Assembly (NCBI GenBank): GCA_026225295.1
Contig: JAMFSN010000137.1
Location: 1-48,177, forward strand
Reading direction: 5' to 3'
Origin: Frankia alni
GTDB taxonomy: Bacteria > Actinomycetota > Actinomycetes > Frankiales > Frankiaceae
DNA: 48,177 bases
In this document: positions 1-48,177 of the stretch, piece by piece
Layout: each line of letters starts with the position of its first letter
How positions within the stretch are numbered: the first letter of the stretch is position 1
The notes under the pieces: model-generated
Told to the model about the DNA's origin: nothing
Databases searched by the model: none
What the model saw: the letters and a program-made list of their open reading frames with translations, nothing else
Translations under genes and position numbers: made by a program

Positions 1-570
1 CGGGCAGATCGCGTTGATCCGGATCCCCTGCTTCAACAACGGCATCGCCTGACTGGCCACATACGCACACACCGCCTGCTTCGACCACATGTAATCAGCC
101 TTACCGTGCCCCACCGCCCACGCCGAAGCCTCAGCCACATCGGTGATCGCCAGATACTCCCGCAACAACGGCAGATTCGCCTCCCACCCCAGACCGGCCG
201 CCGACGAAATGAACCCGATCGACGCACCCCGCCCCAACAAACCCCCGGCCAGCAGTTTGTCGATCAGGTACCGGTGACCCAGAAAGTTGATCTTTTCGAT
301 GCCGGGCGTCCCGTCCGCCACCCCCGCACACGAAAAGAGCGCATCCACCGGCCCACCCAGCGCATCCACCGCGCTGTCGATCGAAGCCACCTCAGCCAGG
401 TTCACATGGATCGCCTTCGCGCCCGGCAACGTCACCTCGGCAAAGTCCATCACCACCACCTCAGCCCCCGCGGCCTGGACCAACTCCGCGACCCCGGCCC
501 CCATCCCGGTCGCCCCCCCGACCACCAGAGCCCGCTTACCGTCATACCGGAACGCATCAAAAACCGTCAT
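1..570 (-). CDS. SDR family NAD(P)-dependent oxidoreductase, 3' end cut off
   Basis: Short-chain dehydrogenase/reductase, interconverting an alcohol and a ketone in the cytoplasm. The 190 visible residues start with a Rossmann glycine motif GGATGMGAG (residues 18-26). Asp42 ends beta-2, which suggests NAD rather than NADP. The catalytic Ser lies in ISSAAG near 123, with Tyr160 and Lys164 in YMWSK. The frame is open to base 1, so about 60-80 C-terminal residues lie outside the window. An AGGAGA ribosome site sits 7 nt before the ATG. It is the third gene of a run with the CoA-transferase and TetR genes (31-nt gap), which suggests oxidation of a CoA-linked or steroid/aromatic-type substrate. 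It resembles coniferyl-alcohol or 3-alpha-hydroxysteroid dehydrogenases, but the substrate is not certain. Confidence 0.93.
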   Translation of the reverse strand, partial: MTVFDAFRYDGKRALVVGGATGMGAGVAELVQAAGAEVVVMDFAEVTLPGAKAIHVNLAEVASIDSAVDALGGPVDALFSCAGVADGTPGIEKINFLGHRYLIDKLLAGGLLGRGASIGFISSAAGLGWEANLPLLREYLAITDVAEASAWAVGHGKADYMWSKQAVCAYVASQAMPLLKQGIRINAICP

Positions 571-601
571 GTCATCTTCTCCTGATCGGTCGAGGTGGGG
601 G

Positions 602-1819
602 TCACGCTACGACGCCGCGCACCTTGAGGTCGACGATGGTGTCCCAGTCGAGACCGAGTTCGGCGAGCACGTCGTCGCCGTGTTCGTTGAAGGTCGGGGC
701 CCGTCCGGGCGTGGCCGGCTGCTCGTTGTACTGCACAGGCGCGGCGGCCAGGTGGAACGGGACGCCGGCAGCGGTCGTGCAGTCCTGAACGTAGCCGTTG
801 GCGACCGACTGCGGATCGGCCGCCGCCTCCAGGGTGTCCTGAACGACCGTCCACTGTCCGGCGAAGTTTTCCAGCTGTTCGCGCCACTGCGCCAAGGTGC
901 GCTCGGTGAACACCTTCGTCAGGATCGCGATGGCCTCGTTGCTGTTGGCCATCAGGGCCTCATGCGTAGCGAAACGCGGATCGGTGGCCAGCTCCGGTCG
1001 GCCGACCGCTTCGGCCATCAGCGGCCAGTACTTGCCGGCCTGCAGGCAGGTGAACGAGAGCCACCGCCCGTCGGAGGTCTGGTAGTTGCCGGTCAGGGGA
1101 TTCAACCGGGGCGCACCCACCGCCGGCGGGGTCCAGGGAACATTGAGCAGGAGGGACAGGGCGAGGGCCTGGCCCATGGCCCACATCCCGGTGCCCAGCA
1201 GCGACACGTCCACCGTCGTGGCCTCGCCGGTCCGCTCCCGGTGGAACAGGGCGCCCATGATCCCGCCGGCGATCGTCATGGCGCCCAGGGAGTCTCCGAA
1301 ACCGGGGGCCGGCGGCACCGGCACGTCGCCGTACTCGGGACGCATGACCCCGACGGCCACACCCGCGCGGGCCCAGAACGCCAGCGAGTCGTAGGAGCCC
1401 TTGTCCGCGTCGGGACCGCGTTCGCCCTGGCCGGTCCCCCGCACGTAGATGATGTTCGGATTGTGGGCCCGGATGGTCTCGAGGTCGATCTTCAGTTTCG
1501 AGCGCACGCTCGGCATCTTGTTGGTGAGGAAGACGTCGCACGTCCCGGCGAGCTGGTAGAGAATGTCGCGGCCCGCGTCGGACGTGAGGTCCAGCCCCAA
1601 ACTGCGCTTGCCGCGGTTGGAGTGCTCGAGCAGGACGTGGGCGTTTTTCGGTACGACCGCGATCCCCGACGAGGCCAGCGCCCGCATGGCGTCGCCCCGC
1701 TCGACGTGCTCGATCTTGATGACCTCGGCGCCCCAGTCGGACAGGAGCGCGGAGGCGGCGGGCACGAAGGTGTGTTCGGCGACCTCAAGAACACGGACGC
1801 CCTGCATTACCGCGGTCAT
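602..1819 (-). CDS. CaiB/BaiF family CoA-transferase (class III)
   Basis: Class III CoA-transferases move CoA between a CoA thioester donor and a free carboxylic acid. The 405-residue length is normal for the family. The N-terminus (GVRVLEVAEHTFVPAASALL then DWGAEVIKIEH) is the typical CaiB start. GSYDSLAFWARAG near 141-153 carries the expected catalytic aspartate (about D144). AAAGGAAAC precedes the ATG as ribosome site. It lies between a TetR gene upstream and an SDR gene 31 nt downstream on the same strand, so it probably activates an acid whose alcohol or ketone group the SDR handles. No dedicated acyl-CoA dehydrogenase or thiolase is visible here, so the substrate is unknown. Confidence 0.93.
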   Translation of the reverse strand: MTAVMQGVRVLEVAEHTFVPAASALLSDWGAEVIKIEHVERGDAMRALASSGIAVVPKNAHVLLEHSNRGKRSLGLDLTSDAGRDILYQLAGTCDVFLTNKMPSVRSKLKIDLETIRAHNPNIIYVRGTGQGERGPDADKGSYDSLAFWARAGVAVGVMRPEYGDVPVPPAPGFGDSLGAMTIAGGIMGALFHRERTGEATTVDVSLLGTGMWAMGQALALSLLLNVPWTPPAVGAPRLNPLTGNYQTSDGRWLSFTCLQAGKYWPLMAEAVGRPELATDPRFATHEALMANSNEAIAILTKVFTERTLAQWREQLENFAGQWTVVQDTLEAAADPQSVANGYVQDCTTAAGVPFHLAAAPVQYNEQPATPGRAPTFNEHGDDVLAELGLDWDTIVDLKVRGVVA

Positions 1820-1908
1820 CAGTTTCCTTTCGATAGGGGCCGGAGGTGGTCATCGGCCGGATGGGGCTCTGCGTGGCCGGCGGTCGGACCGGGTCAGGGC
1901 CGCTGGGG

Positions 1909-2583
1909 TCAGGGGAGCAGGGGCCGGGCCAGGCTGTCGGGATCGGTGTTTTCGAGCGCCGCCAGCGAGATCGGGGACACCGGCGCCTGCAGAAAGCCCA
2001 ACAGGCCGTCCAGCAGATCGCTGACGTGGACGGCGAAGGGGAGCACGTTTTCGCCAGCGGCCTGGGCCTGCTCGCGATCGGCCGCGGCCTGGATGCTGAA
2101 CGCGAGCGCCTGGTGGACGCGGTGGGTCCGCAGCGGCTCGGGGACGTGCGGGAGCAGCTGCTTGAGCTGGTCGGCGAAGTCGGGTATCGACCGCCGGAAG
2201 TCCTCGCCGATGTGCTCGAGGACGTCGCGGCGACCATGCTGCTGGAGCATCGCCACGAAGCCGAGATAGTGGCTCCCCTTCTGTTCGCCCTGTTCGAGAA
2301 TCGGTAGTGCGTAGCACTCGACCCAGGATCGGAGGTCGGCCGGGCGACCCCGCGCAATGAGCATCCGGCGCCGCTCGTACAGGTTCGGCAGGCGGTATTC
2401 GAAGATCGCCCGGATCAGTTCTTCCTTCGACCCGAAGTGGTACTGGACCGCGGAGTTGTTGCCGTTACCGGCCGTGACGCCTATCTGTCGCAGAGAGACC
2501 CCGTCGATGCCCCGTTCGGCGAACAACTGCTCGGCGGCCCGGACGATCTGCTCCTTGGCCGACGGGGAAATCACGCCGGGCAT
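1909..2583 (-). CDS. TetR family transcriptional regulator
   Basis: A 224-residue one-component regulator. The N-terminal TetR helix-turn-helix is clear: AAEQLFAERGIDGVSLRQIG, followed by AVQYHFGSKEELIRAIFEYRL, residues about 14-60. The remainder is an alpha-helical ligand domain with no recognisable specificity. It is first in the minus-strand run regulator, CoA-transferase, SDR, with 89 nt before the transferase, so it most likely controls that operon and itself. An imperfect inverted repeat (AAC...GTT) lies in its leader near 2610-2625 but is too weak to call as the operator. Confidence 0.9.
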   Translation of the reverse strand: MPGVISPSAKEQIVRAAEQLFAERGIDGVSLRQIGVTAGNGNNSAVQYHFGSKEELIRAIFEYRLPNLYERRRMLIARGRPADLRSWVECYALPILEQGEQKGSHYLGFVAMLQQHGRRDVLEHIGEDFRRSIPDFADQLKQLLPHVPEPLRTHRVHQALAFSIQAAADREQAQAAGENVLPFAVHVSDLLDGLLGFLQAPVSPISLAALENTDPDSLARPLLP

Positions 2584-2665
2584 CGAAACACGCGGGAACG
2601 GGCAGAGTCAACCGTCTTAGTTTGCAGTCGGTAGTCAGGAAGCCGGCCCGATCACCGGCCGCGGG

Positions 2666-2806
2666 TCACGGCCGGCCGCGGGTCGCGACGCCGGCTCCGG
2701 TGGCGATCGCCTCGATGCTGGTCGCCCGGTAGCCCTGGGTCGCGAAGAGCCGGGCAACATCGACGTCGGCGACGAGTGCGACTGACGCCGACCGAGCCCG
2801 TCACCG
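2666..2806 (-). pseudogene. Remnant of a second TetR-type HTH domain
   Basis: Reading minus-strand, this frame encodes VARLFATQGYRATSIEAIAT followed by GAGVATRG. That is the helix-turn-helix core of a TetR regulator: LF..GY.ATSI..IA..AGV. It has no start codon, because a TGA lies immediately upstream in frame. It ends at a TGA directly after the recognition helix, so the FxSKExL segment and the ligand domain are missing. It fills most of the otherwise empty stretch 2584-2980. It is probably the decayed end of an older regulator of the neighbouring dehydrogenase or CoA-transferase locus. Its origin is inference; the HTH match is seen directly. Confidence 0.6.
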
Positions 2807-2980
2807 AAGCAGTCACGAGGCCCCGGGCGTTCGGAAGATACCGGGCTTGCGGGGGGTTCTCCGGCGGATCGACGACTTTCTCGACCCGCGCCGTGGCCTC
2901 CGGGCCGGAGGGCAACACCACCCGCCCGGAGTGGGCACGAGCGACAGGGAGCGGGTATGGCCGACCGGCAGGGAGCGGGT

Positions 2981-3970
2981 ATGAGGGTCACGATTCTGGA
3001 CGACTGGTTCGACACCGTTCGGGGGCTCGACTGCTTCGAGCGGCTCGCCGGCCACGACGTCACGATCTTCAATGACCATGTCCAGGCGGTCGACGCGCTG
3101 GCCGCCCGGTTGGCGGACTGCGAGGCCCTCGTCCTGATCCGGGAGCGGACCGAGATCCGGGCCCCGCTGCTCGAGCGGCTGCCCGGGCTCCGCCTGATCA
3201 GCCAGCGCAGCGTGTATCCGCAGATCGACGTCGAAGCCTGCACGCGGCGCGGGGTGACCGTCTCGTCGAATCTGCACAGCGATTCGCCGTCCTATGCCAC
3301 CGCGGAGCTGACCTGGGGGCTGGTCCTCGCGGCGATGCGTCAGATTCCCGGGCAGGTGGCGTCGCTGCGCGCGGGTGGCTGGCAGGCGGGCGTCGGGCAC
3401 ACCCTGCGGGGCCAGACCCTCGGCATCTACGGCTACGGCCGGATCGGTCGGGTCGTGGCCGGCTACGGCCGGGCGTTCGGTATGAACGTCCAGGTGTGGG
3501 GTCGGCCCGAGGCCCGGGCCCGGGCGGTCGCCGACGGTTGGGCGGTGACCGCCGACCGGGCGGCGTTCTTCGCGACCTCGGATGTGCTGTCGTTGCACCT
3601 CCGGCTCGTCGAGGGCACCCGGGGCCTGGTCACGGAAGCCGACCTGGCCCGGATGAAGCCGACCGCCCTGGTCGTCAACACCAGTCGGGCGGGTCTGATC
3701 GAACCGGGCGCGCTGGTCGCCGCGCTCCGCGCCGGCCGGCCCGGCTCGGCGGCCCTCGACGTCTACGACACCGAGCCGCTGCGCGATCCCGGCGATCCGC
3801 TGCTCACACTGCCGAATGTGATCGGCACGCCGCACATCGGCTATGTGACCCACGAGGAATGGGACCTGCAGTTCGCCGACATCTTCGACCAGATCAACGC
3901 CTACGCCGCCGGCCGGCCGATCAATGTCGTGAATCCGGCGGTGTCGGGCCGCCCGGAACCCGGCCGCTAA
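2981..3970 (+). CDS. D-2-hydroxyacid dehydrogenase family protein
   Basis: NAD-dependent oxidoreductase of the D-isomer 2-hydroxyacid dehydrogenase family (phosphoglycerate dehydrogenase-like), about 329 residues from this start. The nucleotide-binding domain carries GIYGYGRIG. The catalytic Arg lies in [11 protein letters not shown], the Glu in DVYDTEPL and the His in GTPHIGYV, all in the expected order. I prefer the ATG at 2981 ([12 protein letters not shown]) because it matches the family start. An ATG at 2957 is equally well placed behind an identical GGGAGCGGGT, so an 8-residue extension is possible. Its stop codon overlaps that of the convergent gene. The substrate is unknown. Confidence 0.92.
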
Positions 3971-4284
3971 CCCGCCACCGTCGTGTAGTTGGCCAGGTCC
4001 GCCTCGATGCCGGCCTGGGCGAAGAATGCGGCCGCCTCGAATCCGGCCGCCCGGTGGGCGTTCTCGACCGCCGCCCGGGCGGCCGGCAGGTCGGCCTCCG
4101 ACGACCACCGCACGATCGTGACGGCATTGAAACGACCGGCCCCGGACCGCTTTTCCAACAGCGCGTCGTCCAGGAATCCGTGCTGCACGCGCAGGACGGC
4201 GTGGGTTCGCCGCACCTCGGTCCAGAATTCGTCCCGGACGTGATCGGGCACCACGAACTTGTCGACCCGGTACACCTTCGTCAT
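3967..4284 (-). CDS. Small dimeric alpha/beta-barrel (antibiotic-monooxygenase-like) protein
   Basis: About 105 residues with a single ferredoxin-like dimeric alpha/beta-barrel fold resembling antibiotic biosynthesis monooxygenase (ABM) proteins. It begins [13 protein letters not shown], has a central helix with the pattern [13 protein letters not shown], and the strand [10 protein letters not shown]. Such proteins often oxidise quinone-like or other small aromatic compounds, but many have no known substrate. The ATG at 4284 has GGAGG 8 nt upstream; a GTG at 4302 would add six residues. The gene lies just downstream of a MerR-type operator/promoter (4327-4357), so induction by a small toxic molecule is likely. 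The stop overlaps that of the convergent dehydrogenase. The family call is moderate. Confidence 0.75.
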
Positions 4285-4326
4285 CAGCCGGTCCTCCACC
4301 ACATCGCTCCGGGGCAGTCACGGGAA

Positions 4327-4357
4327 ACGTTAAAACCTGAAGTGGACTTCAGGTCAA
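4327..4357 (-). promoter_or_regulatory. MerR-type operator/promoter with perfect 20-bp palindrome
   Basis: ACCTGAAGTGGACTTCAGGT (4335-4354) is a perfect inverted repeat. Read on the minus strand it lies between a -35 TTGACC and a -10-like TAACGT separated by 19 bp. That over-long spacer filled by a dyad is the hallmark of promoters remodelled by MerR-family activators. It faces the monooxygenase-like gene starting at 4284, and the -35 overlaps the stop codon of the upstream MFS gene. The only intact MerR-family gene in the window is the TipA-like one at 18534; a link between them is speculation. Confidence 0.7.
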
Positions 4358-5646
4358 GCCGGCCACGACGCGGCCGGCGCCGTGAGCGCCGGAACCGCGT
4401 CCCGGCCCGGGTCGTCGTCCGAGCGCCAGGGCAGGAGCCCGCAGCCGGCCAGCATCAGGACCCCGGCGGTGGCGATCGCGATCCGGGGGCTGGTGAGGCT
4501 GGCCAACAGGCCCCAGGCGACGGTCGTGACGGCGATGGTGGCCCGCGACGTGATGGTCCAGGCGGTCAGCACCCGCGCTGTCCGGTGGTCGGCGGTGCGC
4601 TCCAGGCGGGTGGTGGCGAGGACGGGATTGAAGACCGCCATGCAGATGATCATCCCACCCTCGACCGCGATCACCAGCGGGATACCGGCCAGACCGGGGC
4701 CCAGGAACGAGAGCCACCCGAGCCACAGCGCCCGGGCCACGCCGAACCCGAGCAGGATCCGGCGGCGCCCGAAGCGGTGGACGAGCAGCGGCCCGATCCG
4801 GGCGCCGGCAATGCCACCCAGGCACGGAACGCCGAAGCACAGCCCATACTGGAACGGCGTGAAACCGAGATCGTGCAGCATCAGGTAGGCCAGGAGCGGA
4901 GCGGTCGCCATGATGAGCCCGTTGACGAGCATCGCGTTGGCCAGGAGCATCCGCAGCGTGCGATCCGCCGCGATCGCGCGCCACCCGTCGGTGACGTCGG
5001 CCCACCGCGATCCGCCCGGCCGACCGGCCGGGTTGTGCGGGCCGGCCGGGCGGGGCGGGGCCGGTTCGGGGCTGGCGATCGAGCGGATGCCCGCCGCCGA
5101 CAGCAGGAAGCTGACGGCGTTCAGGACCACCGTGACCACCGGTCCCACCGCTCCGATCAGCGCGCCGCCCAGCGGCGGACCGATGGCCGTCGAGATCCAG
5201 GTGACCGACTCGAACCGGCCGTTGGCGGTCAGGAGCCGGGGCCGGGGCACGAGGGCCTTGAGGTGCGCGCCGCTGGCCCCGACGAACACGATGTCCGCAA
5301 CCGCGACGACCACCGCCACGGCCAGCAGGTGGAGATAGCTGAGCATCCCCAGCTCGTAGGCGGCCGGCACGGTGAGCAGAGCCAGGAAGCGGATCAGGTC
5401 GGCCCGGATCATCAACCGGCGCTTGGAGCGGAACTCGATCCACGGGCCCAGCGGAACCGCGAGCAGGGCGCCGACCGCGCCGCTGGTCGCCGGGATCAGC
5501 GAGACCTGCGCGGCGCTGACGTGCAGCACGAGGATGGCGATCAGGGGGAAGGCGTCCAGCGCCAGCCAGGTCCCGAGGGCGCTGACCGCATAGGCGCGCC
5601 ACAACCACGCGAAGTCGGGACCCAGTTCGTCACTGCCGCGTGCCAT
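4354..5646 (-). CDS. MFS transporter (drug/metabolite efflux type)
   Basis: A 430-residue major facilitator with about 12 hydrophobic segments. It begins MARGSDELGPDFAWLWRAYA, then SALGTWLALDAFPLIAILVL. It has MFS loop motifs such as GPWIEFRSKRRLMIRADLIRF after TM2 and a second-half repeat (GARIGPLLVHRFGRRRILLG). It fits enterobactin/macrolide-type MFS exporters of actinobacteria. The start at 5646 is chosen because AGGAG lies about 6 nt upstream; the open frame extends further upstream without hydrophobic or conserved sequence. It is followed on the same strand by the MerR-operator-controlled small monooxygenase-like gene. The substrate is unknown. Confidence 0.88.
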   Translation of the reverse strand: MARGSDELGPDFAWLWRAYAVSALGTWLALDAFPLIAILVLHVSAAQVSLIPATSGAVGALLAVPLGPWIEFRSKRRLMIRADLIRFLALLTVPAAYELGMLSYLHLLAVAVVVAVADIVFVGASGAHLKALVPRPRLLTANGRFESVTWISTAIGPPLGGALIGAVGPVVTVVLNAVSFLLSAAGIRSIASPEPAPPRPAGPHNPAGRPGGSRWADVTDGWRAIAADRTLRMLLANAMLVNGLIMATAPLLAYLMLHDLGFTPFQYGLCFGVPCLGGIAGARIGPLLVHRFGRRRILLGFGVARALWLGWLSFLGPGLAGIPLVIAVEGGMIICMAVFNPVLATTRLERTADHRTARVLTAWTITSRATIAVTTVAWGLLASLTSPRIAIATAGVLMLAGCGLLPWRSDDDPGRDAVPALTAPAASWPA

Positions 5647-5845
5647 GCCCACTCCTGCCGTCGTGGGTCGGCCGGAGTCCCGCCGCCCGCCCGATCGACC
5701 GATCATCGTGGCTGGCTCGGACCGGTGACCCGGCGGGGCACCTCGTCCCGTCCGACCTTCGGGCCATCGGCGATCGAGATCATCGACGTTGTTCACGGAA
5801 CGTGCCAAGATCCCCACGCTGTCGTGGTGGGCTGAGTGGAGGTCG

Positions 5846-7051
5846 ATGCGCGTGTCCGGTCGTCGCTGGAGTCGATGGAACCGCCCGTGGCTGATGATCT
5901 TCATGGTCGCCGGCCTGGGGATGCTCTCGGGAACGCCCGGCGCGGCGGCGGCCCCGACCGGGTCAGCGGCCCGGCCCAGCCCGTCCGTCGGTCGCGTCCC
6001 GGTGGGCGTGGTCGACCTCGGTCCGGCCAAAGCGGTCGGGCCGGTCAACAACCGTGGCCAGGTGGTCGTCACCGCGAACGATGACCGGACCTACCTACGG
6101 ACCGGTTCCACCCTCCAACCGTTGGAATACCAGGGTGAACCGATCAACGTCGTCGCCATGAATGACAGCGGCGTGCTGGCCGGCTGGGTCGCCGCGCCGG
6201 GGCACAACCTGCCCGTCCGGTGGGAACGCGGGACGGTCACCGTCCTGGCCAACCCGACCGCCGCCGAGGATTTCGTCGTTCCGGTCGCGGTGAACGCGCG
6301 GGGCCAGATCCTCCTGCAGTTCCTCCACTTCGACGTCACGGACCTCCGGGCCTGGGGCTACCTGTGGGACAACGGCCGGTCGACCCAGATCGGGCCGTCC
6401 ACCACGTTCACCGGGGTGACGGACCTCAATGACCTCGGCCAGGTGATCGGTGGCACGCAGGGACCGGACGGCGGGGCCCAGGGATTCCGATGGGACCGCG
6501 CCCGCGGGGAGGTACCGGTCGTGCCTCCGGCGGGCATCGGGAACGGCCGCCCGGTGGCGCTCGACAATGCGGGCCAGGTGGCCGGCTACGGGGACACGCC
6601 GGGTGGCCGGTACGGGGGTTTCCGCTGGTCGGGTGGACCGTCCACGGACCTCGGAACGCTCGGCGGGCAGAACACCCAGCCCGTCGACACGATCCGGGCC
6701 ATGAACGCGGCCGGCACCATCGTCGGGACGAGCGAGTCGGCGTCCGGCAGCAGCTCGGTGTTCGAGTGGACCGCCGGCCGGATGAGCGCGCTACCGGTGC
6801 CGGCCGGGCTCGGGGTGTCGCTCGGCATCAACGACCAGGGGCTCATCGCGCTGGCCAGCGGCCAGTCGGGGGGCATCGAGAGCGCCGCCGTGTGGTGGGC
6901 CGGGGTGGTGACGGCCCTCCCGTCGCTCGGCGGAACGACCGTCCGGACCAGCGACTTCACCAACAGCAACGTGATCGTCGGAACGTCCACCACCGCCGGC
7001 GGGACGACCCACGGGGTGATCTGGACGGTGGGGGCCGGGCCCGGACGGTGA
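5846..7051 (+). CDS. Secreted HAF-repeat protein
   Basis: A roughly 401-residue exported protein. The ATG at 5846, with GGAGG just upstream, gives a basic n-region (MRVSGRRWSRWNRPW), a hydrophobic core (LMIFMVAGLGMLSG) and an AAAA-type cleavage area, so it is a classical signal peptide. The mature part repeats short beta-propeller-like blocks of the HAF type. These have the form LN/MN..G.I.G, a Gly-rich turn, then F.W..G....L.TLGG, for example TDLGTLGGQN and AMNAAGTIVGTSES. HAF-repeat proteins are extracellular and of unknown function. Transcription converges with the chitinase gene across a shared hairpin. Confidence 0.85.
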   Translation: MRVSGRRWSRWNRPWLMIFMVAGLGMLSGTPGAAAAPTGSAARPSPSVGRVPVGVVDLGPAKAVGPVNNRGQVVVTANDDRTYLRTGSTLQPLEYQGEPINVVAMNDSGVLAGWVAAPGHNLPVRWERGTVTVLANPTAAEDFVVPVAVNARGQILLQFLHFDVTDLRAWGYLWDNGRSTQIGPSTTFTGVTDLNDLGQVIGGTQGPDGGAQGFRWDRARGEVPVVPPAGIGNGRPVALDNAGQVAGYGDTPGGRYGGFRWSGGPSTDLGTLGGQNTQPVDTIRAMNAAGTIVGTSESASGSSSVFEWTAGRMSALPVPAGLGVSLGINDQGLIALASGQSGGIESAAVWWAGVVTALPSLGGTTVRTSDFTNSNVIVGTSTTAGGTTHGVIWTVGAGPGR

Positions 7052-7073
7052 GGTCCGGACCCGGCCCGGAAAA

Positions 7074-7109
7074 GCGGCCGGCGACGGGCGGGGGACCCGC
7101 GCCGGCCGC
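7074..7109. terminator. Bidirectional GC hairpin between convergent genes
   Basis: Perfect 10-bp arms GCGGCCGGCG (7074-7083) and CGCCGGCCGC (7100-7109) enclose a 16-nt loop that can itself pair (CGGG/CCCG). It sits exactly between the stop codons of the HAF protein and the chitinase. There is no T-run, as is common for actinobacterial terminators. Confidence 0.6.
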
Positions 7110-7113
7110 GTGA

Positions 7114-8628
7114 TCAGAAGGCGGCGAACGCTCCGGTGAAGTCGAGCGGCTGCTGATCGATGCTGCTGCAGATCGGCTGCGCGAATCCCGCCGCGCCGCC
7201 CGCACACGGCTGGTCGCGGGCCGCCGACCACATGCCCAGTCCGGCCAGGTGCTTGCCGGCCGCAAACGCGACCAGTTGCCGGGCGTCGACGACGGTGAAC
7301 ACCTCGCTGGCCGTGTCGTTCACCCCGATCATCGGGGTCACGGCCACATGCCCCCACGCGTCGGCGTCCGACAGCCCCAGAACGCTCTTGACCTGGGCCT
7401 GGGTCGCGGTCGCGGCGTCGATGGCGAATTCCCCCATCTTTCCGGCCGGGTTCGGCGCGGCCCCGTCGCCGTAGTCCATCGCCATCACGTTGACGGCGCC
7501 CACCGCGACCCCGTTGCTCTTCGCGTTGGTCAGTAGGTTCACCCCGTCCTGGGTGAGGCCCGAGGGCAGCGTGGGCAGGGTGAACGAGACGTCCAGGGTC
7601 CGGCCCTGCGCGGTGGCCTGGTGCTGGAGCTGGGCCACGGCCTGGGCCCGGCGGGTGTTGGCCGCGGTGTCGGCCAGGCCGGCGCCCTCGATGTCGAAGT
7701 CGAGCTTGGACAGGCCGTAGGCGCTGACGACCTGGCCGTAGGCGGCGGCCAGCGACGTCGCATCGGTGCAGGCCTGGGCCAGCTCGGTGCCGTTGGCGCC
7801 GCCGAAGGAGACCCGGGCGTCCCCGCCGAGGGCCCGTAGGGCCCCGATCTGCCCGGGCACCCCGTCCTGGGTCAGGCCGGTGATCCCGCCCCACTTCGGC
7901 GTGCACCCGCCGCCGGAGTCGACGAAGGCGAGGGTGAAGTCCTTGACCCCGCTGGCCTTCGCGGTCGCCAGCAGGTCGTAGGTCGGGTAGAGCGACGTGT
8001 CGACGTAGGGCGCGAAGCGGCCGCCGGCGGCGGTCGCCGGCGGGGCGGGCGGCGCGGCGCTGCTCGGGCCGCTGCTCGGCGTGGGGGCCGGCGACGACGT
8101 GGGGGGAGACGTCGCCGCCGGCGATGTGGGGGGCGTCGGCCTGGCCAGTACCGGCGGCCCGGTGGTGGCGCCCGGGGCGGGCGCGGAGCCGGCTGTCGTG
8201 GAACAGTCGGCGCCGTCGATCCGGCAGGCGCTCGGATCGGCGGTGCCGCCCGGCGCACTCACGACGAAGCCGATGTCGACGGACGCGCCGGGCGCGACGG
8301 TCGGCTGCCAGGCCGCCGGAGTAACGGTGACCTCCGGCCCGCTCACCTGGTACGCGGCATTCCACAGCGAGGTCAGGCGGGCGCCGGCCGGTAGGTCGAA
8401 GACGAGCGTGAACCGGTCCGGAGCGCCTTTCGTATTGGTTACCTCGTACCGGGCGGAGTAACCGGTGCCCCAGTCGGCGGTCCTGGTGAAGGTGGCGCCG
8501 AGTCCGGCGGCGCTGGCCGACTGGGGAATCGCGGCGACGGCGATTCCGCCGCCGATCGCGAGGGCCACGGCGGCGCCGGAGAAAAGCTGACGACGACGGC
8601 GACGGTGCCGACCTGGCGGGGATGACAT
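7114..8628 (-). CDS. Secreted chitinase-like protein: CBM2 + linker + GH18
   Basis: A 504-residue exported glycoside hydrolase. A twin-basic n-region and hydrophobic core end at SASA|A, residues about 1-41. Residues about 41-140 form a cellulose/chitin-binding CBM2-like domain (YSARYEVTNTKGAPD...VTVTPAAWQPTVAPG). It is followed by a Pro/Thr/Ser linker (about 145-200) and a GH18 barrel. The catalytic strand SKLDFDIEG matches the GH18 DxxDxDxE motif with the first Asp replaced by Ser; the catalytic Glu is present. The MAMDYG strand is also typical. GGAGG precedes the ATG. Likely role is extracellular chitin or N-acetylglucosaminide hydrolysis. The two-component system encoded next on the same strand may or may not control it. 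Confidence 0.9.
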   Translation of the reverse strand: MSSPPGRHRRRRRQLFSGAAVALAIGGGIAVAAIPQSASAAGLGATFTRTADWGTGYSARYEVTNTKGAPDRFTLVFDLPAGARLTSLWNAAYQVSGPEVTVTPAAWQPTVAPGASVDIGFVVSAPGGTADPSACRIDGADCSTTAGSAPAPGATTGPPVLARPTPPTSPAATSPPTSSPAPTPSSGPSSAAPPAPPATAAGGRFAPYVDTSLYPTYDLLATAKASGVKDFTLAFVDSGGGCTPKWGGITGLTQDGVPGQIGALRALGGDARVSFGGANGTELAQACTDATSLAAAYGQVVSAYGLSKLDFDIEGAGLADTAANTRRAQAVAQLQHQATAQGRTLDVSFTLPTLPSGLTQDGVNLLTNAKSNGVAVGAVNVMAMDYGDGAAPNPAGKMGEFAIDAATATQAQVKSVLGLSDADAWGHVAVTPMIGVNDTASEVFTVVDARQLVAFAAGKHLAGLGMWSAARDQPCAGGAAGFAQPICSSIDQQPLDFTGAFAAF

Positions 8629-8721
8629 TGCGGCGGGTCCTCCTCGAATGGGCTTTCGCGGGCGGACGCTAATCCGCGCAGAGGTGTCCGCGAACGTCGC
8701 TCAGGTAGACCAGAAAGTCTC

Positions 8722-10107
8722 TTAAGACGGATTTAGGGAAGCGCGCTCCCGGCGGTGCCGGGTCCGGATCGGACCGGTGCGGCCCGACCCCGGGCCGGGT
8801 GTCGTCCGCAGGCGCAACCGGAGGTCCGCGCCGCCGAGCGGGGAACGGCCGATGGTCAGCTCGCCGCCGGTGGCTTCGGCCGCGCGCCGGGCGATGTCCA
8901 GGCCGAGGCCGGTCGAGCCCGCGCCACCGTTCCCGGCGCCCCGCCGCAGGGCCGCCTCCGGATCGGCGATGCCGGGCCCCGCGTCCAGCACCCGCACGGT
9001 GACGGTCCGGTCGCTGCCGCTGAGCTCGACCGCGTAGGCCGCGCCCTCGTCGGTGTGCCGGAAGACGTTGCCCAGCAGGGAGTCCAGCGCGGCTACCAGG
9101 TCGGCCCGCGAAACCGGGACCGGGCGGGCCCGCTCCACACCGTCGACCCGCCAGGGGCGGCCCTGGTCCTCGGCCAACGCCGACCAGAACGCGGTCCGTT
9201 CGCGGACGACGTCGGCGGCGTCGCACCGGAGGGCCACCGCCTGGTCGGTGCCGCGGCTGCGGGCCGCCCGGATGATCAGATCGACCTCGTGTTCGAGTTG
9301 GGCCACCGCGTGCCGGGTGTGGTCGGCCGCGTCGACCCCGTCCTGGACGGCGGTGTTGAGGCGCAGCACGGTCAACGGGGTGCGCAGCCGGTGCGACAGA
9401 TCGGCGGCCAGCTCCCGCTCGGCGGCCAGCAACTGCTGGACCCGGTCGGCCGTGGCGTTGAAGGCGATCGCCGCGTCGCGCAGCTCGGGCGGCATTCCGG
9501 CGGCGGCGGTCGGGGCCCGGGCGTCGAGATCACCGGCCCCCAGGTCCCGGGTCGCGGCGGCCAGCAGTCGGGCGGCCCGGACGATCCGGGTGCCGAGCCG
9601 GTCGGCGACCAGAACCGAGATGAGGACCAGGGCCGCGGCGACGGTGCTGAGCACCAGCCAGGCGGTGGTCACGCCCTGGCGGAGCGCCGCCCGGGGCACG
9701 AACACCTCGATCACCGCGATCCGCGCATTGGTCACGGCCACCGCCTGCAGCACCGCGAAGCCGCCGGCCGTCCGGACCGTCGTCGACCGGCCGCCGACCG
9801 CGACGGCGGCCAGTTGGGCCGCGCTGGCTCGTGGCTGACCGAGCGTGGTCAGCGCCCCCGACGCGTCGGGAACGTGCACGGCGACCAACCCGTCGGCCCC
9901 CCCGCGGGTACTGGCCAGGGCCCGTTGGAGCGCGGTCCGATCGGTGGTGATGGCCAGCGCCGGGCCCAGCTGCGCGGCCTGGCGGTCGGCGCCGTTGAAG
10001 GCGCGGTCCCGCGCGGCCTGGTTGACCATCAGACCCAGCGGGACGAGAAAAGCCAGGGCGACCATGGTGGTGACCGCCACCGCGACCTTGATCAGGGCCC
10101 ATCTCAT
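8722..10107 (-). CDS. Sensor histidine kinase (HisKA type)
   Basis: A 461-residue membrane kinase. TM1 lies at about 5-28 (MRWALIKVAVAVTTMVALAF onward). An extracytoplasmic sensor of about 120 residues follows, then TM2 at about 145-170, a HAMP-like linker, and HisKA with LSHRLRTPLTVLRLN. The residue after the phospho-accepting His is Arg instead of the usual Glu, a variant seen in some actinobacterial kinases. The ATPase domain has the N box (LLGNVFRHTDEG), DAGPGI and GSTGLGLDIARR. Its ATG overlaps the response-regulator stop (ATGA), so translation is coupled. An upstream-extended frame to 10248 is not hydrophobic or conserved and was not used. The signal sensed is unknown. Confidence 0.93.
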   Translation of the reverse strand: MRWALIKVAVAVTTMVALAFLVPLGLMVNQAARDRAFNGADRQAAQLGPALAITTDRTALQRALASTRGGADGLVAVHVPDASGALTTLGQPRASAAQLAAVAVGGRSTTVRTAGGFAVLQAVAVTNARIAVIEVFVPRAALRQGVTTAWLVLSTVAAALVLISVLVADRLGTRIVRAARLLAAATRDLGAGDLDARAPTAAAGMPPELRDAAIAFNATADRVQQLLAAERELAADLSHRLRTPLTVLRLNTAVQDGVDAADHTRHAVAQLEHEVDLIIRAARSRGTDQAVALRCDAADVVRERTAFWSALAEDQGRPWRVDGVERARPVPVSRADLVAALDSLLGNVFRHTDEGAAYAVELSGSDRTVTVRVLDAGPGIADPEAALRRGAGNGGAGSTGLGLDIARRAAEATGGELTIGRSPLGGADLRLRLRTTPGPGSGRTGPIRTRHRRERASLNPS

Positions 10108-10784
10108 GATCGGGGGGCCTCGAGTTTGACGCCCACCCCGCGCACGGTGTGCAGGTAACGCGGGTGGGCCGCGCTCTCGCCGAGCTTGCGCCGCAGCCAC
10201 GACAGATGAACATCGATGGTCTGGTCGCCGCCGTAGGCCTGCTGCCACACGGCGGCCAGCAGTTCCCGCCGTTGCACCACGGCTCCGGGCCGGGCGGCCA
10301 GAAAGGCGAGCAGGTCGAACTCACGCCGGGTGAGATGCACGGTCTGTCCGTCGAGCGTCACCTCGCGCTGCCGGGAATCGACTACCAGCTCGCCGACCCG
10401 TGACACCGGCGTCGGGCCGACCGGGCTCGACCGGCGCAGCACGGCCGCCACCCGGGCGTTCAGATGCTCGGGCGAGAACGGTTTCACCAGGTAGTCGTCG
10501 GCCCCGCTGTTGAGCAGCCGGACGATGCCGGCCTCATCGTCACGGGCCGTCGCGATGAGCACCGGAACCTCGGTCACCCCGCGCAGCATGCGCAGCGCGT
10601 CGGCGCCGTCGAGGTCGGGCAGCCCGAGGTCGAGCACGACCAGGTCGCAGCCGATCTGGGTCACCTCGCGGACCGCGTCGAGCGCCGCGCCCACGCTCCG
10701 GACGGCGTGACCGGCGTTCGACAGGTGCCGGACGAGGGCGGCCCGGACGAACGCATCGTCTTCGACCACCAGAACTGTCGCCAT
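10104..10784 (-). CDS. OmpR/PhoB-family response regulator
   Basis: 226 residues. The receiver domain (about 1-118) has the acidic pocket VVEDD, phospho-acceptor Asp in VVLDLGLPDLDG, Thr in LIATARDDE and Lys in LVKPFSPEHL. A winged-helix DNA-binding domain follows, with LTRREFDLLAFLAARPG, RRELLAAVW and a recognition helix ending IDVHLSWLRRKLGE. The start MATVLVVEDD was chosen over an extended frame to 10952, whose extra residues are not conserved. It is co-transcribed with the histidine kinase by ATGA overlap. Three 19-bp direct repeats directly upstream (10800-10856) are a plausible binding site for this regulator. Confidence 0.95.
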   Translation of the reverse strand: MATVLVVEDDAFVRAALVRHLSNAGHAVRSVGAALDAVREVTQIGCDLVVLDLGLPDLDGADALRMLRGVTEVPVLIATARDDEAGIVRLLNSGADDYLVKPFSPEHLNARVAAVLRRSSPVGPTPVSRVGELVVDSRQREVTLDGQTVHLTRREFDLLAFLAARPGAVVQRRELLAAVWQQAYGGDQTIDVHLSWLRRKLGESAAHPRYLHTVRGVGVKLEAPRS

Positions 10785-10799
10785 AGCGGGCAACCGTAG

Positions 10800-10856
10800 G
10801 GCCTGCGGTCCTGAATGGGGCCTACCTCCCCAAATATGGCCTACGTTGGCAAATAA
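10800..10856. repeat. Three 19-bp direct repeats, candidate response-regulator binding array
   Basis: Units begin at 10800, 10819 and 10838: GGCCTGCGGTCCTGAATGG, GGCCTACCTCCCCAAATAT and GGCCTACGTTGGCAAATAA. The last two share GGCCTAC, five variable bases, then CAAATA. They occupy the promoter space between the divergent response-regulator gene and the secreted-protein gene. Direct repeats about two helical turns apart are how OmpR/PhoB-type regulators bind as tandem dimers. Confidence 0.65.
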
Positions 10857-10862
10857 TGCATC

Positions 10863-11420
10863 ATGGGGGTAATGGGCCGAACCCTGCTCCGGGTGGCCGC
10901 CTGGGTCGCCGCCACCGCGCTGGCCGTGACGATGTCCTGGTTCGGCGTGCATCAGGTCCTGTCGGCCGACGTCTCCGGCGATGCGCCGCTGGTCATCCCG
11001 GTCGGCCCCCGCCCGTCGGCGGCGTCCCGGTCGCCGATGGTGCCGCCGGCATTGTCTGTCCCGGTCTCGACCGTCGCGCCGGTCCCGAGCCGCACGGCGG
11101 GGATCCGCCCGGCCGGGACCACCACCGGGGTTGCGAGCTCCGCGCCCGCGCCGGGTCGGGGGACGGCGGCGCCACCCACCCGGCCGACCTCGACGGTCGG
11201 AACCCCGGACATCCGCGGTTACCAGCTCACCGGTGGCCGGGTCGTGCTGGAGACGACCCCGGCGTCGGCCCGTCTGGTTTCCGCGACGCCCGAGTCCGGC
11301 TGGCAGGTCCAGGCCTGGCAGGGGGCCGGCTGGTTGCGGGTCGACTTCAGCCGGAGCGGCACCACGTCATCGTGCTTCGTCACCTGGAACGGGCATCCGC
11401 CCACCGTGCAGACCACCTGA
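10863..11420 (+). CDS. Secreted or membrane-anchored protein of unknown function
   Basis: 185 residues (176 if the second Met-coding ATG at 10872 is used). The N-terminal hydrophobic segment VAAWVAATALAVTMSWFGVH is a signal peptide or anchor. A Pro/Ser/Thr-rich linker spans about 45-115. A small C-terminal domain (about 118-185) reads GGRVVLETTPASARLVSAT followed by a WQVQAWQGAGWLRVDFS block and a lone Cys in SCFVTWNG. I do not recognise a named family; similar linker-plus-small-domain proteins are common in actinobacteria. It is divergent from the two-component operon and shares its repeat-bearing promoter region, so it is a likely regulatory target. Confidence 0.8.
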   Translation: MGVMGRTLLRVAAWVAATALAVTMSWFGVHQVLSADVSGDAPLVIPVGPRPSAASRSPMVPPALSVPVSTVAPVPSRTAGIRPAGTTTGVASSAPAPGRGTAAPPTRPTSTVGTPDIRGYQLTGGRVVLETTPASARLVSATPESGWQVQAWQGAGWLRVDFSRSGTTSSCFVTWNGHPPTVQTT

Positions 11421-11441
11421 TCCCCCGCTGACACGGAGCCC

Positions 11442-11493
11442 GGTCGGGATGGTCAGCGCGGCGCGCGGGTCGGGATGGTCAGCGCGGCGCGCA
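11442..11493. repeat. 26-bp tandem duplication at the 3' end of egtE
   Basis: The block GGTCGGGATGGTCAGCGCGG plus the next six bases occurs twice in a row, at 11442 and 11468. The duplicated unit covers the last codons and the stop of the egtE-like gene. The reading frame therefore ends in the sequence of one copy while the other copy lies beyond the stop. Confidence 0.85.
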
Positions 11494-12613
11494 GGTCGGC
11501 GAGATCGGCGGGGGAGCAGTCGACGTGCGGGCTGATCCGCAGAAACGGGGTGGTCATCTCGCGGGGGGCCCGGCCCACGCCGGCCACCGTGGTCACGATG
11601 TGATGGTCGTGGATGAGGCGGCCGCGGGTCGCGATCAGGTCCTGGCCGGCGGTCGGGCGCAGGGCGGTGATGGCGCACGGGGTGTCGATCGCGTCGACCA
11701 CCTGCCAGCCGGGCAGATCGGCGAGCGTCTCCCGGGTGATCCGTCCAACCTCGGTCAGCCGGCGGCGCACGTCCGCCGGACCGGCGTCGAGGTGCTCGCG
11801 GACCGCGACGCTCAGGCCCACCCGGCCGGCCACGTGCGCCTCGCCGGGTTCGAGCATCCGCACGACCGGGGTGCCGTCCGGCGTCAACGCCGACGTCGGC
11901 ACGATCAAACGTTCCCACCAGGGCTCGGCGATGCCGAGCATCCCGACGCCCCGCGGCCCGGTCAGCCACTTGCGGCTGGTGCCGTAGATGGCGTCGGCGC
12001 CGGTGGCCGTGTCGACGTGGCCGACGGCCTGGGCCGCGTCCACCCACAGGGGCACGCCGGCCGCCCGGCACAGCCGGGCGGCGGCGGCGACCGGTTGCAC
12101 CAGTCCCCGGTGCGACGCGACCTGGGTCAGGTGCACGACCGCGGGCGGCGCCGTGGCCAGCCGGGTTTCGAGGCTGGCCAGATCGACCCGACCGGCGCCG
12201 TCGGTGGCCAACTCGATGGTCGGGAAGCCGTGGCGGGCGAAGGCTTCCAGGTTAGGTCCCCATTCGCTCGGGACCATCGCGATCGGGGCTCCGTCGGGCA
12301 GCGGCCAGACCATGAGCAGCCGGCCCAGCGCCGCCGAGGCGTTCTCGACGAAGGCCAGCCCATCGGTCGGAAGTCCGAGCAGTCCGGCCAGCGCCGCCCG
12401 ACCGGCCTCGATGACCGGCCGGGCCTGCTCCTCGGCGACGTAGCCGCCGAGCTGGGCTTCCAGCTGGGCGTGGTTGCTGGTGGCCCGCAGGACGGCCCGC
12501 GAGCTGCGCCCGGCCGCCGCGTGGTCGAGGTGGGGCCCGGGAGCTTCCGGGCGCTGGTCACGCCAGTCGGGCCAGCGGTGGTCGGGGTGGCGGTCGGCCC
12601 GCGCGGTGTCCAC
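11453..12613 (-). CDS. egtE: Ergothioneine biosynthesis PLP-dependent C-S lyase EgtE
   Basis: Class V aminotransferase-fold enzyme that cleaves hercynylcysteine sulfoxide to ergothioneine in the last step of the actinobacterial pathway. About 386 residues. Family features are LDHAAAGRSSRAVLRA at the N-terminus, GGYVAEEQARPV, PSEWGPNLEAFARHG, HLTQVASHRGLVQPV, and Asp/Gln in VDAAQAVGH. The PLP lysine is in YGTSRKWLTGPRGVG, and RISPHVDCS is near the end. The GTG at 12613, behind GGGAG, is my preferred start; a GTG at 12631 is possible. No egtA-D genes are nearby, so it would act with enzymes encoded elsewhere. The C-terminus is altered by a 26-bp tandem duplication. Confidence 0.85.
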   Translation of the reverse strand: MDTARADRHPDHRWPDWRDQRPEAPGPHLDHAAAGRSSRAVLRATSNHAQLEAQLGGYVAEEQARPVIEAGRAALAGLLGLPTDGLAFVENASAALGRLLMVWPLPDGAPIAMVPSEWGPNLEAFARHGFPTIELATDGAGRVDLASLETRLATAPPAVVHLTQVASHRGLVQPVAAAARLCRAAGVPLWVDAAQAVGHVDTATGADAIYGTSRKWLTGPRGVGMLGIAEPWWERLIVPTSALTPDGTPVVRMLEPGEAHVAGRVGLSVAVREHLDAGPADVRRRLTEVGRITRETLADLPGWQVVDAIDTPCAITALRPTAGQDLIATRGRLIHDHHIVTTVAGVGRAPREMTTPFLRISPHVDCSPADLADLRAALTIPTRAPR

Positions 12614-12641
12614 CCGGCGATTCTCCCGCACCGGTCCGGGA

Positions 12642-13052
12642 TCAGGGCTGGTCGGCGAAGGGGCCCAGGTACGCGACCAATCCCCGGTAGTCCGTGACCG
12701 TGACCGTCAGGTTCGGGTGCCGGAGCCGGGCGGTGGGCTCGATTCCGGCGACCGGTTCGTGGAAGTCGAGCTGTACGCCGTGGTGGGAGTTGGTGGCGAA
12801 GGTCAGCCCCCGGTCGGACGGGGTGAGCCGGGCCGGACCGGCGGTTGTGTACCACCGGTACGGCCCGGTCACGGTCGCCCGGGCGATATTCGACAAGGGT
12901 GTCGAGACCCGCCCCGGGCCTAATCGGGCCGTCAGCGACACTCCGTCCACGGTGACCGTCGCGGTGGCCACCGTGATACCGAACAACCGGGCCGGCCGCC
13001 GGTAGCGCCCCTCGAACGCGAAGGGGAAGACGCGCTTCCCGGTCGCCGGCAT
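12642..13052 (-). CDS. Conserved actinobacterial protein, PH-like beta-barrel
   Basis: 136 residues, mostly beta-strand. It begins MPATGKRVFPFAFEGRYRRP and has strands such as VTVDGVSLTARLGPGRV and the block NIARATVTGPYRWYTTAGPA. It ends with a LTVTVTDYRGLVAYL strand-helix. The pattern resembles short bacterial PH-like proteins with a GPYRW motif, which have no established function. There is no signal peptide or membrane segment. It lies between the SRPBCC gene (18-nt gap) and egtE (under 30 nt) on one strand, so all three are probably co-transcribed. Confidence 0.75.
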   Translation of the reverse strand: MPATGKRVFPFAFEGRYRRPARLFGITVATATVTVDGVSLTARLGPGRVSTPLSNIARATVTGPYRWYTTAGPARLTPSDRGLTFATNSHHGVQLDFHEPVAGIEPTARLRHPNLTVTVTDYRGLVAYLGPFADQP

Positions 13053-13070
13053 CAGCTGGTCGCCCGGCTC

Positions 13071-13532
13071 TCAGGTGCCGGGGTTGTCGACGTTGCCGCG
13101 CCAGGCGCCGTTCTCGTGGCCCTGGCCCTCGATGTAGGTCTTGAACTTGTCCAGGTCGGCCTTCACCTGGTGGTCGTCGACGCCGATCACCGCACCGGCC
13201 TTCTCGACCAGACCGTCGGCCTGCCAGTCCAACTGCACGGTGACCTTGGTCTGACCCTCGCCGAGCCGGTGGAACGTCACCACGCCGGCGTGGCTGGTGC
13301 CGTCCGTGCTCTTCCACGCGACCCGCTCGTCAGGGTGCTGCTCGGTGACCTCGGTGTCGAACTCCCGGCTCACGCCGCCGATCTTGGTCACCCAGTGCGA
13401 GTGGGTTGCGTCGGTCTGGCTGACCGACTCGACCCCGCCCATGAACTGCGGGAAGGAGGCGAACTGGGTCCACTGGTTGTACGCCGTGCTCACCGGCACC
13501 GAAACATCGATCGACTTCGTCACGCTCGGCAT
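13071..13532 (-). CDS. SRPBCC family (polyketide cyclase/START-like) protein
   Basis: 153 residues forming one helix-grip ligand-binding domain. It starts MPSVTKSIDVSVPVSTAYNQ, then WTQFASFPQFMGGVESV, the typical Coq10/polyketide-cyclase opening. DERVAWKSTDG, VVTFHRLGEGQTKVTVQLDW and the closing long helix complete the fold. These proteins bind hydrophobic small molecules or act as cyclases or chaperones; no substrate can be inferred. GAGG lies upstream of the ATG. It is the first gene of the probable three-gene run ending with egtE. Confidence 0.9.
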   Translation of the reverse strand: MPSVTKSIDVSVPVSTAYNQWTQFASFPQFMGGVESVSQTDATHSHWVTKIGGVSREFDTEVTEQHPDERVAWKSTDGTSHAGVVTFHRLGEGQTKVTVQLDWQADGLVEKAGAVIGVDDHQVKADLDKFKTYIEGQGHENGAWRGNVDNPGT

Positions 13533-13739
13533 GTGCCTACCTCGTTCGTTCTCGGGGGCCGGACCGCGGCCCGGTCACGGTGGTCGGGGCCGCCGTTGGC
13601 CGGCGATCCTTAGTTGTTCATATGTGCTTCAACTGGTCCGATAAAACCTCCCCGGCTCAACCGGTCGGAAGATTCCCGGCCCGGCCCGCCGCCGACCGGG
13701 GAAGCCGCGGGTTCCACCCCGGACGCCCCGCCCGGTTCG

Positions 13740-13745
13740 TAGAGT
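13740..13745 (+). promoter_or_regulatory. Leaderless -10 box (TAGAGT) for the S4 gene
   Basis: TAGAGT is followed by six bases and then ATG at 13752. A TANNNT box six to seven bases before a start codon, without any ribosome site, is the actinobacterial pattern for a leaderless mRNA. Confidence 0.6.
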
Positions 13746-13751
13746 CGCGGT

Positions 13752-14123
13752 ATGGCGTCGCCGGAGCTGAACGCGCGGGTCGACAGCTGGATCTGGTCGG
13801 TCCGCCTGGTCAAAACGCGGTCCCAGGCCGCGGCGGCCGCCCGGGCCGGGCACGTCCGGGTCAACGGCGACCGGGTCAAGCCCGCGCATCCGGTCCGGGT
13901 GGGCGACGAGGTGCGGCTGCGCCACGACGGGCGCCAGCGGATCGTGGTCGTCACCCGCATCGTCAGCAAGCGGGTCGGCGCGTCCGTCGCCGACGAATGC
14001 CTCATCGACCACAGCCCCCCGCCGGTGACCGAGGACGCCACCGTGGCGGGGGTCCGCGACCGGGGCGCCGGCCGGCCGACCAAGCGTGACCGTCGGGCCC
14101 TGGAACGCCTGCACCACCGCTGA
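13752..14123 (+). CDS. RNA-binding S4 domain protein (Hsp15-like)
   Basis: A 123-residue protein with one N-terminal S4 RNA-binding domain (about 10-70): RVDSWIWSVRLVKTRSQAAA, followed by RAGHVRVNGDRVKPAHPVR and GDEVRL. The basic tail (RGAGRPTKRDRRALERL) is typical of the Hsp15/YrfH-like family. That family rescues stalled 50S subunits carrying nascent chains in Escherichia coli; actinobacterial members are not well studied. There is no ribosome site before the ATG, but a TAGAGT box six bases upstream suggests a leaderless message. It stands alone between divergent and convergent neighbours. Confidence 0.92.
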   Translation: MASPELNARVDSWIWSVRLVKTRSQAAAAARAGHVRVNGDRVKPAHPVRVGDEVRLRHDGRQRIVVVTRIVSKRVGASVADECLIDHSPPPVTEDATVAGVRDRGAGRPTKRDRRALERLHHR

Positions 14124-14203
14124 CCAGGGGAAAATTGGTCGGTGTCGGCATCAGCGCGGCTCCTGTCCCGCGGTGGTACTGACACGGTCCGATCGCGCCG
14201 TGG

Positions 14204-14731
14204 TCAGCCGGCCGGCGGGTCACCGAGGGTTGCCGCGGCTCGTACCTGGTCCCGCAGCTTCCGCACGGCCCGTCCGGCCCGGGTGTCGCTGACGTCCTGG
14301 TTGCGGGCGCGCAAACTCGTGAGGCTGTCGCAGGTGACCGGGTCCTCGAACCGCCGGCTGACGGAGAGCTGCCAGCGACTGTTGCGCGGCGCGAAGTGGT
14401 GCCGCAGCTCCACGTCGAGGATGTCCCGGGCCGGCACGACCGTCCGGTAGAAGCCCCGCCGCACGTCGAAGTCGGGGATCGACAGGACGCCGGACCCGTC
14501 GGGCCGGGTTTCCCACCGCACCGGACGCCAGGTGCTGACCCCGTGCGCCGCGTAAAGGGCCATCACCGCCGCCGCGGCCACCGCGATGGTGCCCCCGACG
14601 AGCGGCCAGGCGAGCCCCTCACCGGACCCGATGGTCAGTCCGCTGACCACCGCCAGTCCGGTCAGGGCGAGAGCGCCGGCCGCGCCGATCACGGCGTTGA
14701 TGGTCCCGTACGCGCCGGCCCGGTAGTGCAC
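14204..14731 (-). CDS. Two-TM membrane protein of unknown function
   Basis: 175 residues. Two hydrophobic segments near the N-terminus (about 12-32, INAVIGAAGALALTGLAVVS, and about 42-65, WPLVGGTIAVAAAAVMALYA) are followed by a soluble C-terminal part. That part contains strands (FYRTVVPARDILDVELRH) and a basic helix (DTRAGRAVRKLRDQVRAAA). This is the general layout of small PH-domain-like membrane proteins of actinobacteria, but I do not recognise a family with confidence. It lies 63 nt downstream of the TetR gene on the same strand. Confidence 0.72.
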   Translation of the reverse strand: MHYRAGAYGTINAVIGAAGALALTGLAVVSGLTIGSGEGLAWPLVGGTIAVAAAAVMALYAAHGVSTWRPVRWETRPDGSGVLSIPDFDVRRGFYRTVVPARDILDVELRHHFAPRNSRWQLSVSRRFEDPVTCDSLTSLRARNQDVSDTRAGRAVRKLRDQVRAAATLGDPPAG

Positions 14732-14794
14732 GGACCGATGCTTCCACCCCGCCGTCGCCCGGGCGACACCTACCGGGCGATTCCGCCCCCGGAC

Positions 14795-15427
14795 TTACAG
14801 CCCCCGGGCGACGACGTCGAGCACGATCTGGGTGGCGACGGCCCGCTCGGTGTCCGGCAGGTCGCGCAACGGCCCGTCGTTGAACAGCATGGCCAGCCCG
14901 TGCACGGCCGACCAGGCCGCGTACTCGGCCCCGGGGCGCCGCTCGGCCGGCAGCACGCCCACCTCGACCAGGTCGTCGAGGCCGGCACCGAGCAGGGCGT
15001 AGGGGCTGAGACCGCGGGCGCCGACCCCTTCGCCGGGGCCGAAGCTGTTCACCTTGTCGGGCACGGCGAAGGCGGTGCGGAACCAGCCCGGCTCGGTCGC
15101 GGCGAATTCCAGGTAGGCCCGGCCGACCGCATCGATGCGGGACAGCGCGCGGGCCGCCGGGTCCGGGTCGGGTTCGAGCGCGTCCTGGCGCTGCTCCATG
15201 ACCAGGGCCAACCGGCTCATGCAGCGCTCGGCCACGGCCCGCAGCAACTCGTCGCGGTCGGCGAAGTGCCGGTAGGCCGCGTTGTGCGACACCGCCGCCG
15301 CCCGGCTCGCCGCCCGCAGGACCACCGCATCGGGACCCTCGGCGCGGGCCAGGGCCAGGCCCGCGTCCACCAGCGCCTCCCGCAGCCGGCCGTGGTGGTA
15401 AGGGCGCGCGTCGGTGACGATCGGCAT
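14795..15427 (-). CDS. TetR family regulator, probable repressor of the divergent efflux gene
   Basis: 210 residues. The N-terminal HTH reads HGRLREALVDAGLALARAEG, then VVLRAASRAAAVSHNAAYRHFADRDELLRAVAERC. The C-terminal domain contains a WHG-like region (EYAAWSAVHGLAMLFNDGPL), which places it with the TetR/WHG subfamily. It is divergent from a DHA2-type efflux pump with 72 bp between the start codons. A GACA-G-TGTC dyad (15431-15439) lies immediately upstream of its ATG. The arrangement is the usual TetR-repressor/efflux-pump pair; the inducer is unknown. Confidence 0.92.
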   Translation of the reverse strand: MPIVTDARPYHHGRLREALVDAGLALARAEGPDAVVLRAASRAAAVSHNAAYRHFADRDELLRAVAERCMSRLALVMEQRQDALEPDPDPAARALSRIDAVGRAYLEFAATEPGWFRTAFAVPDKVNSFGPGEGVGARGLSPYALLGAGLDDLVEVGVLPAERRPGAEYAAWSAVHGLAMLFNDGPLRDLPDTERAVATQIVLDVVARGL

Positions 15428-15428
15428 G

Positions 15429-15441
15429 TTGACAGTGTCTA
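15429..15441. promoter_or_regulatory. Candidate TetR operator in the tetR/efflux intergenic region
   Basis: TTGACAGTGTCTA contains GACA-G-TGTC, a perfect dyad around one base, directly before the TetR start codon. A related arm pair GTTGACAG (15428-15435) / CTGTCAAC (15472-15479) spans the whole intergenic region. Confidence 0.5.
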
Positions 15442-15499
15442 CTTCTCATGCCACCTTTGCCAATGTTGCTGCTGTCAACTTTGGCGCGAGGTCGACCTG

Positions 15500-17098
15500 A
15501 TGACGATGACGGACGTGGTACCGATGCCTCCTTTGATGAGTTCCCGCCGCCGGGCCGCGGTTCTCGCCGCGGTCTGCCTGGCCGCCTTCGCGATCAACCT
15601 CGACACCACGATCGTCAACGTGGCGCTGCCCGCCTTCGCCCGTCAGCTGGGCGCGACGACCCGCAGCCTGCAGTGGATCGTCGACGGCTACAACCTGGCC
15701 TTCGCCGCCCTGGTACTGACCGCCGGGTCGATCGGAGACCGGTTCGGCCGCCGTCCGGTGCTGCTGGCCGGCCTCATCGGCTTCGGCGCGGCGGGCGCCA
15801 TCGGGGCGCTGTGCACCGGGGCCGGCGAGCTGGTCGCCGTGCGGTTTGTGATGGGTGCCTTCGCGGCCCTCATCTACCCGACGACCTTGTCGGTCATCAC
15901 CAACGCCTACCCGGACCGCTCCGAGCGGGCCCGGGCCATCGGGGTGTGGGGCGCGGTCACCGGGCTCGGGGTGGCGGTCGGGCCGCTCACCGGCGGCCTG
16001 CTGCTCGCCCACTTCTGGTGGGGCAGCGTGTTCCTGGGCCTCGTGCCGGTCGCGCTGGTCGCGGCGCTGCTCGCGGTGTTCCTGGTGCCCGAGTCGCGGG
16101 ACCCCGCCGCCGCCCGGCTCGACCCGGTCGGACTGGTCACGTCGTCGGCGGCCATCGGCCTGCTCGTATACACGATCATCGAGGCGCCGGCCCGGGGGTG
16201 GACGTCGATCTGGTCGACCGGCGGGTTCGCCCTCACGGTGGTCATCGCCGTTGCCTTCGTCACCGTGGAACGGCGCCGGCCGAACCCGATGCTCGACGTC
16301 AGCCTGTTCCGGACGCCGGCGTTCTCGGCGGCCAGCGGCGCCGTGACGGTCTCCTACTTCGCCTTGTTCGGCTTCATCTTCCTGATCACCCAGTACTTCC
16401 AGTTCATCCGCGCCTACGGGACCGTGTCGACCGGCGTCCGCATCCTGCCGGTCGCCCTGATGATCGCCGTGGGATCGATCGTCGGTGCGGTTCTGGCCGG
16501 CCGGGTGGGCACCCGCGTCATCGTCGTCACCGGCCTCCTGCTGTTCGGTGCCGCGTTCGCGTGGATCGGCGTGTCCTCGACCTTCGAGCCGTACGGGCAC
16601 ATCGCCGCGCAGATGGTGCTCATGGGTCTCGGTCTCGGGCTGACCAGCGCGCCGGCCACCGAGTCGATCCTCAGTGTGCTGCCGGCGGCCAAGGCCGGGG
16701 TCGGGTCCGCGGTCAACGACGCGACCCGCGAGGCCGGCGGCACCCTCGGGGTGGCGGTCATCGGCAGCGTCTTCACCTCGATCTACGCCAGCCGCCTGGC
16801 CGGTACCAGCATCAGCGCCCTGCCGGAGCACATCGCGGCGGCTGCCCGCGGCTCGGTCGGGACCGCGGTCGCGACGGCCGCCCAGGCTCCGGCGGCCCTG
16901 CGCGACCAGCTCACCGCCGATGTGAACAGCTCGTTCATGTCGGCCCTGCACGTCGCCTGCTTCGTGGCCGCCGGGGTCTGCTGGCTCGGCGCGGCCGGAT
17001 CCCTCGCGCTGCCGGGCCGCCGGGCCATGGGGGCGTCCCGGCCCGAACCCGCGCCGACTCCGGTCCCGGCCGTCACCGCGCTCGGCGAGTCGATCTAG
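15500..17098 (+). CDS. MFS transporter, DHA2 (14-TM, EmrB/QacA-like) drug efflux
   Basis: A 532-residue proton-driven exporter. After a short basic N-terminus (MSSRRRAAVLAAVCLAAFAI), TM1 carries the DHA2 motif LDTTIVNVALP. The sequence continues with SLQWIVDGYNLAFAALVLTA and the loop motif GDRFGRRPVLLAG. The antiporter motif C region WGAVTGLGVAVGPLTGGLL follows. Roughly 14 hydrophobic segments end near 505, with a Pro-rich tail. The open frame extends upstream to 14396, but that part is antisense to other genes. The start at 15500 has GAGG 8 nt upstream. It is divergent from a TetR regulator, so it is probably inducible by a toxic substrate. Confidence 0.92.
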   Translation: MTMTDVVPMPPLMSSRRRAAVLAAVCLAAFAINLDTTIVNVALPAFARQLGATTRSLQWIVDGYNLAFAALVLTAGSIGDRFGRRPVLLAGLIGFGAAGAIGALCTGAGELVAVRFVMGAFAALIYPTTLSVITNAYPDRSERARAIGVWGAVTGLGVAVGPLTGGLLLAHFWWGSVFLGLVPVALVAALLAVFLVPESRDPAAARLDPVGLVTSSAAIGLLVYTIIEAPARGWTSIWSTGGFALTVVIAVAFVTVERRRPNPMLDVSLFRTPAFSAASGAVTVSYFALFGFIFLITQYFQFIRAYGTVSTGVRILPVALMIAVGSIVGAVLAGRVGTRVIVVTGLLLFGAAFAWIGVSSTFEPYGHIAAQMVLMGLGLGLTSAPATESILSVLPAAKAGVGSAVNDATREAGGTLGVAVIGSVFTSIYASRLAGTSISALPEHIAAAARGSVGTAVATAAQAPAALRDQLTADVNSSFMSALHVACFVAAGVCWLGAAGSLALPGRRAMGASRPEPAPTPVPAVTALGESI

Positions 17099-17156
17099 CG
17101 GCACCGGGCCGGGTGGCGGTCACCGATAAGCCCGACCCGCGGACGTGGTTGGCCGA

Positions 17157-17162
17157 TACCCT
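17157..17162 (+). promoter_or_regulatory. Leaderless -10 box (TACCCT) for the DUF4232 gene
   Basis: TACCCT is followed by GCCGTC and then GTG at 17169. This is the same six-base spacing as the other leaderless candidates, and it is the reason for choosing the GTG over the ATG at 17175. Confidence 0.55.
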
Positions 17163-17168
17163 GCCGTC

Positions 17169-17846
17169 GTGAGAATGACGCCGTTCCGGATCGTTCCCCG
17201 TGTGATCGCCTGCCTGGTTGCCGGGGTCCTGGCCGGCTGCGGAGGTTCCTCCGGTGGATCTTCGGGCGCGTCCGGATCGCCGTCGCCGTCGGTGATTTCC
17301 CCACCGGTGACGGCCCCGGCCGCCACCGGGACGGTTACCGCGGCGCCGACGACGTCGGCGAGCGGGCCGGTCGTGCCCGGCGGACCTATCGATCCCGGCG
17401 GCCCGGGGAGTCCGGCGGCCTGTCCGTCGCGCTCCCTGGGCGTGACGGCGGGCGGTTCCGAAGGAGCAGCGGGCAGCACCTTCACGAATCTTGTCTTCCG
17501 GAATCTCGGGACGCCCAGCTGCACCCTTTACGGCTACCCAGGGGTCTCCTTCACGACCAAGAAAGCCGGCGTCGAGGTTCAGATCGGCGCAGCCGCCACG
17601 CGCAGCACCCAGGCGGCGCCCGGACTGGTCACCCTGAAGCCGGGCGCCGTTGTCCACGCCGTCCTGCAGGTCGTGCACGCCGAGAACTATCCGGTGGCCG
17701 ACTGCGGTCCCACTCCGGCCGACTACCTGCAGATCTACCCGCCCGGCCAGAAGACGCCGATCTACCTCGCCTTTTCTGCTTCGGCCTGCTCGAAGCCGGT
17801 CCACGTTCTGACCGTCGGGGTCGTCCAGCCGGGCGCCGGCTCGTAA
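17169..17846 (+). CDS. DUF4232-domain lipoprotein
   Basis: About 225 residues. The N-terminus RIVPRVIACLVAGVLAGC is a lipoprotein signal peptide with lipobox LAGC. A long Gly/Ser/Pro/Thr linker follows. The C-terminal domain (about 95-222) matches the DUF4232 pattern: CPSRSLGVT, LVFRNLGTPSCTLYGYPGVS, then the conserved C near ADCGPTPADYLQIYPP and a last Cys in SACSKPVHV. Such proteins are anchored outside the membrane and have unknown function. The GTG start is supported by a TACCCT box six bases upstream. The gene is isolated, with a pseudogene region downstream. Confidence 0.88.
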   Translation: MRMTPFRIVPRVIACLVAGVLAGCGGSSGGSSGASGSPSPSVISPPVTAPAATGTVTAAPTTSASGPVVPGGPIDPGGPGSPAACPSRSLGVTAGGSEGAAGSTFTNLVFRNLGTPSCTLYGYPGVSFTTKKAGVEVQIGAAATRSTQAAPGLVTLKPGAVVHAVLQVVHAENYPVADCGPTPADYLQIYPPGQKTPIYLAFSASACSKPVHVLTVGVVQPGAGS

Positions 17847-18007
17847 CCGACCGCGCCGGTTGCCACCCGAGAGTGACAATCGGCGTACCGAGCTGATTCT
17901 CCGCCCACCGCCGTTTTGCGAACGGCCCCCGGCTGGCCTTCAGTCATACCGCGGTGGACGGAGAATCGGTCATGGGGATGTCGGGCGGGGGTCTCCGGTG
18001 GTGAGGA

Positions 18008-18300
18008 TCAGCCGGTGACCGAGTTCAGGGCCGTCCGGTACCCCTGGGCATAGCCGGTCGCCCAGGCAGGGCCGGCGTCATAAAGGGCGGGATGGCCGAG
18101 CACCACGACGTGGGCGTTCGGGGCATGCTTGCCTCATTGTTGATGACACCGCTGATGACCGCACCGGAGCAGGTGACGTCCTTGAACGAGGAGACCTGGT
18201 GAGTGTTCTTCCAGAGCGTCGGGTATCCCAGGGTGCTCCGTGGACAGGTCCCGGTCGGGATACCGGCGCCGAGGCCGGCGGAATAGGAGGCGCCGATGCG
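18008..18300 (-). pseudogene. SGNH/GDSL hydrolase pseudogene, body fragments
   Basis: Minus-strand reading gives IGASYSAGLGAGIPTGTCPR, then STLGYPTLWKNTHQVSSFKD and VTCSGAVISG. That is the block-I region of a secreted SGNH esterase (normally GDSYSAG, here the Asp is Ala) plus its following Cys-RST-YP-LW segment. In another frame follow APNAHVVVLGHPALYDAG and TGYAQGYRTALNSVTG-stop, which match the central and C-terminal parts of the same family. About 80 residues are missing at each of two joins, and there is no start codon. The signal-peptide part lies on the opposite strand at 18296-18440. Confidence 0.68.
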
Positions 18301-18440
18301 ATTTCACCGCCGGGTAGCTTCCTGCCTGGCCGCCTTCGCGACGGCTGTCGCGGGCTTGAGCTTCGCCGTCGCCGGACGATTGGCCGTCGCCGCCTACGCC
18401 GGCCGCCGCGCCGACGGTGAACTACGTGGCGCCCCGGTCA
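18296..18440 (+). pseudogene. Inverted signal-peptide fragment of the SGNH hydrolase pseudogene
   Basis: On the plus strand, GGAGG followed by ATG opens MRFHRRVASCLAAFATAV, then AGLSFAVAG, an actinobacterial export signal. One frame over, the end of the segment encodes APTVNYVA, the stretch that normally precedes GDSYSAG in secreted SGNH hydrolases. The matching GASYSAG continuation lies back-to-back on the minus strand. A small inversion between two GGCGCC sites (18290 and 18430) would explain this. The 67-residue open frame from this ATG (to 18499) is probably not a functional gene. Confidence 0.55.
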
Positions 18441-18533
18441 GCGTAACCGGGCCCGGCTCATCAACCGACCATGGGCGCCAGTCCCTCCCGCGTGCTTGAC
18501 CCTCCCGTGAGGTGAGGCCGCATAGTCGGGGCC

Positions 18534-19334
18534 GTGAGCGATGAGTACGCCGTGAGCGACGGGTCCGGGTGCGAGGAGTACAACGTCGGCCGGACGGCCC
18601 GGCGGGCCGGGGTGACCGTGCGGACGTTGCACCACTACGACGACATCGGACTGGTGCGGCCCTCGGTGCGCAGCCCGGCCGGCTACCGGGTCTACGGCCC
18701 GGCCGACATCGAGCGGCTCCGGCAGGTGCTGGTCTACCGGCGGCTGGGTTTCGGCCTGGCCGAGATCGCCGCGTTGGTGAGCGACCCGACCGTCGACGCC
18801 GTCGCTCACCTGCGCCGACAGCGGGAGCTGCTGGTCGAGCGCGCGCACCGACTGACCGCGATGGTCGCGGCCATCGATCGGGAACTGGAGGCTCGGACGA
18901 TGGGGATGCACTTGACGCCCGCCGAACAGCTGGAGATTTTCGGGACCGATCAGGTCGGCGGGGAGTGGGCCGACGAGGCGGCCGAAAGGTGGGGGGACAC
19001 CGAGCCGTACCAGCAGTCCCAACGGCGGGTCGCCGCATACGGGCCCCGGGAGTGGGCCCAGATCAGGGCGGAGGCCGACGACGGGTTGCGCGCGTCCGCC
19101 GACCTCATGCGCGCGGGCCGCCCGGCGAGCGGCCCGGAAGCAATGGACCTGGCCGAGCAGCACCGGCAGTACCTGGGCCGCTGGTTCTACGACTGCGGGT
19201 ACGACCAGCACCGGGGCCTGGCCCGGACCTACATCGAAGATGAGCGGTTCACCCGTACCTACGATGCCGGAGCCGTGGGACGGGCGCGGTTCGTTCACGA
19301 CGCGATCACCGCGAACGCCGACGCACACTCCTGA
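18534..19334 (+). CDS. MerR-family regulator, TipA-like (TipAS domain)
   Basis: 266 residues. The N-terminal MerR HTH is at about 15-82: YNVGRTARRAGVTVRTLHHY, DDIGLVRPSVRSPAGYRVYG and a RLRQVLVYRRLGFGLAEIAA segment. A dimerisation coiled coil spans about 90-120. The C-terminal TipAS domain (about 125-260) is recognisable from QLEIFGTDQ, ERWGDTEPYQQSQRR, LAEQHRQYLGRWFYDCGYDQHRGLARTYIEDERFTRTYD. TipA proteins bind thiopeptide-like antibiotics through TipAS and activate their own and resistance promoters. The translation start is a GTG. It precedes the APC permease by 246 nt. It is the only intact MerR regulator in the window and so a formal candidate for the MerR-type operator at 4335. Confidence 0.93.
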   Translation: MSDEYAVSDGSGCEEYNVGRTARRAGVTVRTLHHYDDIGLVRPSVRSPAGYRVYGPADIERLRQVLVYRRLGFGLAEIAALVSDPTVDAVAHLRRQRELLVERAHRLTAMVAAIDRELEARTMGMHLTPAEQLEIFGTDQVGGEWADEAAERWGDTEPYQQSQRRVAAYGPREWAQIRAEADDGLRASADLMRAGRPASGPEAMDLAEQHRQYLGRWFYDCGYDQHRGLARTYIEDERFTRTYDAGAVGRARFVHDAITANADAHS

Positions 19335-19580
19335 GCCCGCCGTCGCAAGCCTTCGAGCCGGCGTCCATATCCAATACCTTCGATATGTCTTTGTGTCGCC
19401 ACCGGTCAGCAAATGAAGCTGACCGTAGCGGCGGCTCCGATACGAATCGGCAACAAGAGCGCGGCGGTCAACGGCGACCGTGTTGCGGGCGGGTTTCGTT
19501 TATTCGTACCGGTTGACGACCTGTGCGCCGCCGGGGCACCGTTCGACGACTCGTTTCGACAATTGCTGTTGGAGGCCGGA

Positions 19581-21239
19581 ATGGCTGTCATCACTCCACC
19601 GTCGGCAGCAGAACCGGGCGCCGCCGACGGATTGCGGCGGACCGTCGGTTTCTGGGGACTGATGTTCGTATCCCTGGGTTCCATCATCGGCTCCGGATGG
19701 TTGCTCGGCGCGCTCGGGGCGGCCGAGGTCGCCGGCCCGGCCTCCCTCCTCTCCTGGATTCTCGCGGGCGCGATGCTGGCCGTTCTCGCGCTCATCCACG
19801 CGGAACTCGGCGCCGCCTATCCCATCGCCGGCGGTACCGCTCGCTTTCCCCATTTCGCGTTCGGCACGCTGGCGAGTTTCACCGCCGGCTGGGCCGCCTG
19901 GCTCCAGTCGGTGACCATCGCGCCGATCGAGGTCGAGGCGAGCATCTCCTACCTGAGCAGCACCAAGTGGGCCAAGCAGCACCTGGTGATGCTGCACACC
20001 AACGGAACGTTGAACGCCACCGGCTTCGGCGTCGCTTCCGTGCTCATGCTGCTGTTCACCATCATCAACCTGGCCGGCGCGAAGCTCCTGAGCGACAGCA
20101 ACTCCGTGATGGTGATCTGGAAGACCCTGGTCCCCGTGCTGACAGTGGTCGTGCTGATCACGCTCAGTTTCCGCTTCTCGAACTTCCACGCGGGCGGCGG
20201 TTTCGTTCCGTACGGAGCGCACGGAATCTTTGCGGCGCTGCCGGCCGGGGTCGTGTTCGCCCTGCAGGGGTTCGAGCAGGCGATTCAGATGGCCGGCGAG
20301 GCCAAAGACCCGCAGCGCGACATCTCCCGCGCGGTCATCGCGGCGATGATTGTCGGGACCACCGTGTACATCCTGCTGGAGATCTGTTTCGTCGGCAGTC
20401 TCAACCCGGCGAACCTGGTGCACGGCTGGAAGGCCCCGGTCACCAAGGGCGACTTCGGCCCGTACGCGACGCTGGCCACCGCGGCCGGCGCCGGTTGGCT
20501 GGCCGCGATCCTCTACATCGACGCGTTCATCTCCCCGGCCGGCACCGGCCTGGTGTACGTCGGCACCTCGGCCCGGCTGTCGTATGCGCTGGGGGAGGAG
20601 GAGGTGCTGCCGTCGGGATTGACGAAGCTGACCAAGAGCGGCGTGCCGATCTACTCGATCCTGCTGGCCTTCGTGATCGGCGAGATCGCGTTCCTGCCGT
20701 TCCCGAGCTGGCAGTCGCTGGTCGGCCTGGTCACCTCGGCAACCGCGATCATGTACGCCTTCGCCCCGGTCTCCCTGGCCGCGCTCCAGAACCGCGACCC
20801 CGACCGGTTGCGGCCTTACCACCTGCCGTACCCCAAGGTGCTGGCCCCGATCGGGTTCGTTTCCGCCAACCTGATCATCTACTGGGGCGGCTTCGAGGCG
20901 ACCTGGAAGATCCTGGCCGCGATCTTCGTCGGCCGGGTCCTGTTCGAGATCGCGTTGCAGCGCTCGGACACGGTCCGCCGGACCGACATCGACTGGCGGG
21001 CCGCGTCCTGGATCTGGCCGTGGCTGATCGGGATGACCCTGATCGGCCTGCTGGGTCGTTACGGCCACGGCGCCCACGACGTCCTGCCGAACTGGATCGA
21101 CCTGCTGGTGGTCCTCGCCTACAGCCTGGTGATCTTCTACTGGGCGGTCAGCCTGGCGATGGAACCGGAGAAGGTCCGGGAGGCCGTGGAGGCGGAGGTC
21201 CGGCACGAGCAGTCCCAGGTCGAGCTGAACACGGCCTGA
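19581..21239 (+). CDS. APC family amino-acid permease
   Basis: A 552-residue transporter with 12 or more hydrophobic segments. The APC opening is GLRRTVGFWGLMFVSLGSII, then GSGWLLGALGAAEVAGPASL; the GSIIGSGW stretch is the substrate-binding unwound helix of the APC fold. TM6-like GVVFALQGFEQAIQMAGEAKDP with RDISRAV is also characteristic. It is closest in look to aspartate/amino-acid:proton symporters of the YveA/AspT-like APC group, though the substrate is not certain. ATG 19581 with GGAGG five bases upstream is clearly the start, although the open frame extends to 19413. A hairpin terminator follows at 21247. Confidence 0.9.
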   Translation: MAVITPPSAAEPGAADGLRRTVGFWGLMFVSLGSIIGSGWLLGALGAAEVAGPASLLSWILAGAMLAVLALIHAELGAAYPIAGGTARFPHFAFGTLASFTAGWAAWLQSVTIAPIEVEASISYLSSTKWAKQHLVMLHTNGTLNATGFGVASVLMLLFTIINLAGAKLLSDSNSVMVIWKTLVPVLTVVVLITLSFRFSNFHAGGGFVPYGAHGIFAALPAGVVFALQGFEQAIQMAGEAKDPQRDISRAVIAAMIVGTTVYILLEICFVGSLNPANLVHGWKAPVTKGDFGPYATLATAAGAGWLAAILYIDAFISPAGTGLVYVGTSARLSYALGEEEVLPSGLTKLTKSGVPIYSILLAFVIGEIAFLPFPSWQSLVGLVTSATAIMYAFAPVSLAALQNRDPDRLRPYHLPYPKVLAPIGFVSANLIIYWGGFEATWKILAAIFVGRVLFEIALQRSDTVRRTDIDWRAASWIWPWLIGMTLIGLLGRYGHGAHDVLPNWIDLLVVLAYSLVIFYWAVSLAMEPEKVREAVEAEVRHEQSQVELNTA

Positions 21240-21246
21240 GCGGCCC

Positions 21247-21278
21247 CCCGGAATCCGGACTGTCGTCCGGATTCCGGG
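21247..21278. terminator. Strong hairpin terminator after the APC permease
   Basis: Arms CCCGGAATCCGGA and TCCGGATTCCGGG pair perfectly over 13 bp around the loop CTGTCG. It lies eight bases after the permease stop and before the convergent DUF427 gene, so it may serve both. Confidence 0.75.
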
Positions 21279-21312
21279 TCCGGTCCGACGACCTGGGCTG
21301 AGCCGGCCTCCG

Positions 21313-21615
21313 TCAGCCGATCGTCACGACCCGCTTGTCAAAAGCCACGTAGCTGCTGTAGTCCTTTCCGACCCGGTCGAACGAGGCCGGATAGGGGGTC
21401 GGGTAGCTCCAGGCCGCGTCGTGGTGGGCGCCGCCCGCGGTGGTCACGTCGTGGTACTGGGCGTCGCCTTTCCATGAGCAGTTGTAGGCCGTCGGGCTGT
21501 TGCTCAGCACGCCCGCCGTCAACGACGTCGGCGGGAAGTACCAGTTGCCCTCGATGGAGATCAGGTTGTCCCGCGGAGCGTCGGCAATGACGATCCCGTC
21601 CACGGTGGCTTTCAT
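21313..21615 (-). CDS. DUF427 domain protein
   Basis: A 100-residue single-domain protein. Family landmarks are MKATVDGIVIADAPRDNLIS at the start, EGNWYFPP, SPTAYNCSWKGDAQYHDV in the middle and AAWSYPTPYPASFDRVGKDYSSYVAF at the end. DUF427 proteins are small cytosolic beta-rich proteins of unknown function, often linked to stress or sugar metabolism contexts. It stands alone. The 207 bases between it and the MFS gene on the same strand hold no gene that I can recognise. Confidence 0.9.
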   Translation of the reverse strand: MKATVDGIVIADAPRDNLISIEGNWYFPPTSLTAGVLSNSPTAYNCSWKGDAQYHDVTTAGGAHHDAAWSYPTPYPASFDRVGKDYSSYVAFDKRVVTIG

Positions 21616-21822
21616 GGTGATCCTCCCGATCGGATGACCCGCGCGGCCGGACGGCGGTCCCGTCCACCTTCGAGTGTGCCTGGCCGGACGACCGCCGGGT
21701 CAGGCCCCGGACGGGGTTTTCCGGGCTGGTCCTGAGACCGGCCAGGCCCTGGTCGAAATCCTTGCCGACCAGCTGGTCCATCGGCACGAAGATGCCCATG
21801 ACCTTCGACAGTCTCTCCCGGC

Positions 21823-23490
21823 TCAGCCGTTCCCGGTGGTGGGCGCGTCGGCGGTGGCCGGTTCCTCGGTGAAGGCGGCGGCGGTCGTCCGCAACGGCAG
21901 CTCCTTGATGAACAGCGTCAGGAAGAACGCCACCGCCATGACCGCCGCCGCGAGCATGAAGCACAGGGTCACCGACGACGTGAAGCCGGCCCGGAAGGGC
22001 TCGGTGAGGCGCGCGTCGATGCTCTGCAGGAACGAGGTGTCGTTCAGGGTCTTGGACTGGTTGGCGTGCTGCAACGTGGCCAGACTCCGGCGCCCGTCCG
22101 GGGTGCTGGCCGCGGCCCGGAAATTCGGGTCGCCGGCCGCCTTCTGGTAGGCCGAGGTGATTTTCGAGCCGACCGTCGAGTAGACGATCGACAGGAACAC
22201 CGCGACGCCCAGGGTCCCGCCCATCTGGCGGAAGAAGGTCGTGGACGACGTGGCTACGCCGATGTCGCGGGCCGGGACCGCGTTCTGCATGGCCAGCACG
22301 ATGGTCTGCAGGTTCAGTCCGAGCCCGAGCCCGACGACCACCATGCCCAGATCGACGTAGACCAGGCTGGTGTCGGCCGACAACCGCGACTCCAGGAGCA
22401 GGCCGACCACCAGGAGCGCGCAGCCGACGACCGGGAAGATCTTGTAGCGACCGGTGCGCGAGGTGAGCTGCCCGGCCACCACCGAGCCGGACATCAGGCC
22501 CAGCACCAACGGCAACGAGAGCAGCCCGGCCCGGGCCGGCGAATTGCCCTTGACCAGCTGCAGATACAGCGGGAGCAGGGTGAGCGAGCCGAACATGCCG
22601 ATCCCGACGATGAACGACTGGGACATGCCGAGCCGGAAGACGCCGTTGCGGAACAGCCGGGGCGGCAGCAGCGCCTCATCGCCCATGGCCCGCTGCACCA
22701 GCACGAACGCCGTCAGGCTCACGACCCCGATGACGTAACAGAGATAGGCCCGGCCCGACCCCCAGCCCCAGATCCGTCCCTGTTCGGCAATCACCAGCAG
22801 GGGAACCAGGCCGACGGTGAGGGTGGCCGCGCCCCAGTAGTCGATCCGGGTGTCGCGGCGGACATGCTGCAGATGGAGCACCTTGGTGACCACGACCAGG
22901 GCCAGGATCCCGATGGGAACGTTGATCAGGAAGATCCAGCGCCACCCGTCGATGCCCCCGATGGTGTTCTGGCCGGCCAGCGTGCCGCCGACCACCGGAC
23001 CGAGGACGCTCGCGGTACCGAAGGTGGCGAGGAAGTAACCCTGGTATTTGGCCCGTTCGCGGGGCGGAATGATGTCCCCGACGATCGCCAGCGCCAGGGA
23101 GAACAAGCCACCGGCCCCGATGCCCTGGAAGGCGCGGAATCCGGCCAGCATGTACATCGAGGTCGACAGTGTGCACAGCGCCGAACCGAGAATGAAGACG
23201 CTGATCGCGAACAGGAAGAACGGCTTGCGGCCGTAAATGTCGGACAATTTTCCGTACAGCGGGGTCGAGATCGTCGAGGTGATCAGGAACGCGGTGGTCA
23301 CCCAGGCCTGCGCGGTCAGCCCGTTGAGGCTTTCACCGATCTTGTAGATCGCGGTGGAGACGATTGTCTGGTCGAGTGCGGCCAGGAACATCCCCAGCAG
23401 CAGCCCGGACAGGACAATCATGATCTGGCGCCGCGAGTAGCCGGTGATCGGAGCGTGCGACCCGGTGGTCGCATCAGTGGCGGTGGCCAT
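21823..23490 (-). CDS. MFS transporter, DHA2 (14-TM, EmrB/QacA-like) drug efflux
   Basis: A 555-residue exporter. TM1 has the DHA2 motif MFLAALDQTIVSTAIYKIG, followed by QAWVTTAFLITSTISTPLYG and the loop KLSDIYGRKPFFLFA. Motif C (GPVVGGTLAGQ) and about 14 hydrophobic segments follow. The start at 23490 shares its A with the upstream MarR stop (TGATG), so translation is coupled to the repressor. It is paralogous in type to the DHA2 gene at 15500 but is controlled by MarR rather than TetR. It probably exports lipophilic drugs or host compounds; the substrate is not identifiable. Confidence 0.93.
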   Translation of the reverse strand: MATATDATTGSHAPITGYSRRQIMIVLSGLLLGMFLAALDQTIVSTAIYKIGESLNGLTAQAWVTTAFLITSTISTPLYGKLSDIYGRKPFFLFAISVFILGSALCTLSTSMYMLAGFRAFQGIGAGGLFSLALAIVGDIIPPRERAKYQGYFLATFGTASVLGPVVGGTLAGQNTIGGIDGWRWIFLINVPIGILALVVVTKVLHLQHVRRDTRIDYWGAATLTVGLVPLLVIAEQGRIWGWGSGRAYLCYVIGVVSLTAFVLVQRAMGDEALLPPRLFRNGVFRLGMSQSFIVGIGMFGSLTLLPLYLQLVKGNSPARAGLLSLPLVLGLMSGSVVAGQLTSRTGRYKIFPVVGCALLVVGLLLESRLSADTSLVYVDLGMVVVGLGLGLNLQTIVLAMQNAVPARDIGVATSSTTFFRQMGGTLGVAVFLSIVYSTVGSKITSAYQKAAGDPNFRAAASTPDGRRSLATLQHANQSKTLNDTSFLQSIDARLTEPFRAGFTSSVTLCFMLAAAVMAVAFFLTLFIKELPLRTTAAAFTEEPATADAPTTGNG

Positions 23491-24026
23491 CAGGACCGTC
23501 CTTCCCGGCCGGTCGGCCGGTTCCATCGCTCAACGGCCAAGGTGTTCTTGTACTTTTCGAAGTCGTCGTTGAACCGGGCCACCAGCGTCGCCAGCTGCAC
23601 ACAGTCGTGATCGTCCCAGTCGGCGAGCATGGCCCGGAAGTGCGTTTTCCGGTCTTCGAGGTGGTGTCCGTGCACCGCGCGGGCCTTGTCCGTCGCGACC
23701 AGGAGGCTGGCCCGGCCGTCCTCGGGGTCGGCCCGCCGCTCCACCATCCCCTCGCGTGCGAGCGCGCCGATCTGGCGGCTGATCGTCGACGGGTCGGACT
23801 GCAGCCGGTCGGCGAGGGCCCCGGCCCGCATCGGGCCGTGCACCACCAGGGTCGAGAGCAGCACCTGGGCCGACCACTCGACGTCGTAGCGGGCGCTGTC
23901 CAGAACCCGGGCCCGGGCCCGGCTGAACAGGTGCAGGAGTCGGGTCACCGACCCGGCCAGCTCGGCGACGTGCTCGTCGGACGGGGCCGGCGCGGCCGCC
24001 CGGGCCTGGACAATATCGGTCATCAT
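23490..24026 (-). CDS. MarR family transcriptional regulator
   Basis: 178 residues with the central winged helix WSAQVLLSTLVVHGPMRAGA, LADRLQSDPSTISRQIGALA, then REGMVERRADPEDGRASLL, including the DPxDGR wing signature. Flanking helices form the dimerisation domain. The ATG at 24026 (a second at 24023) starts 13 nt from a near-perfect 32-bp palindrome, which is the obvious autoregulatory operator. It is first in an operon with the DHA2 efflux gene (TGATG overlap), so it is a repressor relieved by the pump's substrate. Confidence 0.94.
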   Translation of the reverse strand: MMTDIVQARAAAPAPSDEHVAELAGSVTRLLHLFSRARARVLDSARYDVEWSAQVLLSTLVVHGPMRAGALADRLQSDPSTISRQIGALAREGMVERRADPEDGRASLLVATDKARAVHGHHLEDRKTHFRAMLADWDDHDCVQLATLVARFNDDFEKYKNTLAVERWNRPTGREGRS

Positions 24027-24038
24027 TCCGATCCGTTG

Positions 24039-24070
24039 CTTGAGTCCATCAACTAGTTGTTGGACTCAAG
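24039..24070. promoter_or_regulatory. 32-bp nested palindrome, MarR operator
   Basis: The outer arms CTTGAGTCCA and TGGACTCAAG are perfect inverted repeats. The core CAACTAGTTG is a perfect 10-bp palindrome. Only the T/T pair next to the core breaks the full 32-bp symmetry. It begins 13 bases upstream of the marR start codon and covers the promoter, so binding would repress the marR-efflux operon. Confidence 0.8.
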
Positions 24071-24138
24071 CATGCATCCAGCCCGCGTGGGCCGCAAACG
24101 GAGCTCCGCTCGCCCCGCGGGCGACCCGGGCTGCCTGA

Positions 24139-25305
24139 TCAGGCGGTGGAGGCCGCCTCGTAGACGGTCCCGCTCCCGGTGAGCCGGACCGTCGGCCCCC
24201 CGGCGACGAAGGCGGCCCGGCCCCGCTGGAGGGTCAGCTGTTCGGGTCCGGTCGCCACGGTGACCGCGCCGTCCGTACACAGCAGGATCCGGGGACCCGA
24301 CCCCGCGACCGGGTTCCGTGGGTCGCCGTCGGCTGCGTCACCGGTGGCTGCGTCGTCGGTGACTGCGTCGTCGGTGGCTGCGTCGCGACCCGGACCGCCG
24401 GTGGCACCGGTCGCGTCGACCGTCCGGACGGTCAGCCGGAAATCGGGCACCGGGGCGAACGATGCCTGTTCGTCCCCGTGCACCGGCCCCGACCGGTAGC
24501 GCGGCTCGACCAGCGCGGTGAAGTCGGTGATCCGCAGGACTTCGGCCACGTCGACGTGCTTCGGGGTGAGCCCGCAGCGCAGCACGTTGTCGCTGTTGGC
24601 CATGATCTCGACGCCGACGCCCCGCAGATAGGCGTGGACGTTGCCGGCGGCCAGGAAGATCGCCTCCCCCGGGACGAGGCGCACGGCGTTCAGCAGGAGC
24701 GCGAGCACCGCCCCGATATCGCCGGGGAAGTCGCGGGCGGCGGCCAGGCTCGCCCCCGCCGCCAGCGACCACTCGCCCCCGACCGTGGCCAGTCGCCGGC
24801 AGCCGGCGAGCACCGCCCCGATCAGGGGCGGTTGCTCGGCGGGCGGGGTGTCCAGCACCATCGTGAACGCCGCGCGCAACCCGTCCGGGCCGGCCAGCGC
24901 GGCGCGGACCCGGGCCAGTTCCGCCACGGCGAGGGCGTCGAGGAGGCGGAGCGTGTGCGCCACCGGCCGGAAGCCGCACAGCGCGTCGAAGTCGGTCAGG
25001 GCGCACAGCAGTTCGGGCTTGTGGTTCGCGTCCCGGTAGTTGCGGTCGGGCGCGTCCGGAGGGATGCCCCGGGCCTGCTCGTCCGCGAACCCGGCCCGGG
25101 CCTGCTCCAGCGTCGGGTGGACCTGGATGGACAGGGCCCGGTCGGCCGCGAGCACCTTGAGCAGGAACGGCAGCTGCCGGTCGAACCACAGCTCCGCGAC
25201 CGGACCGCCATCGGGCGGGATCCCGAGCAGCTCCGGGATCGCGGTCGGCGAGCCCCAGGCATAGGGCCGGGGAGCGCCGTCGAGGGGCCACAGGGAGCGG
25301 CTCAT
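24139..25305 (-). CDS. manA: Mannose-6-phosphate isomerase, class I
   Basis: A 388-residue zinc enzyme interconverting mannose 6-phosphate and fructose 6-phosphate, feeding GDP-mannose synthesis. Landmarks are RPYAWGSPTAIPELLG at the start, and LSIQVHPTLEQA with DANHKPELLCAL (Gln, His and Glu zinc ligands). Further on are the strand-rich LVPGEAIFLAAGNVHAYLRG and the closing NSDNVLRCGLTPKHVDVAEV. The start MSRSLWPLD at 25305 was chosen over an extended frame to 25419. An Asp/Ala/Thr-rich insert in the last third, ending near GDAADGDP, is encoded by four 15-bp repeats and is not typical of the family. Confidence 0.93.
   Translation of the reverse strand: MSRSLWPLDGAPRPYAWGSPTAIPELLGIPPDGGPVAELWFDRQLPFLLKVLAADRALSIQVHPTLEQARAGFADEQARGIPPDAPDRNYRDANHKPELLCALTDFDALCGFRPVAHTLRLLDALAVAELARVRAALAGPDGLRAAFTMVLDTPPAEQPPLIGAVLAGCRRLATVGGEWSLAAGASLAAARDFPGDIGAVLALLLNAVRLVPGEAIFLAAGNVHAYLRGVGVEIMANSDNVLRCGLTPKHVDVAEVLRITDFTALVEPRYRSGPVHGDEQASFAPVPDFRLTVRTVDATGATGGPGRDAATDDAVTDDAATGDAADGDPRNPVAGSGPRILLCTDGAVTVATGPEQLTLQRGRAAFVAGGPTVRLTGSGTVYEAASTA
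24331..24390. repeat. Four 15-bp tandem repeats inside manA
   Basis: Four consecutive units read GGCTGCGTCACCGGT, GGCTGCGTCGTCGGT, GACTGCGTCGTCGGT and GGCTGCGTCGCGACC. On the minus strand they encode a low-complexity ATDDA-like insert in the C-terminal cupin region. The unit is a multiple of three, so copy-number change keeps the frame. Confidence 0.85.
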
Positions 25306-25475
25306 CGAGCTGGTCCCGGTTCGGTCGGCACCACGGGCGCGGTCCCCGAATCGTTCCGTGGTCACGATTGCCTTTCTGACGGCTGACCGGAGTCGTTCCG
25401 ACGGCCGGAAGGCCGCCACCGGTTCAGCGTCGAGTGTCCACCGCTGGCCGTCCGACGCTTCGCGGTGGCCCGGGG

Positions 25476-25973
25476 TCAGGCGGTGGCCGGGTGCCGGTCC
25501 CGCACCAGGCGCTCAATGACCGGGATCGCGCTGACCGCGGTCCCGCCGGCGGCGACCATCCCGATGCCCAGGTCGAGCGACAGCCGGCCCTGCTTCGCCC
25601 AGTAGACGTCGCGCAGATCGAGCAGCAGCGCGAACTCGTCGACGATCAGGGCCAGCCCCGCGCCGTAGGTCAGCGCGACCGCCGGATGGCGGCGGGTCCG
25701 GTCCTCGCCGCGGACGGCCACCGCGCCGACGCCACTGACCATGCCGATGCCCCACAGGTAGTGGTGGAGGTGGGACCCGCCGAGGGACAGGTTGTGAAAG
25801 GGACCCCTACCAGCCCGGATGCTGTAGGTGATGGCCCGGACGGCCGCGAACGTCGTGGTGAAGCCGAGCCATGACCACAGCGCGGCCCGCTCCTTGGGAC
25901 CGAGTTCCTCCCGGTAGGCGGCATGGACGTCCCGGGCGATCGGTACCGCGGTGGTGGCCGGATTCTTCGTCAC
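25476..25973 (-). CDS. Conserved integral membrane protein of unknown function
   Basis: 165 residues. After a soluble N-terminus (KERAALWSWLGFTTTFAAV) there are about four hydrophobic segments. Conserved-looking polar motifs are HLHHYLWGIGM near 68-78 and LALIVDEFALLLDLRDVYWA near 110-130, with charged residues inside or next to membrane helices. Homologues are common in actinobacteria as unnamed membrane proteins. The GTG start at 25973 has a TAGTCT box six bases upstream on the minus strand and no ribosome site, so it is probably leaderless. The C-terminus ends ERLVRDRHPATA. Confidence 0.85.
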   Translation of the reverse strand: MTKNPATTAVPIARDVHAAYREELGPKERAALWSWLGFTTTFAAVRAITYSIRAGRGPFHNLSLGGSHLHHYLWGIGMVSGVGAVAVRGEDRTRRHPAVALTYGAGLALIVDEFALLLDLRDVYWAKQGRLSLDLGIGMVAAGGTAVSAIPVIERLVRDRHPATA

Positions 25974-25979
25974 CGCCCG

Positions 25980-25985
25980 AGACTA
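25980..25985 (-). promoter_or_regulatory. Leaderless -10 box (TAGTCT) for the membrane-protein gene
   Basis: On the minus strand TAGTCT is followed by CGGGCG and then GTG at 25973. This is the same spacing as at 13740 and 17157. Confidence 0.55.
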
Positions 25986-26017
25986 CGAGCGACCGCCCAG
26001 GTCCGCAGGTCCGGCAC

Positions 26018-27475
26018 TCAGGCCGGGGGACCGGAACCCAGGTCGACGGTGGTCGTGTGGGACTGGCCGGCCGAGTCGGTCCACCCGACCTGCACCTTGT
26101 CCCCGGGGTGGTGGGTGATCATCACACCGCTCAGCGCGCTGGCCGAGCCGACCGCCGACCCGCCCAGCGAGGTGATGACATCCCCGGCGGCGATGCCGGC
26201 CTTCGCCGCGGACGTCCCCTCGACCACGTCGCGGACCGCCGCTCCGCCGCTGCTGCCGCCCGCGGACCCGGACGAGATCTCCACGCCGAGGAAAGCGGCC
26301 GCGCCGATGTGGACGGCCGAGGATCCGTGCCCGGCCGCCATCTGGCGCGCGGTGGCGACCGCCTGGTTGATCGGGATGGCGAACGCCTCGGTGCCGGACT
26401 CCTGGCCCGACCCGGACGACTGGCCCTGCCCCTGGAAGGAGAACCCTTCCGACGCGGCGGTGTCCATCCCGATGACCTGGCCGGCGGTGTTCACGAGCGC
26501 GCCACCCGAGTCACCGGGCTGAATGTCGGCGTTGACCTGGATCAGGTTGGACAGCTGCTCGCTGGTGCCGTCCGAGTCGTCGCCGGCGGTGATCGACTGG
26601 TTGAGCGCGGTGATCGACCCGCCGGCGTTGCTGGGCGTCCCGCCGGTGCCGCCCGCATTGCCGATCCCCACGACCGCCTGTCCGACGGCGGCCTTGCTGG
26701 AGTCGCCGAGCGAAGCGGTCGCGAGGCCGGACGCGCCGCGCAGCTGGAGGACCGCGACATCGTGGGTCGGGTCGTAACCGACCACGGCGGCGCCGTAGGT
26801 CTTGCCGTTGCCCACGTCGGTCACGCTGATGGCGGTCGCACCGTTGATGACGTGATTGTTGGTGAGGATCTCACCGTTCGAGGTCAGGACGATGCCGGTG
26901 CCGGCGCCTTCCGAAGTCCCGTAGTTGAACGTGACGTTGATGTCGACGAGCGCCGGCGCCGCCTTGGCCGCGATCGCCGCGGTGTCGGTAGGTGCACCGC
27001 TGGCGCTGCTGCTCGACGAGCCGCTCGATCCGGACGGAGCCTGGCCGACCGATCCGGATCCTGAAGACCCCGACGATCCCGACCCGGAACTCCCGGATCC
27101 GAGACCGCCCGTTCCGTTCGGCACCTGGCCGTTCAAGCCGCCGGTTCCGGACCCGGCGGAGCCCGACGATGCCCCGCCGCTTCCGGCCGCGACGCCCACC
27201 GATCCGCTCGGCCCCCACACCGCGTGCCCGATCTCCACTCCGCCGCCGGCCGCCACCACGACGAGCAGGGCCGCCATGACCAGCGGGATCGCCCGCCGGG
27301 GTCGACGCGGTGGCTCGTCGCCGGCCGGCGGCTGGTCACCCAGGCCCGACGCCGGCGGCCAGGGAGCCTCCCAACGGCCTGCTTCCGGCCCGGGTCGGGC
27401 CCACACTGACCGGGGAGCCGGGTGAAAAGGCCCAGTGGGGCCGGTCGGCCCCTCGTAGTCCGGATGCTCGCTCAT
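26018..27475 (-). CDS. HtrA/DegP-like serine protease with PDZ domain, membrane-anchored
   Basis: 485 residues. A Pro/Gly-rich cytoplasmic N-terminus (1-60) precedes one TM segment (about 62-80). A Gly/Ser-only linker (about 90-160) leads to a trypsin-like domain. Its catalytic triad is His208 (TNNHVIN), Asp239 (PTHDVAVLQL) and Ser323 (GDSGGALVN). A PDZ domain at about 385-478 contains FLGVEISSG and AGIAAGDVITSLGG. It should act outside the membrane in protein quality control, as HtrA and PepD do in mycobacteria. The ATG at 27475 is preferred over an extended frame to 27520, which is not conserved. It is not linked to a two-component system here. Confidence 0.93.
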   Translation of the reverse strand: MSEHPDYEGPTGPTGPFHPAPRSVWARPGPEAGRWEAPWPPASGLGDQPPAGDEPPRRPRRAIPLVMAALLVVVAAGGGVEIGHAVWGPSGSVGVAAGSGGASSGSAGSGTGGLNGQVPNGTGGLGSGSSGSGSSGSSGSGSVGQAPSGSSGSSSSSASGAPTDTAAIAAKAAPALVDINVTFNYGTSEGAGTGIVLTSNGEILTNNHVINGATAISVTDVGNGKTYGAAVVGYDPTHDVAVLQLRGASGLATASLGDSSKAAVGQAVVGIGNAGGTGGTPSNAGGSITALNQSITAGDDSDGTSEQLSNLIQVNADIQPGDSGGALVNTAGQVIGMDTAASEGFSFQGQGQSSGSGQESGTEAFAIPINQAVATARQMAAGHGSSAVHIGAAAFLGVEISSGSAGGSSGGAAVRDVVEGTSAAKAGIAAGDVITSLGGSAVGSASALSGVMITHHPGDKVQVGWTDSAGQSHTTTVDLGSGPPA

Positions 27476-27659
27476 GGCGCGTCCTGCCCGTCGATCGACC
27501 GTCGCCGACCGGTCCAGCATCAGCCGGGCAGCTATGAGTCGGCTAAGTTCAACCTGAAGACTTCCTGGCAGTTGCGCAACCGAACCACGGCCCGGGCGCC
27601 GCCGGCCGGGGCCGGACGCAAGGCCTGGCGGGGCGAATCCGTTCGACGGTCGGCTGTTC

Positions 27660-28043
27660 TCAGCCGGTGGCCAGTTCGAACCAGACGGTCTTGCCGGTGT
27701 CGTTGTCGCGGACCCCCCACGCCGTGGCCAGCATCTGCAGAATGGCGACCCCGCGTCCGTCGAGGGCGTCGATATCCGGCGGGGCGGCCTTCGGGTGCCG
27801 GCTGTTGTCGTCGGCGATCTCGACCCGGAGGGTCTGCGCGGTTGCCGAGATCACCACCCGGGCATCGCTGCGACCGTGCAGCACCGCATTGGTCGCCGTC
27901 TCGCTGGCCAGCAGGACCGCGGTTTCGCAGGTGTCGTCGTCCAGGCCCACGTCCCGACACACCCGGCGGACGGCGTGGCGCACCCGGCGGACCTCGGCCG
28001 GGTCCGGGGCCAGCACGAACTCCTCGACCCGGGGCGCGCTCAC
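27660..28043 (-). CDS. RsbW-like anti-sigma/serine kinase ATPase domain protein
   Basis: About 127 residues forming one GHKL ATPase domain of the HATPase_c_2 type. Key boxes are ETAVLLASETATNAVLHGRS (N box with E and N), VEIADDNSRHP (D box) and LDGRGVAILQMLATAWGVRD (G box). Actinobacterial proteins of this type either phosphorylate anti-anti-sigma factors or act as orphan regulators. No sigma factor or antagonist gene is adjacent. The start is uncertain: I place it at the GTG of VSAPRVEEFVLAPDP; the open frame continues to 28430 without recognisable domain sequence. The C-terminus TVWFELATG is the normal family end. Confidence 0.85.
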   Translation of the reverse strand: MSAPRVEEFVLAPDPAEVRRVRHAVRRVCRDVGLDDDTCETAVLLASETATNAVLHGRSDARVVISATAQTLRVEIADDNSRHPKAAPPDIDALDGRGVAILQMLATAWGVRDNDTGKTVWFELATG

Positions 28044-28613
28044 CGGCCGGCCCCGGCGGCCCGGCCGTCCGGGCCGGGATCGTGGCCCCCGGCGGACGTC
28101 GCCGGACCGACCGTCGGGGGGTTCGGCGGCCGGGCGGTACGGGAGTCGCGGTGTGCCACCTGCTATGCACCGTCCGGAGTGGCGAGCCCCGATGGGTAGG
28201 GGACGCGTTTGTCGGTCGAGCCTGGGCATCGCCAATTCTGCCAGGCCGGACGGCCCGGGCCCACCCGGCGCGGTCGGTGACGCCGTCCGCGCCGGCCGGA
28301 CCGACCCGCCAGCGTCCCCCGGGCGTCCCGCCGCGCGGCCCGCGCCGCACTGATCGTTTCTGCTCGTGACCGGCCGGCCGAGCGGATTGCGGCGCCGCAA
28401 ATGATCGAGGCGCCGAGGATCGACAGGCACGGGACGTTCTTCAAAGGTTGCCGACCGTTACCGGCCGCGGCGGATTTCGGGTCGGGTCATCAGGCAACGA
28501 AGGGATGAAACTAATACCAACTGGGACTGTCGTATTGTTGAACGAGAACCGTCCCGGCTGCTCGGAGCTCCGAAACACGTTGGAAACGGTAACGTCACGA
28601 GGGGCAGTCGGGC
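28044..28613. other. 570-bp region without a convincing gene; AT-richer promoter area at its end
   Basis: 28044-28440 is ordinary high-GC sequence with only low-complexity Arg/Pro/Gly frames. From about 28490 to 28600 the sequence becomes much AT-richer (for example ACTAATACCAACT and TCGTATTGTTGAAC), which fits the promoter of the phosphotransferase gene. A short frame starting ATGAAACTAATACC at 28504 overlaps that gene in another phase and has no support. Confidence 0.5.
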
Positions 28614-29624
28614 ATGAGCGGGAAGTACGTGGGACCCGTCCCACGGCAGGACCCGGTCTACGATTTTCTGCGGAAGATCCTGATCGAGCGGATGGGTAGC
28701 AACGTCCGGCACCCGGAGTTCCGCGCGTTTCAGTTGGTGGCCAGCAACGAGGTTTACCGGTACGAGGAAAGGCTCAGCGGCACCCAGGTGATCGGAAAGT
28801 TCTTCGGGCCGCGCTTCGGCTGGGACCGGGACGTAGCCGCCTCGACGGCCCGCCAGGAGTATGAGAGCCTCGAGAAGTTACGTGCGTATGACCTGGTCGG
28901 CTCGCCGCACCACGTCATTCGGCCGCTCGGTTTCGACCGGGACATCAATTGCGTGCTTGCGCTCGAATATTACCCGGGTGAGCAGTTCAGTGATGCTATC
29001 GGACGCTCGATCTATCGTCACGATGACGCTCACCTGTTTTGGCGGCTGAAGGCGCTCGCCTTTTTTCTGGCGACCCAGCATGGCAAGACGGTGAGCCGGT
29101 CGGAGGTCGACTTCGACGCGGATTGTCGATATCTGGACCAGGTGGTCGACCGGCTGCGAGACCGGCACCGGATCGGCCAGTGGGATGTCGACGAGTTCTC
29201 GTGGCTGCGGGAATGCTGGCGTAGTCGGCCACGGATGTGGCGGGACAATCAGGTCTGGCTGCACGGTGACGCCACCCCGGCCAATTTTCTCTTCGGTGAC
29301 GGGCTCGACGTCGCGGCGATCGATCTGGAGCGGATGAAACGCGGAGACCGGATGTTCGACGTCGGGCGGATCGCGGGCGAACTGCAGCACGCATTCATGG
29401 TCGGCGCCGGCAACCGGTATCGCGCCGAGCCGTTCATTGGTCATTTTTTCTGGGAGTACAGCTCCCATTTCGCGGATCGACACCGGGTGTTCAAGGCGAT
29501 CACCGACCGGGCGCCGTACTATATGGGGTTGAACCTCCTACGAATCGCCCGCAACAACTACCTCACTGATGACTACAGCGGACAGCTGGTGGCTCAGGCC
29601 AAGGAGCTGTTGCGGGCCTGCTGA
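28614..29624 (+). CDS. Aminoglycoside-phosphotransferase (APH)-fold kinase
   Basis: A 336-residue small-molecule kinase of the APH/choline-kinase fold. The N-lobe carries the likely ATP-binding Lys in VIGKFFG (K62). The catalytic loop is WLHGDATPANFLF (Asp219 base, Asn224), and the metal-binding Asp lies in VAAIDLER (D237). The middle region is unusually rich in aromatic and charged residues. GAGGGG lies upstream of the ATG. Base composition is visibly lower in GC than its neighbours, suggesting transfer. The next gene, 89 nt on, is a HAD phosphatase-like protein; a kinase and phosphatase pair may act on one metabolite. Antibiotic resistance is possible but not shown. Confidence 0.9.
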   Translation: MSGKYVGPVPRQDPVYDFLRKILIERMGSNVRHPEFRAFQLVASNEVYRYEERLSGTQVIGKFFGPRFGWDRDVAASTARQEYESLEKLRAYDLVGSPHHVIRPLGFDRDINCVLALEYYPGEQFSDAIGRSIYRHDDAHLFWRLKALAFFLATQHGKTVSRSEVDFDADCRYLDQVVDRLRDRHRIGQWDVDEFSWLRECWRSRPRMWRDNQVWLHGDATPANFLFGDGLDVAAIDLERMKRGDRMFDVGRIAGELQHAFMVGAGNRYRAEPFIGHFFWEYSSHFADRHRVFKAITDRAPYYMGLNLLRIARNNYLTDDYSGQLVAQAKELLRAC

Positions 29625-29713
29625 GCGACAGCTCCCCGGGGAGGGGTGCCGCCGGGCCGACGGCCGCCCGCGGTCGTCCCCGGGTCGCCGGACCGGAATG
29701 GGTGGGAGTGCGT

Positions 29714-30454
29714 ATGGATGTCCGAGCGATCGCCTTCGATGTCAACGGCACCCTGGTCGAGATTCTGACCGAGGACGATCTGAATCAGATATTTCGGGCC
29801 GCCGGTCACTTTCTGACCTACCAGGGGATCGACCTGCGGCGACACCGGGTGCGGGATCTGTATTTCCATCTGCTCAAGGAGCAGAAGCAGCACAGCCCGG
29901 AGGATCATCCCGAATTCGATGCGGTCGCGATCTGGCAGCGCATCATCGACGACCACATGACGGATTACACCCGGAGCCTGCCGGCTGAAAAGCTGGCCCA
30001 GCTGCCGCTGTTTCTGGCGGAAATGTACCGGGGTATCTCCCGTCGCCGCCTCCGGCTCTACCCGCACGTGCGGGCGGTGCTCAACGTGCTACGGGAACGG
30101 TTCCGGCTCTCGTTGGTGACCGACGCGCAGAGTGCGTACGCCCGCGGTGAGCTGCACAAAGTGGGAATCCTGGACTACTTCGACCCGATCGTCGTCTCCG
30201 GTGACCACGGATTCCGTAAGCCGGACCGACGTCTGTTCCAGTTCGCGCTGGACGGTATGGGAGTGGCGGCCGAGAACACGATGTATGTCGGAAACGACAT
30301 GCATCGTGACATTTTCGGCGCGCGCGAGGCCGGGATGAGAACGGTGATGTTCGACTCCAATCAGGGCACCAAGAGCTATCTCGGCTGCGCGGCCGACTAC
30401 ACGATCACCGACCATCGGGACCTCCTGGACATCCTGGGCCTCCCGGGCTGGTGA
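29714..30454 (+). CDS. HAD-superfamily hydrolase with DxNGT motif I
   Basis: 246 residues. Motif I is FDVNGTLVE, with nucleophile Asp9 but Asn11 where phosphatases usually have the second Asp. Motif II is SLVTDAQ. The motif III Lys is in GFRKPDRRLF, and motif IV is VGNDMHRDIFGAREAGM. A helical cap lies between about 20 and 95. Dehalogenases and phosphonatases also lack the second Asp, so phosphatase activity is not certain. The ATG at 29714 has GGGAG upstream; GTGs at 29702 and 29708 would add two to four residues. It follows the APH-fold kinase on the same strand with the same lower GC. Confidence 0.9.
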   Translation: MDVRAIAFDVNGTLVEILTEDDLNQIFRAAGHFLTYQGIDLRRHRVRDLYFHLLKEQKQHSPEDHPEFDAVAIWQRIIDDHMTDYTRSLPAEKLAQLPLFLAEMYRGISRRRLRLYPHVRAVLNVLRERFRLSLVTDAQSAYARGELHKVGILDYFDPIVVSGDHGFRKPDRRLFQFALDGMGVAAENTMYVGNDMHRDIFGAREAGMRTVMFDSNQGTKSYLGCAADYTITDHRDLLDILGLPGW

Positions 30455-30568
30455 GGCGCCCGGCTCGCGACCGCCCGGTGCGGCGCGGCCCGATCCCGCG
30501 GCCGGGCGGATCCCCGCGGGATGTCCAGGGCGTTACAACGCGGGGCCGAGGCTTCCGGCCCGGGGGTG

Positions 30569-30592
30569 GTTGCCGGGGCGGTTGGCGGGTAG
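30569..30592 (+). promoter_or_regulatory. Sigma-B-like promoter upstream of csbD
   Basis: GTTG (30569-30572), 14 bases, then GGGTAG (30587-30592). It resembles the general-stress sigma-B/SigF consensus GTTT-N14-GGGTAT. CsbD genes are sigma-B targets in Bacillus, which makes this position meaningful, though the match is imperfect. Confidence 0.4.
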
Positions 30593-30672
30593 GCGCTTGT
30601 GGGGAGCATTCGGAGCAGACCTGAACCAGACCGACCCCAGTAACGCCTTACGCCGAGCGGAAGGGTGACGCC

Positions 30673-30843
30673 ATGGGCGCCGATGACAAGATCAGCAACA
30701 AGGTCGATGAGGCCGCCGGCAAGATCAAGGAAAAGGCCGGCCAGGCCACGGACGATCCGGACCTGCGGGCCGAGGGCCAGAACGAGCAGAGCAAGAGCAA
30801 TCTCAAACAGGCCGGCGAAAAGATCAAGGACGCCTTCAAATAA
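30673..30843 (+). CDS. CsbD family stress protein
   Basis: A 56-residue small protein. It starts MGADDKISNKVDEAAGKIKE, then KAGQATDDPDL and ends with a Lys-rich helix (LKQAGEKIKDAFK). The repeated KxxE/DxxAGKIKEKAG pattern is the CsbD family signature (also called YjbJ/general stress). These abundant, disordered or helical proteins accumulate under stress, and their biochemical role is unknown. AGGG lies upstream of the ATG, and a sigma-B-like promoter is about 80 bases before it. It precedes the repeat-protein cassette by 157 nt, so common regulation is possible but unproven. Confidence 0.93.
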   Translation: MGADDKISNKVDEAAGKIKEKAGQATDDPDLRAEGQNEQSKSNLKQAGEKIKDAFK

Positions 30844-31000
30844 GTCGTTCCCGGCCGGTGGTCTCTGGCCCCTGGCCGACCCTCGCCGCGTGCGCGCCCG
30901 GCCCGGTGAGTCTCCCGCCGCCACCCGTGGCGCGGGGCGGGGGTTCCGATCGAAGATCCAGCCCCACGAAGATGAAATCCACGAGAGAAGGCGCATTGTG

Positions 31001-31330
31001 ATGAACCTCGACGACGATGCAGGCACCGAAGGTCCGGCCGATGGTGGGGCCGGTGGTACGCCGGGCGTGAGCGACGGTGGTGCGGACGGCGGCGCGGAAG
31101 GTCCGGCTGATGGTGGGGCCGGTGGTACGCCGGGCGTGAGCGACGGTGGTGCGGACGGCGGTGCTGACGATGGCGCCGAGGGTCCGGCTGATGGTGGGGC
31201 CGGTGGTACGCCGGGCGTGGACGATGGTGGTGCGGACGGCGGTGCTGACGATGGCGCCGAGGGTCCGGCTGATGGTGGGGCCGGTGGCACGCCGGGCGTG
31301 AGCGACGGTGGGGCCGACGGCGGCGGGTGA
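31001..31330 (+). CDS. Asp/Gly/Ala-rich tandem-repeat protein, candidate modified precursor
   Basis: 109 residues: a 9-residue head (MNLDDDAGT) and four near-identical repeats. Each repeat reads EGPADGGAGGTPGV, then (S/D)DGGADGG, with units 2 and 3 ending ADDGA. Repeat lengths are 23, 27, 27 and 23 residues. It is extremely acidic and has no Lys, Arg, Cys, aromatic residue or hydrophobic segment. No export signal is present. GAGAAGG precedes GTG/ATG at 30998/31001. Its stop lies 3 nt before the start of a JmjC-type hydroxylase gene, which in turn overlaps an Fe-S protein gene, so this is probably their substrate. I do not recognise a named family. The frame is supported by repeats in multiples of three and by the operon spacing. 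Confidence 0.7.
   Translation: MNLDDDAGTEGPADGGAGGTPGVSDGGADGGAEGPADGGAGGTPGVSDGGADGGADDGAEGPADGGAGGTPGVDDGGADGGADDGAEGPADGGAGGTPGVSDGGADGGG
31028..31327 (+). repeat. Four tandem DNA repeats (69/81/81/69 bp)
   Basis: Units start at 31028, 31097, 31178 and 31259, each beginning GA(A/G)GGTCCGGC. Units 2 and 3 carry an additional 12 bp encoding ADDG. The near identity at third codon positions means recent expansion by slippage or unequal exchange. This is a coding minisatellite, not a CRISPR array. Confidence 0.9.
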
Positions 31331-31333
31331 GCT

Positions 31334-32647
31334 GTGCCTGATTCCAGCGTGCCGGAGAACCGGGTCGCCCCTCGCCAGGGGCGCCCGGCTCTTCGCCGTC
31401 TGCTGCCGGCCGGCGTCGCGGTGGACGAGTTCGCCGCGCGCTACTGGGGGCGGCAACCCCTCCATCACCACGCGCCGGACCAGCCGGCGTTGCTGACCCT
31501 GGCCGATGTCGACGAGCTGCTGTCCCGGCGTGGCCTGCGCACGCCCTTCCTGAGGGTCGTCAAGGACGGGGTGGTGCTGCCGACGTCGCGGTACACCAGC
31601 GGCGGCGGGGTCGGAGCCGCGATCGGCGACCAGGTCGCCGATGACCGCGTGCTCGGGCTGTTCGCCGACGGGGCCACGGTCGTGCTGCAGGGTCTGCACC
31701 GGTTGTGGCCCCCGGTCATCGACTTCGCCACCCGGTTGGCGGCCGACCTCGGGCATCCGGGCCAGGTCAACGCCTACATCACCCCGCCCGGGAACTGCGG
31801 TTTCGATCCCCACTACGACGTCCACGACGTGTTCGTCCTGCAGACCGCCGGCCGCAAGACCTGGCGCGTGCACGCGCCGGTGCACCCGGACCCGCTGCCC
31901 GACCAGCCCTGGACGGACCACCGGGCGCAGATCGCCGCCCGGACGCGGGAGGAACCGCTGCTCGAAGTGACGATGCGGCCCGGGGACGTCCTCTACCTGC
32001 CGCGGGGCACCCTGCACGCGGCGACCGCCGGCCAGGAGGTGAGCTGCCACCTCACCATCGGGATCCACCCGACGACCCGCCAGCACCTTGTCGAAGCGCT
32101 GCTCGGGGCGGCGAAGGACGAGCCGGAGCTGCGGCGGTCGCTGCCGCTGGGTTTCGATCTGGACGACCCGGACGCGCTGGCCGCGGAACTGCGGGCCACC
32201 GTCGCGGCCCTCGGCCGGCTGCTGGACGGGGCCGACCCGGCCGCCCTCGCCGACCGCCTGGCCCCGACGCTGCTCAGACAGACCCGTCCCGCCCCCCTCG
32301 CCCCGATCGGGCAGGCGGCCGCGCTGGCCGCGCTCGGTCCGGGCGATGAGATCCGGTGGCGACCGGGGCTGTCCGCCCACCTGAGCGCGGACGGCACCCT
32401 GATCCTGCCGACCCGCCGGCTCGCGCTCGTCCCGGCGCAGGTCGTCGCGCTCGAGGAGTTCCGCCGGGTCACGGTGTGCCGGGTCGGTGACCTGCCCGGC
32501 CTACCGCCGGCCGGCCGACTCGAATTTGCCCGGCTGCTGCTGCGGGAAGGCATCGCCGTTCCGGCCCGGGGCGGCGGGTCCGAGGCGGGCCGGCTACCGG
32601 ACGGGACCGGCGTAGTCGGGTGGGCTGGAGGAGCTGATGCTGGCTGA
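31334..32647 (+). CDS. JmjC/cupin-like 2-oxoglutarate-dependent hydroxylase (ROXA/YcfD-type)
   Basis: A 437-residue Fe(II)/2-oxoglutarate oxygenase of the cupin_4 (JmjC) family. Members hydroxylate protein side chains: Arg of ribosomal protein L16 in YcfD, His in NO66/MINA. The opening LLPAGVAVDEFAARYWGRQP and the iron triad His160-x-Asp162 (FDPHYDVHDVFVLQTAGRK) with His228 (LYLPRGTLHAATA) are intact. A C-terminal dimerisation/winged-helix region follows. It starts with GTG, 3 nt after the repeat-protein stop, and its end overlaps the next gene by 11 nt. Because its gene is fused into an operon with a repeat protein, that protein, rather than a ribosomal protein, is the likely target. That target is inference. 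Confidence 0.88.
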   Translation: MPDSSVPENRVAPRQGRPALRRLLPAGVAVDEFAARYWGRQPLHHHAPDQPALLTLADVDELLSRRGLRTPFLRVVKDGVVLPTSRYTSGGGVGAAIGDQVADDRVLGLFADGATVVLQGLHRLWPPVIDFATRLAADLGHPGQVNAYITPPGNCGFDPHYDVHDVFVLQTAGRKTWRVHAPVHPDPLPDQPWTDHRAQIAARTREEPLLEVTMRPGDVLYLPRGTLHAATAGQEVSCHLTIGIHPTTRQHLVEALLGAAKDEPELRRSLPLGFDLDDPDALAAELRATVAALGRLLDGADPAALADRLAPTLLRQTRPAPLAPIGQAAALAALGPGDEIRWRPGLSAHLSADGTLILPTRRLALVPAQVVALEEFRRVTVCRVGDLPGLPPAGRLEFARLLLREGIAVPARGGGSEAGRLPDGTGVVGWAGGADAG

Positions 32648-33551
32648 GGACCGGTGCGCGGCGACGTCGGTCGGGCGCGGCGACGAAGCCGAGGGCACCG
32701 CGCTGACCGCCCACCGTTTTCTGCTGATCGAGCAGGAGGGCGGGTGGGGTCAGGACGCGATCACCGAGTCGCGGTTCGACCCGGTCCTGGGCCGGACGGT
32801 CGCGCAGGCCGGCCTCCCGACCCGGACCCGTGTGCTGATGATCCGTCGTCCCGGCCGCCGTCCCGCCTCAGACCCTCCGCCGGAACCGGCGTGGTTCCTG
32901 GCCGACACCCGCCCGGGCCGGGAGAGCATCCGCACCGGTCCGGTTGGCGACGGCGCCGACCTGCTCGGTCTCGTACAGGAGGACGCGCCGACCGCCGGGA
33001 CCACCTCGAGCGCCCCGCTGTTCTGCGTGTGCACCCACGGGCGGCACGACCCGTGCTGCGCGATCCGGGGCCGCCCGTTGGCCGCTGCCCTGGCCGCCCG
33101 GGAGCCGGCCGGCACGTGGGAGTGCTCGCACATCGGCGGGGACCGGTTCGCCGCCAACCTGCTGATCCTTCCGCACGGGCTGACCTACGGGCGGGTGACC
33201 GCCGACAACGCGGCCGACATCGTCGACCGCTACCGCCGGGGCCTGGTCGAACCAGGTCTGCTGCGGGGCCGGTCGACGTTCGGCCCGGCGGTCCAGGCCG
33301 CCCAGCATCACGCCCGCGCGGCGCTCGGCATCACCGCGATCGACGGATTGGCACCGCGGGGCGTCGAGCGACGCGGCGGGGCCTGGACGGTCGCACTCGC
33401 CGACCCGGACGGGGGGCGGCTGACCGTGACGGTGCGAAAGATCGCGGCGGGTTCGCCCGCGTTGCTGACCTGCGACGCGCGCGGGCCGGCGGCTCCACCG
33501 GCCTGGCGACTGGAATCGCTGGTCCGCCCGGTCGTAGGCCGGGATTCGTAG
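32637..33551 (+). CDS. Sucrase/ferredoxin-like (Suc/Fer) thioredoxin-fold protein
   Basis: 304 residues. The core motif is FCVCTHGRHDPCCAIRGRPL (about 129-148), followed by WECSHIGGDRFAANLLILPH and GLTYGRV. That is the conserved Cys/His block of the sucrase/ferredoxin-like family, a thioredoxin-fold [2Fe-2S] type. Cys130/132/140/141/163 are candidate ligands. The family name is historical; an electron-transfer role is more likely than sugar hydrolysis. GGAGG is five bases before the ATG, which overlaps the JmjC gene by 11 nt, so both are translated together. It may supply electrons to, or act after, the hydroxylase. A long hairpin terminator follows. Confidence 0.9.
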   Translation: MLAEDRCAATSVGRGDEAEGTALTAHRFLLIEQEGGWGQDAITESRFDPVLGRTVAQAGLPTRTRVLMIRRPGRRPASDPPPEPAWFLADTRPGRESIRTGPVGDGADLLGLVQEDAPTAGTTSSAPLFCVCTHGRHDPCCAIRGRPLAAALAAREPAGTWECSHIGGDRFAANLLILPHGLTYGRVTADNAADIVDRYRRGLVEPGLLRGRSTFGPAVQAAQHHARAALGITAIDGLAPRGVERRGGAWTVALADPDGGRLTVTVRKIAAGSPALLTCDARGPAAPPAWRLESLVRPVVGRDS

Positions 33552-33593
33552 CTCCGGCCGCCGCGGCTCGACCGCTGCGCCCGCGGCTGGCAA

Positions 33594-33638
33594 CCAGTCC
33601 CGGTACCGGCGCGCGAGGCGCCGGTACCGGGTGACTGG
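33594..33638. terminator. Long hairpin terminator ending the repeat-protein operon
   Basis: The arms CCCGGTACCGGCGC (33599-33612) and GCGCCGGTACCGGG (33618-33631) pair perfectly over 14 bp around GCGAG. An outer CCAGT/ACTGG pair extends the stem. It lies 43 bases after the sucrase/ferredoxin stop. There is no T-tract. Confidence 0.75.
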
Positions 33639-33732
33639 CTGCCTGCCGACGGCCCCCGTTTCCCCGCACGGACCACGCTATCGGCGGCTGGGACGGTTGC
33701 GAACCCGGGCGGGAGCACAAGCGGGTCCCGGT

Positions 33733-33752
33733 TGTCCTGTCCTGTCCTGTCC
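33733..33752 (+). repeat. Pentanucleotide repeat TGTCC x4
   Basis: Four perfect TGTCC units are followed by TGCC, about 100 bp before the preferred start of the HTH-membrane protein gene. A five-base unit would shift the reading frame if the true start were upstream of it. Confidence 0.7.
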
Positions 33753-33849
33753 TGCCGAACCCGAACTGGAACAATCGACGGGAACGGACGCTGGCGGCGG
33801 TGGTGAAACCTCGCCCGGCCCGGCCCGACGCGGCGACGGAGGTGGAGCG

Positions 33850-35310
33850 GTGGCCCCGACCGGCGGTGGCCCGACCCCCGATCCGACGTCGGTCGGAACC
33901 GAAACGGAGCTGCGGGCGGCGGTGCTCGGTCTGCTCGGCGACTCCTACGACCGGGCCGTGGAGAGCCGGACCGGGTTGTCCAAGACCACCGTCAACGACC
34001 TGCGGAACCAGCGCCGCCGGGTGACCCTCAAGACCCTCACCATGATCGTTGACGTGTACGACCCGGGGCGCCGCGAGGACTGGGTCGCCGCCTGGCGCCG
34101 GGTCCGGGACTCGACTCCGACCGCGGCGCCGGGCGCCGGAACCGCTGTCCCGGGCGCGCCCGGCCCGGCGCGCCCGGCGGTCGATCCGAGCGGGAGCGGC
34201 GCTCCGGCAGATCCCCCCGCTGCTGCTGCCGCGACGGGCAGCGGGAACGCGACCGCCGATCCGGCGGTCGCGCCCGACAGCAATGCTCGGCTATGGGATG
34301 CCGGGGCGGCCGACAGCCCGGTATCCGACGCCCCGGCGCCCGGCGCCCGGCCCTACCCCGGCGTGGACGTCGCGGCCCCCGACCCGGCCCAGGACCCGGC
34401 CGGCCGGCCGGCCCCGTCCTGGGCCGCCGCGGCTCCGGGGATCGTCCCGCCGGGGCGCCCGGCCGCCGACCGCTCGGTCCGGCGGGTGATCGTCCGGATC
34501 CGGCAGCTCACCGGCCGCCGACGGTTGGCGGTCGGCGGGATTGTCGCGGCGGCCTGCATCGTCGCGGCCGGTGCCGCCGTGGTGCTTCCGGGCGGCTCGG
34601 GTGGTCCGGCGAGCGGCGCCGGGCGGAATCCCGCTGGCGGTACCAGCCCGCCCGGCGGAACCACCGGCCCGGCCCCGGGCTACGGGGCCAACTCCGGCGC
34701 CGGGGTCGGGCGACCACCCGGCGGGCCGGTACCGCCGCCGGGCGCTCCCGGTCCGGTCGGCGGTCCGGGACCGCAACCGGGGCCGGGCGGCCCCCCGCCG
34801 CCCGGCGTCGTCCCCACGGTCGCGCCGGGCTGCTACAGTTTGCCGCTGCGGACCCGGGCGACCGTCGTCGCGCAGCCCGGAGCCCGGGTCACCGGTCGCA
34901 CGCTGGAAGCCGCGTCGTACACGCTCTACCCGGCGCTGAACCCGTCGCTGGCCCTGGGCGGCCGACTGAACCGTCGGCCACCGGCCGGGCAGAGCCTCGT
35001 CGGAGCGGCCTGGGCCGACCCGGCGACGAGGGACTCGACCCCCACCCACAACCCGGGCACCGGCCGCATCTACCCCGGGATCGAGCTGACCCTCAGCGCG
35101 CAGAACTGCTTCACGGTCGCGCCCTACAACATCAGCTACAGCGGATATTCGGGCCTCACCACCCGGATCTACGTCCTGCTGGTGGCCACCAGCAAGGCGC
35201 CGGCGCTCGGGTTCGACGCCGCCCAACGGTCGGGCTTCACCGGTCCGGAGCTGACCGCCGAGGGCGCGGCCATCCTGGGCTATTTCACCGTGCCCTCCAA
35301 CCCCATGTAA
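33850..35310 (+). CDS. HTH domain-membrane anchor-extracellular domain protein
   Basis: About 486 residues. The N-terminal helix-turn-helix-like domain (about 15-75) reads ELRAAVLGLLGDSYDRAVES, then RTGLSKTTVNDLRNQRRRVT, with a XRE-like layout. A Pro/Ala-rich linker follows to about 200. One TM segment (RRLAVGGIVAAACIVAAGAA) leads to a Pro/Gly linker and a C-terminal domain (about 320-486) with Cys in GCYSLPL and QNCFTV. The topology puts DNA or partner binding inside and a sensor outside. GTG 33850 is behind GGAGG. The open frame reaches 33631 through the TGTCC repeat, but the extra part looks non-coding. The function is unknown. Confidence 0.8.
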   Translation: MAPTGGGPTPDPTSVGTETELRAAVLGLLGDSYDRAVESRTGLSKTTVNDLRNQRRRVTLKTLTMIVDVYDPGRREDWVAAWRRVRDSTPTAAPGAGTAVPGAPGPARPAVDPSGSGAPADPPAAAAATGSGNATADPAVAPDSNARLWDAGAADSPVSDAPAPGARPYPGVDVAAPDPAQDPAGRPAPSWAAAAPGIVPPGRPAADRSVRRVIVRIRQLTGRRRLAVGGIVAAACIVAAGAAVVLPGGSGGPASGAGRNPAGGTSPPGGTTGPAPGYGANSGAGVGRPPGGPVPPPGAPGPVGGPGPQPGPGGPPPPGVVPTVAPGCYSLPLRTRATVVAQPGARVTGRTLEAASYTLYPALNPSLALGGRLNRRPPAGQSLVGAAWADPATRDSTPTHNPGTGRIYPGIELTLSAQNCFTVAPYNISYSGYSGLTTRIYVLLVATSKAPALGFDAAQRSGFTGPELTAEGAAILGYFTVPSNPM

Positions 35311-35398
35311 CGGCGCCACCCCGTCGCTCGGCGCGAGCCCCTCCACGGGCGCCGTCTTCGTTCGCGGGCGGCCCCCGGGGCGTGGGACGCTGGCCGGC

Positions 35399-35860
35399 AT
35401 GACGACCGAGCGATTTGAGGTTCAGCGGGAGATCGCGGCTGCGCCGGCCACGGTGTTCGCGGTGTTGAGCGACCCGGCCGGGCACGTCACGATCGACAGC
35501 TCCGGCATGTTGCAGTCCGCCGAGGGCGACCCGGTCGAAAAGGTCGGCGACACGTTCATCGTCCATATGGACCGTGAGGCGCTCAACGACCGGCCCATGG
35601 GCAAGTACGACGTCATTGTGAACATCACCCAGCTCGAGCCGGACGCGCTGATCGAGTGGACGATCTCCACCGCCGAGCGGGCGTCGATCGGGCACCTGTA
35701 CGGCTACCGGCTGGCCCCCAGCGCGACCGGCGCGCTGGTGACGTCGTACTACGACTGGAGCCAGATCCCACAGAAGGCCCGCGAGCTGGGAATCTTCCCG
35801 GTGATCCCCGAGACGGCGCTGCGGGCGACCCTCGGCATCCTGGCCCGGACCGTCGAGTAG
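35399..35860 (+). CDS. SRPBCC family protein
   Basis: 153 residues with the helix-grip fold. It starts TERFEVQREIAAAPATVFAV, then LSDPAGHVTIDSSGMLQSAE, typical of polyketide-cyclase/dehydrase-like SRPBCC proteins. Strands VNITQLEPDALIEWTIS and GALVTSYYDWSQIP follow, then the long closing helix FPVIPETALRATLGILARTV. It should bind a hydrophobic small ligand in the cytoplasm; the ligand is unknown. It converges on the alpha/beta hydrolase gene with only 19 bp between the stops. Confidence 0.88.
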   Translation: MTTERFEVQREIAAAPATVFAVLSDPAGHVTIDSSGMLQSAEGDPVEKVGDTFIVHMDREALNDRPMGKYDVIVNITQLEPDALIEWTISTAERASIGHLYGYRLAPSATGALVTSYYDWSQIPQKARELGIFPVIPETALRATLGILARTVE

Positions 35861-35879
35861 CCCGGCGCGGGCCGGCCGC

Positions 35880-36794
35880 TCAGCCGGCGACCGGTTCCGG
35901 CTCGCCCAGAGCGGCCAGCGCGGTGATGTGCCCGATCATGTCGGACCACAGCTCCTCGGGCAGGTTGTGGCCCATCCCCGGATAGGTCACCAGGGTGGCG
36001 TTCGGGATGCGCTTGGCGGTGTCCCGGGCCGCCTTGACCTTGATGATCGGGTCGGCCTCGCCGGCGATGACCAGCGTCGGGGCGGTGACGGTGGACAGAT
36101 CGGGCAGCTTCTGGTCCCGGGCGGCGGACAGCTGACGCTGGGTCGCGTCGGGGTCGCGCGGGTGCCGGTCGTAGCTGATTTCGGCGGTCTCCCGGGCCCA
36201 CTTCTCGGGGAAGGGGTAGTCCGGGGACGCGATCGCGCGGTAGATGACGAGCAGGTTCTCGATCTCCTCGGCGCGGTTGGTGGCCGGCTCGATCTTCCGG
36301 AATTTCGAGAGGCCGCCGAGATCGATGTACAGCATCGTGCGGGCCGAACCGGCGTCGACGGGCAGGCCCATGGCGCTGGTCAGCGAGCGGACCCGGCCCG
36401 GGTGGACCAGGGCCAGACCCTGGGCCAGCAGCGCGCCCATCGAGCCGCCCACGACGTGCGCGTCGGACCAGCCGACCGCGTCCATGACGGCCACCGCGTC
36501 GGCCAGCATGTCCAGCCCGGAGTAGACCGGCTTGTCGAGGCCGAGTTTCTCCCGCCAGGAACCCTTCTCGCCGCGGCCGTCGAAGTGGGTCGACAGGCCG
36601 GTGTCCCGGTTGTCGAACCGGACCACGGCGAAGCCGTTGTCGACGAGCTGCCGGCAGAACGCGTCCGGCCACCAGACCATCTGAAAGTCCAGGCCCATGA
36701 TGAGCAGCAGGGGCTCGCCGGTGGCGAGGTCACCGAAGGTCTCATAGGCGATCGAGACCTCGCCGTTGCGTGCGTACCGGATCGGGGATTCCAT
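35880..36794 (-). CDS. Alpha/beta hydrolase
   Basis: A 304-residue serine hydrolase of the alpha/beta fold. The nucleophile elbow is VVGGSMGALLAQG (Ser about 118). The oxyanion strand reads LLLIMGLDFQMVWW, the acid lies in IAGEADPIIKVKAARD and the catalytic His in YPGMGHNLPEELW. RFDNRDTGLST after the second strand is typical of the hydrolases related to RdmC and TesA. It is cytoplasmic, with no signal peptide. AGGAG is eight bases before the ATG. The substrate is probably a small ester or lactone, not identifiable here. It is divergent from the ArsR-like regulator. Confidence 0.93.
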   Translation of the reverse strand: MESPIRYARNGEVSIAYETFGDLATGEPLLLIMGLDFQMVWWPDAFCRQLVDNGFAVVRFDNRDTGLSTHFDGRGEKGSWREKLGLDKPVYSGLDMLADAVAVMDAVGWSDAHVVGGSMGALLAQGLALVHPGRVRSLTSAMGLPVDAGSARTMLYIDLGGLSKFRKIEPATNRAEEIENLLVIYRAIASPDYPFPEKWARETAEISYDRHPRDPDATQRQLSAARDQKLPDLSTVTAPTLVIAGEADPIIKVKAARDTAKRIPNATLVTYPGMGHNLPEELWSDMIGHITALAALGEPEPVAG

Positions 36795-36895
36795 CGTTCG
36801 CGCTCCTGATCATCCGTTCGAGGGCGGTCCTCCCAGCCTAGAAGCCTTACGCGGCCACCTCGGTAACTCCTCAGTTGACGCGACGATCTGGCACG

Positions 36896-36913
36896 TGCAA
36901 AAATATCTTTGCA
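36896..36913. promoter_or_regulatory. Candidate ArsR-type operator
   Basis: TGCAAAAATATCTTTGCA has perfect TGCAAA/TTTGCA arms around a six-base AT-rich centre. It lies 20 bases upstream of the ArsR-like gene and downstream of a TTGACG -35-like hexamer (36875-36880), so it would overlap the -10 region. It also lies between this gene and the divergent alpha/beta hydrolase. Confidence 0.6.
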
Positions 36914-36933
36914 GGTAGGCCGAAGGAGGTGCG

Positions 36934-37245
36934 ATGGGTGATCCGGAACTCACCGGCGACGAGCTCTGTCGCCTGCTGGCGGTGCTCGCCAATCCGCACC
37001 GCCCGCGGACGATCGCGGCGCTGGTCGAGGGGCGGGCCTACGTCAGCCAGCTGGCTCGCGAGCCGCGGATGAGCCGCCCCCTGCTCCAGGTGTACCTGCG
37101 GCGGCTGGAAGCCGTCGGGCTGGTCACGCCCCACCTCGAGGTGTCGGCCGACGGCAAGGCCATGAAGTTCTACGAGGTCGCGCCGTTCGCGGTGACCCTC
37201 ACCCCCGAGGTCCTGGCCGACGCGTCCCGGACCCTGACCTACTGA
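36934..37245 (+). CDS. ArsR-like winged-helix regulator
   Basis: 103 residues with a single winged-helix domain. The sequence runs ELCRLLAVLANPHRPRTIAA, LVEGRAYVSQLAREPRMSRP, then LLQVYLRRLEAVGLVTPHLE and a wing (VSADGKAMKFYEVAPF). There are no Cys metal-binding pairs, so it is not an obvious metal sensor. A strong AAGGAGG site precedes the ATG, and the 18-bp dyad upstream suggests autoregulation. It is followed by a small membrane-protein gene 72 nt downstream, a pairing common in actinobacteria. It probably controls that gene and perhaps the divergent hydrolase. Confidence 0.88.
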   Translation: MGDPELTGDELCRLLAVLANPHRPRTIAALVEGRAYVSQLAREPRMSRPLLQVYLRRLEAVGLVTPHLEVSADGKAMKFYEVAPFAVTLTPEVLADASRTLTY

Positions 37246-37317
37246 CCACGCGACCTACTGACCCGGATTCGACGGCCATCGGGCCGTCCGCCGGCCCACC
37301 CATGAATGGAGTCAGAG

Positions 37318-37620
37318 ATGACCGGGACGTTGGCGGACGCGGCCTCCGATGCGCACGGATGGTCGGTCGACGGGATGGTCTGGACGTTCGGCTCGCTGGT
37401 GGTGTCCCTGCTGTTCTTCGCGGTGCTCGCGTGGTTCCTGGTCGCCCGGTCGCGGGCCAAGGTCGCTCTGAGCCGGGAGGCGGGGTACCGCGACCTGGCC
37501 GGCGACGCCACTGACGCGCAGTACCAGACCTCCGCGAAATTGACCGTAATGGACAAGCAACTGGCCGAGCTGAGCGATCGGCTGGGCAGTGTCGAGCGGA
37601 TCCTGCGCGAGGTCGAATAG
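37318..37620 (+). CDS. Small single-TM protein with cytoplasmic coiled coil
   Basis: 100 residues. One TM segment lies at about 21-45 (MVWTFGSLVVSLLFFAVLAW), then a basic stop-transfer (FLVARSRAKVAL). The C-terminal amphipathic helix (LTVMDKQLAELSDRLGSVER) is likely a coiled coil. I do not recognise a named family. GGAG six bases before the ATG at 37318 supports this start over the ATG at 37306. It is probably the target or partner of the ArsR-like regulator just upstream. Confidence 0.8.
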   Translation: MTGTLADAASDAHGWSVDGMVWTFGSLVVSLLFFAVLAWFLVARSRAKVALSREAGYRDLAGDATDAQYQTSAKLTVMDKQLAELSDRLGSVERILREVE

Positions 37621-37858
37621 CGGGTCCCGGTCTGCGACTACCAGTACCTGCTCATGACCCGGCTTCCGGTCGGATCACCGCGCCGGTCGGGGCCGAGGTA
37701 GTGCTGGCCCCACCCTGAGGACGGGTGCTCGCGCCCTCGTGGCGGCCGGCCGCGGCCGGCAGTCTTGAACCATGACCTCGATCAACGCGCTGCCCCGTAT
37801 CGACCCGCGGTCGCCGGACGGCCGCCTGCTCCCGCTCCCCGTCAGCGGAGGCTTTCCC

Positions 37859-38641
37859 GTGACCGGGGAACCCTCCAACACCATCGCGGCGGCCGGCCTG
37901 ACCAAGCGGTACGGCGACACGGTGGCCGTCGACGGGCTCACCTTCACCGTCAGCCCCGGGCGGGTGACCGGTTTCCTGGGTCCGAACGGGGCCGGTAAAT
38001 CGACGACCATGCGGTTGCTGCTCGGGCTGGAACGTTCCGACGCCGGCTCGGCGACCATCAACGGCGTCCCGTACGCCGATCTCCCGGCACCGCTCACCCA
38101 GGTCGGGGCGATGCTTGAGGCCAAGGCCTTCCACCCGGGCCGGTCCGGGCGCAACCACCTGCTGTGCCTGGCCCAGTCGCACGCGCTGGTCCCGGAACGG
38201 GTCGACGAGGTCATCGACCTGGTCGGCCTGCGGGGCGCGGCCCACCGTCGGGCCGGCACCTACTCCCTGGGGATGGCCCAGCGGCTCGGCATCGCCGCCG
38301 CGCTGCTGGGCGACCCGGGGGTGGTGATCCTCGACGAGCCGGTCAACGGGCTCGACCCCGAGGGTGTCCTGTGGATCCGGCGACTGATGAAGCGACTGGC
38401 GGCCGAGGGCCGCGCGGTCCTGGTGTCCTCCCACCTGATGAACGAGATGGCTGTGACCGCCGACCACCTGCTGGTTGTCGGGCGGGGGCGGTTGCTGTCC
38501 GACTGCCCGACCGACGAGTTCATCCGCCGTCACACCGACCCCGGGATTTACGCCGCGACCCCGGCGATCGCCCGTCCGGCCCTGCTCGAAGAGGCGTTCC
38601 TGCGGGTCACCGCGGCCTCCGTCGAGTACGCCGGCCAGTGA
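37859..38641 (+). CDS. ABC transporter ATP-binding protein (module 1)
   Basis: About 260 residues, the ATPase of an exporter of the DrrA/BcrA class. Walker A is GFLGPNGAGKSTTMRLLLGL, the signature loop is YSLGMAQRLGIA, Walker B is VVILDEPVNGLDPEG and the switch His is in VLVSSHLMNEM. GTG 37859 is chosen because GGAGG lies seven bases upstream. An ATG at 37772 would add 29 residues and has only a weak CAGTCT box before it. It is the first gene of a four-gene module with permease, histidine kinase and response regulator, similar to antibiotic-peptide sensing and export systems. Confidence 0.92.
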   Translation: MTGEPSNTIAAAGLTKRYGDTVAVDGLTFTVSPGRVTGFLGPNGAGKSTTMRLLLGLERSDAGSATINGVPYADLPAPLTQVGAMLEAKAFHPGRSGRNHLLCLAQSHALVPERVDEVIDLVGLRGAAHRRAGTYSLGMAQRLGIAAALLGDPGVVILDEPVNGLDPEGVLWIRRLMKRLAAEGRAVLVSSHLMNEMAVTADHLLVVGRGRLLSDCPTDEFIRRHTDPGIYAATPAIARPALLEEAFLRVTAASVEYAGQ

Positions 38642-38651
38642 GTCCCGCCCA

Positions 38652-38681
38652 CCGTCGCCCCGACCTCCGTCGCCCCGACCT
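38652..38681. repeat. 15-bp tandem duplication
   Basis: CCGTCGCCCCGACCT occurs twice in succession in the short gap between the ABC ATPase stop and the permease start. Confidence 0.8.
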
Positions 38682-38697
38682 CCGGAAAGGTTCCCCC

Positions 38698-39579
38698 GTG
38701 ACCACCGCCGTCCCGACGTCCACCGCCAGCCCCATGTCCCTGGCCACGTCGTCCCTCGCCAGGGAGGGTCGCGCCCCGGCCGCCCGCCCGACCCACGTAC
38801 CCGGCCGCGCCGACCTGCTGCGGGGCGAATGGACGAAGATCCGGTCGGTCCGCTCGACGACCTGGTCCCTGCTGGCCATGGCGGTCGCCTCGCTCGCCCT
38901 GACCACCATCGCCACCTCGCTGTTCACCGCGCGGTGGCCCCACCTGGACGCGGCCACCCGGACCCAGTTCCGGTCCGACACGGTCGGGCTGATCTTCCAA
39001 CCCGCGGCCTCGTTCGGCCAGGTCGCGGTGTGCGTCCTCGGGGTCCTGTTCATCAGCTCGGAGTACTCGACCGGGATGATCCGTTCCACGATGCTGGCCG
39101 CCCCCCGCCGGACCCCGGTGCTGGCCGCCAAGGCGGCCGTCTTCGCCGCGCTGATCTTCGCCGTCGCGGAACTCGTCGCCCTGCCGTGCTTCTTCATCGG
39201 CTCGGCGATCACCGGGAAGTACGCGTCGACGTCCATCACCAACCCGACCGACCTGCGGGCCGTCGTCGGGTTCGGCGTCTTCATGGCCCTGACCGGGCTC
39301 ATCGCACTGGCGGTGGGCACCCTGGTGCGGCACCCGGCGGCAGGCATCAGTCTCGTGCTGGCCTGGCAGTTCGTCGTCCCGGCGGTGCTGAGCCTGCTGC
39401 CCGGCCCGCTCGGCGAGCACCTGTCCGGAGCGATGCCGGCCAACACCGTTGTGATCATGGGCAGCGGGCACGATGCCGACAACGTTTTCTCCCCGGCCCA
39501 GGGGCTCGGGCTCCTGGTCGCCTGGACGGTGGTGCTGATGGCCGGGGCGTGGTTTTCGATCAGGCGTCGGGATGTGTGA
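38698..39579 (+). CDS. ABC transporter permease (module 1)
   Basis: About 293 residues. A soluble Ala/Ser/Pro-rich N-terminus (1-45) is followed by DLLRGEWTKIRSVRSTTWSL, the usual opening of ABC-2-type permeases. About six hydrophobic segments follow, ending in WTVVLMAGAWFSIRRRDV. GVLFISSEYSTGMIRSTMLA and ALTGLIALAVGTLVRHPAAG are typical of the family. GTG is the start, with GGAAAGG upstream. It works with the ATPase 56 nt upstream as a two-subunit exporter. Confidence 0.92.
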   Translation: MTTAVPTSTASPMSLATSSLAREGRAPAARPTHVPGRADLLRGEWTKIRSVRSTTWSLLAMAVASLALTTIATSLFTARWPHLDAATRTQFRSDTVGLIFQPAASFGQVAVCVLGVLFISSEYSTGMIRSTMLAAPRRTPVLAAKAAVFAALIFAVAELVALPCFFIGSAITGKYASTSITNPTDLRAVVGFGVFMALTGLIALAVGTLVRHPAAGISLVLAWQFVVPAVLSLLPGPLGEHLSGAMPANTVVIMGSGHDADNVFSPAQGLGLLVAWTVVLMAGAWFSIRRRDV

Positions 39580-39650
39580 CGCTCGACCCCGTGATCCCGG
39601 CCGGGCCACCGCGGCCCGCGCCACCGGGTCCTCAAACGAAAGGTTCGGTC

Positions 39651-40949
39651 ATGACCGTCGGGCGCGTGTATCGGAAGGAGATTCTGGTCCGCGCCCGGCG
39701 GGAATTCCTCTACGCGCTGCTGAGCCTGCCGCTGGCCGGGGTCGGGCTCTACGCCGTGCTCGTGACCGGCGTCCTGGGCCTGCTGTCGACCGTGGTGGTG
39801 TTCGCTCCGCTGCTGCCGCTCGCGCTCGCGTTCGACCGGGGGCTCGGCCACCTGTACCGGAAGGTCGCTCGCCGGCTGCTGCTGATCGAGGTCGCCAGGC
39901 CCGTCCGGCCCCGGCGGCAACCGGGCCTGGCCGGCTTCATCGCCTACCACTGGGGCGATCCGGTCGCCTGGCGGGCGGTCGCCTATCTGATCCTGCGGTT
40001 CCCGCTCGGCATCGCGCAGTTCATGTTCGGAGTGGGGCCCTGGGTCTACGGCCTGTTCTTCCTGGCCTATCCGGCGCTGCGGACCATCGATCCCGAACCG
40101 TCGACCGACGCCCACGGGGTCGCGCATGCGGGTGGCTTCCAGATCGGCGGGTTCGAGCTGGACACCGGGCCGCGGGCCCTGGTTCTCAGCTGCGTGGGCC
40201 TGCTGCTCCTGCTGGCCGCGCCGTGGATCACCCACGTCGCGCTCCGGCCCGACCGCTGGCTGCTGCCGAGGCTGCTCGGCCCGTCGGACAGCTCCCGGCG
40301 GATCCGGGAGCTCGAGGAGACCCGGTCCCACGTCATCAACGAGGCCGCGCTGACCCTGCGGCGGGTCGAGCGCGACCTGCACGACGGGGCTCAGGCCCGG
40401 CTGGTCGCGCTGGGCATGCGGCTCGGTCGGGCCGAGTCCCGGCTCGACCGGGGCGATGCCACCGGGGCCCGGGTCCTGATCGGGGACTCGCGCGAGGAGA
40501 CCAAGGCAATCATCGTGGACCTGCGCGAACTGGTGCGCGGTATTCATCCGCCGGCCCTCGACGCCGGGCTCGAAGCGGCGCTCGCCACCCTGGTCGCCCG
40601 GGCCCCGGTCCCGACCACCGTGCGGGTGTCGCTGCCGGCCCGGCCGGCGACCCCGGTGGAGACCATGCTGTACTTCGCGGCGGCCGAACTGGTGACCAAC
40701 GCGGGTAAGCACAGCCGGGCGAGCGCGGCGTCGATCGGCGTGGTGACCGACGGAGCGACCGTGCGGCTCACGTTCACCGACGACGGGATCGGGGGCGCCA
40801 CCCTGGACGGCGGCGGGACGGGTCTGCGGGGCCTGGCCGAACGGGTCCGGACCGTCGACGGATCCTTCGCCGTCAGCAGCCCGCCCGGCGGACCCACCAC
40901 CGTGATCATCGACGTTCCCACCCAGGAACCCGCCGGGCAGGAGGACTGA
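39651..40949 (+). CDS. NarL-type sensor histidine kinase with membrane sensor domain (module 1)
   Basis: 432 residues. The N-terminal sensor domain (about 5-235) has four hydrophobic segments (LLSLPLAGVGLYAVLVTGVL first) of the PF13796 'putative sensor' kind. The HisKA_3 dimerisation helix RRVERDLHDGAQARLVALGM carries the phospho-accepting His. GHKL boxes are AAELVTNAGKHSRAS, TFTDDGIGG and GTGLRGLAERV. It starts with ATG behind GAAAGG, and its TGA overlaps the next ATG (TGATG). Such kinases next to ABC genes usually sense the transported peptide or cell-envelope stress. Confidence 0.93.
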   Translation: MTVGRVYRKEILVRARREFLYALLSLPLAGVGLYAVLVTGVLGLLSTVVVFAPLLPLALAFDRGLGHLYRKVARRLLLIEVARPVRPRRQPGLAGFIAYHWGDPVAWRAVAYLILRFPLGIAQFMFGVGPWVYGLFFLAYPALRTIDPEPSTDAHGVAHAGGFQIGGFELDTGPRALVLSCVGLLLLLAAPWITHVALRPDRWLLPRLLGPSDSSRRIRELEETRSHVINEAALTLRRVERDLHDGAQARLVALGMRLGRAESRLDRGDATGARVLIGDSREETKAIIVDLRELVRGIHPPALDAGLEAALATLVARAPVPTTVRVSLPARPATPVETMLYFAAAELVTNAGKHSRASAASIGVVTDGATVRLTFTDDGIGGATLDGGGTGLRGLAERVRTVDGSFAVSSPPGGPTTVIIDVPTQEPAGQED

Positions 40950-41593
40950 TGCGGATCGTGATCGCGGAAGACACCGCCATTCTGCGGGCCGGGCTGGTGG
41001 CTCTGCTGGAGGACGAGGGCCACGCGGTGGTGGCGGCCGTCGCCGACGGCGACGCGCTGCGGGTCGTCGTCCGCGAGCACCGACCGGACGTGGTCATCTC
41101 CGACATCCGGATGCCGCCGACCCACACCGACGAGGGCCTGCGGGCGGTCGTGGAACTACGGGCCGCCGACCCGGAGCTGCGGGTCCTCATCTTTTCGCAG
41201 TACGTCGAGACGCAGTACGCGAGCCGGTTGCTGGCCCACAACTCGGCCGGGGTCGGCTACCTGCTCAAGGAACGGGTGCTCGACGTGAAGGACTTCACCG
41301 ACGCGCTGGACCGGGTGGCGGCCGGCGGCACGGCCCTCGACCCGGAGGTGGTCGGCCAGCTGATGGGGGCGAGCGCGACCCGGATGTCGATCGAGGCGCT
41401 GAGCCCCCGGGAACGGGAGGTGCTCGGCCTGATGGCCGAGGGCCGCTCGAACGGCGCCATCGCCACCCGCCTGTTCGTCAGCGAACGGGCGGTGGAGAAG
41501 CACGTGGCCAACATCTTCACCAAGCTGGCCCTGCCGGTGTCGGCGGCCGACCATCGCCGGGTCCTGGCCGTCCTGCGGTACCTCGGCGTCTGA
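40949..41593 (+). CDS. NarL/LuxR-family response regulator (module 1)
   Basis: 214 residues. The receiver domain has IAEDTAILRAG, the phospho-acceptor Asp in VVISDIRMPPTHTDEGL, Ser in IFSQYVETQYA and Lys in YLLKERV. The C-terminal LuxR HTH is at about 150-210 (LSPREREVLGLMAEGRSNGA, then IATRLFVSERAVEKHVANIF). It is translationally coupled to the kinase (TGATG). It likely activates the ABC genes of its own operon. A hairpin with a T-rich tail ends the module. Confidence 0.94.
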   Translation: MRIVIAEDTAILRAGLVALLEDEGHAVVAAVADGDALRVVVREHRPDVVISDIRMPPTHTDEGLRAVVELRAADPELRVLIFSQYVETQYASRLLAHNSAGVGYLLKERVLDVKDFTDALDRVAAGGTALDPEVVGQLMGASATRMSIEALSPREREVLGLMAEGRSNGAIATRLFVSERAVEKHVANIFTKLALPVSAADHRRVLAVLRYLGV

Positions 41594-41641
41594 CGCCCAG
41601 GCCGGTTCCCGACCCCGGCGCCGACCGCGTCGGATCTCTAC

Positions 41642-41685
41642 CGACGGGTGGAGACGGCGGTCCACCCGTCGCTTGATGTTCTTTT
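41642..41685 (+). terminator. Rho-independent terminator after module 1
   Basis: CGACGGGTGGA (41642-41652) and TCCACCCGTCG (41661-41671) form a perfect 11-bp stem with an 8-base loop. The T-rich stretch CTTGATGTTCTTTT follows. It separates the first ABC/two-component module from the second. Confidence 0.75.
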
Positions 41686-41711
41686 CACCCGGACCCCCGA
41701 CAGTGGTCGAC

Positions 41712-42716
41712 ATGAGCGAAACCGAGGTGGTGCGGGTCCGTGGCCTGCGAAAGAGCTACGGCGGACGGGTCGTCGTCGACAATGTGGATCTTGATGTGGC
41801 GGCCGGTGAGATCGTCGGCCTGATCGGCGCCAACGGGGCCGGCAAGACGACCACCGTCGAATGCCTCCAGGGGTTGCGCCGACCCGACGCCGGCACGCTG
41901 CGGGTGCTCGGCCTCGACCCGACGACCCAGGCCGAGGCGCTGCGGCCCCGGCTCGGCAGCCAGCTGCAGGATTCGGCGCTGCCCGACCGGCTGCGGGTCG
42001 GGGAGGCCGTTTTCCTGTTCGACGCGACCGGCGGCGGGGGCGGGGAGGAGCTGCTCGAACAGTTTGGTCTGGCCGACCGGCGCCGCTCGGTGTTCGCCGC
42101 GCTCAGCGGCGGCGAGCGGCAGCGGCTGTTCCTCGTCCTGGCCCTGCTGAACCGGCCCCGCCTGGTGATCCTCGACGAACTGACCCAGGGCCTCGACCCG
42201 GCGGCCCGGCGCAGCGTGTGGGCGGCCGTCGACCAGCTGCGCCGGGACGGCACGACGGTCCTGCTCGTCACGCACGAGCTGGACGAAGCCGAGGCTCTGT
42301 GCGACCGGGTGGTGGCCATGCGGGGCGGTCGGGTCCTGGATTCGGGGGCGCCGATCGACCTGGTCAACCGGTACGGCCGCCAGGTCACCATCCGGTTCAC
42401 AATGCCGCCCGGTGCGGCGGTCGGCGGTGCGGCGGACGCCGGGGGCACGCTCGACCGGTTACGGCGGGCCCCCGGCGTGGACGAGGTGGTCGACCGGGCC
42501 GGCCAGGTGACGGTCCGGGGGGACCGGCCCGCCATCGCCCACGTCGGCGCCGCCCTGGTCAGCTCCGGCTGGGTGCCGCCCGACCTGTCCGTCCAGGTCC
42601 CGAACCTCGAGGACGCCCTGCTCGACCTCCTGCGGCGACCGGACCCCGAGCCCGTCCCCGAGCCCCGTCCCGTCCAGCCCCGGATCTCCCATCCGGTGAG
42701 TGGAGCCCAACGATGA
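41712..42716 (+). CDS. ABC transporter ATP-binding protein (module 2)
   Basis: 334 residues. The ABC domain has Walker A LIGANGAGKTTTVECLQGL, signature ALSGGERQRLFLV and Walker B LVILDELTQGLDPAA (Leu where most have Pro), with the switch His in LLVTHELDEAE. A C-terminal extension (about 225-334) resembles the DrrA-type regulatory domain, ending in a Pro-rich tail. The ATG is not preceded by a strong ribosome site; GACAGT with a 7-base gap upstream suggests it may be leaderless or nearly so. Its TGA overlaps the permease ATG. It is an exporter ATPase of the drug-resistance type. Confidence 0.92.
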   Translation: MSETEVVRVRGLRKSYGGRVVVDNVDLDVAAGEIVGLIGANGAGKTTTVECLQGLRRPDAGTLRVLGLDPTTQAEALRPRLGSQLQDSALPDRLRVGEAVFLFDATGGGGGEELLEQFGLADRRRSVFAALSGGERQRLFLVLALLNRPRLVILDELTQGLDPAARRSVWAAVDQLRRDGTTVLLVTHELDEAEALCDRVVAMRGGRVLDSGAPIDLVNRYGRQVTIRFTMPPGAAVGGAADAGGTLDRLRRAPGVDEVVDRAGQVTVRGDRPAIAHVGAALVSSGWVPPDLSVQVPNLEDALLDLLRRPDPEPVPEPRPVQPRISHPVSGAQR

Positions 42717-43450
42717 ACAGCGCGGTCGGCCGCCTGGTGCGGACGGAACTCACCCTGATGAAGCGTGATCCCTTGACGCTGACCTTTGTCTTTGTCTTCC
42801 CGGTGGTCACGATGCTGATCATCGGGGGCTCGTTCGGTACCGATCCCGATCCCGCCTTCGACGGGGCCAACCCGTCGCACTGGTACGTGGCGTCCTACCT
42901 CACGGTGGTCGTTGCCGCGACCGGTCTGATCATGGTGCCGGTCCACCTCGCGTCCTACCGGGAGCGCGGGGTCCTGCGCCGGTTCGCCGCGGCCGGCTTC
43001 CCGCGCTGGTCGTTCGCGCTCGCCCAGCTGGTCGTCGGACTGGTGGCCATCGTCGCGTCGTCGGCGATCCTGCTGGCCGTCGCCGCCCCGGTGTACGGCG
43101 TGCCGACGGTCCACGACTGGCCGCGGGTGGTGCTGGCGATGATCGCCGGCGCGGTCGCCTTCGTCAGCATCGGCGTCCTGCTCGGAACCCTGCTGCCGTC
43201 GGCCCGGGCCGCCCAGGCCGTCGGGCTCATCTTGTTCTTCCCCTCGTTCCTGCTCGGCGCGGGTGGTCCGCCGCCCAACGTCATGGGCTCGGCGCTGCGG
43301 GCCATCGCCGGATTCCTCCCGCTGACCCGGGTCACCGACGCGGTCCGCGACCCGTGGCTCGGGGTCGGGACGGCCACCGGTTCGCTGTTCGTGGTGGCCG
43401 GGCTGGCGGCGGCCGCGTCGGTGCTGGCCCTGCGCCGGTCGGCGCTGTGA
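42713..43450 (+). CDS. ABC transporter permease (module 2)
   Basis: 245 residues, ABC-2-type. It begins NSAVGRLVRTELTLMKRDPL and has about six hydrophobic segments. Characteristic stretches are MVPVHLASYRERGVLRRFAA, AVGLILFFPSFLLGAG and FLPLTRVTDAVRDPWLG. GGAG is seven bases before the ATG, which overlaps the ATPase stop (ATGA). It forms the membrane half of the second exporter. Here the ATPase/permease coupling is tighter than in module 1. Confidence 0.93.
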   Translation: MNSAVGRLVRTELTLMKRDPLTLTFVFVFPVVTMLIIGGSFGTDPDPAFDGANPSHWYVASYLTVVVAATGLIMVPVHLASYRERGVLRRFAAAGFPRWSFALAQLVVGLVAIVASSAILLAVAAPVYGVPTVHDWPRVVLAMIAGAVAFVSIGVLLGTLLPSARAAQAVGLILFFPSFLLGAGGPPPNVMGSALRAIAGFLPLTRVTDAVRDPWLGVGTATGSLFVVAGLAAAASVLALRRSAL

Positions 43451-43463
43451 CACGATCGGTGAG

Positions 43464-44693
43464 GTGGGCGACGGTGAGGCCGGGCCAGCGGACGGCGAGC
43501 CCGTGGGTGACGCGCCGGTAGCGGTGCGTCTGCCCCGCAGCGCTGGTCGCTGGGGGTTGGGCGCCCTGGTCGCCTTCCTGGTCGTCGCCGTGGTCACCAG
43601 TTCCTCCGGCGAACCGCTCCGGGTGGCGGTCGGCGTGGTCATCGCGCTCGCGGCGGGCGTTCCCCTCTTCCTGGCCCGCCCCCGTTTCCCGCTCGCCTAC
43701 GCCGTCGTCGCGGGGGCCGGCGTCGTGGTGTTCAACACCGATGCGCATGACGTGGGCCTGTTCGCGTTGTGCGTGTTCGCCGCCTGGTGCATGCTCGTCG
43801 GCGGCCGGCGGATCGGCGCCATCTACTGGGCCCTGGGTGTGTCGACCTACGGCTTTCTGTGGCTGGTCACCGACCCCGACCCGGGCTGGGCGGCCTGGCT
43901 GTCGGGCCTCACGTTCACCGCGCTGGCGGCCGCGCTCGTCCGCCACCAGCTGGTGCTGGTCGAGAAGCTGCGGGCCGCCCAGGCGGACCTCGCCGAGCGG
44001 GTCCGGGCCGAGGAGCGCGACCGGATCGGTCGGGAGCTGCACGACGTCATCGCGCACAGCCTGACGGTATCCCTGCTCCACGTGTCGAGTGCCCGGCTGG
44101 CCGTCGAACACGATCCGGCCGACGCGGTCCGGGCCCTCGTCGAGGCGGAGCGGCTCGGCCGGCAGAGCCTGGCCGAGGTCCGGGCGACCATGGGCCTGAG
44201 CTCCGGGGCCGGGGCCGGCTCAGGGCCGGCGCCCCCCGTACCCGGTCTCGATGACCTGTCCGGCCTGGTCGATCAGGTGCGGGGGGCAGGCGTCCCGGTG
44301 TCGCTGGCCGTGGACGGAGACCTCACCGGGGTTCCCGCCACGACCGGGACGACGATTTACCGGGTGACCCAGGAAGCGCTGACCAATGCGGCCAAGCACG
44401 CCGTCGGTGCGGTCGTGGCCGTCCGGGTGAGTGTCGTGGCCGACCGGGTCGAGGTGTCGGTCGACAGCGCCGGGGCGCCGGGCCACGGATCGGGGATGGG
44501 CCTGGCCACCATGCGGGCCCGGGCCGAGGCGGTCAGCGGCACCTGCTCCGCCGGCCCGGGCGGCAGCGGCTGGCTGGTGCGGGCGTCGCTCCCGGGCGGG
44601 CCCGGGCCGGAGCCGAGGCCGGAACCGGTGCCAGGGCCAGGGTCGGTGCCGGGACCCGGGTCGGTGCCGGGGTCGGGGGCGATCCGACCATGA
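43464..44693 (+). CDS. NarL-type sensor histidine kinase (module 2)
   Basis: 409 residues. The N-terminal membrane region (about 28-165) has five or six hydrophobic segments without a large extracellular loop, typical of intramembrane-sensing kinases. HisKA_3 is RDRIGRELHDVIAHSLTVSL, with His in ELHDVIAHS. The ATPase domain has QEALTNAAKHAVG and GSGMGLATMRARAEAVSG. The D box is weak (VDSAGAPGHG, without a clear DDG). The tail is a Pro/Gly/Glu repeat (PGPGSVPGPGSVPG), encoded by imperfect direct repeats. The start is GTG. The stop overlaps the response regulator (ATGA). Confidence 0.92.
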   Translation: MGDGEAGPADGEPVGDAPVAVRLPRSAGRWGLGALVAFLVVAVVTSSSGEPLRVAVGVVIALAAGVPLFLARPRFPLAYAVVAGAGVVVFNTDAHDVGLFALCVFAAWCMLVGGRRIGAIYWALGVSTYGFLWLVTDPDPGWAAWLSGLTFTALAAALVRHQLVLVEKLRAAQADLAERVRAEERDRIGRELHDVIAHSLTVSLLHVSSARLAVEHDPADAVRALVEAERLGRQSLAEVRATMGLSSGAGAGSGPAPPVPGLDDLSGLVDQVRGAGVPVSLAVDGDLTGVPATTGTTIYRVTQEALTNAAKHAVGAVVAVRVSVVADRVEVSVDSAGAPGHGSGMGLATMRARAEAVSGTCSAGPGGSGWLVRASLPGGPGPEPRPEPVPGPGSVPGPGSVPGSGAIRP

Positions 44694-45346
44694 TCCGGAT
44701 TCTGCTGGTCGACGACCAGGATCTGGTCCGGGCCGGGTTGCGCGGCATCCTGCGCGAACGGTTCGGTTTCCAGATCGTGGGGGAGTGCGACGACGGCAGC
44801 GGAGCGCTGCCCGCGGCGCTCGAGTGCGATCCCGACGTCGTGCTCATGGACGTCCGGATGCGGTTGCTGGACGGCGTGGCGGCCACCGCCCGACTGCGGG
44901 CCGAACGACCGGCGACCCCGGTGCTGGCCCTCACGACCTTCGACGACGACGAGGCGCTGGCCGGCATGCTCCGGGCCGGCGCGGCCGGTTTCGTCCTCAA
45001 GGGGGTCCCGGCCGAAGAACTGCAACGGGCGGTCCGGGTGGTCGCCGGGGGCGGCGCCTGGCTCGACCCCGCGGTGACCAGCCGGGTGCTGGCCGTGTAC
45101 CGGGGAGCACCGTCCGCGCCGCCCGGCCGGCGTGGCGCCCTCGACGTCCTGACCGAGCGTGAACGCCAGGTGCTGGGGCTGATCGGCCGCGGTCGGACCA
45201 ACGCCGAGATTGCGCTGGCTCTGCGGGTCGGCGAGGGCACGGTAAAAACCCACGTCAATCACCTGTTCGCCAAGCTGAACCTGCGCGACCGGGCCGCCGC
45301 CGTCATCGCCGCCTACGACCACGGCCTGGTCGGGCGCGAGTTCTAG
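44690..45346 (+). CDS. NarL/LuxR-family response regulator (module 2)
   Basis: 218 residues. Receiver residues are LLVDDQDLVRAG, Asp in VVLMDVRMRLLDGV, Thr in ALTTFDDDEAL and Lys in FVLKGVPAEEL. The LuxR-type HTH is LTERERQVLGLIGRGRTNAE, then IALALRVGEGTVKTHVNHLF. The ATG overlaps the kinase stop, so the pair is coupled. It closes the second ATPase-permease-kinase-regulator module and is its probable activator. Confidence 0.94.
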   Translation: MIRILLVDDQDLVRAGLRGILRERFGFQIVGECDDGSGALPAALECDPDVVLMDVRMRLLDGVAATARLRAERPATPVLALTTFDDDEALAGMLRAGAAGFVLKGVPAEELQRAVRVVAGGGAWLDPAVTSRVLAVYRGAPSAPPGRRGALDVLTERERQVLGLIGRGRTNAEIALALRVGEGTVKTHVNHLFAKLNLRDRAAAVIAAYDHGLVGREF

Positions 45347-45374
45347 CCCGCCGCCCCCGGCCGGTCAGCCCGCT

Positions 45375-45397
45375 TGTTTCGCTACCGCTCGGAAACA
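45375..45397. promoter_or_regulatory. Inverted repeat upstream of the NCS1 permease, possible operator
   Basis: TGTTTC and GAAACA are perfect 6-base arms separated by 11 bases, 79 bases before the permease start. It could be a regulator site or a weak terminator of the preceding module. There is no adjacent regulator gene to assign it to. Confidence 0.3.
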
Positions 45398-45475
45398 CCC
45401 GCACGTCGTCGATCGAAACCGCGGTTATCTAAAGTCCGGCCCGGTATCCGATCGGTTGACGGCGACGGAGGCACG

Positions 45476-46951
45476 ATGAGCACCTCGGAGATGGAGAGAG
45501 CCGGCGGTAGCGCGCCGGAGGGAATCGACTCGAACCGTTTGTGGAACGCGGACCTCGCTCCGGCCACAGAGCGCCCCTACACCGCCTACAGCCTCGTCGC
45601 CATGTGGATGTCGGACGTCCACAGCATCGGTGGTTACACCTTTGCCGCTGGGCTGTTCTTCCTCGGTCTGGCCGCCTGGCAGGTCTTCGTCGCGCTGATC
45701 ATCGGGATTCTGCTGGTCTTCGTCGGAATGAACCTGATGGGGAAGGCCGGCACCAGCACCGGCGTTCCCTACCCGGTGCTGGCCCGGCTGAGCTTCGGCT
45801 TGTTCGGCGCGAACATCCCGGCGCTCGTCCGCGCGGTCATCGGTATCGCGTTCTACGGAATCCAGACCTACCTGGCGTCGGTGGCGCTCCAGGTGCTCGG
45901 CCTGGCGATGTTCCCGTCCGCCATCAAGGGCCTCACCGAACACAGTTTCCTGGGGCTCTCGGCATTCGGCTACATCTGTTTCTTTGTGCTCTGGCTCTTG
46001 CAGTTGGCCCTCTTCCAGCGCGGGATGAACACGGTGCGCCGCTTCGCCGACTGGGCCGGTCCGGTGATCTGGGTGGTGATGATCGGCCTGACCGTGGCAA
46101 TCATCATCGCCGCCCACGGACACCTGCGGTGGCGGATCAGCGACGTCCACGTGTCGACCGGGCACGCCGTCCTCGAGTTTTTCTCGGCGATTGCGCTCAC
46201 CTTGTCCTACTTCTCGGCGCTGCTGCTCAACTTCTGTGACTTCTCGCGTTTCGCGCCGGACGTGCGGTCCGTCCGGATCGGAAACTTCTGGGGGCTGCCG
46301 GTGAACTTCTCGGCCTTCGCGCTGGTCTCGGTCACGGTCACCGCCGGCAGCCTGGCTGTCTACCACAAGGCGATCACCGACCCGGTCCTGCTCGTGGCCC
46401 AGGTGAACAACAAGGCCGTGCTCATCCTGGCCGCAATCACGTTCACCATCGCCACGATCGGCATCAACGTTGTTGCCAACTTCGTCTCGCCGGCGTTCGA
46501 CATCGCCAACCTGTGGCCCCGGAAGGTGTCGTTCCGGACGGGCGGATTCATCACCGCCGGACTGGCCCTGGTCGTCATGCCGTGGAAGATCTACTCGACC
46601 CCGGTCATCATCAACTACTTCCTGGGGGCGCTGGGCGCGTTCCTCGGCCCCCTGTTCGGGATCATGATGCTGGACTACTACATCACCCGTCGCCAACAGG
46701 TCGTCACCGACGACCTCTACCGGCCGGACCCGGGCGGAACCTACTACTACGACCGGGGGGTCAACCCGAACGCGATCGGCGCGTTCGTGCCAGCGGCCGC
46801 GATCGCGGCGGTGATCGCGCTGGTGCACACGTTCAAATCCGAGGCGCCGTTCTCGTGGGTGATCGGCGCGGTGCTCGGCGCGGGCTTCTACTACATCATC
46901 ACGACGATGCGGACGGCCTCCCAGCCGGTGCCGGCGGCCGCCGCGGCCTGA
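45476..46951 (+). CDS. NCS1 family nucleobase/hydantoin-type permease
   Basis: A 491-residue cation-coupled transporter with 12 hydrophobic segments. Family stretches are SNRLWNADLAPATERPYTAY at the start, and SDVHSIGGYTFAAGLFFLGL in TM1. The substrate-site region is ARLSFGLFGANIPALVRAVI, then GIAFYGIQTYLA. DFSRFAPD, NVVANFVSPAFDIANLWP and IMMLDYYITRRQ also match NCS1 carriers of uracil, cytosine, allantoin or hydantoins. GGAGG is four bases before the ATG. No catabolic enzyme is adjacent, so the substrate cannot be chosen. Confidence 0.93.
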   Translation: MSTSEMERAGGSAPEGIDSNRLWNADLAPATERPYTAYSLVAMWMSDVHSIGGYTFAAGLFFLGLAAWQVFVALIIGILLVFVGMNLMGKAGTSTGVPYPVLARLSFGLFGANIPALVRAVIGIAFYGIQTYLASVALQVLGLAMFPSAIKGLTEHSFLGLSAFGYICFFVLWLLQLALFQRGMNTVRRFADWAGPVIWVVMIGLTVAIIIAAHGHLRWRISDVHVSTGHAVLEFFSAIALTLSYFSALLLNFCDFSRFAPDVRSVRIGNFWGLPVNFSAFALVSVTVTAGSLAVYHKAITDPVLLVAQVNNKAVLILAAITFTIATIGINVVANFVSPAFDIANLWPRKVSFRTGGFITAGLALVVMPWKIYSTPVIINYFLGALGAFLGPLFGIMMLDYYITRRQQVVTDDLYRPDPGGTYYYDRGVNPNAIGAFVPAAAIAAVIALVHTFKSEAPFSWVIGAVLGAGFYYIITTMRTASQPVPAAAAA

Positions 46952-47310
46952 CCGGCCCGCACCGGGCGTTCCTCGCCCCGCCCCGGCGTCGCTCGTTCAG
47001 ACGGCGCCGGGGCGGGGTCGAGTCCAGAGGCCGGGTGCTTCAGGGCTGGTGCTCCGCCGTGAGTGGCCTCGGGACGACCGGTCTTCGGGACGACCGGCCT
47101 TCTTCGGGACGCCGGAGTCAGGACGTCGGGCTTGTTGACCGCCTCACCGCCGTGGTCGCTGCGGACCAGGTGCTGCGGCTCGTCCCGGCTGGCCCGTACA
47201 GTCCGGCCGCCGGCTTCGGTGTCGCTGGTGATTTTCCGCAGGACCTCGCCGACGGCGGTGCAGCCGTGGCTCTGCCAGGTGACCCGGTCACCCCGGTGAA
47301 ATTCAGTCAT
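46891..47310 (-). CDS. DUF2945 (TUDOR-like) protein with run-through C-terminus
   Basis: Residues 1-66 match the DUF2945 family: MTEFHRGDRVTWQSHGCTAV, GEVLRKITSDTEAGGRTVRA, then SRDEPQHLVRSDHGGEAVNK and PDVLT. Family members are usually about 65-75 residues. Here the frame runs on for about 73 low-complexity residues, through the intergenic hairpin and 61 bp into the 3' end of the convergent permease gene, before a stop is met. A lost stop by mutation or frameshift is likely. The function of DUF2945 proteins is unknown; some are annotated as 'hypervirulence-associated'. GGGAG precedes the ATG. Confidence 0.82.
   Translation of the reverse strand: MTEFHRGDRVTWQSHGCTAVGEVLRKITSDTEAGGRTVRASRDEPQHLVRSDHGGEAVNKPDVLTPASRRRPVVPKTGRPEATHGGAPALKHPASGLDPAPAPSERATPGRGEERPVRAGQAAAAAGTGWEAVRIVVMM
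46971..47022. terminator. Bidirectional hairpin between the NCS1 and DUF2945 genes
   Basis: CCCCGCCCCGGCG (46976-46988) and CGCCGGGGCGGGG (47005-47017) pair perfectly over 13 bp around a 16-base loop. It lies 24 bases after the permease stop. The DUF2945 frame reads straight through it. Confidence 0.7.
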
Positions 47311-47509
47311 CTATCGCTCCCAGGTTTGATCAGCGCAGTCACCCCGACGCTCGTAGCGAATTCCGGTGTGAGGGAGTGAGGGTGTGCCACGAATGCGAGA
47401 GACGTTCGTAGGGCTCGGATCCCCGGACAATCTGGGCCGGGTCAGCGATCGTCACCCCGAACTGCACCCAGGTGGCAGTGGCCCTTCACCAATCCGACGC
47501 AGACGTTGT

Positions 47510-47680
47510 ACCCCATGAGCGGTGGGTGAATACCGAATCGGTCAGCGCCTCCCAGAGGCGCTGGGTGGTCCTCAGGCAGGTGCCGTAGACGATTTCGTCG
47601 CCGCTCGTCGGCACTCGTTCCAGCGCGATGGTGAGCTCGGCGAGTAGCTCCACCCGCCCACGGTGGTACTGGTTTATCCA
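47510..47680 (-). pseudogene. Remnant of an AHSA1/SRPBCC-type gene
   Basis: Minus-strand reading gives EIVYGTCLRTTQRLWEALTD, then SVFTHRSWG, matching the conserved opening of AHSA1-like SRPBCC proteins (IRTTPERLWEALTDPEFTRRYWG-like). It is preceded in frame by WINQYHRGRVELLAELTIAL, which may come from a fused or neighbouring regulator. There is no plausible start codon or continuation after the Trp-Gly. The rest of 47311-47793 holds nothing else that I can support. Confidence 0.5.
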
Positions 47681-47785
47681 GCGGTTGCTGATGGCGATTG
47701 ATCGGCGTGGCGTTGACGTAGTGCAGTTCTCCCGTTTTCGGGTGGTCGGGGTCGGCTGGCGTGGTGGGCAACACCGCGATACTAT

Positions 47786-47801
47786 CGAACACATGTTCGA
47801 G
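47786..47801 (+). promoter_or_regulatory. LexA SOS box overlapping the start of the HNH gene
   Basis: TCGAACACATGTTCGA is a perfect dyad and fits the actinobacterial LexA consensus CGAACRNRYGTTCG at every position. The ATG at 47794 lies inside it. A TACTAT -10 box (47781-47786) is immediately upstream, so LexA binding would block both transcription and a leaderless start. Confidence 0.85.
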
Positions 47802-48177
47802 ACGCGAGTGGCCCTTGACTCCGACCACCACACCATCCACCCGGAGGTGACCGACCCCCTCGACCTGGTTGAACTGACTGGTTACGACCGACACGCACGG
47901 CCCGTGGCCGGGCTCGATCCTCCCGAGCCGTGGGATGAACCCGACCCGCCCGATCCGCCTGGTCCGTCTGGTGGGGTGGGGCTGGCGGAGCTGGTGGCGT
48001 CGGGGCCGTGGTCGGCCGATGGTGGCCAGCCGGTGGACGATCTTGATGACGATGCGTGTCTGACTCTGCTGGGGTCGGTGGCCCGGGGCCGGGCCTGGCT
48101 CGATGCGTTGACGGTCCGGTTGTTGGGCCGCCTCGCCAGCCTGCGGTCGGCGGCGGGCGTCGAGCCGGGACGTGACG
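47794..48177 (+). CDS. DUF222/13E12-family HNH endonuclease-like protein, 3' end cut off
   Basis: The first 128 residues of a DUF222-type protein, running off the window end. It begins MFETRVALDSDHHTIHPEVT and has a Pro/Asp-rich stretch (EPWDEPDPPDPPGPSGG). GLAELVASGPWSADGGQPVD, then LLGSVARGRAWLDALTVRLL is the usual start of the DUF222 domain. The C-terminal HNH nuclease motif expected for this family would lie outside. These genes occur in many copies in actinobacteria and include the mycobacterial REP13E12 elements. A perfect LexA box covers the start codon, so DNA-damage induction is expected. Whether the protein is an active nuclease cannot be seen. Confidence 0.85.

Follow-up and report, generated by a model that had tools for sequence, protein, structure and literature searches.

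Acidic repeat proteins encoded beside ROX-type JmjC oxygenases in Actinomycetota: candidate substrates of a proposed RiPP-like system

Introduction

To our knowledge, few substrates of bacterial JmjC hydroxylases have been described. The locus analysed here raises the question of whether such an enzyme acts on a small acidic repeat protein whose gene lies directly in front of its own. It belongs to a 48,177-nucleotide stretch of Frankia alni DNA, referred to below as the window, in which genes for a repeat protein, a JmjC oxygenase and an iron–sulphur protein follow one another on the same strand. A pairing of this kind offers experimenters a likely substrate, since the two genes are neighbours. 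No published description of an acidic-repeat/JmjC pairing was found in the literature searched, which does not fully exclude a prior one, and the string 'DGGADGG' is absent from the same literature.

Results

Organization of the operon in the window

The original prediction comprised a repeat ORF, a JmjC gene starting 3 nt after it, a Suc_Fer gene overlapping the JmjC gene by 11 nt and a 14-bp hairpin closing the unit, and the coordinates of all these elements are confirmed (Table 1).

Table 1. Coordinates of the operon and its associated features in the window
Feature	Position	Strand	Basis or remark
GAGAGAAGG, ribosome-binding-like stretch	30983..30991	+	9 nt 5' of the repeat-ORF ATG; RBS-like score 5/6
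Small acidic repeat protein, 109 aa, proposed substrate/precursor	31001..31330	+	Same-slot homologues in other loci
Repeat unit 1, EGPADGGAGGTPGVSDGGADGGA	31028..31096	+	
Repeat unit 2, EGPADGGAGGTPGVSDGGADGGADDGA	31097..31177	+	
Repeat unit 3, EGPADGGAGGTPGVDDGGADGGADDGA	31178..31258	+	
Repeat unit 4, EGPADGGAGGTPGVSDGGADGGG	31259..31327	+	
JmjC_2 (ROX-type) Fe(II)/2-oxoglutarate oxygenase, 437 aa	31334..32647	+	Pfam PF08007 9.8e-27; GTG start
Suc_Fer-like thioredoxin-like [2Fe-2S] protein, 304 aa	32637..33551	+	Pfam PF06999 2.9e-19
Perfect 14-bp inverted repeat, 5-nt loop, candidate transcription-unit end	33599..33631	.	Sequence and folding

The two arms of the hairpin (33599–33612 and 33618–33631) are complementary at 14/14 positions, so that the perfect stem stands as predicted; it may plausibly close the transcription unit, but no T-run was found 3' of it in the window, which leaves that role unproven. 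The hairpin is nested in a longer imperfect stem (33581–33652) preceding the next gene, with a folding energy of -61.6 kcal/mol (z = -7.35). Neither a sigma-70 promoter nor a T-run terminator was found at the operon, as expected for such GC-rich DNA. Just 5' of the operon, at 30673–30843, lies a gene for a CsbD-like stress protein (PF05532, 6.1e-17), for which no conserved-neighbour status was seen. A defence island was rejected after PADLOC gave no match, and a phage origin was rejected as well, the JmjC match being absent from 50,697 phage records.

The repeat protein

The repeat protein contains 44 G, 20 D, 18 A, 8 P, 5 T, 4 E, 4 V and 3 S, with M, N and L occurring once each, corresponding to 40% Gly, 18% Asp and 17% Ala. 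It is built from four units of the form EGPADGGAGGTPGV[S/D]DGGADGG, with lengths of 69, 81, 81 and 69 nt, and additionally carries a degenerate leader-like stretch, NLDDDAGT. Third codon positions hold 27 of the 36 pairwise nucleotide differences between repeat units, and 25 of the 31 codon differences are synonymous; the repeat ORF thus behaves as coding sequence, which argues for a translated and selected protein. When tested against Pfam and NCBIfam, the repeat protein and the other precursor types described below gave no match, although a low-complexity correction could mask a weak one. Because such small ORFs are not represented in these databases, they are easily missed in annotation.

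The JmjC enzyme

Judged from its sequence and predicted structure, the JmjC protein is of the NO66/MINA/YcfD (ROX) type, these three proteins being its nearest relatives by both sequence and fold, with NO66 the top match in each respect. The JmjC_2 profile scores 93.4 bits against a curated Pfam cut-off of 22, and Foldseek places NO66 first for the AF2 model (pLDDT 78.7), with an E-value of 1.2e-25 over about 466 columns. The model comprises a JmjC domain, a low-confidence helical region and a C-terminal winged-helix-like region at about residues 320–410, the placement of the domains being uncertain (TM 0.44). The intact His-x-Asp...His signature of a JmjC/cupin oxygenase, noticed at the outset, is present as H160, D162 and H228, and this Fe(II) triad is invariant in 107/107 JmjC homologues, as is K175, for which homology suggests a role in 2OG binding.

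Enzymes of the NO66/MINA/YcfD type are protein side-chain hydroxylases, and known targets of JmjC hydroxylases include Asn/Asp, His, Arg, Lys and other residues. The window enzyme shares with NO66, MINA53 and YcfD (PF08007) the JmjC domain, the HxD...H motif, the 2OG lysine, and the helical and C-terminal winged-helix-like regions. It differs from them in genetic setting, its gene standing directly behind an acidic repeat ORF and, in this group of loci, usually before a gene for a [2Fe-2S] protein. Furthermore, the candidate substrate here is not ribosomal, and the candidate residue common to all precursors is Asp rather than His or Arg.

Conservation of the pairing across genomes

JmjC relatives at E <= 1e-30 occur in 91 of the 394 sampled genomes of the window's class. 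Other classes of the phylum Actinomycetota encode JmjC relatives too, as do ten named contigs (Actinokineospora, Amycolatopsis, Agromyces, Nocardioides and several MAGs), and less similar ones occur in relatives of the window's family. For 100 JmjC relatives, a surrounding region of up to about 9 kb was extracted and examined together with the named loci. The class set consisted of 108 JmjC loci including the window, with two duplicates removed, and 106 of them were testable, two having the JmjC gene at a contig start.

By motifs and inspection, a short Asp-rich ORF was recognised just upstream of the JmjC gene, on the same strand, in 98 of these 106 loci. Two others carry a non-repetitive acidic ORF, and in the remaining six, which are distant or long-branch JmjC relatives, none was recognisable. 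Had related JmjC/Suc-Fer pairs consistently lacked a repeat ORF, the original prediction would have been undermined; the opposite was found. At the genome level, the association between the acidic repeat protein and the ROX-type JmjC oxygenase is established, and the two genes are separated by short gaps or joined by small overlaps, the junction often being exactly 4 nt. Two loci from one genus (L092 and L093) are devoid of both repeats and Suc_Fer; the same slot is occupied there by a conserved acidic protein ending in DDPELxGADLxEDQxxGxGPTxEPGA, perhaps a degenerate or converted precursor.

The association was also measured by a composition rule (25–200 aa, Asp >= 14%, DGASTEPNV >= 80%) run on all 13,759 ORFs of both strands, with the slot defined as -700 to +120 relative to the JmjC match. 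The rule returned 88 ORFs, 82 of them in the slot, each from a different locus, and only six elsewhere. Since it had been devised after the class data were seen, it was applied unchanged to a hold-out drawn from other classes of the phylum and comprising 17 JmjC loci, where a rule-positive slot ORF appeared in 15/17 loci and two matches fell elsewhere. By eye, a precursor-like ORF was present in 17/17: the two rule-negative loci (L161 and L162) carry Asp-rich repeats just upstream (ADGTDQGVEGGTYGPRD; DTDGTDSRD) and were missed because of other residues in their ORFs. In the reciprocal direction, five or more DGGADG on one strand were found in 25 of the 394 genomes, and 24 of these 25 contain the JmjC gene. 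Re-examination of the exception (G211) and of other JmjC-less genomes showed scattered sites with at most two adjacent; tandem DGGADG arrays were observed only beside a JmjC gene. Beyond the three genes, no neighbour is common to precursor types A–C and other clusters are lineage-specific; a larger conserved cluster was accordingly rejected.

Precursor types and conserved residues

The precursors fall into several repeat types. Type A, to which the window belongs, is characterised by PADGGAxGxPGxHDGGADGG, type B by GEGxADGGSNPxGHDGGADGTA and type C by DADGTDGDATDTTDGD, while type D is short (35 aa, ...DSDGTDSSSDFI) and type E, from the window's own family, contains ...SDSDGSDG. Streptomyces clavuligerus has a more distant relative with DNDPSD/DPDPFDP, whose annotation says no more than 'hypothetical protein' and which precedes a 'cupin domain-containing protein'. 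Mapped onto the JmjC tree, the sub-types require 14 changes, compared with 58 in shuffles; only clustering of sub-types is claimed from this, because the tree comes from a quick search and has many weak forks.

Only Asp, Ala and Met are found in every one of the 97 scored precursors; Gly and Ser occur in 96 each, Pro in 89 and His in 64, and the net charge of these proteins ranges from -6 to -34. The original statement that the repeats lack Arg and His holds for the window copy, but most same-type relatives carry His just before DGGADGG. An N-terminal acidic leader resembling MALDDDDITT is common to many A, B and C precursors; a leader-like motif is present in 60% of 112 precursors, as against 4% of shuffles, and is absent or degenerate in the other 40%, including the window.

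Iron–sulphur proteins and other companions

The AF2 model of the Suc_Fer protein (pLDDT 83.7) contains a thioredoxin-like [2Fe-2S] ferredoxin domain, which superposes on the Aquifex [2Fe-2S] ferredoxin 1m2a with a VIA-align Z of 11.2 and 1.8 A over 87 residues. Its candidate ligand motif is C132-X8-C141...H165-X3-D169. The Apd1/Aim32 motif reads C-X8-C-Xn-H-X3-H (PMC8482512), and the Suc_Fer protein resembles that group in its PF06999 match, thioredoxin-like ferredoxin fold, C-X8-C and conserved His. In contrast to Apd1/Aim32, however, the second His of the motif is replaced by Asp in 71 and by Cys in 2 of the 73 Suc_Fer homologues beside JmjC, which may thus possess a new cluster ligand set. 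Further cysteines, C7, C140 and C279, are invariant among the 73 homologues.

A Suc_Fer gene lies downstream of JmjC on the same strand in 74 of 110 loci (70, plus four whose ORF is continuous with the JmjC region). In type E it is found on the opposite strand nearby in 6/9 loci. In type D, its place downstream on the same strand is taken by a protein bearing the C-terminal [2Fe-2S] motif of FhuF in five of seven loci (L123, L124, L125, L129 and L130); the farthest of these proteins is about 3.9 kb off, and two were confirmed by Pfam. This recurrence of a [2Fe-2S] companion would fit a putative redox role. Type D also shows an S9-like (prolyl-oligopeptidase-like) peptidase ORF upstream in 6/7 loci, with its motif about 0.8–1.0 kb before the JmjC match. 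In seven type E loci (L131, L132, L133, L134, L135, L137 and L139), an aldo/keto reductase gene directly follows JmjC (Pfam Aldo_ket_red, one copy tested).

Discussion

Proposed mechanism

The proposal that a precursor lies here beside its modifying enzyme is strongly supported as a genomic layout by the comparative data, from which we infer the modifying role itself. Because the pairing is so tightly conserved, the repeat protein is very probably the substrate of the JmjC enzyme, and this is the most economical reading of the sequences. Asp is the best-supported modified residue, being the only chemically plausible JmjC target present in all 97 precursors, and its hydroxylation by the JmjC enzyme appears likely. 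The explanation favoured here, a dedicated substrate and modifying enzyme forming a RiPP-like system in which the Asp residues of the repeats are hydroxylated with the help of a redox partner, is on balance considered probable.

In this scheme, the precursor would begin with a short acidic leader (L-x-D-D-D-I-x-T in most relatives) and continue with repeats in which D-G-G-A-D or D-x-D-G-T-D is abundant. The ROX-type protein would bind it, possibly through the C-terminal winged-helix domain, with the leader as a putative recognition element, and the JmjC domain, with Fe(II), O2 and 2-oxoglutarate, would hydroxylate repeat Asp residues at C-beta. The part of redox partner may fall to the [2Fe-2S] Suc_Fer protein, which could maintain iron in its reduced state or act on the product once it is modified. 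What results would be a polyanionic peptide or protein carrying many hydroxylated sites (beta-hydroxy-Asp), for which metal binding is the most plausible function, though a guess.

Several observations count against this explanation. Six testable distant JmjC relatives have no recognisable precursor, 40% of precursors show no leader motif or only a degenerate one, and several lineages with a precursor have no Suc_Fer beside JmjC. No conserved protease or exporter was found among the neighbours of types A–C, such genes being a common but not obligatory RiPP feature. An IdeR- or Zur-like box upstream, which would have pointed to an Fe- or Zn-regulated operon, was rejected after scoring no better than shuffled sequence. 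Moreover, the closest solved JmjC relatives modify His or Arg of ribosomal proteins.

Alternative explanations

This last point bears on the possibility that the JmjC enzyme modifies the repeat protein elsewhere, at the His before DGGADGG, at Pro or at Gly, or that the outcome is a cross-link or ring formed by oxidation. Of the solved relatives, the nearest, NO66 and MINA, hydroxylate His, and His makes up 109 of the 580 residues directly preceding a DGG[A/S] unit in types A and B. The window, however, has Ser or Asp at that position, His is absent from most C types and all D types, and Pro is missing in 8 of the 97 scored precursors, so that modification at another residue or with another outcome seems unlikely. 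For the cross-linking variant, macrocyclisation by an alpha-ketoglutarate dioxygenase in RiPPs is a precedent known from the title of ref. 45 in PMC12710340. The repeat protein might instead not be a substrate at all, serving the two iron proteins of the operon as a chaperone, a regulator or an acidic buffer for metal (Fe2+), a role suited to its strong negative charge and Asp-rich repeats; proximity alone does not prove substrate status. Yet the repeat sub-types change along the JmjC tree even where Suc_Fer is absent, and a free-standing buffer need not stay tied to one enzyme. In addition, disordered stretches of protein are what JmjC hydroxylases act on. The buffer role is regarded as unlikely.

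The ROX-type fold would also suit an ordinary ribosomal oxygenase preceded by a small ORF that is a mere translational leader or a chance ORF. This is strongly contradicted: the small-ORF protein keeps its composition from class to class within the phylum despite divergence in sequence, the differences among repeats show third-position bias with 25/31 codon changes synonymous, and the hold-out loci gave 17/17. Chance origin of the ORF, in particular, is rejected on the synonymous bias, the slot enrichment under the composition rule and the hold-out loci, leaving this explanation with a very slight probability overall.

Significance and related systems

The acidic-repeat/JmjC operon, usually accompanied by an iron–sulphur protein, is spread over much of Actinomycetota. 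If Asp is hydroxylated, it would amount to a bacterial aspartyl hydroxylase paired with its own dedicated substrate, and to a new RiPP-like class in which each molecule carries many modified sites. A bolder extension, doubtful at present, is that these operons specify phylum-wide, undescribed JmjC-made RiPPs, in which beta-hydroxyaspartate would furnish a genetically encoded, polymeric hydroxycarboxylate metal ligand served by a [2Fe-2S] reductase (mostly Suc_Fer, FhuF-like in type D).

Among the nearest parallels are BipG, BpmG and PbsQ of the biphenomycin family of RiPPs, in which a JmjC-related oxygenase likewise stands beside a genetically encoded precursor. PbsQ, a cupin/JmjC hydroxylase, adds +16 Da to a ribosomal precursor peptide (PMC12257519, PMC12707348), and RRE-like folds are reported among PF08007 proteins of eukaryotes, with bacterial homologues in RiPP-like genomic settings (PMC12710340). 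In the biphenomycin-type systems, however, the oxygenase performs one tailoring step (on Orn) after an MNIO and an arginase, and the cluster also encodes a radical SAM enzyme, whereas here no peptide-modifying enzyme other than JmjC is obvious and an Asp-rich repeat protein is the candidate precursor. A separate arrangement was seen on a plasmid of Streptomyces sp. NBC_00435 (L142, 1766–8687), where two adjacent cupin/JmjC genes are followed by genes for an MFS transporter, an M13 metallopeptidase and an S9 peptidase, in what looks like an undescribed peptide-modification cluster.
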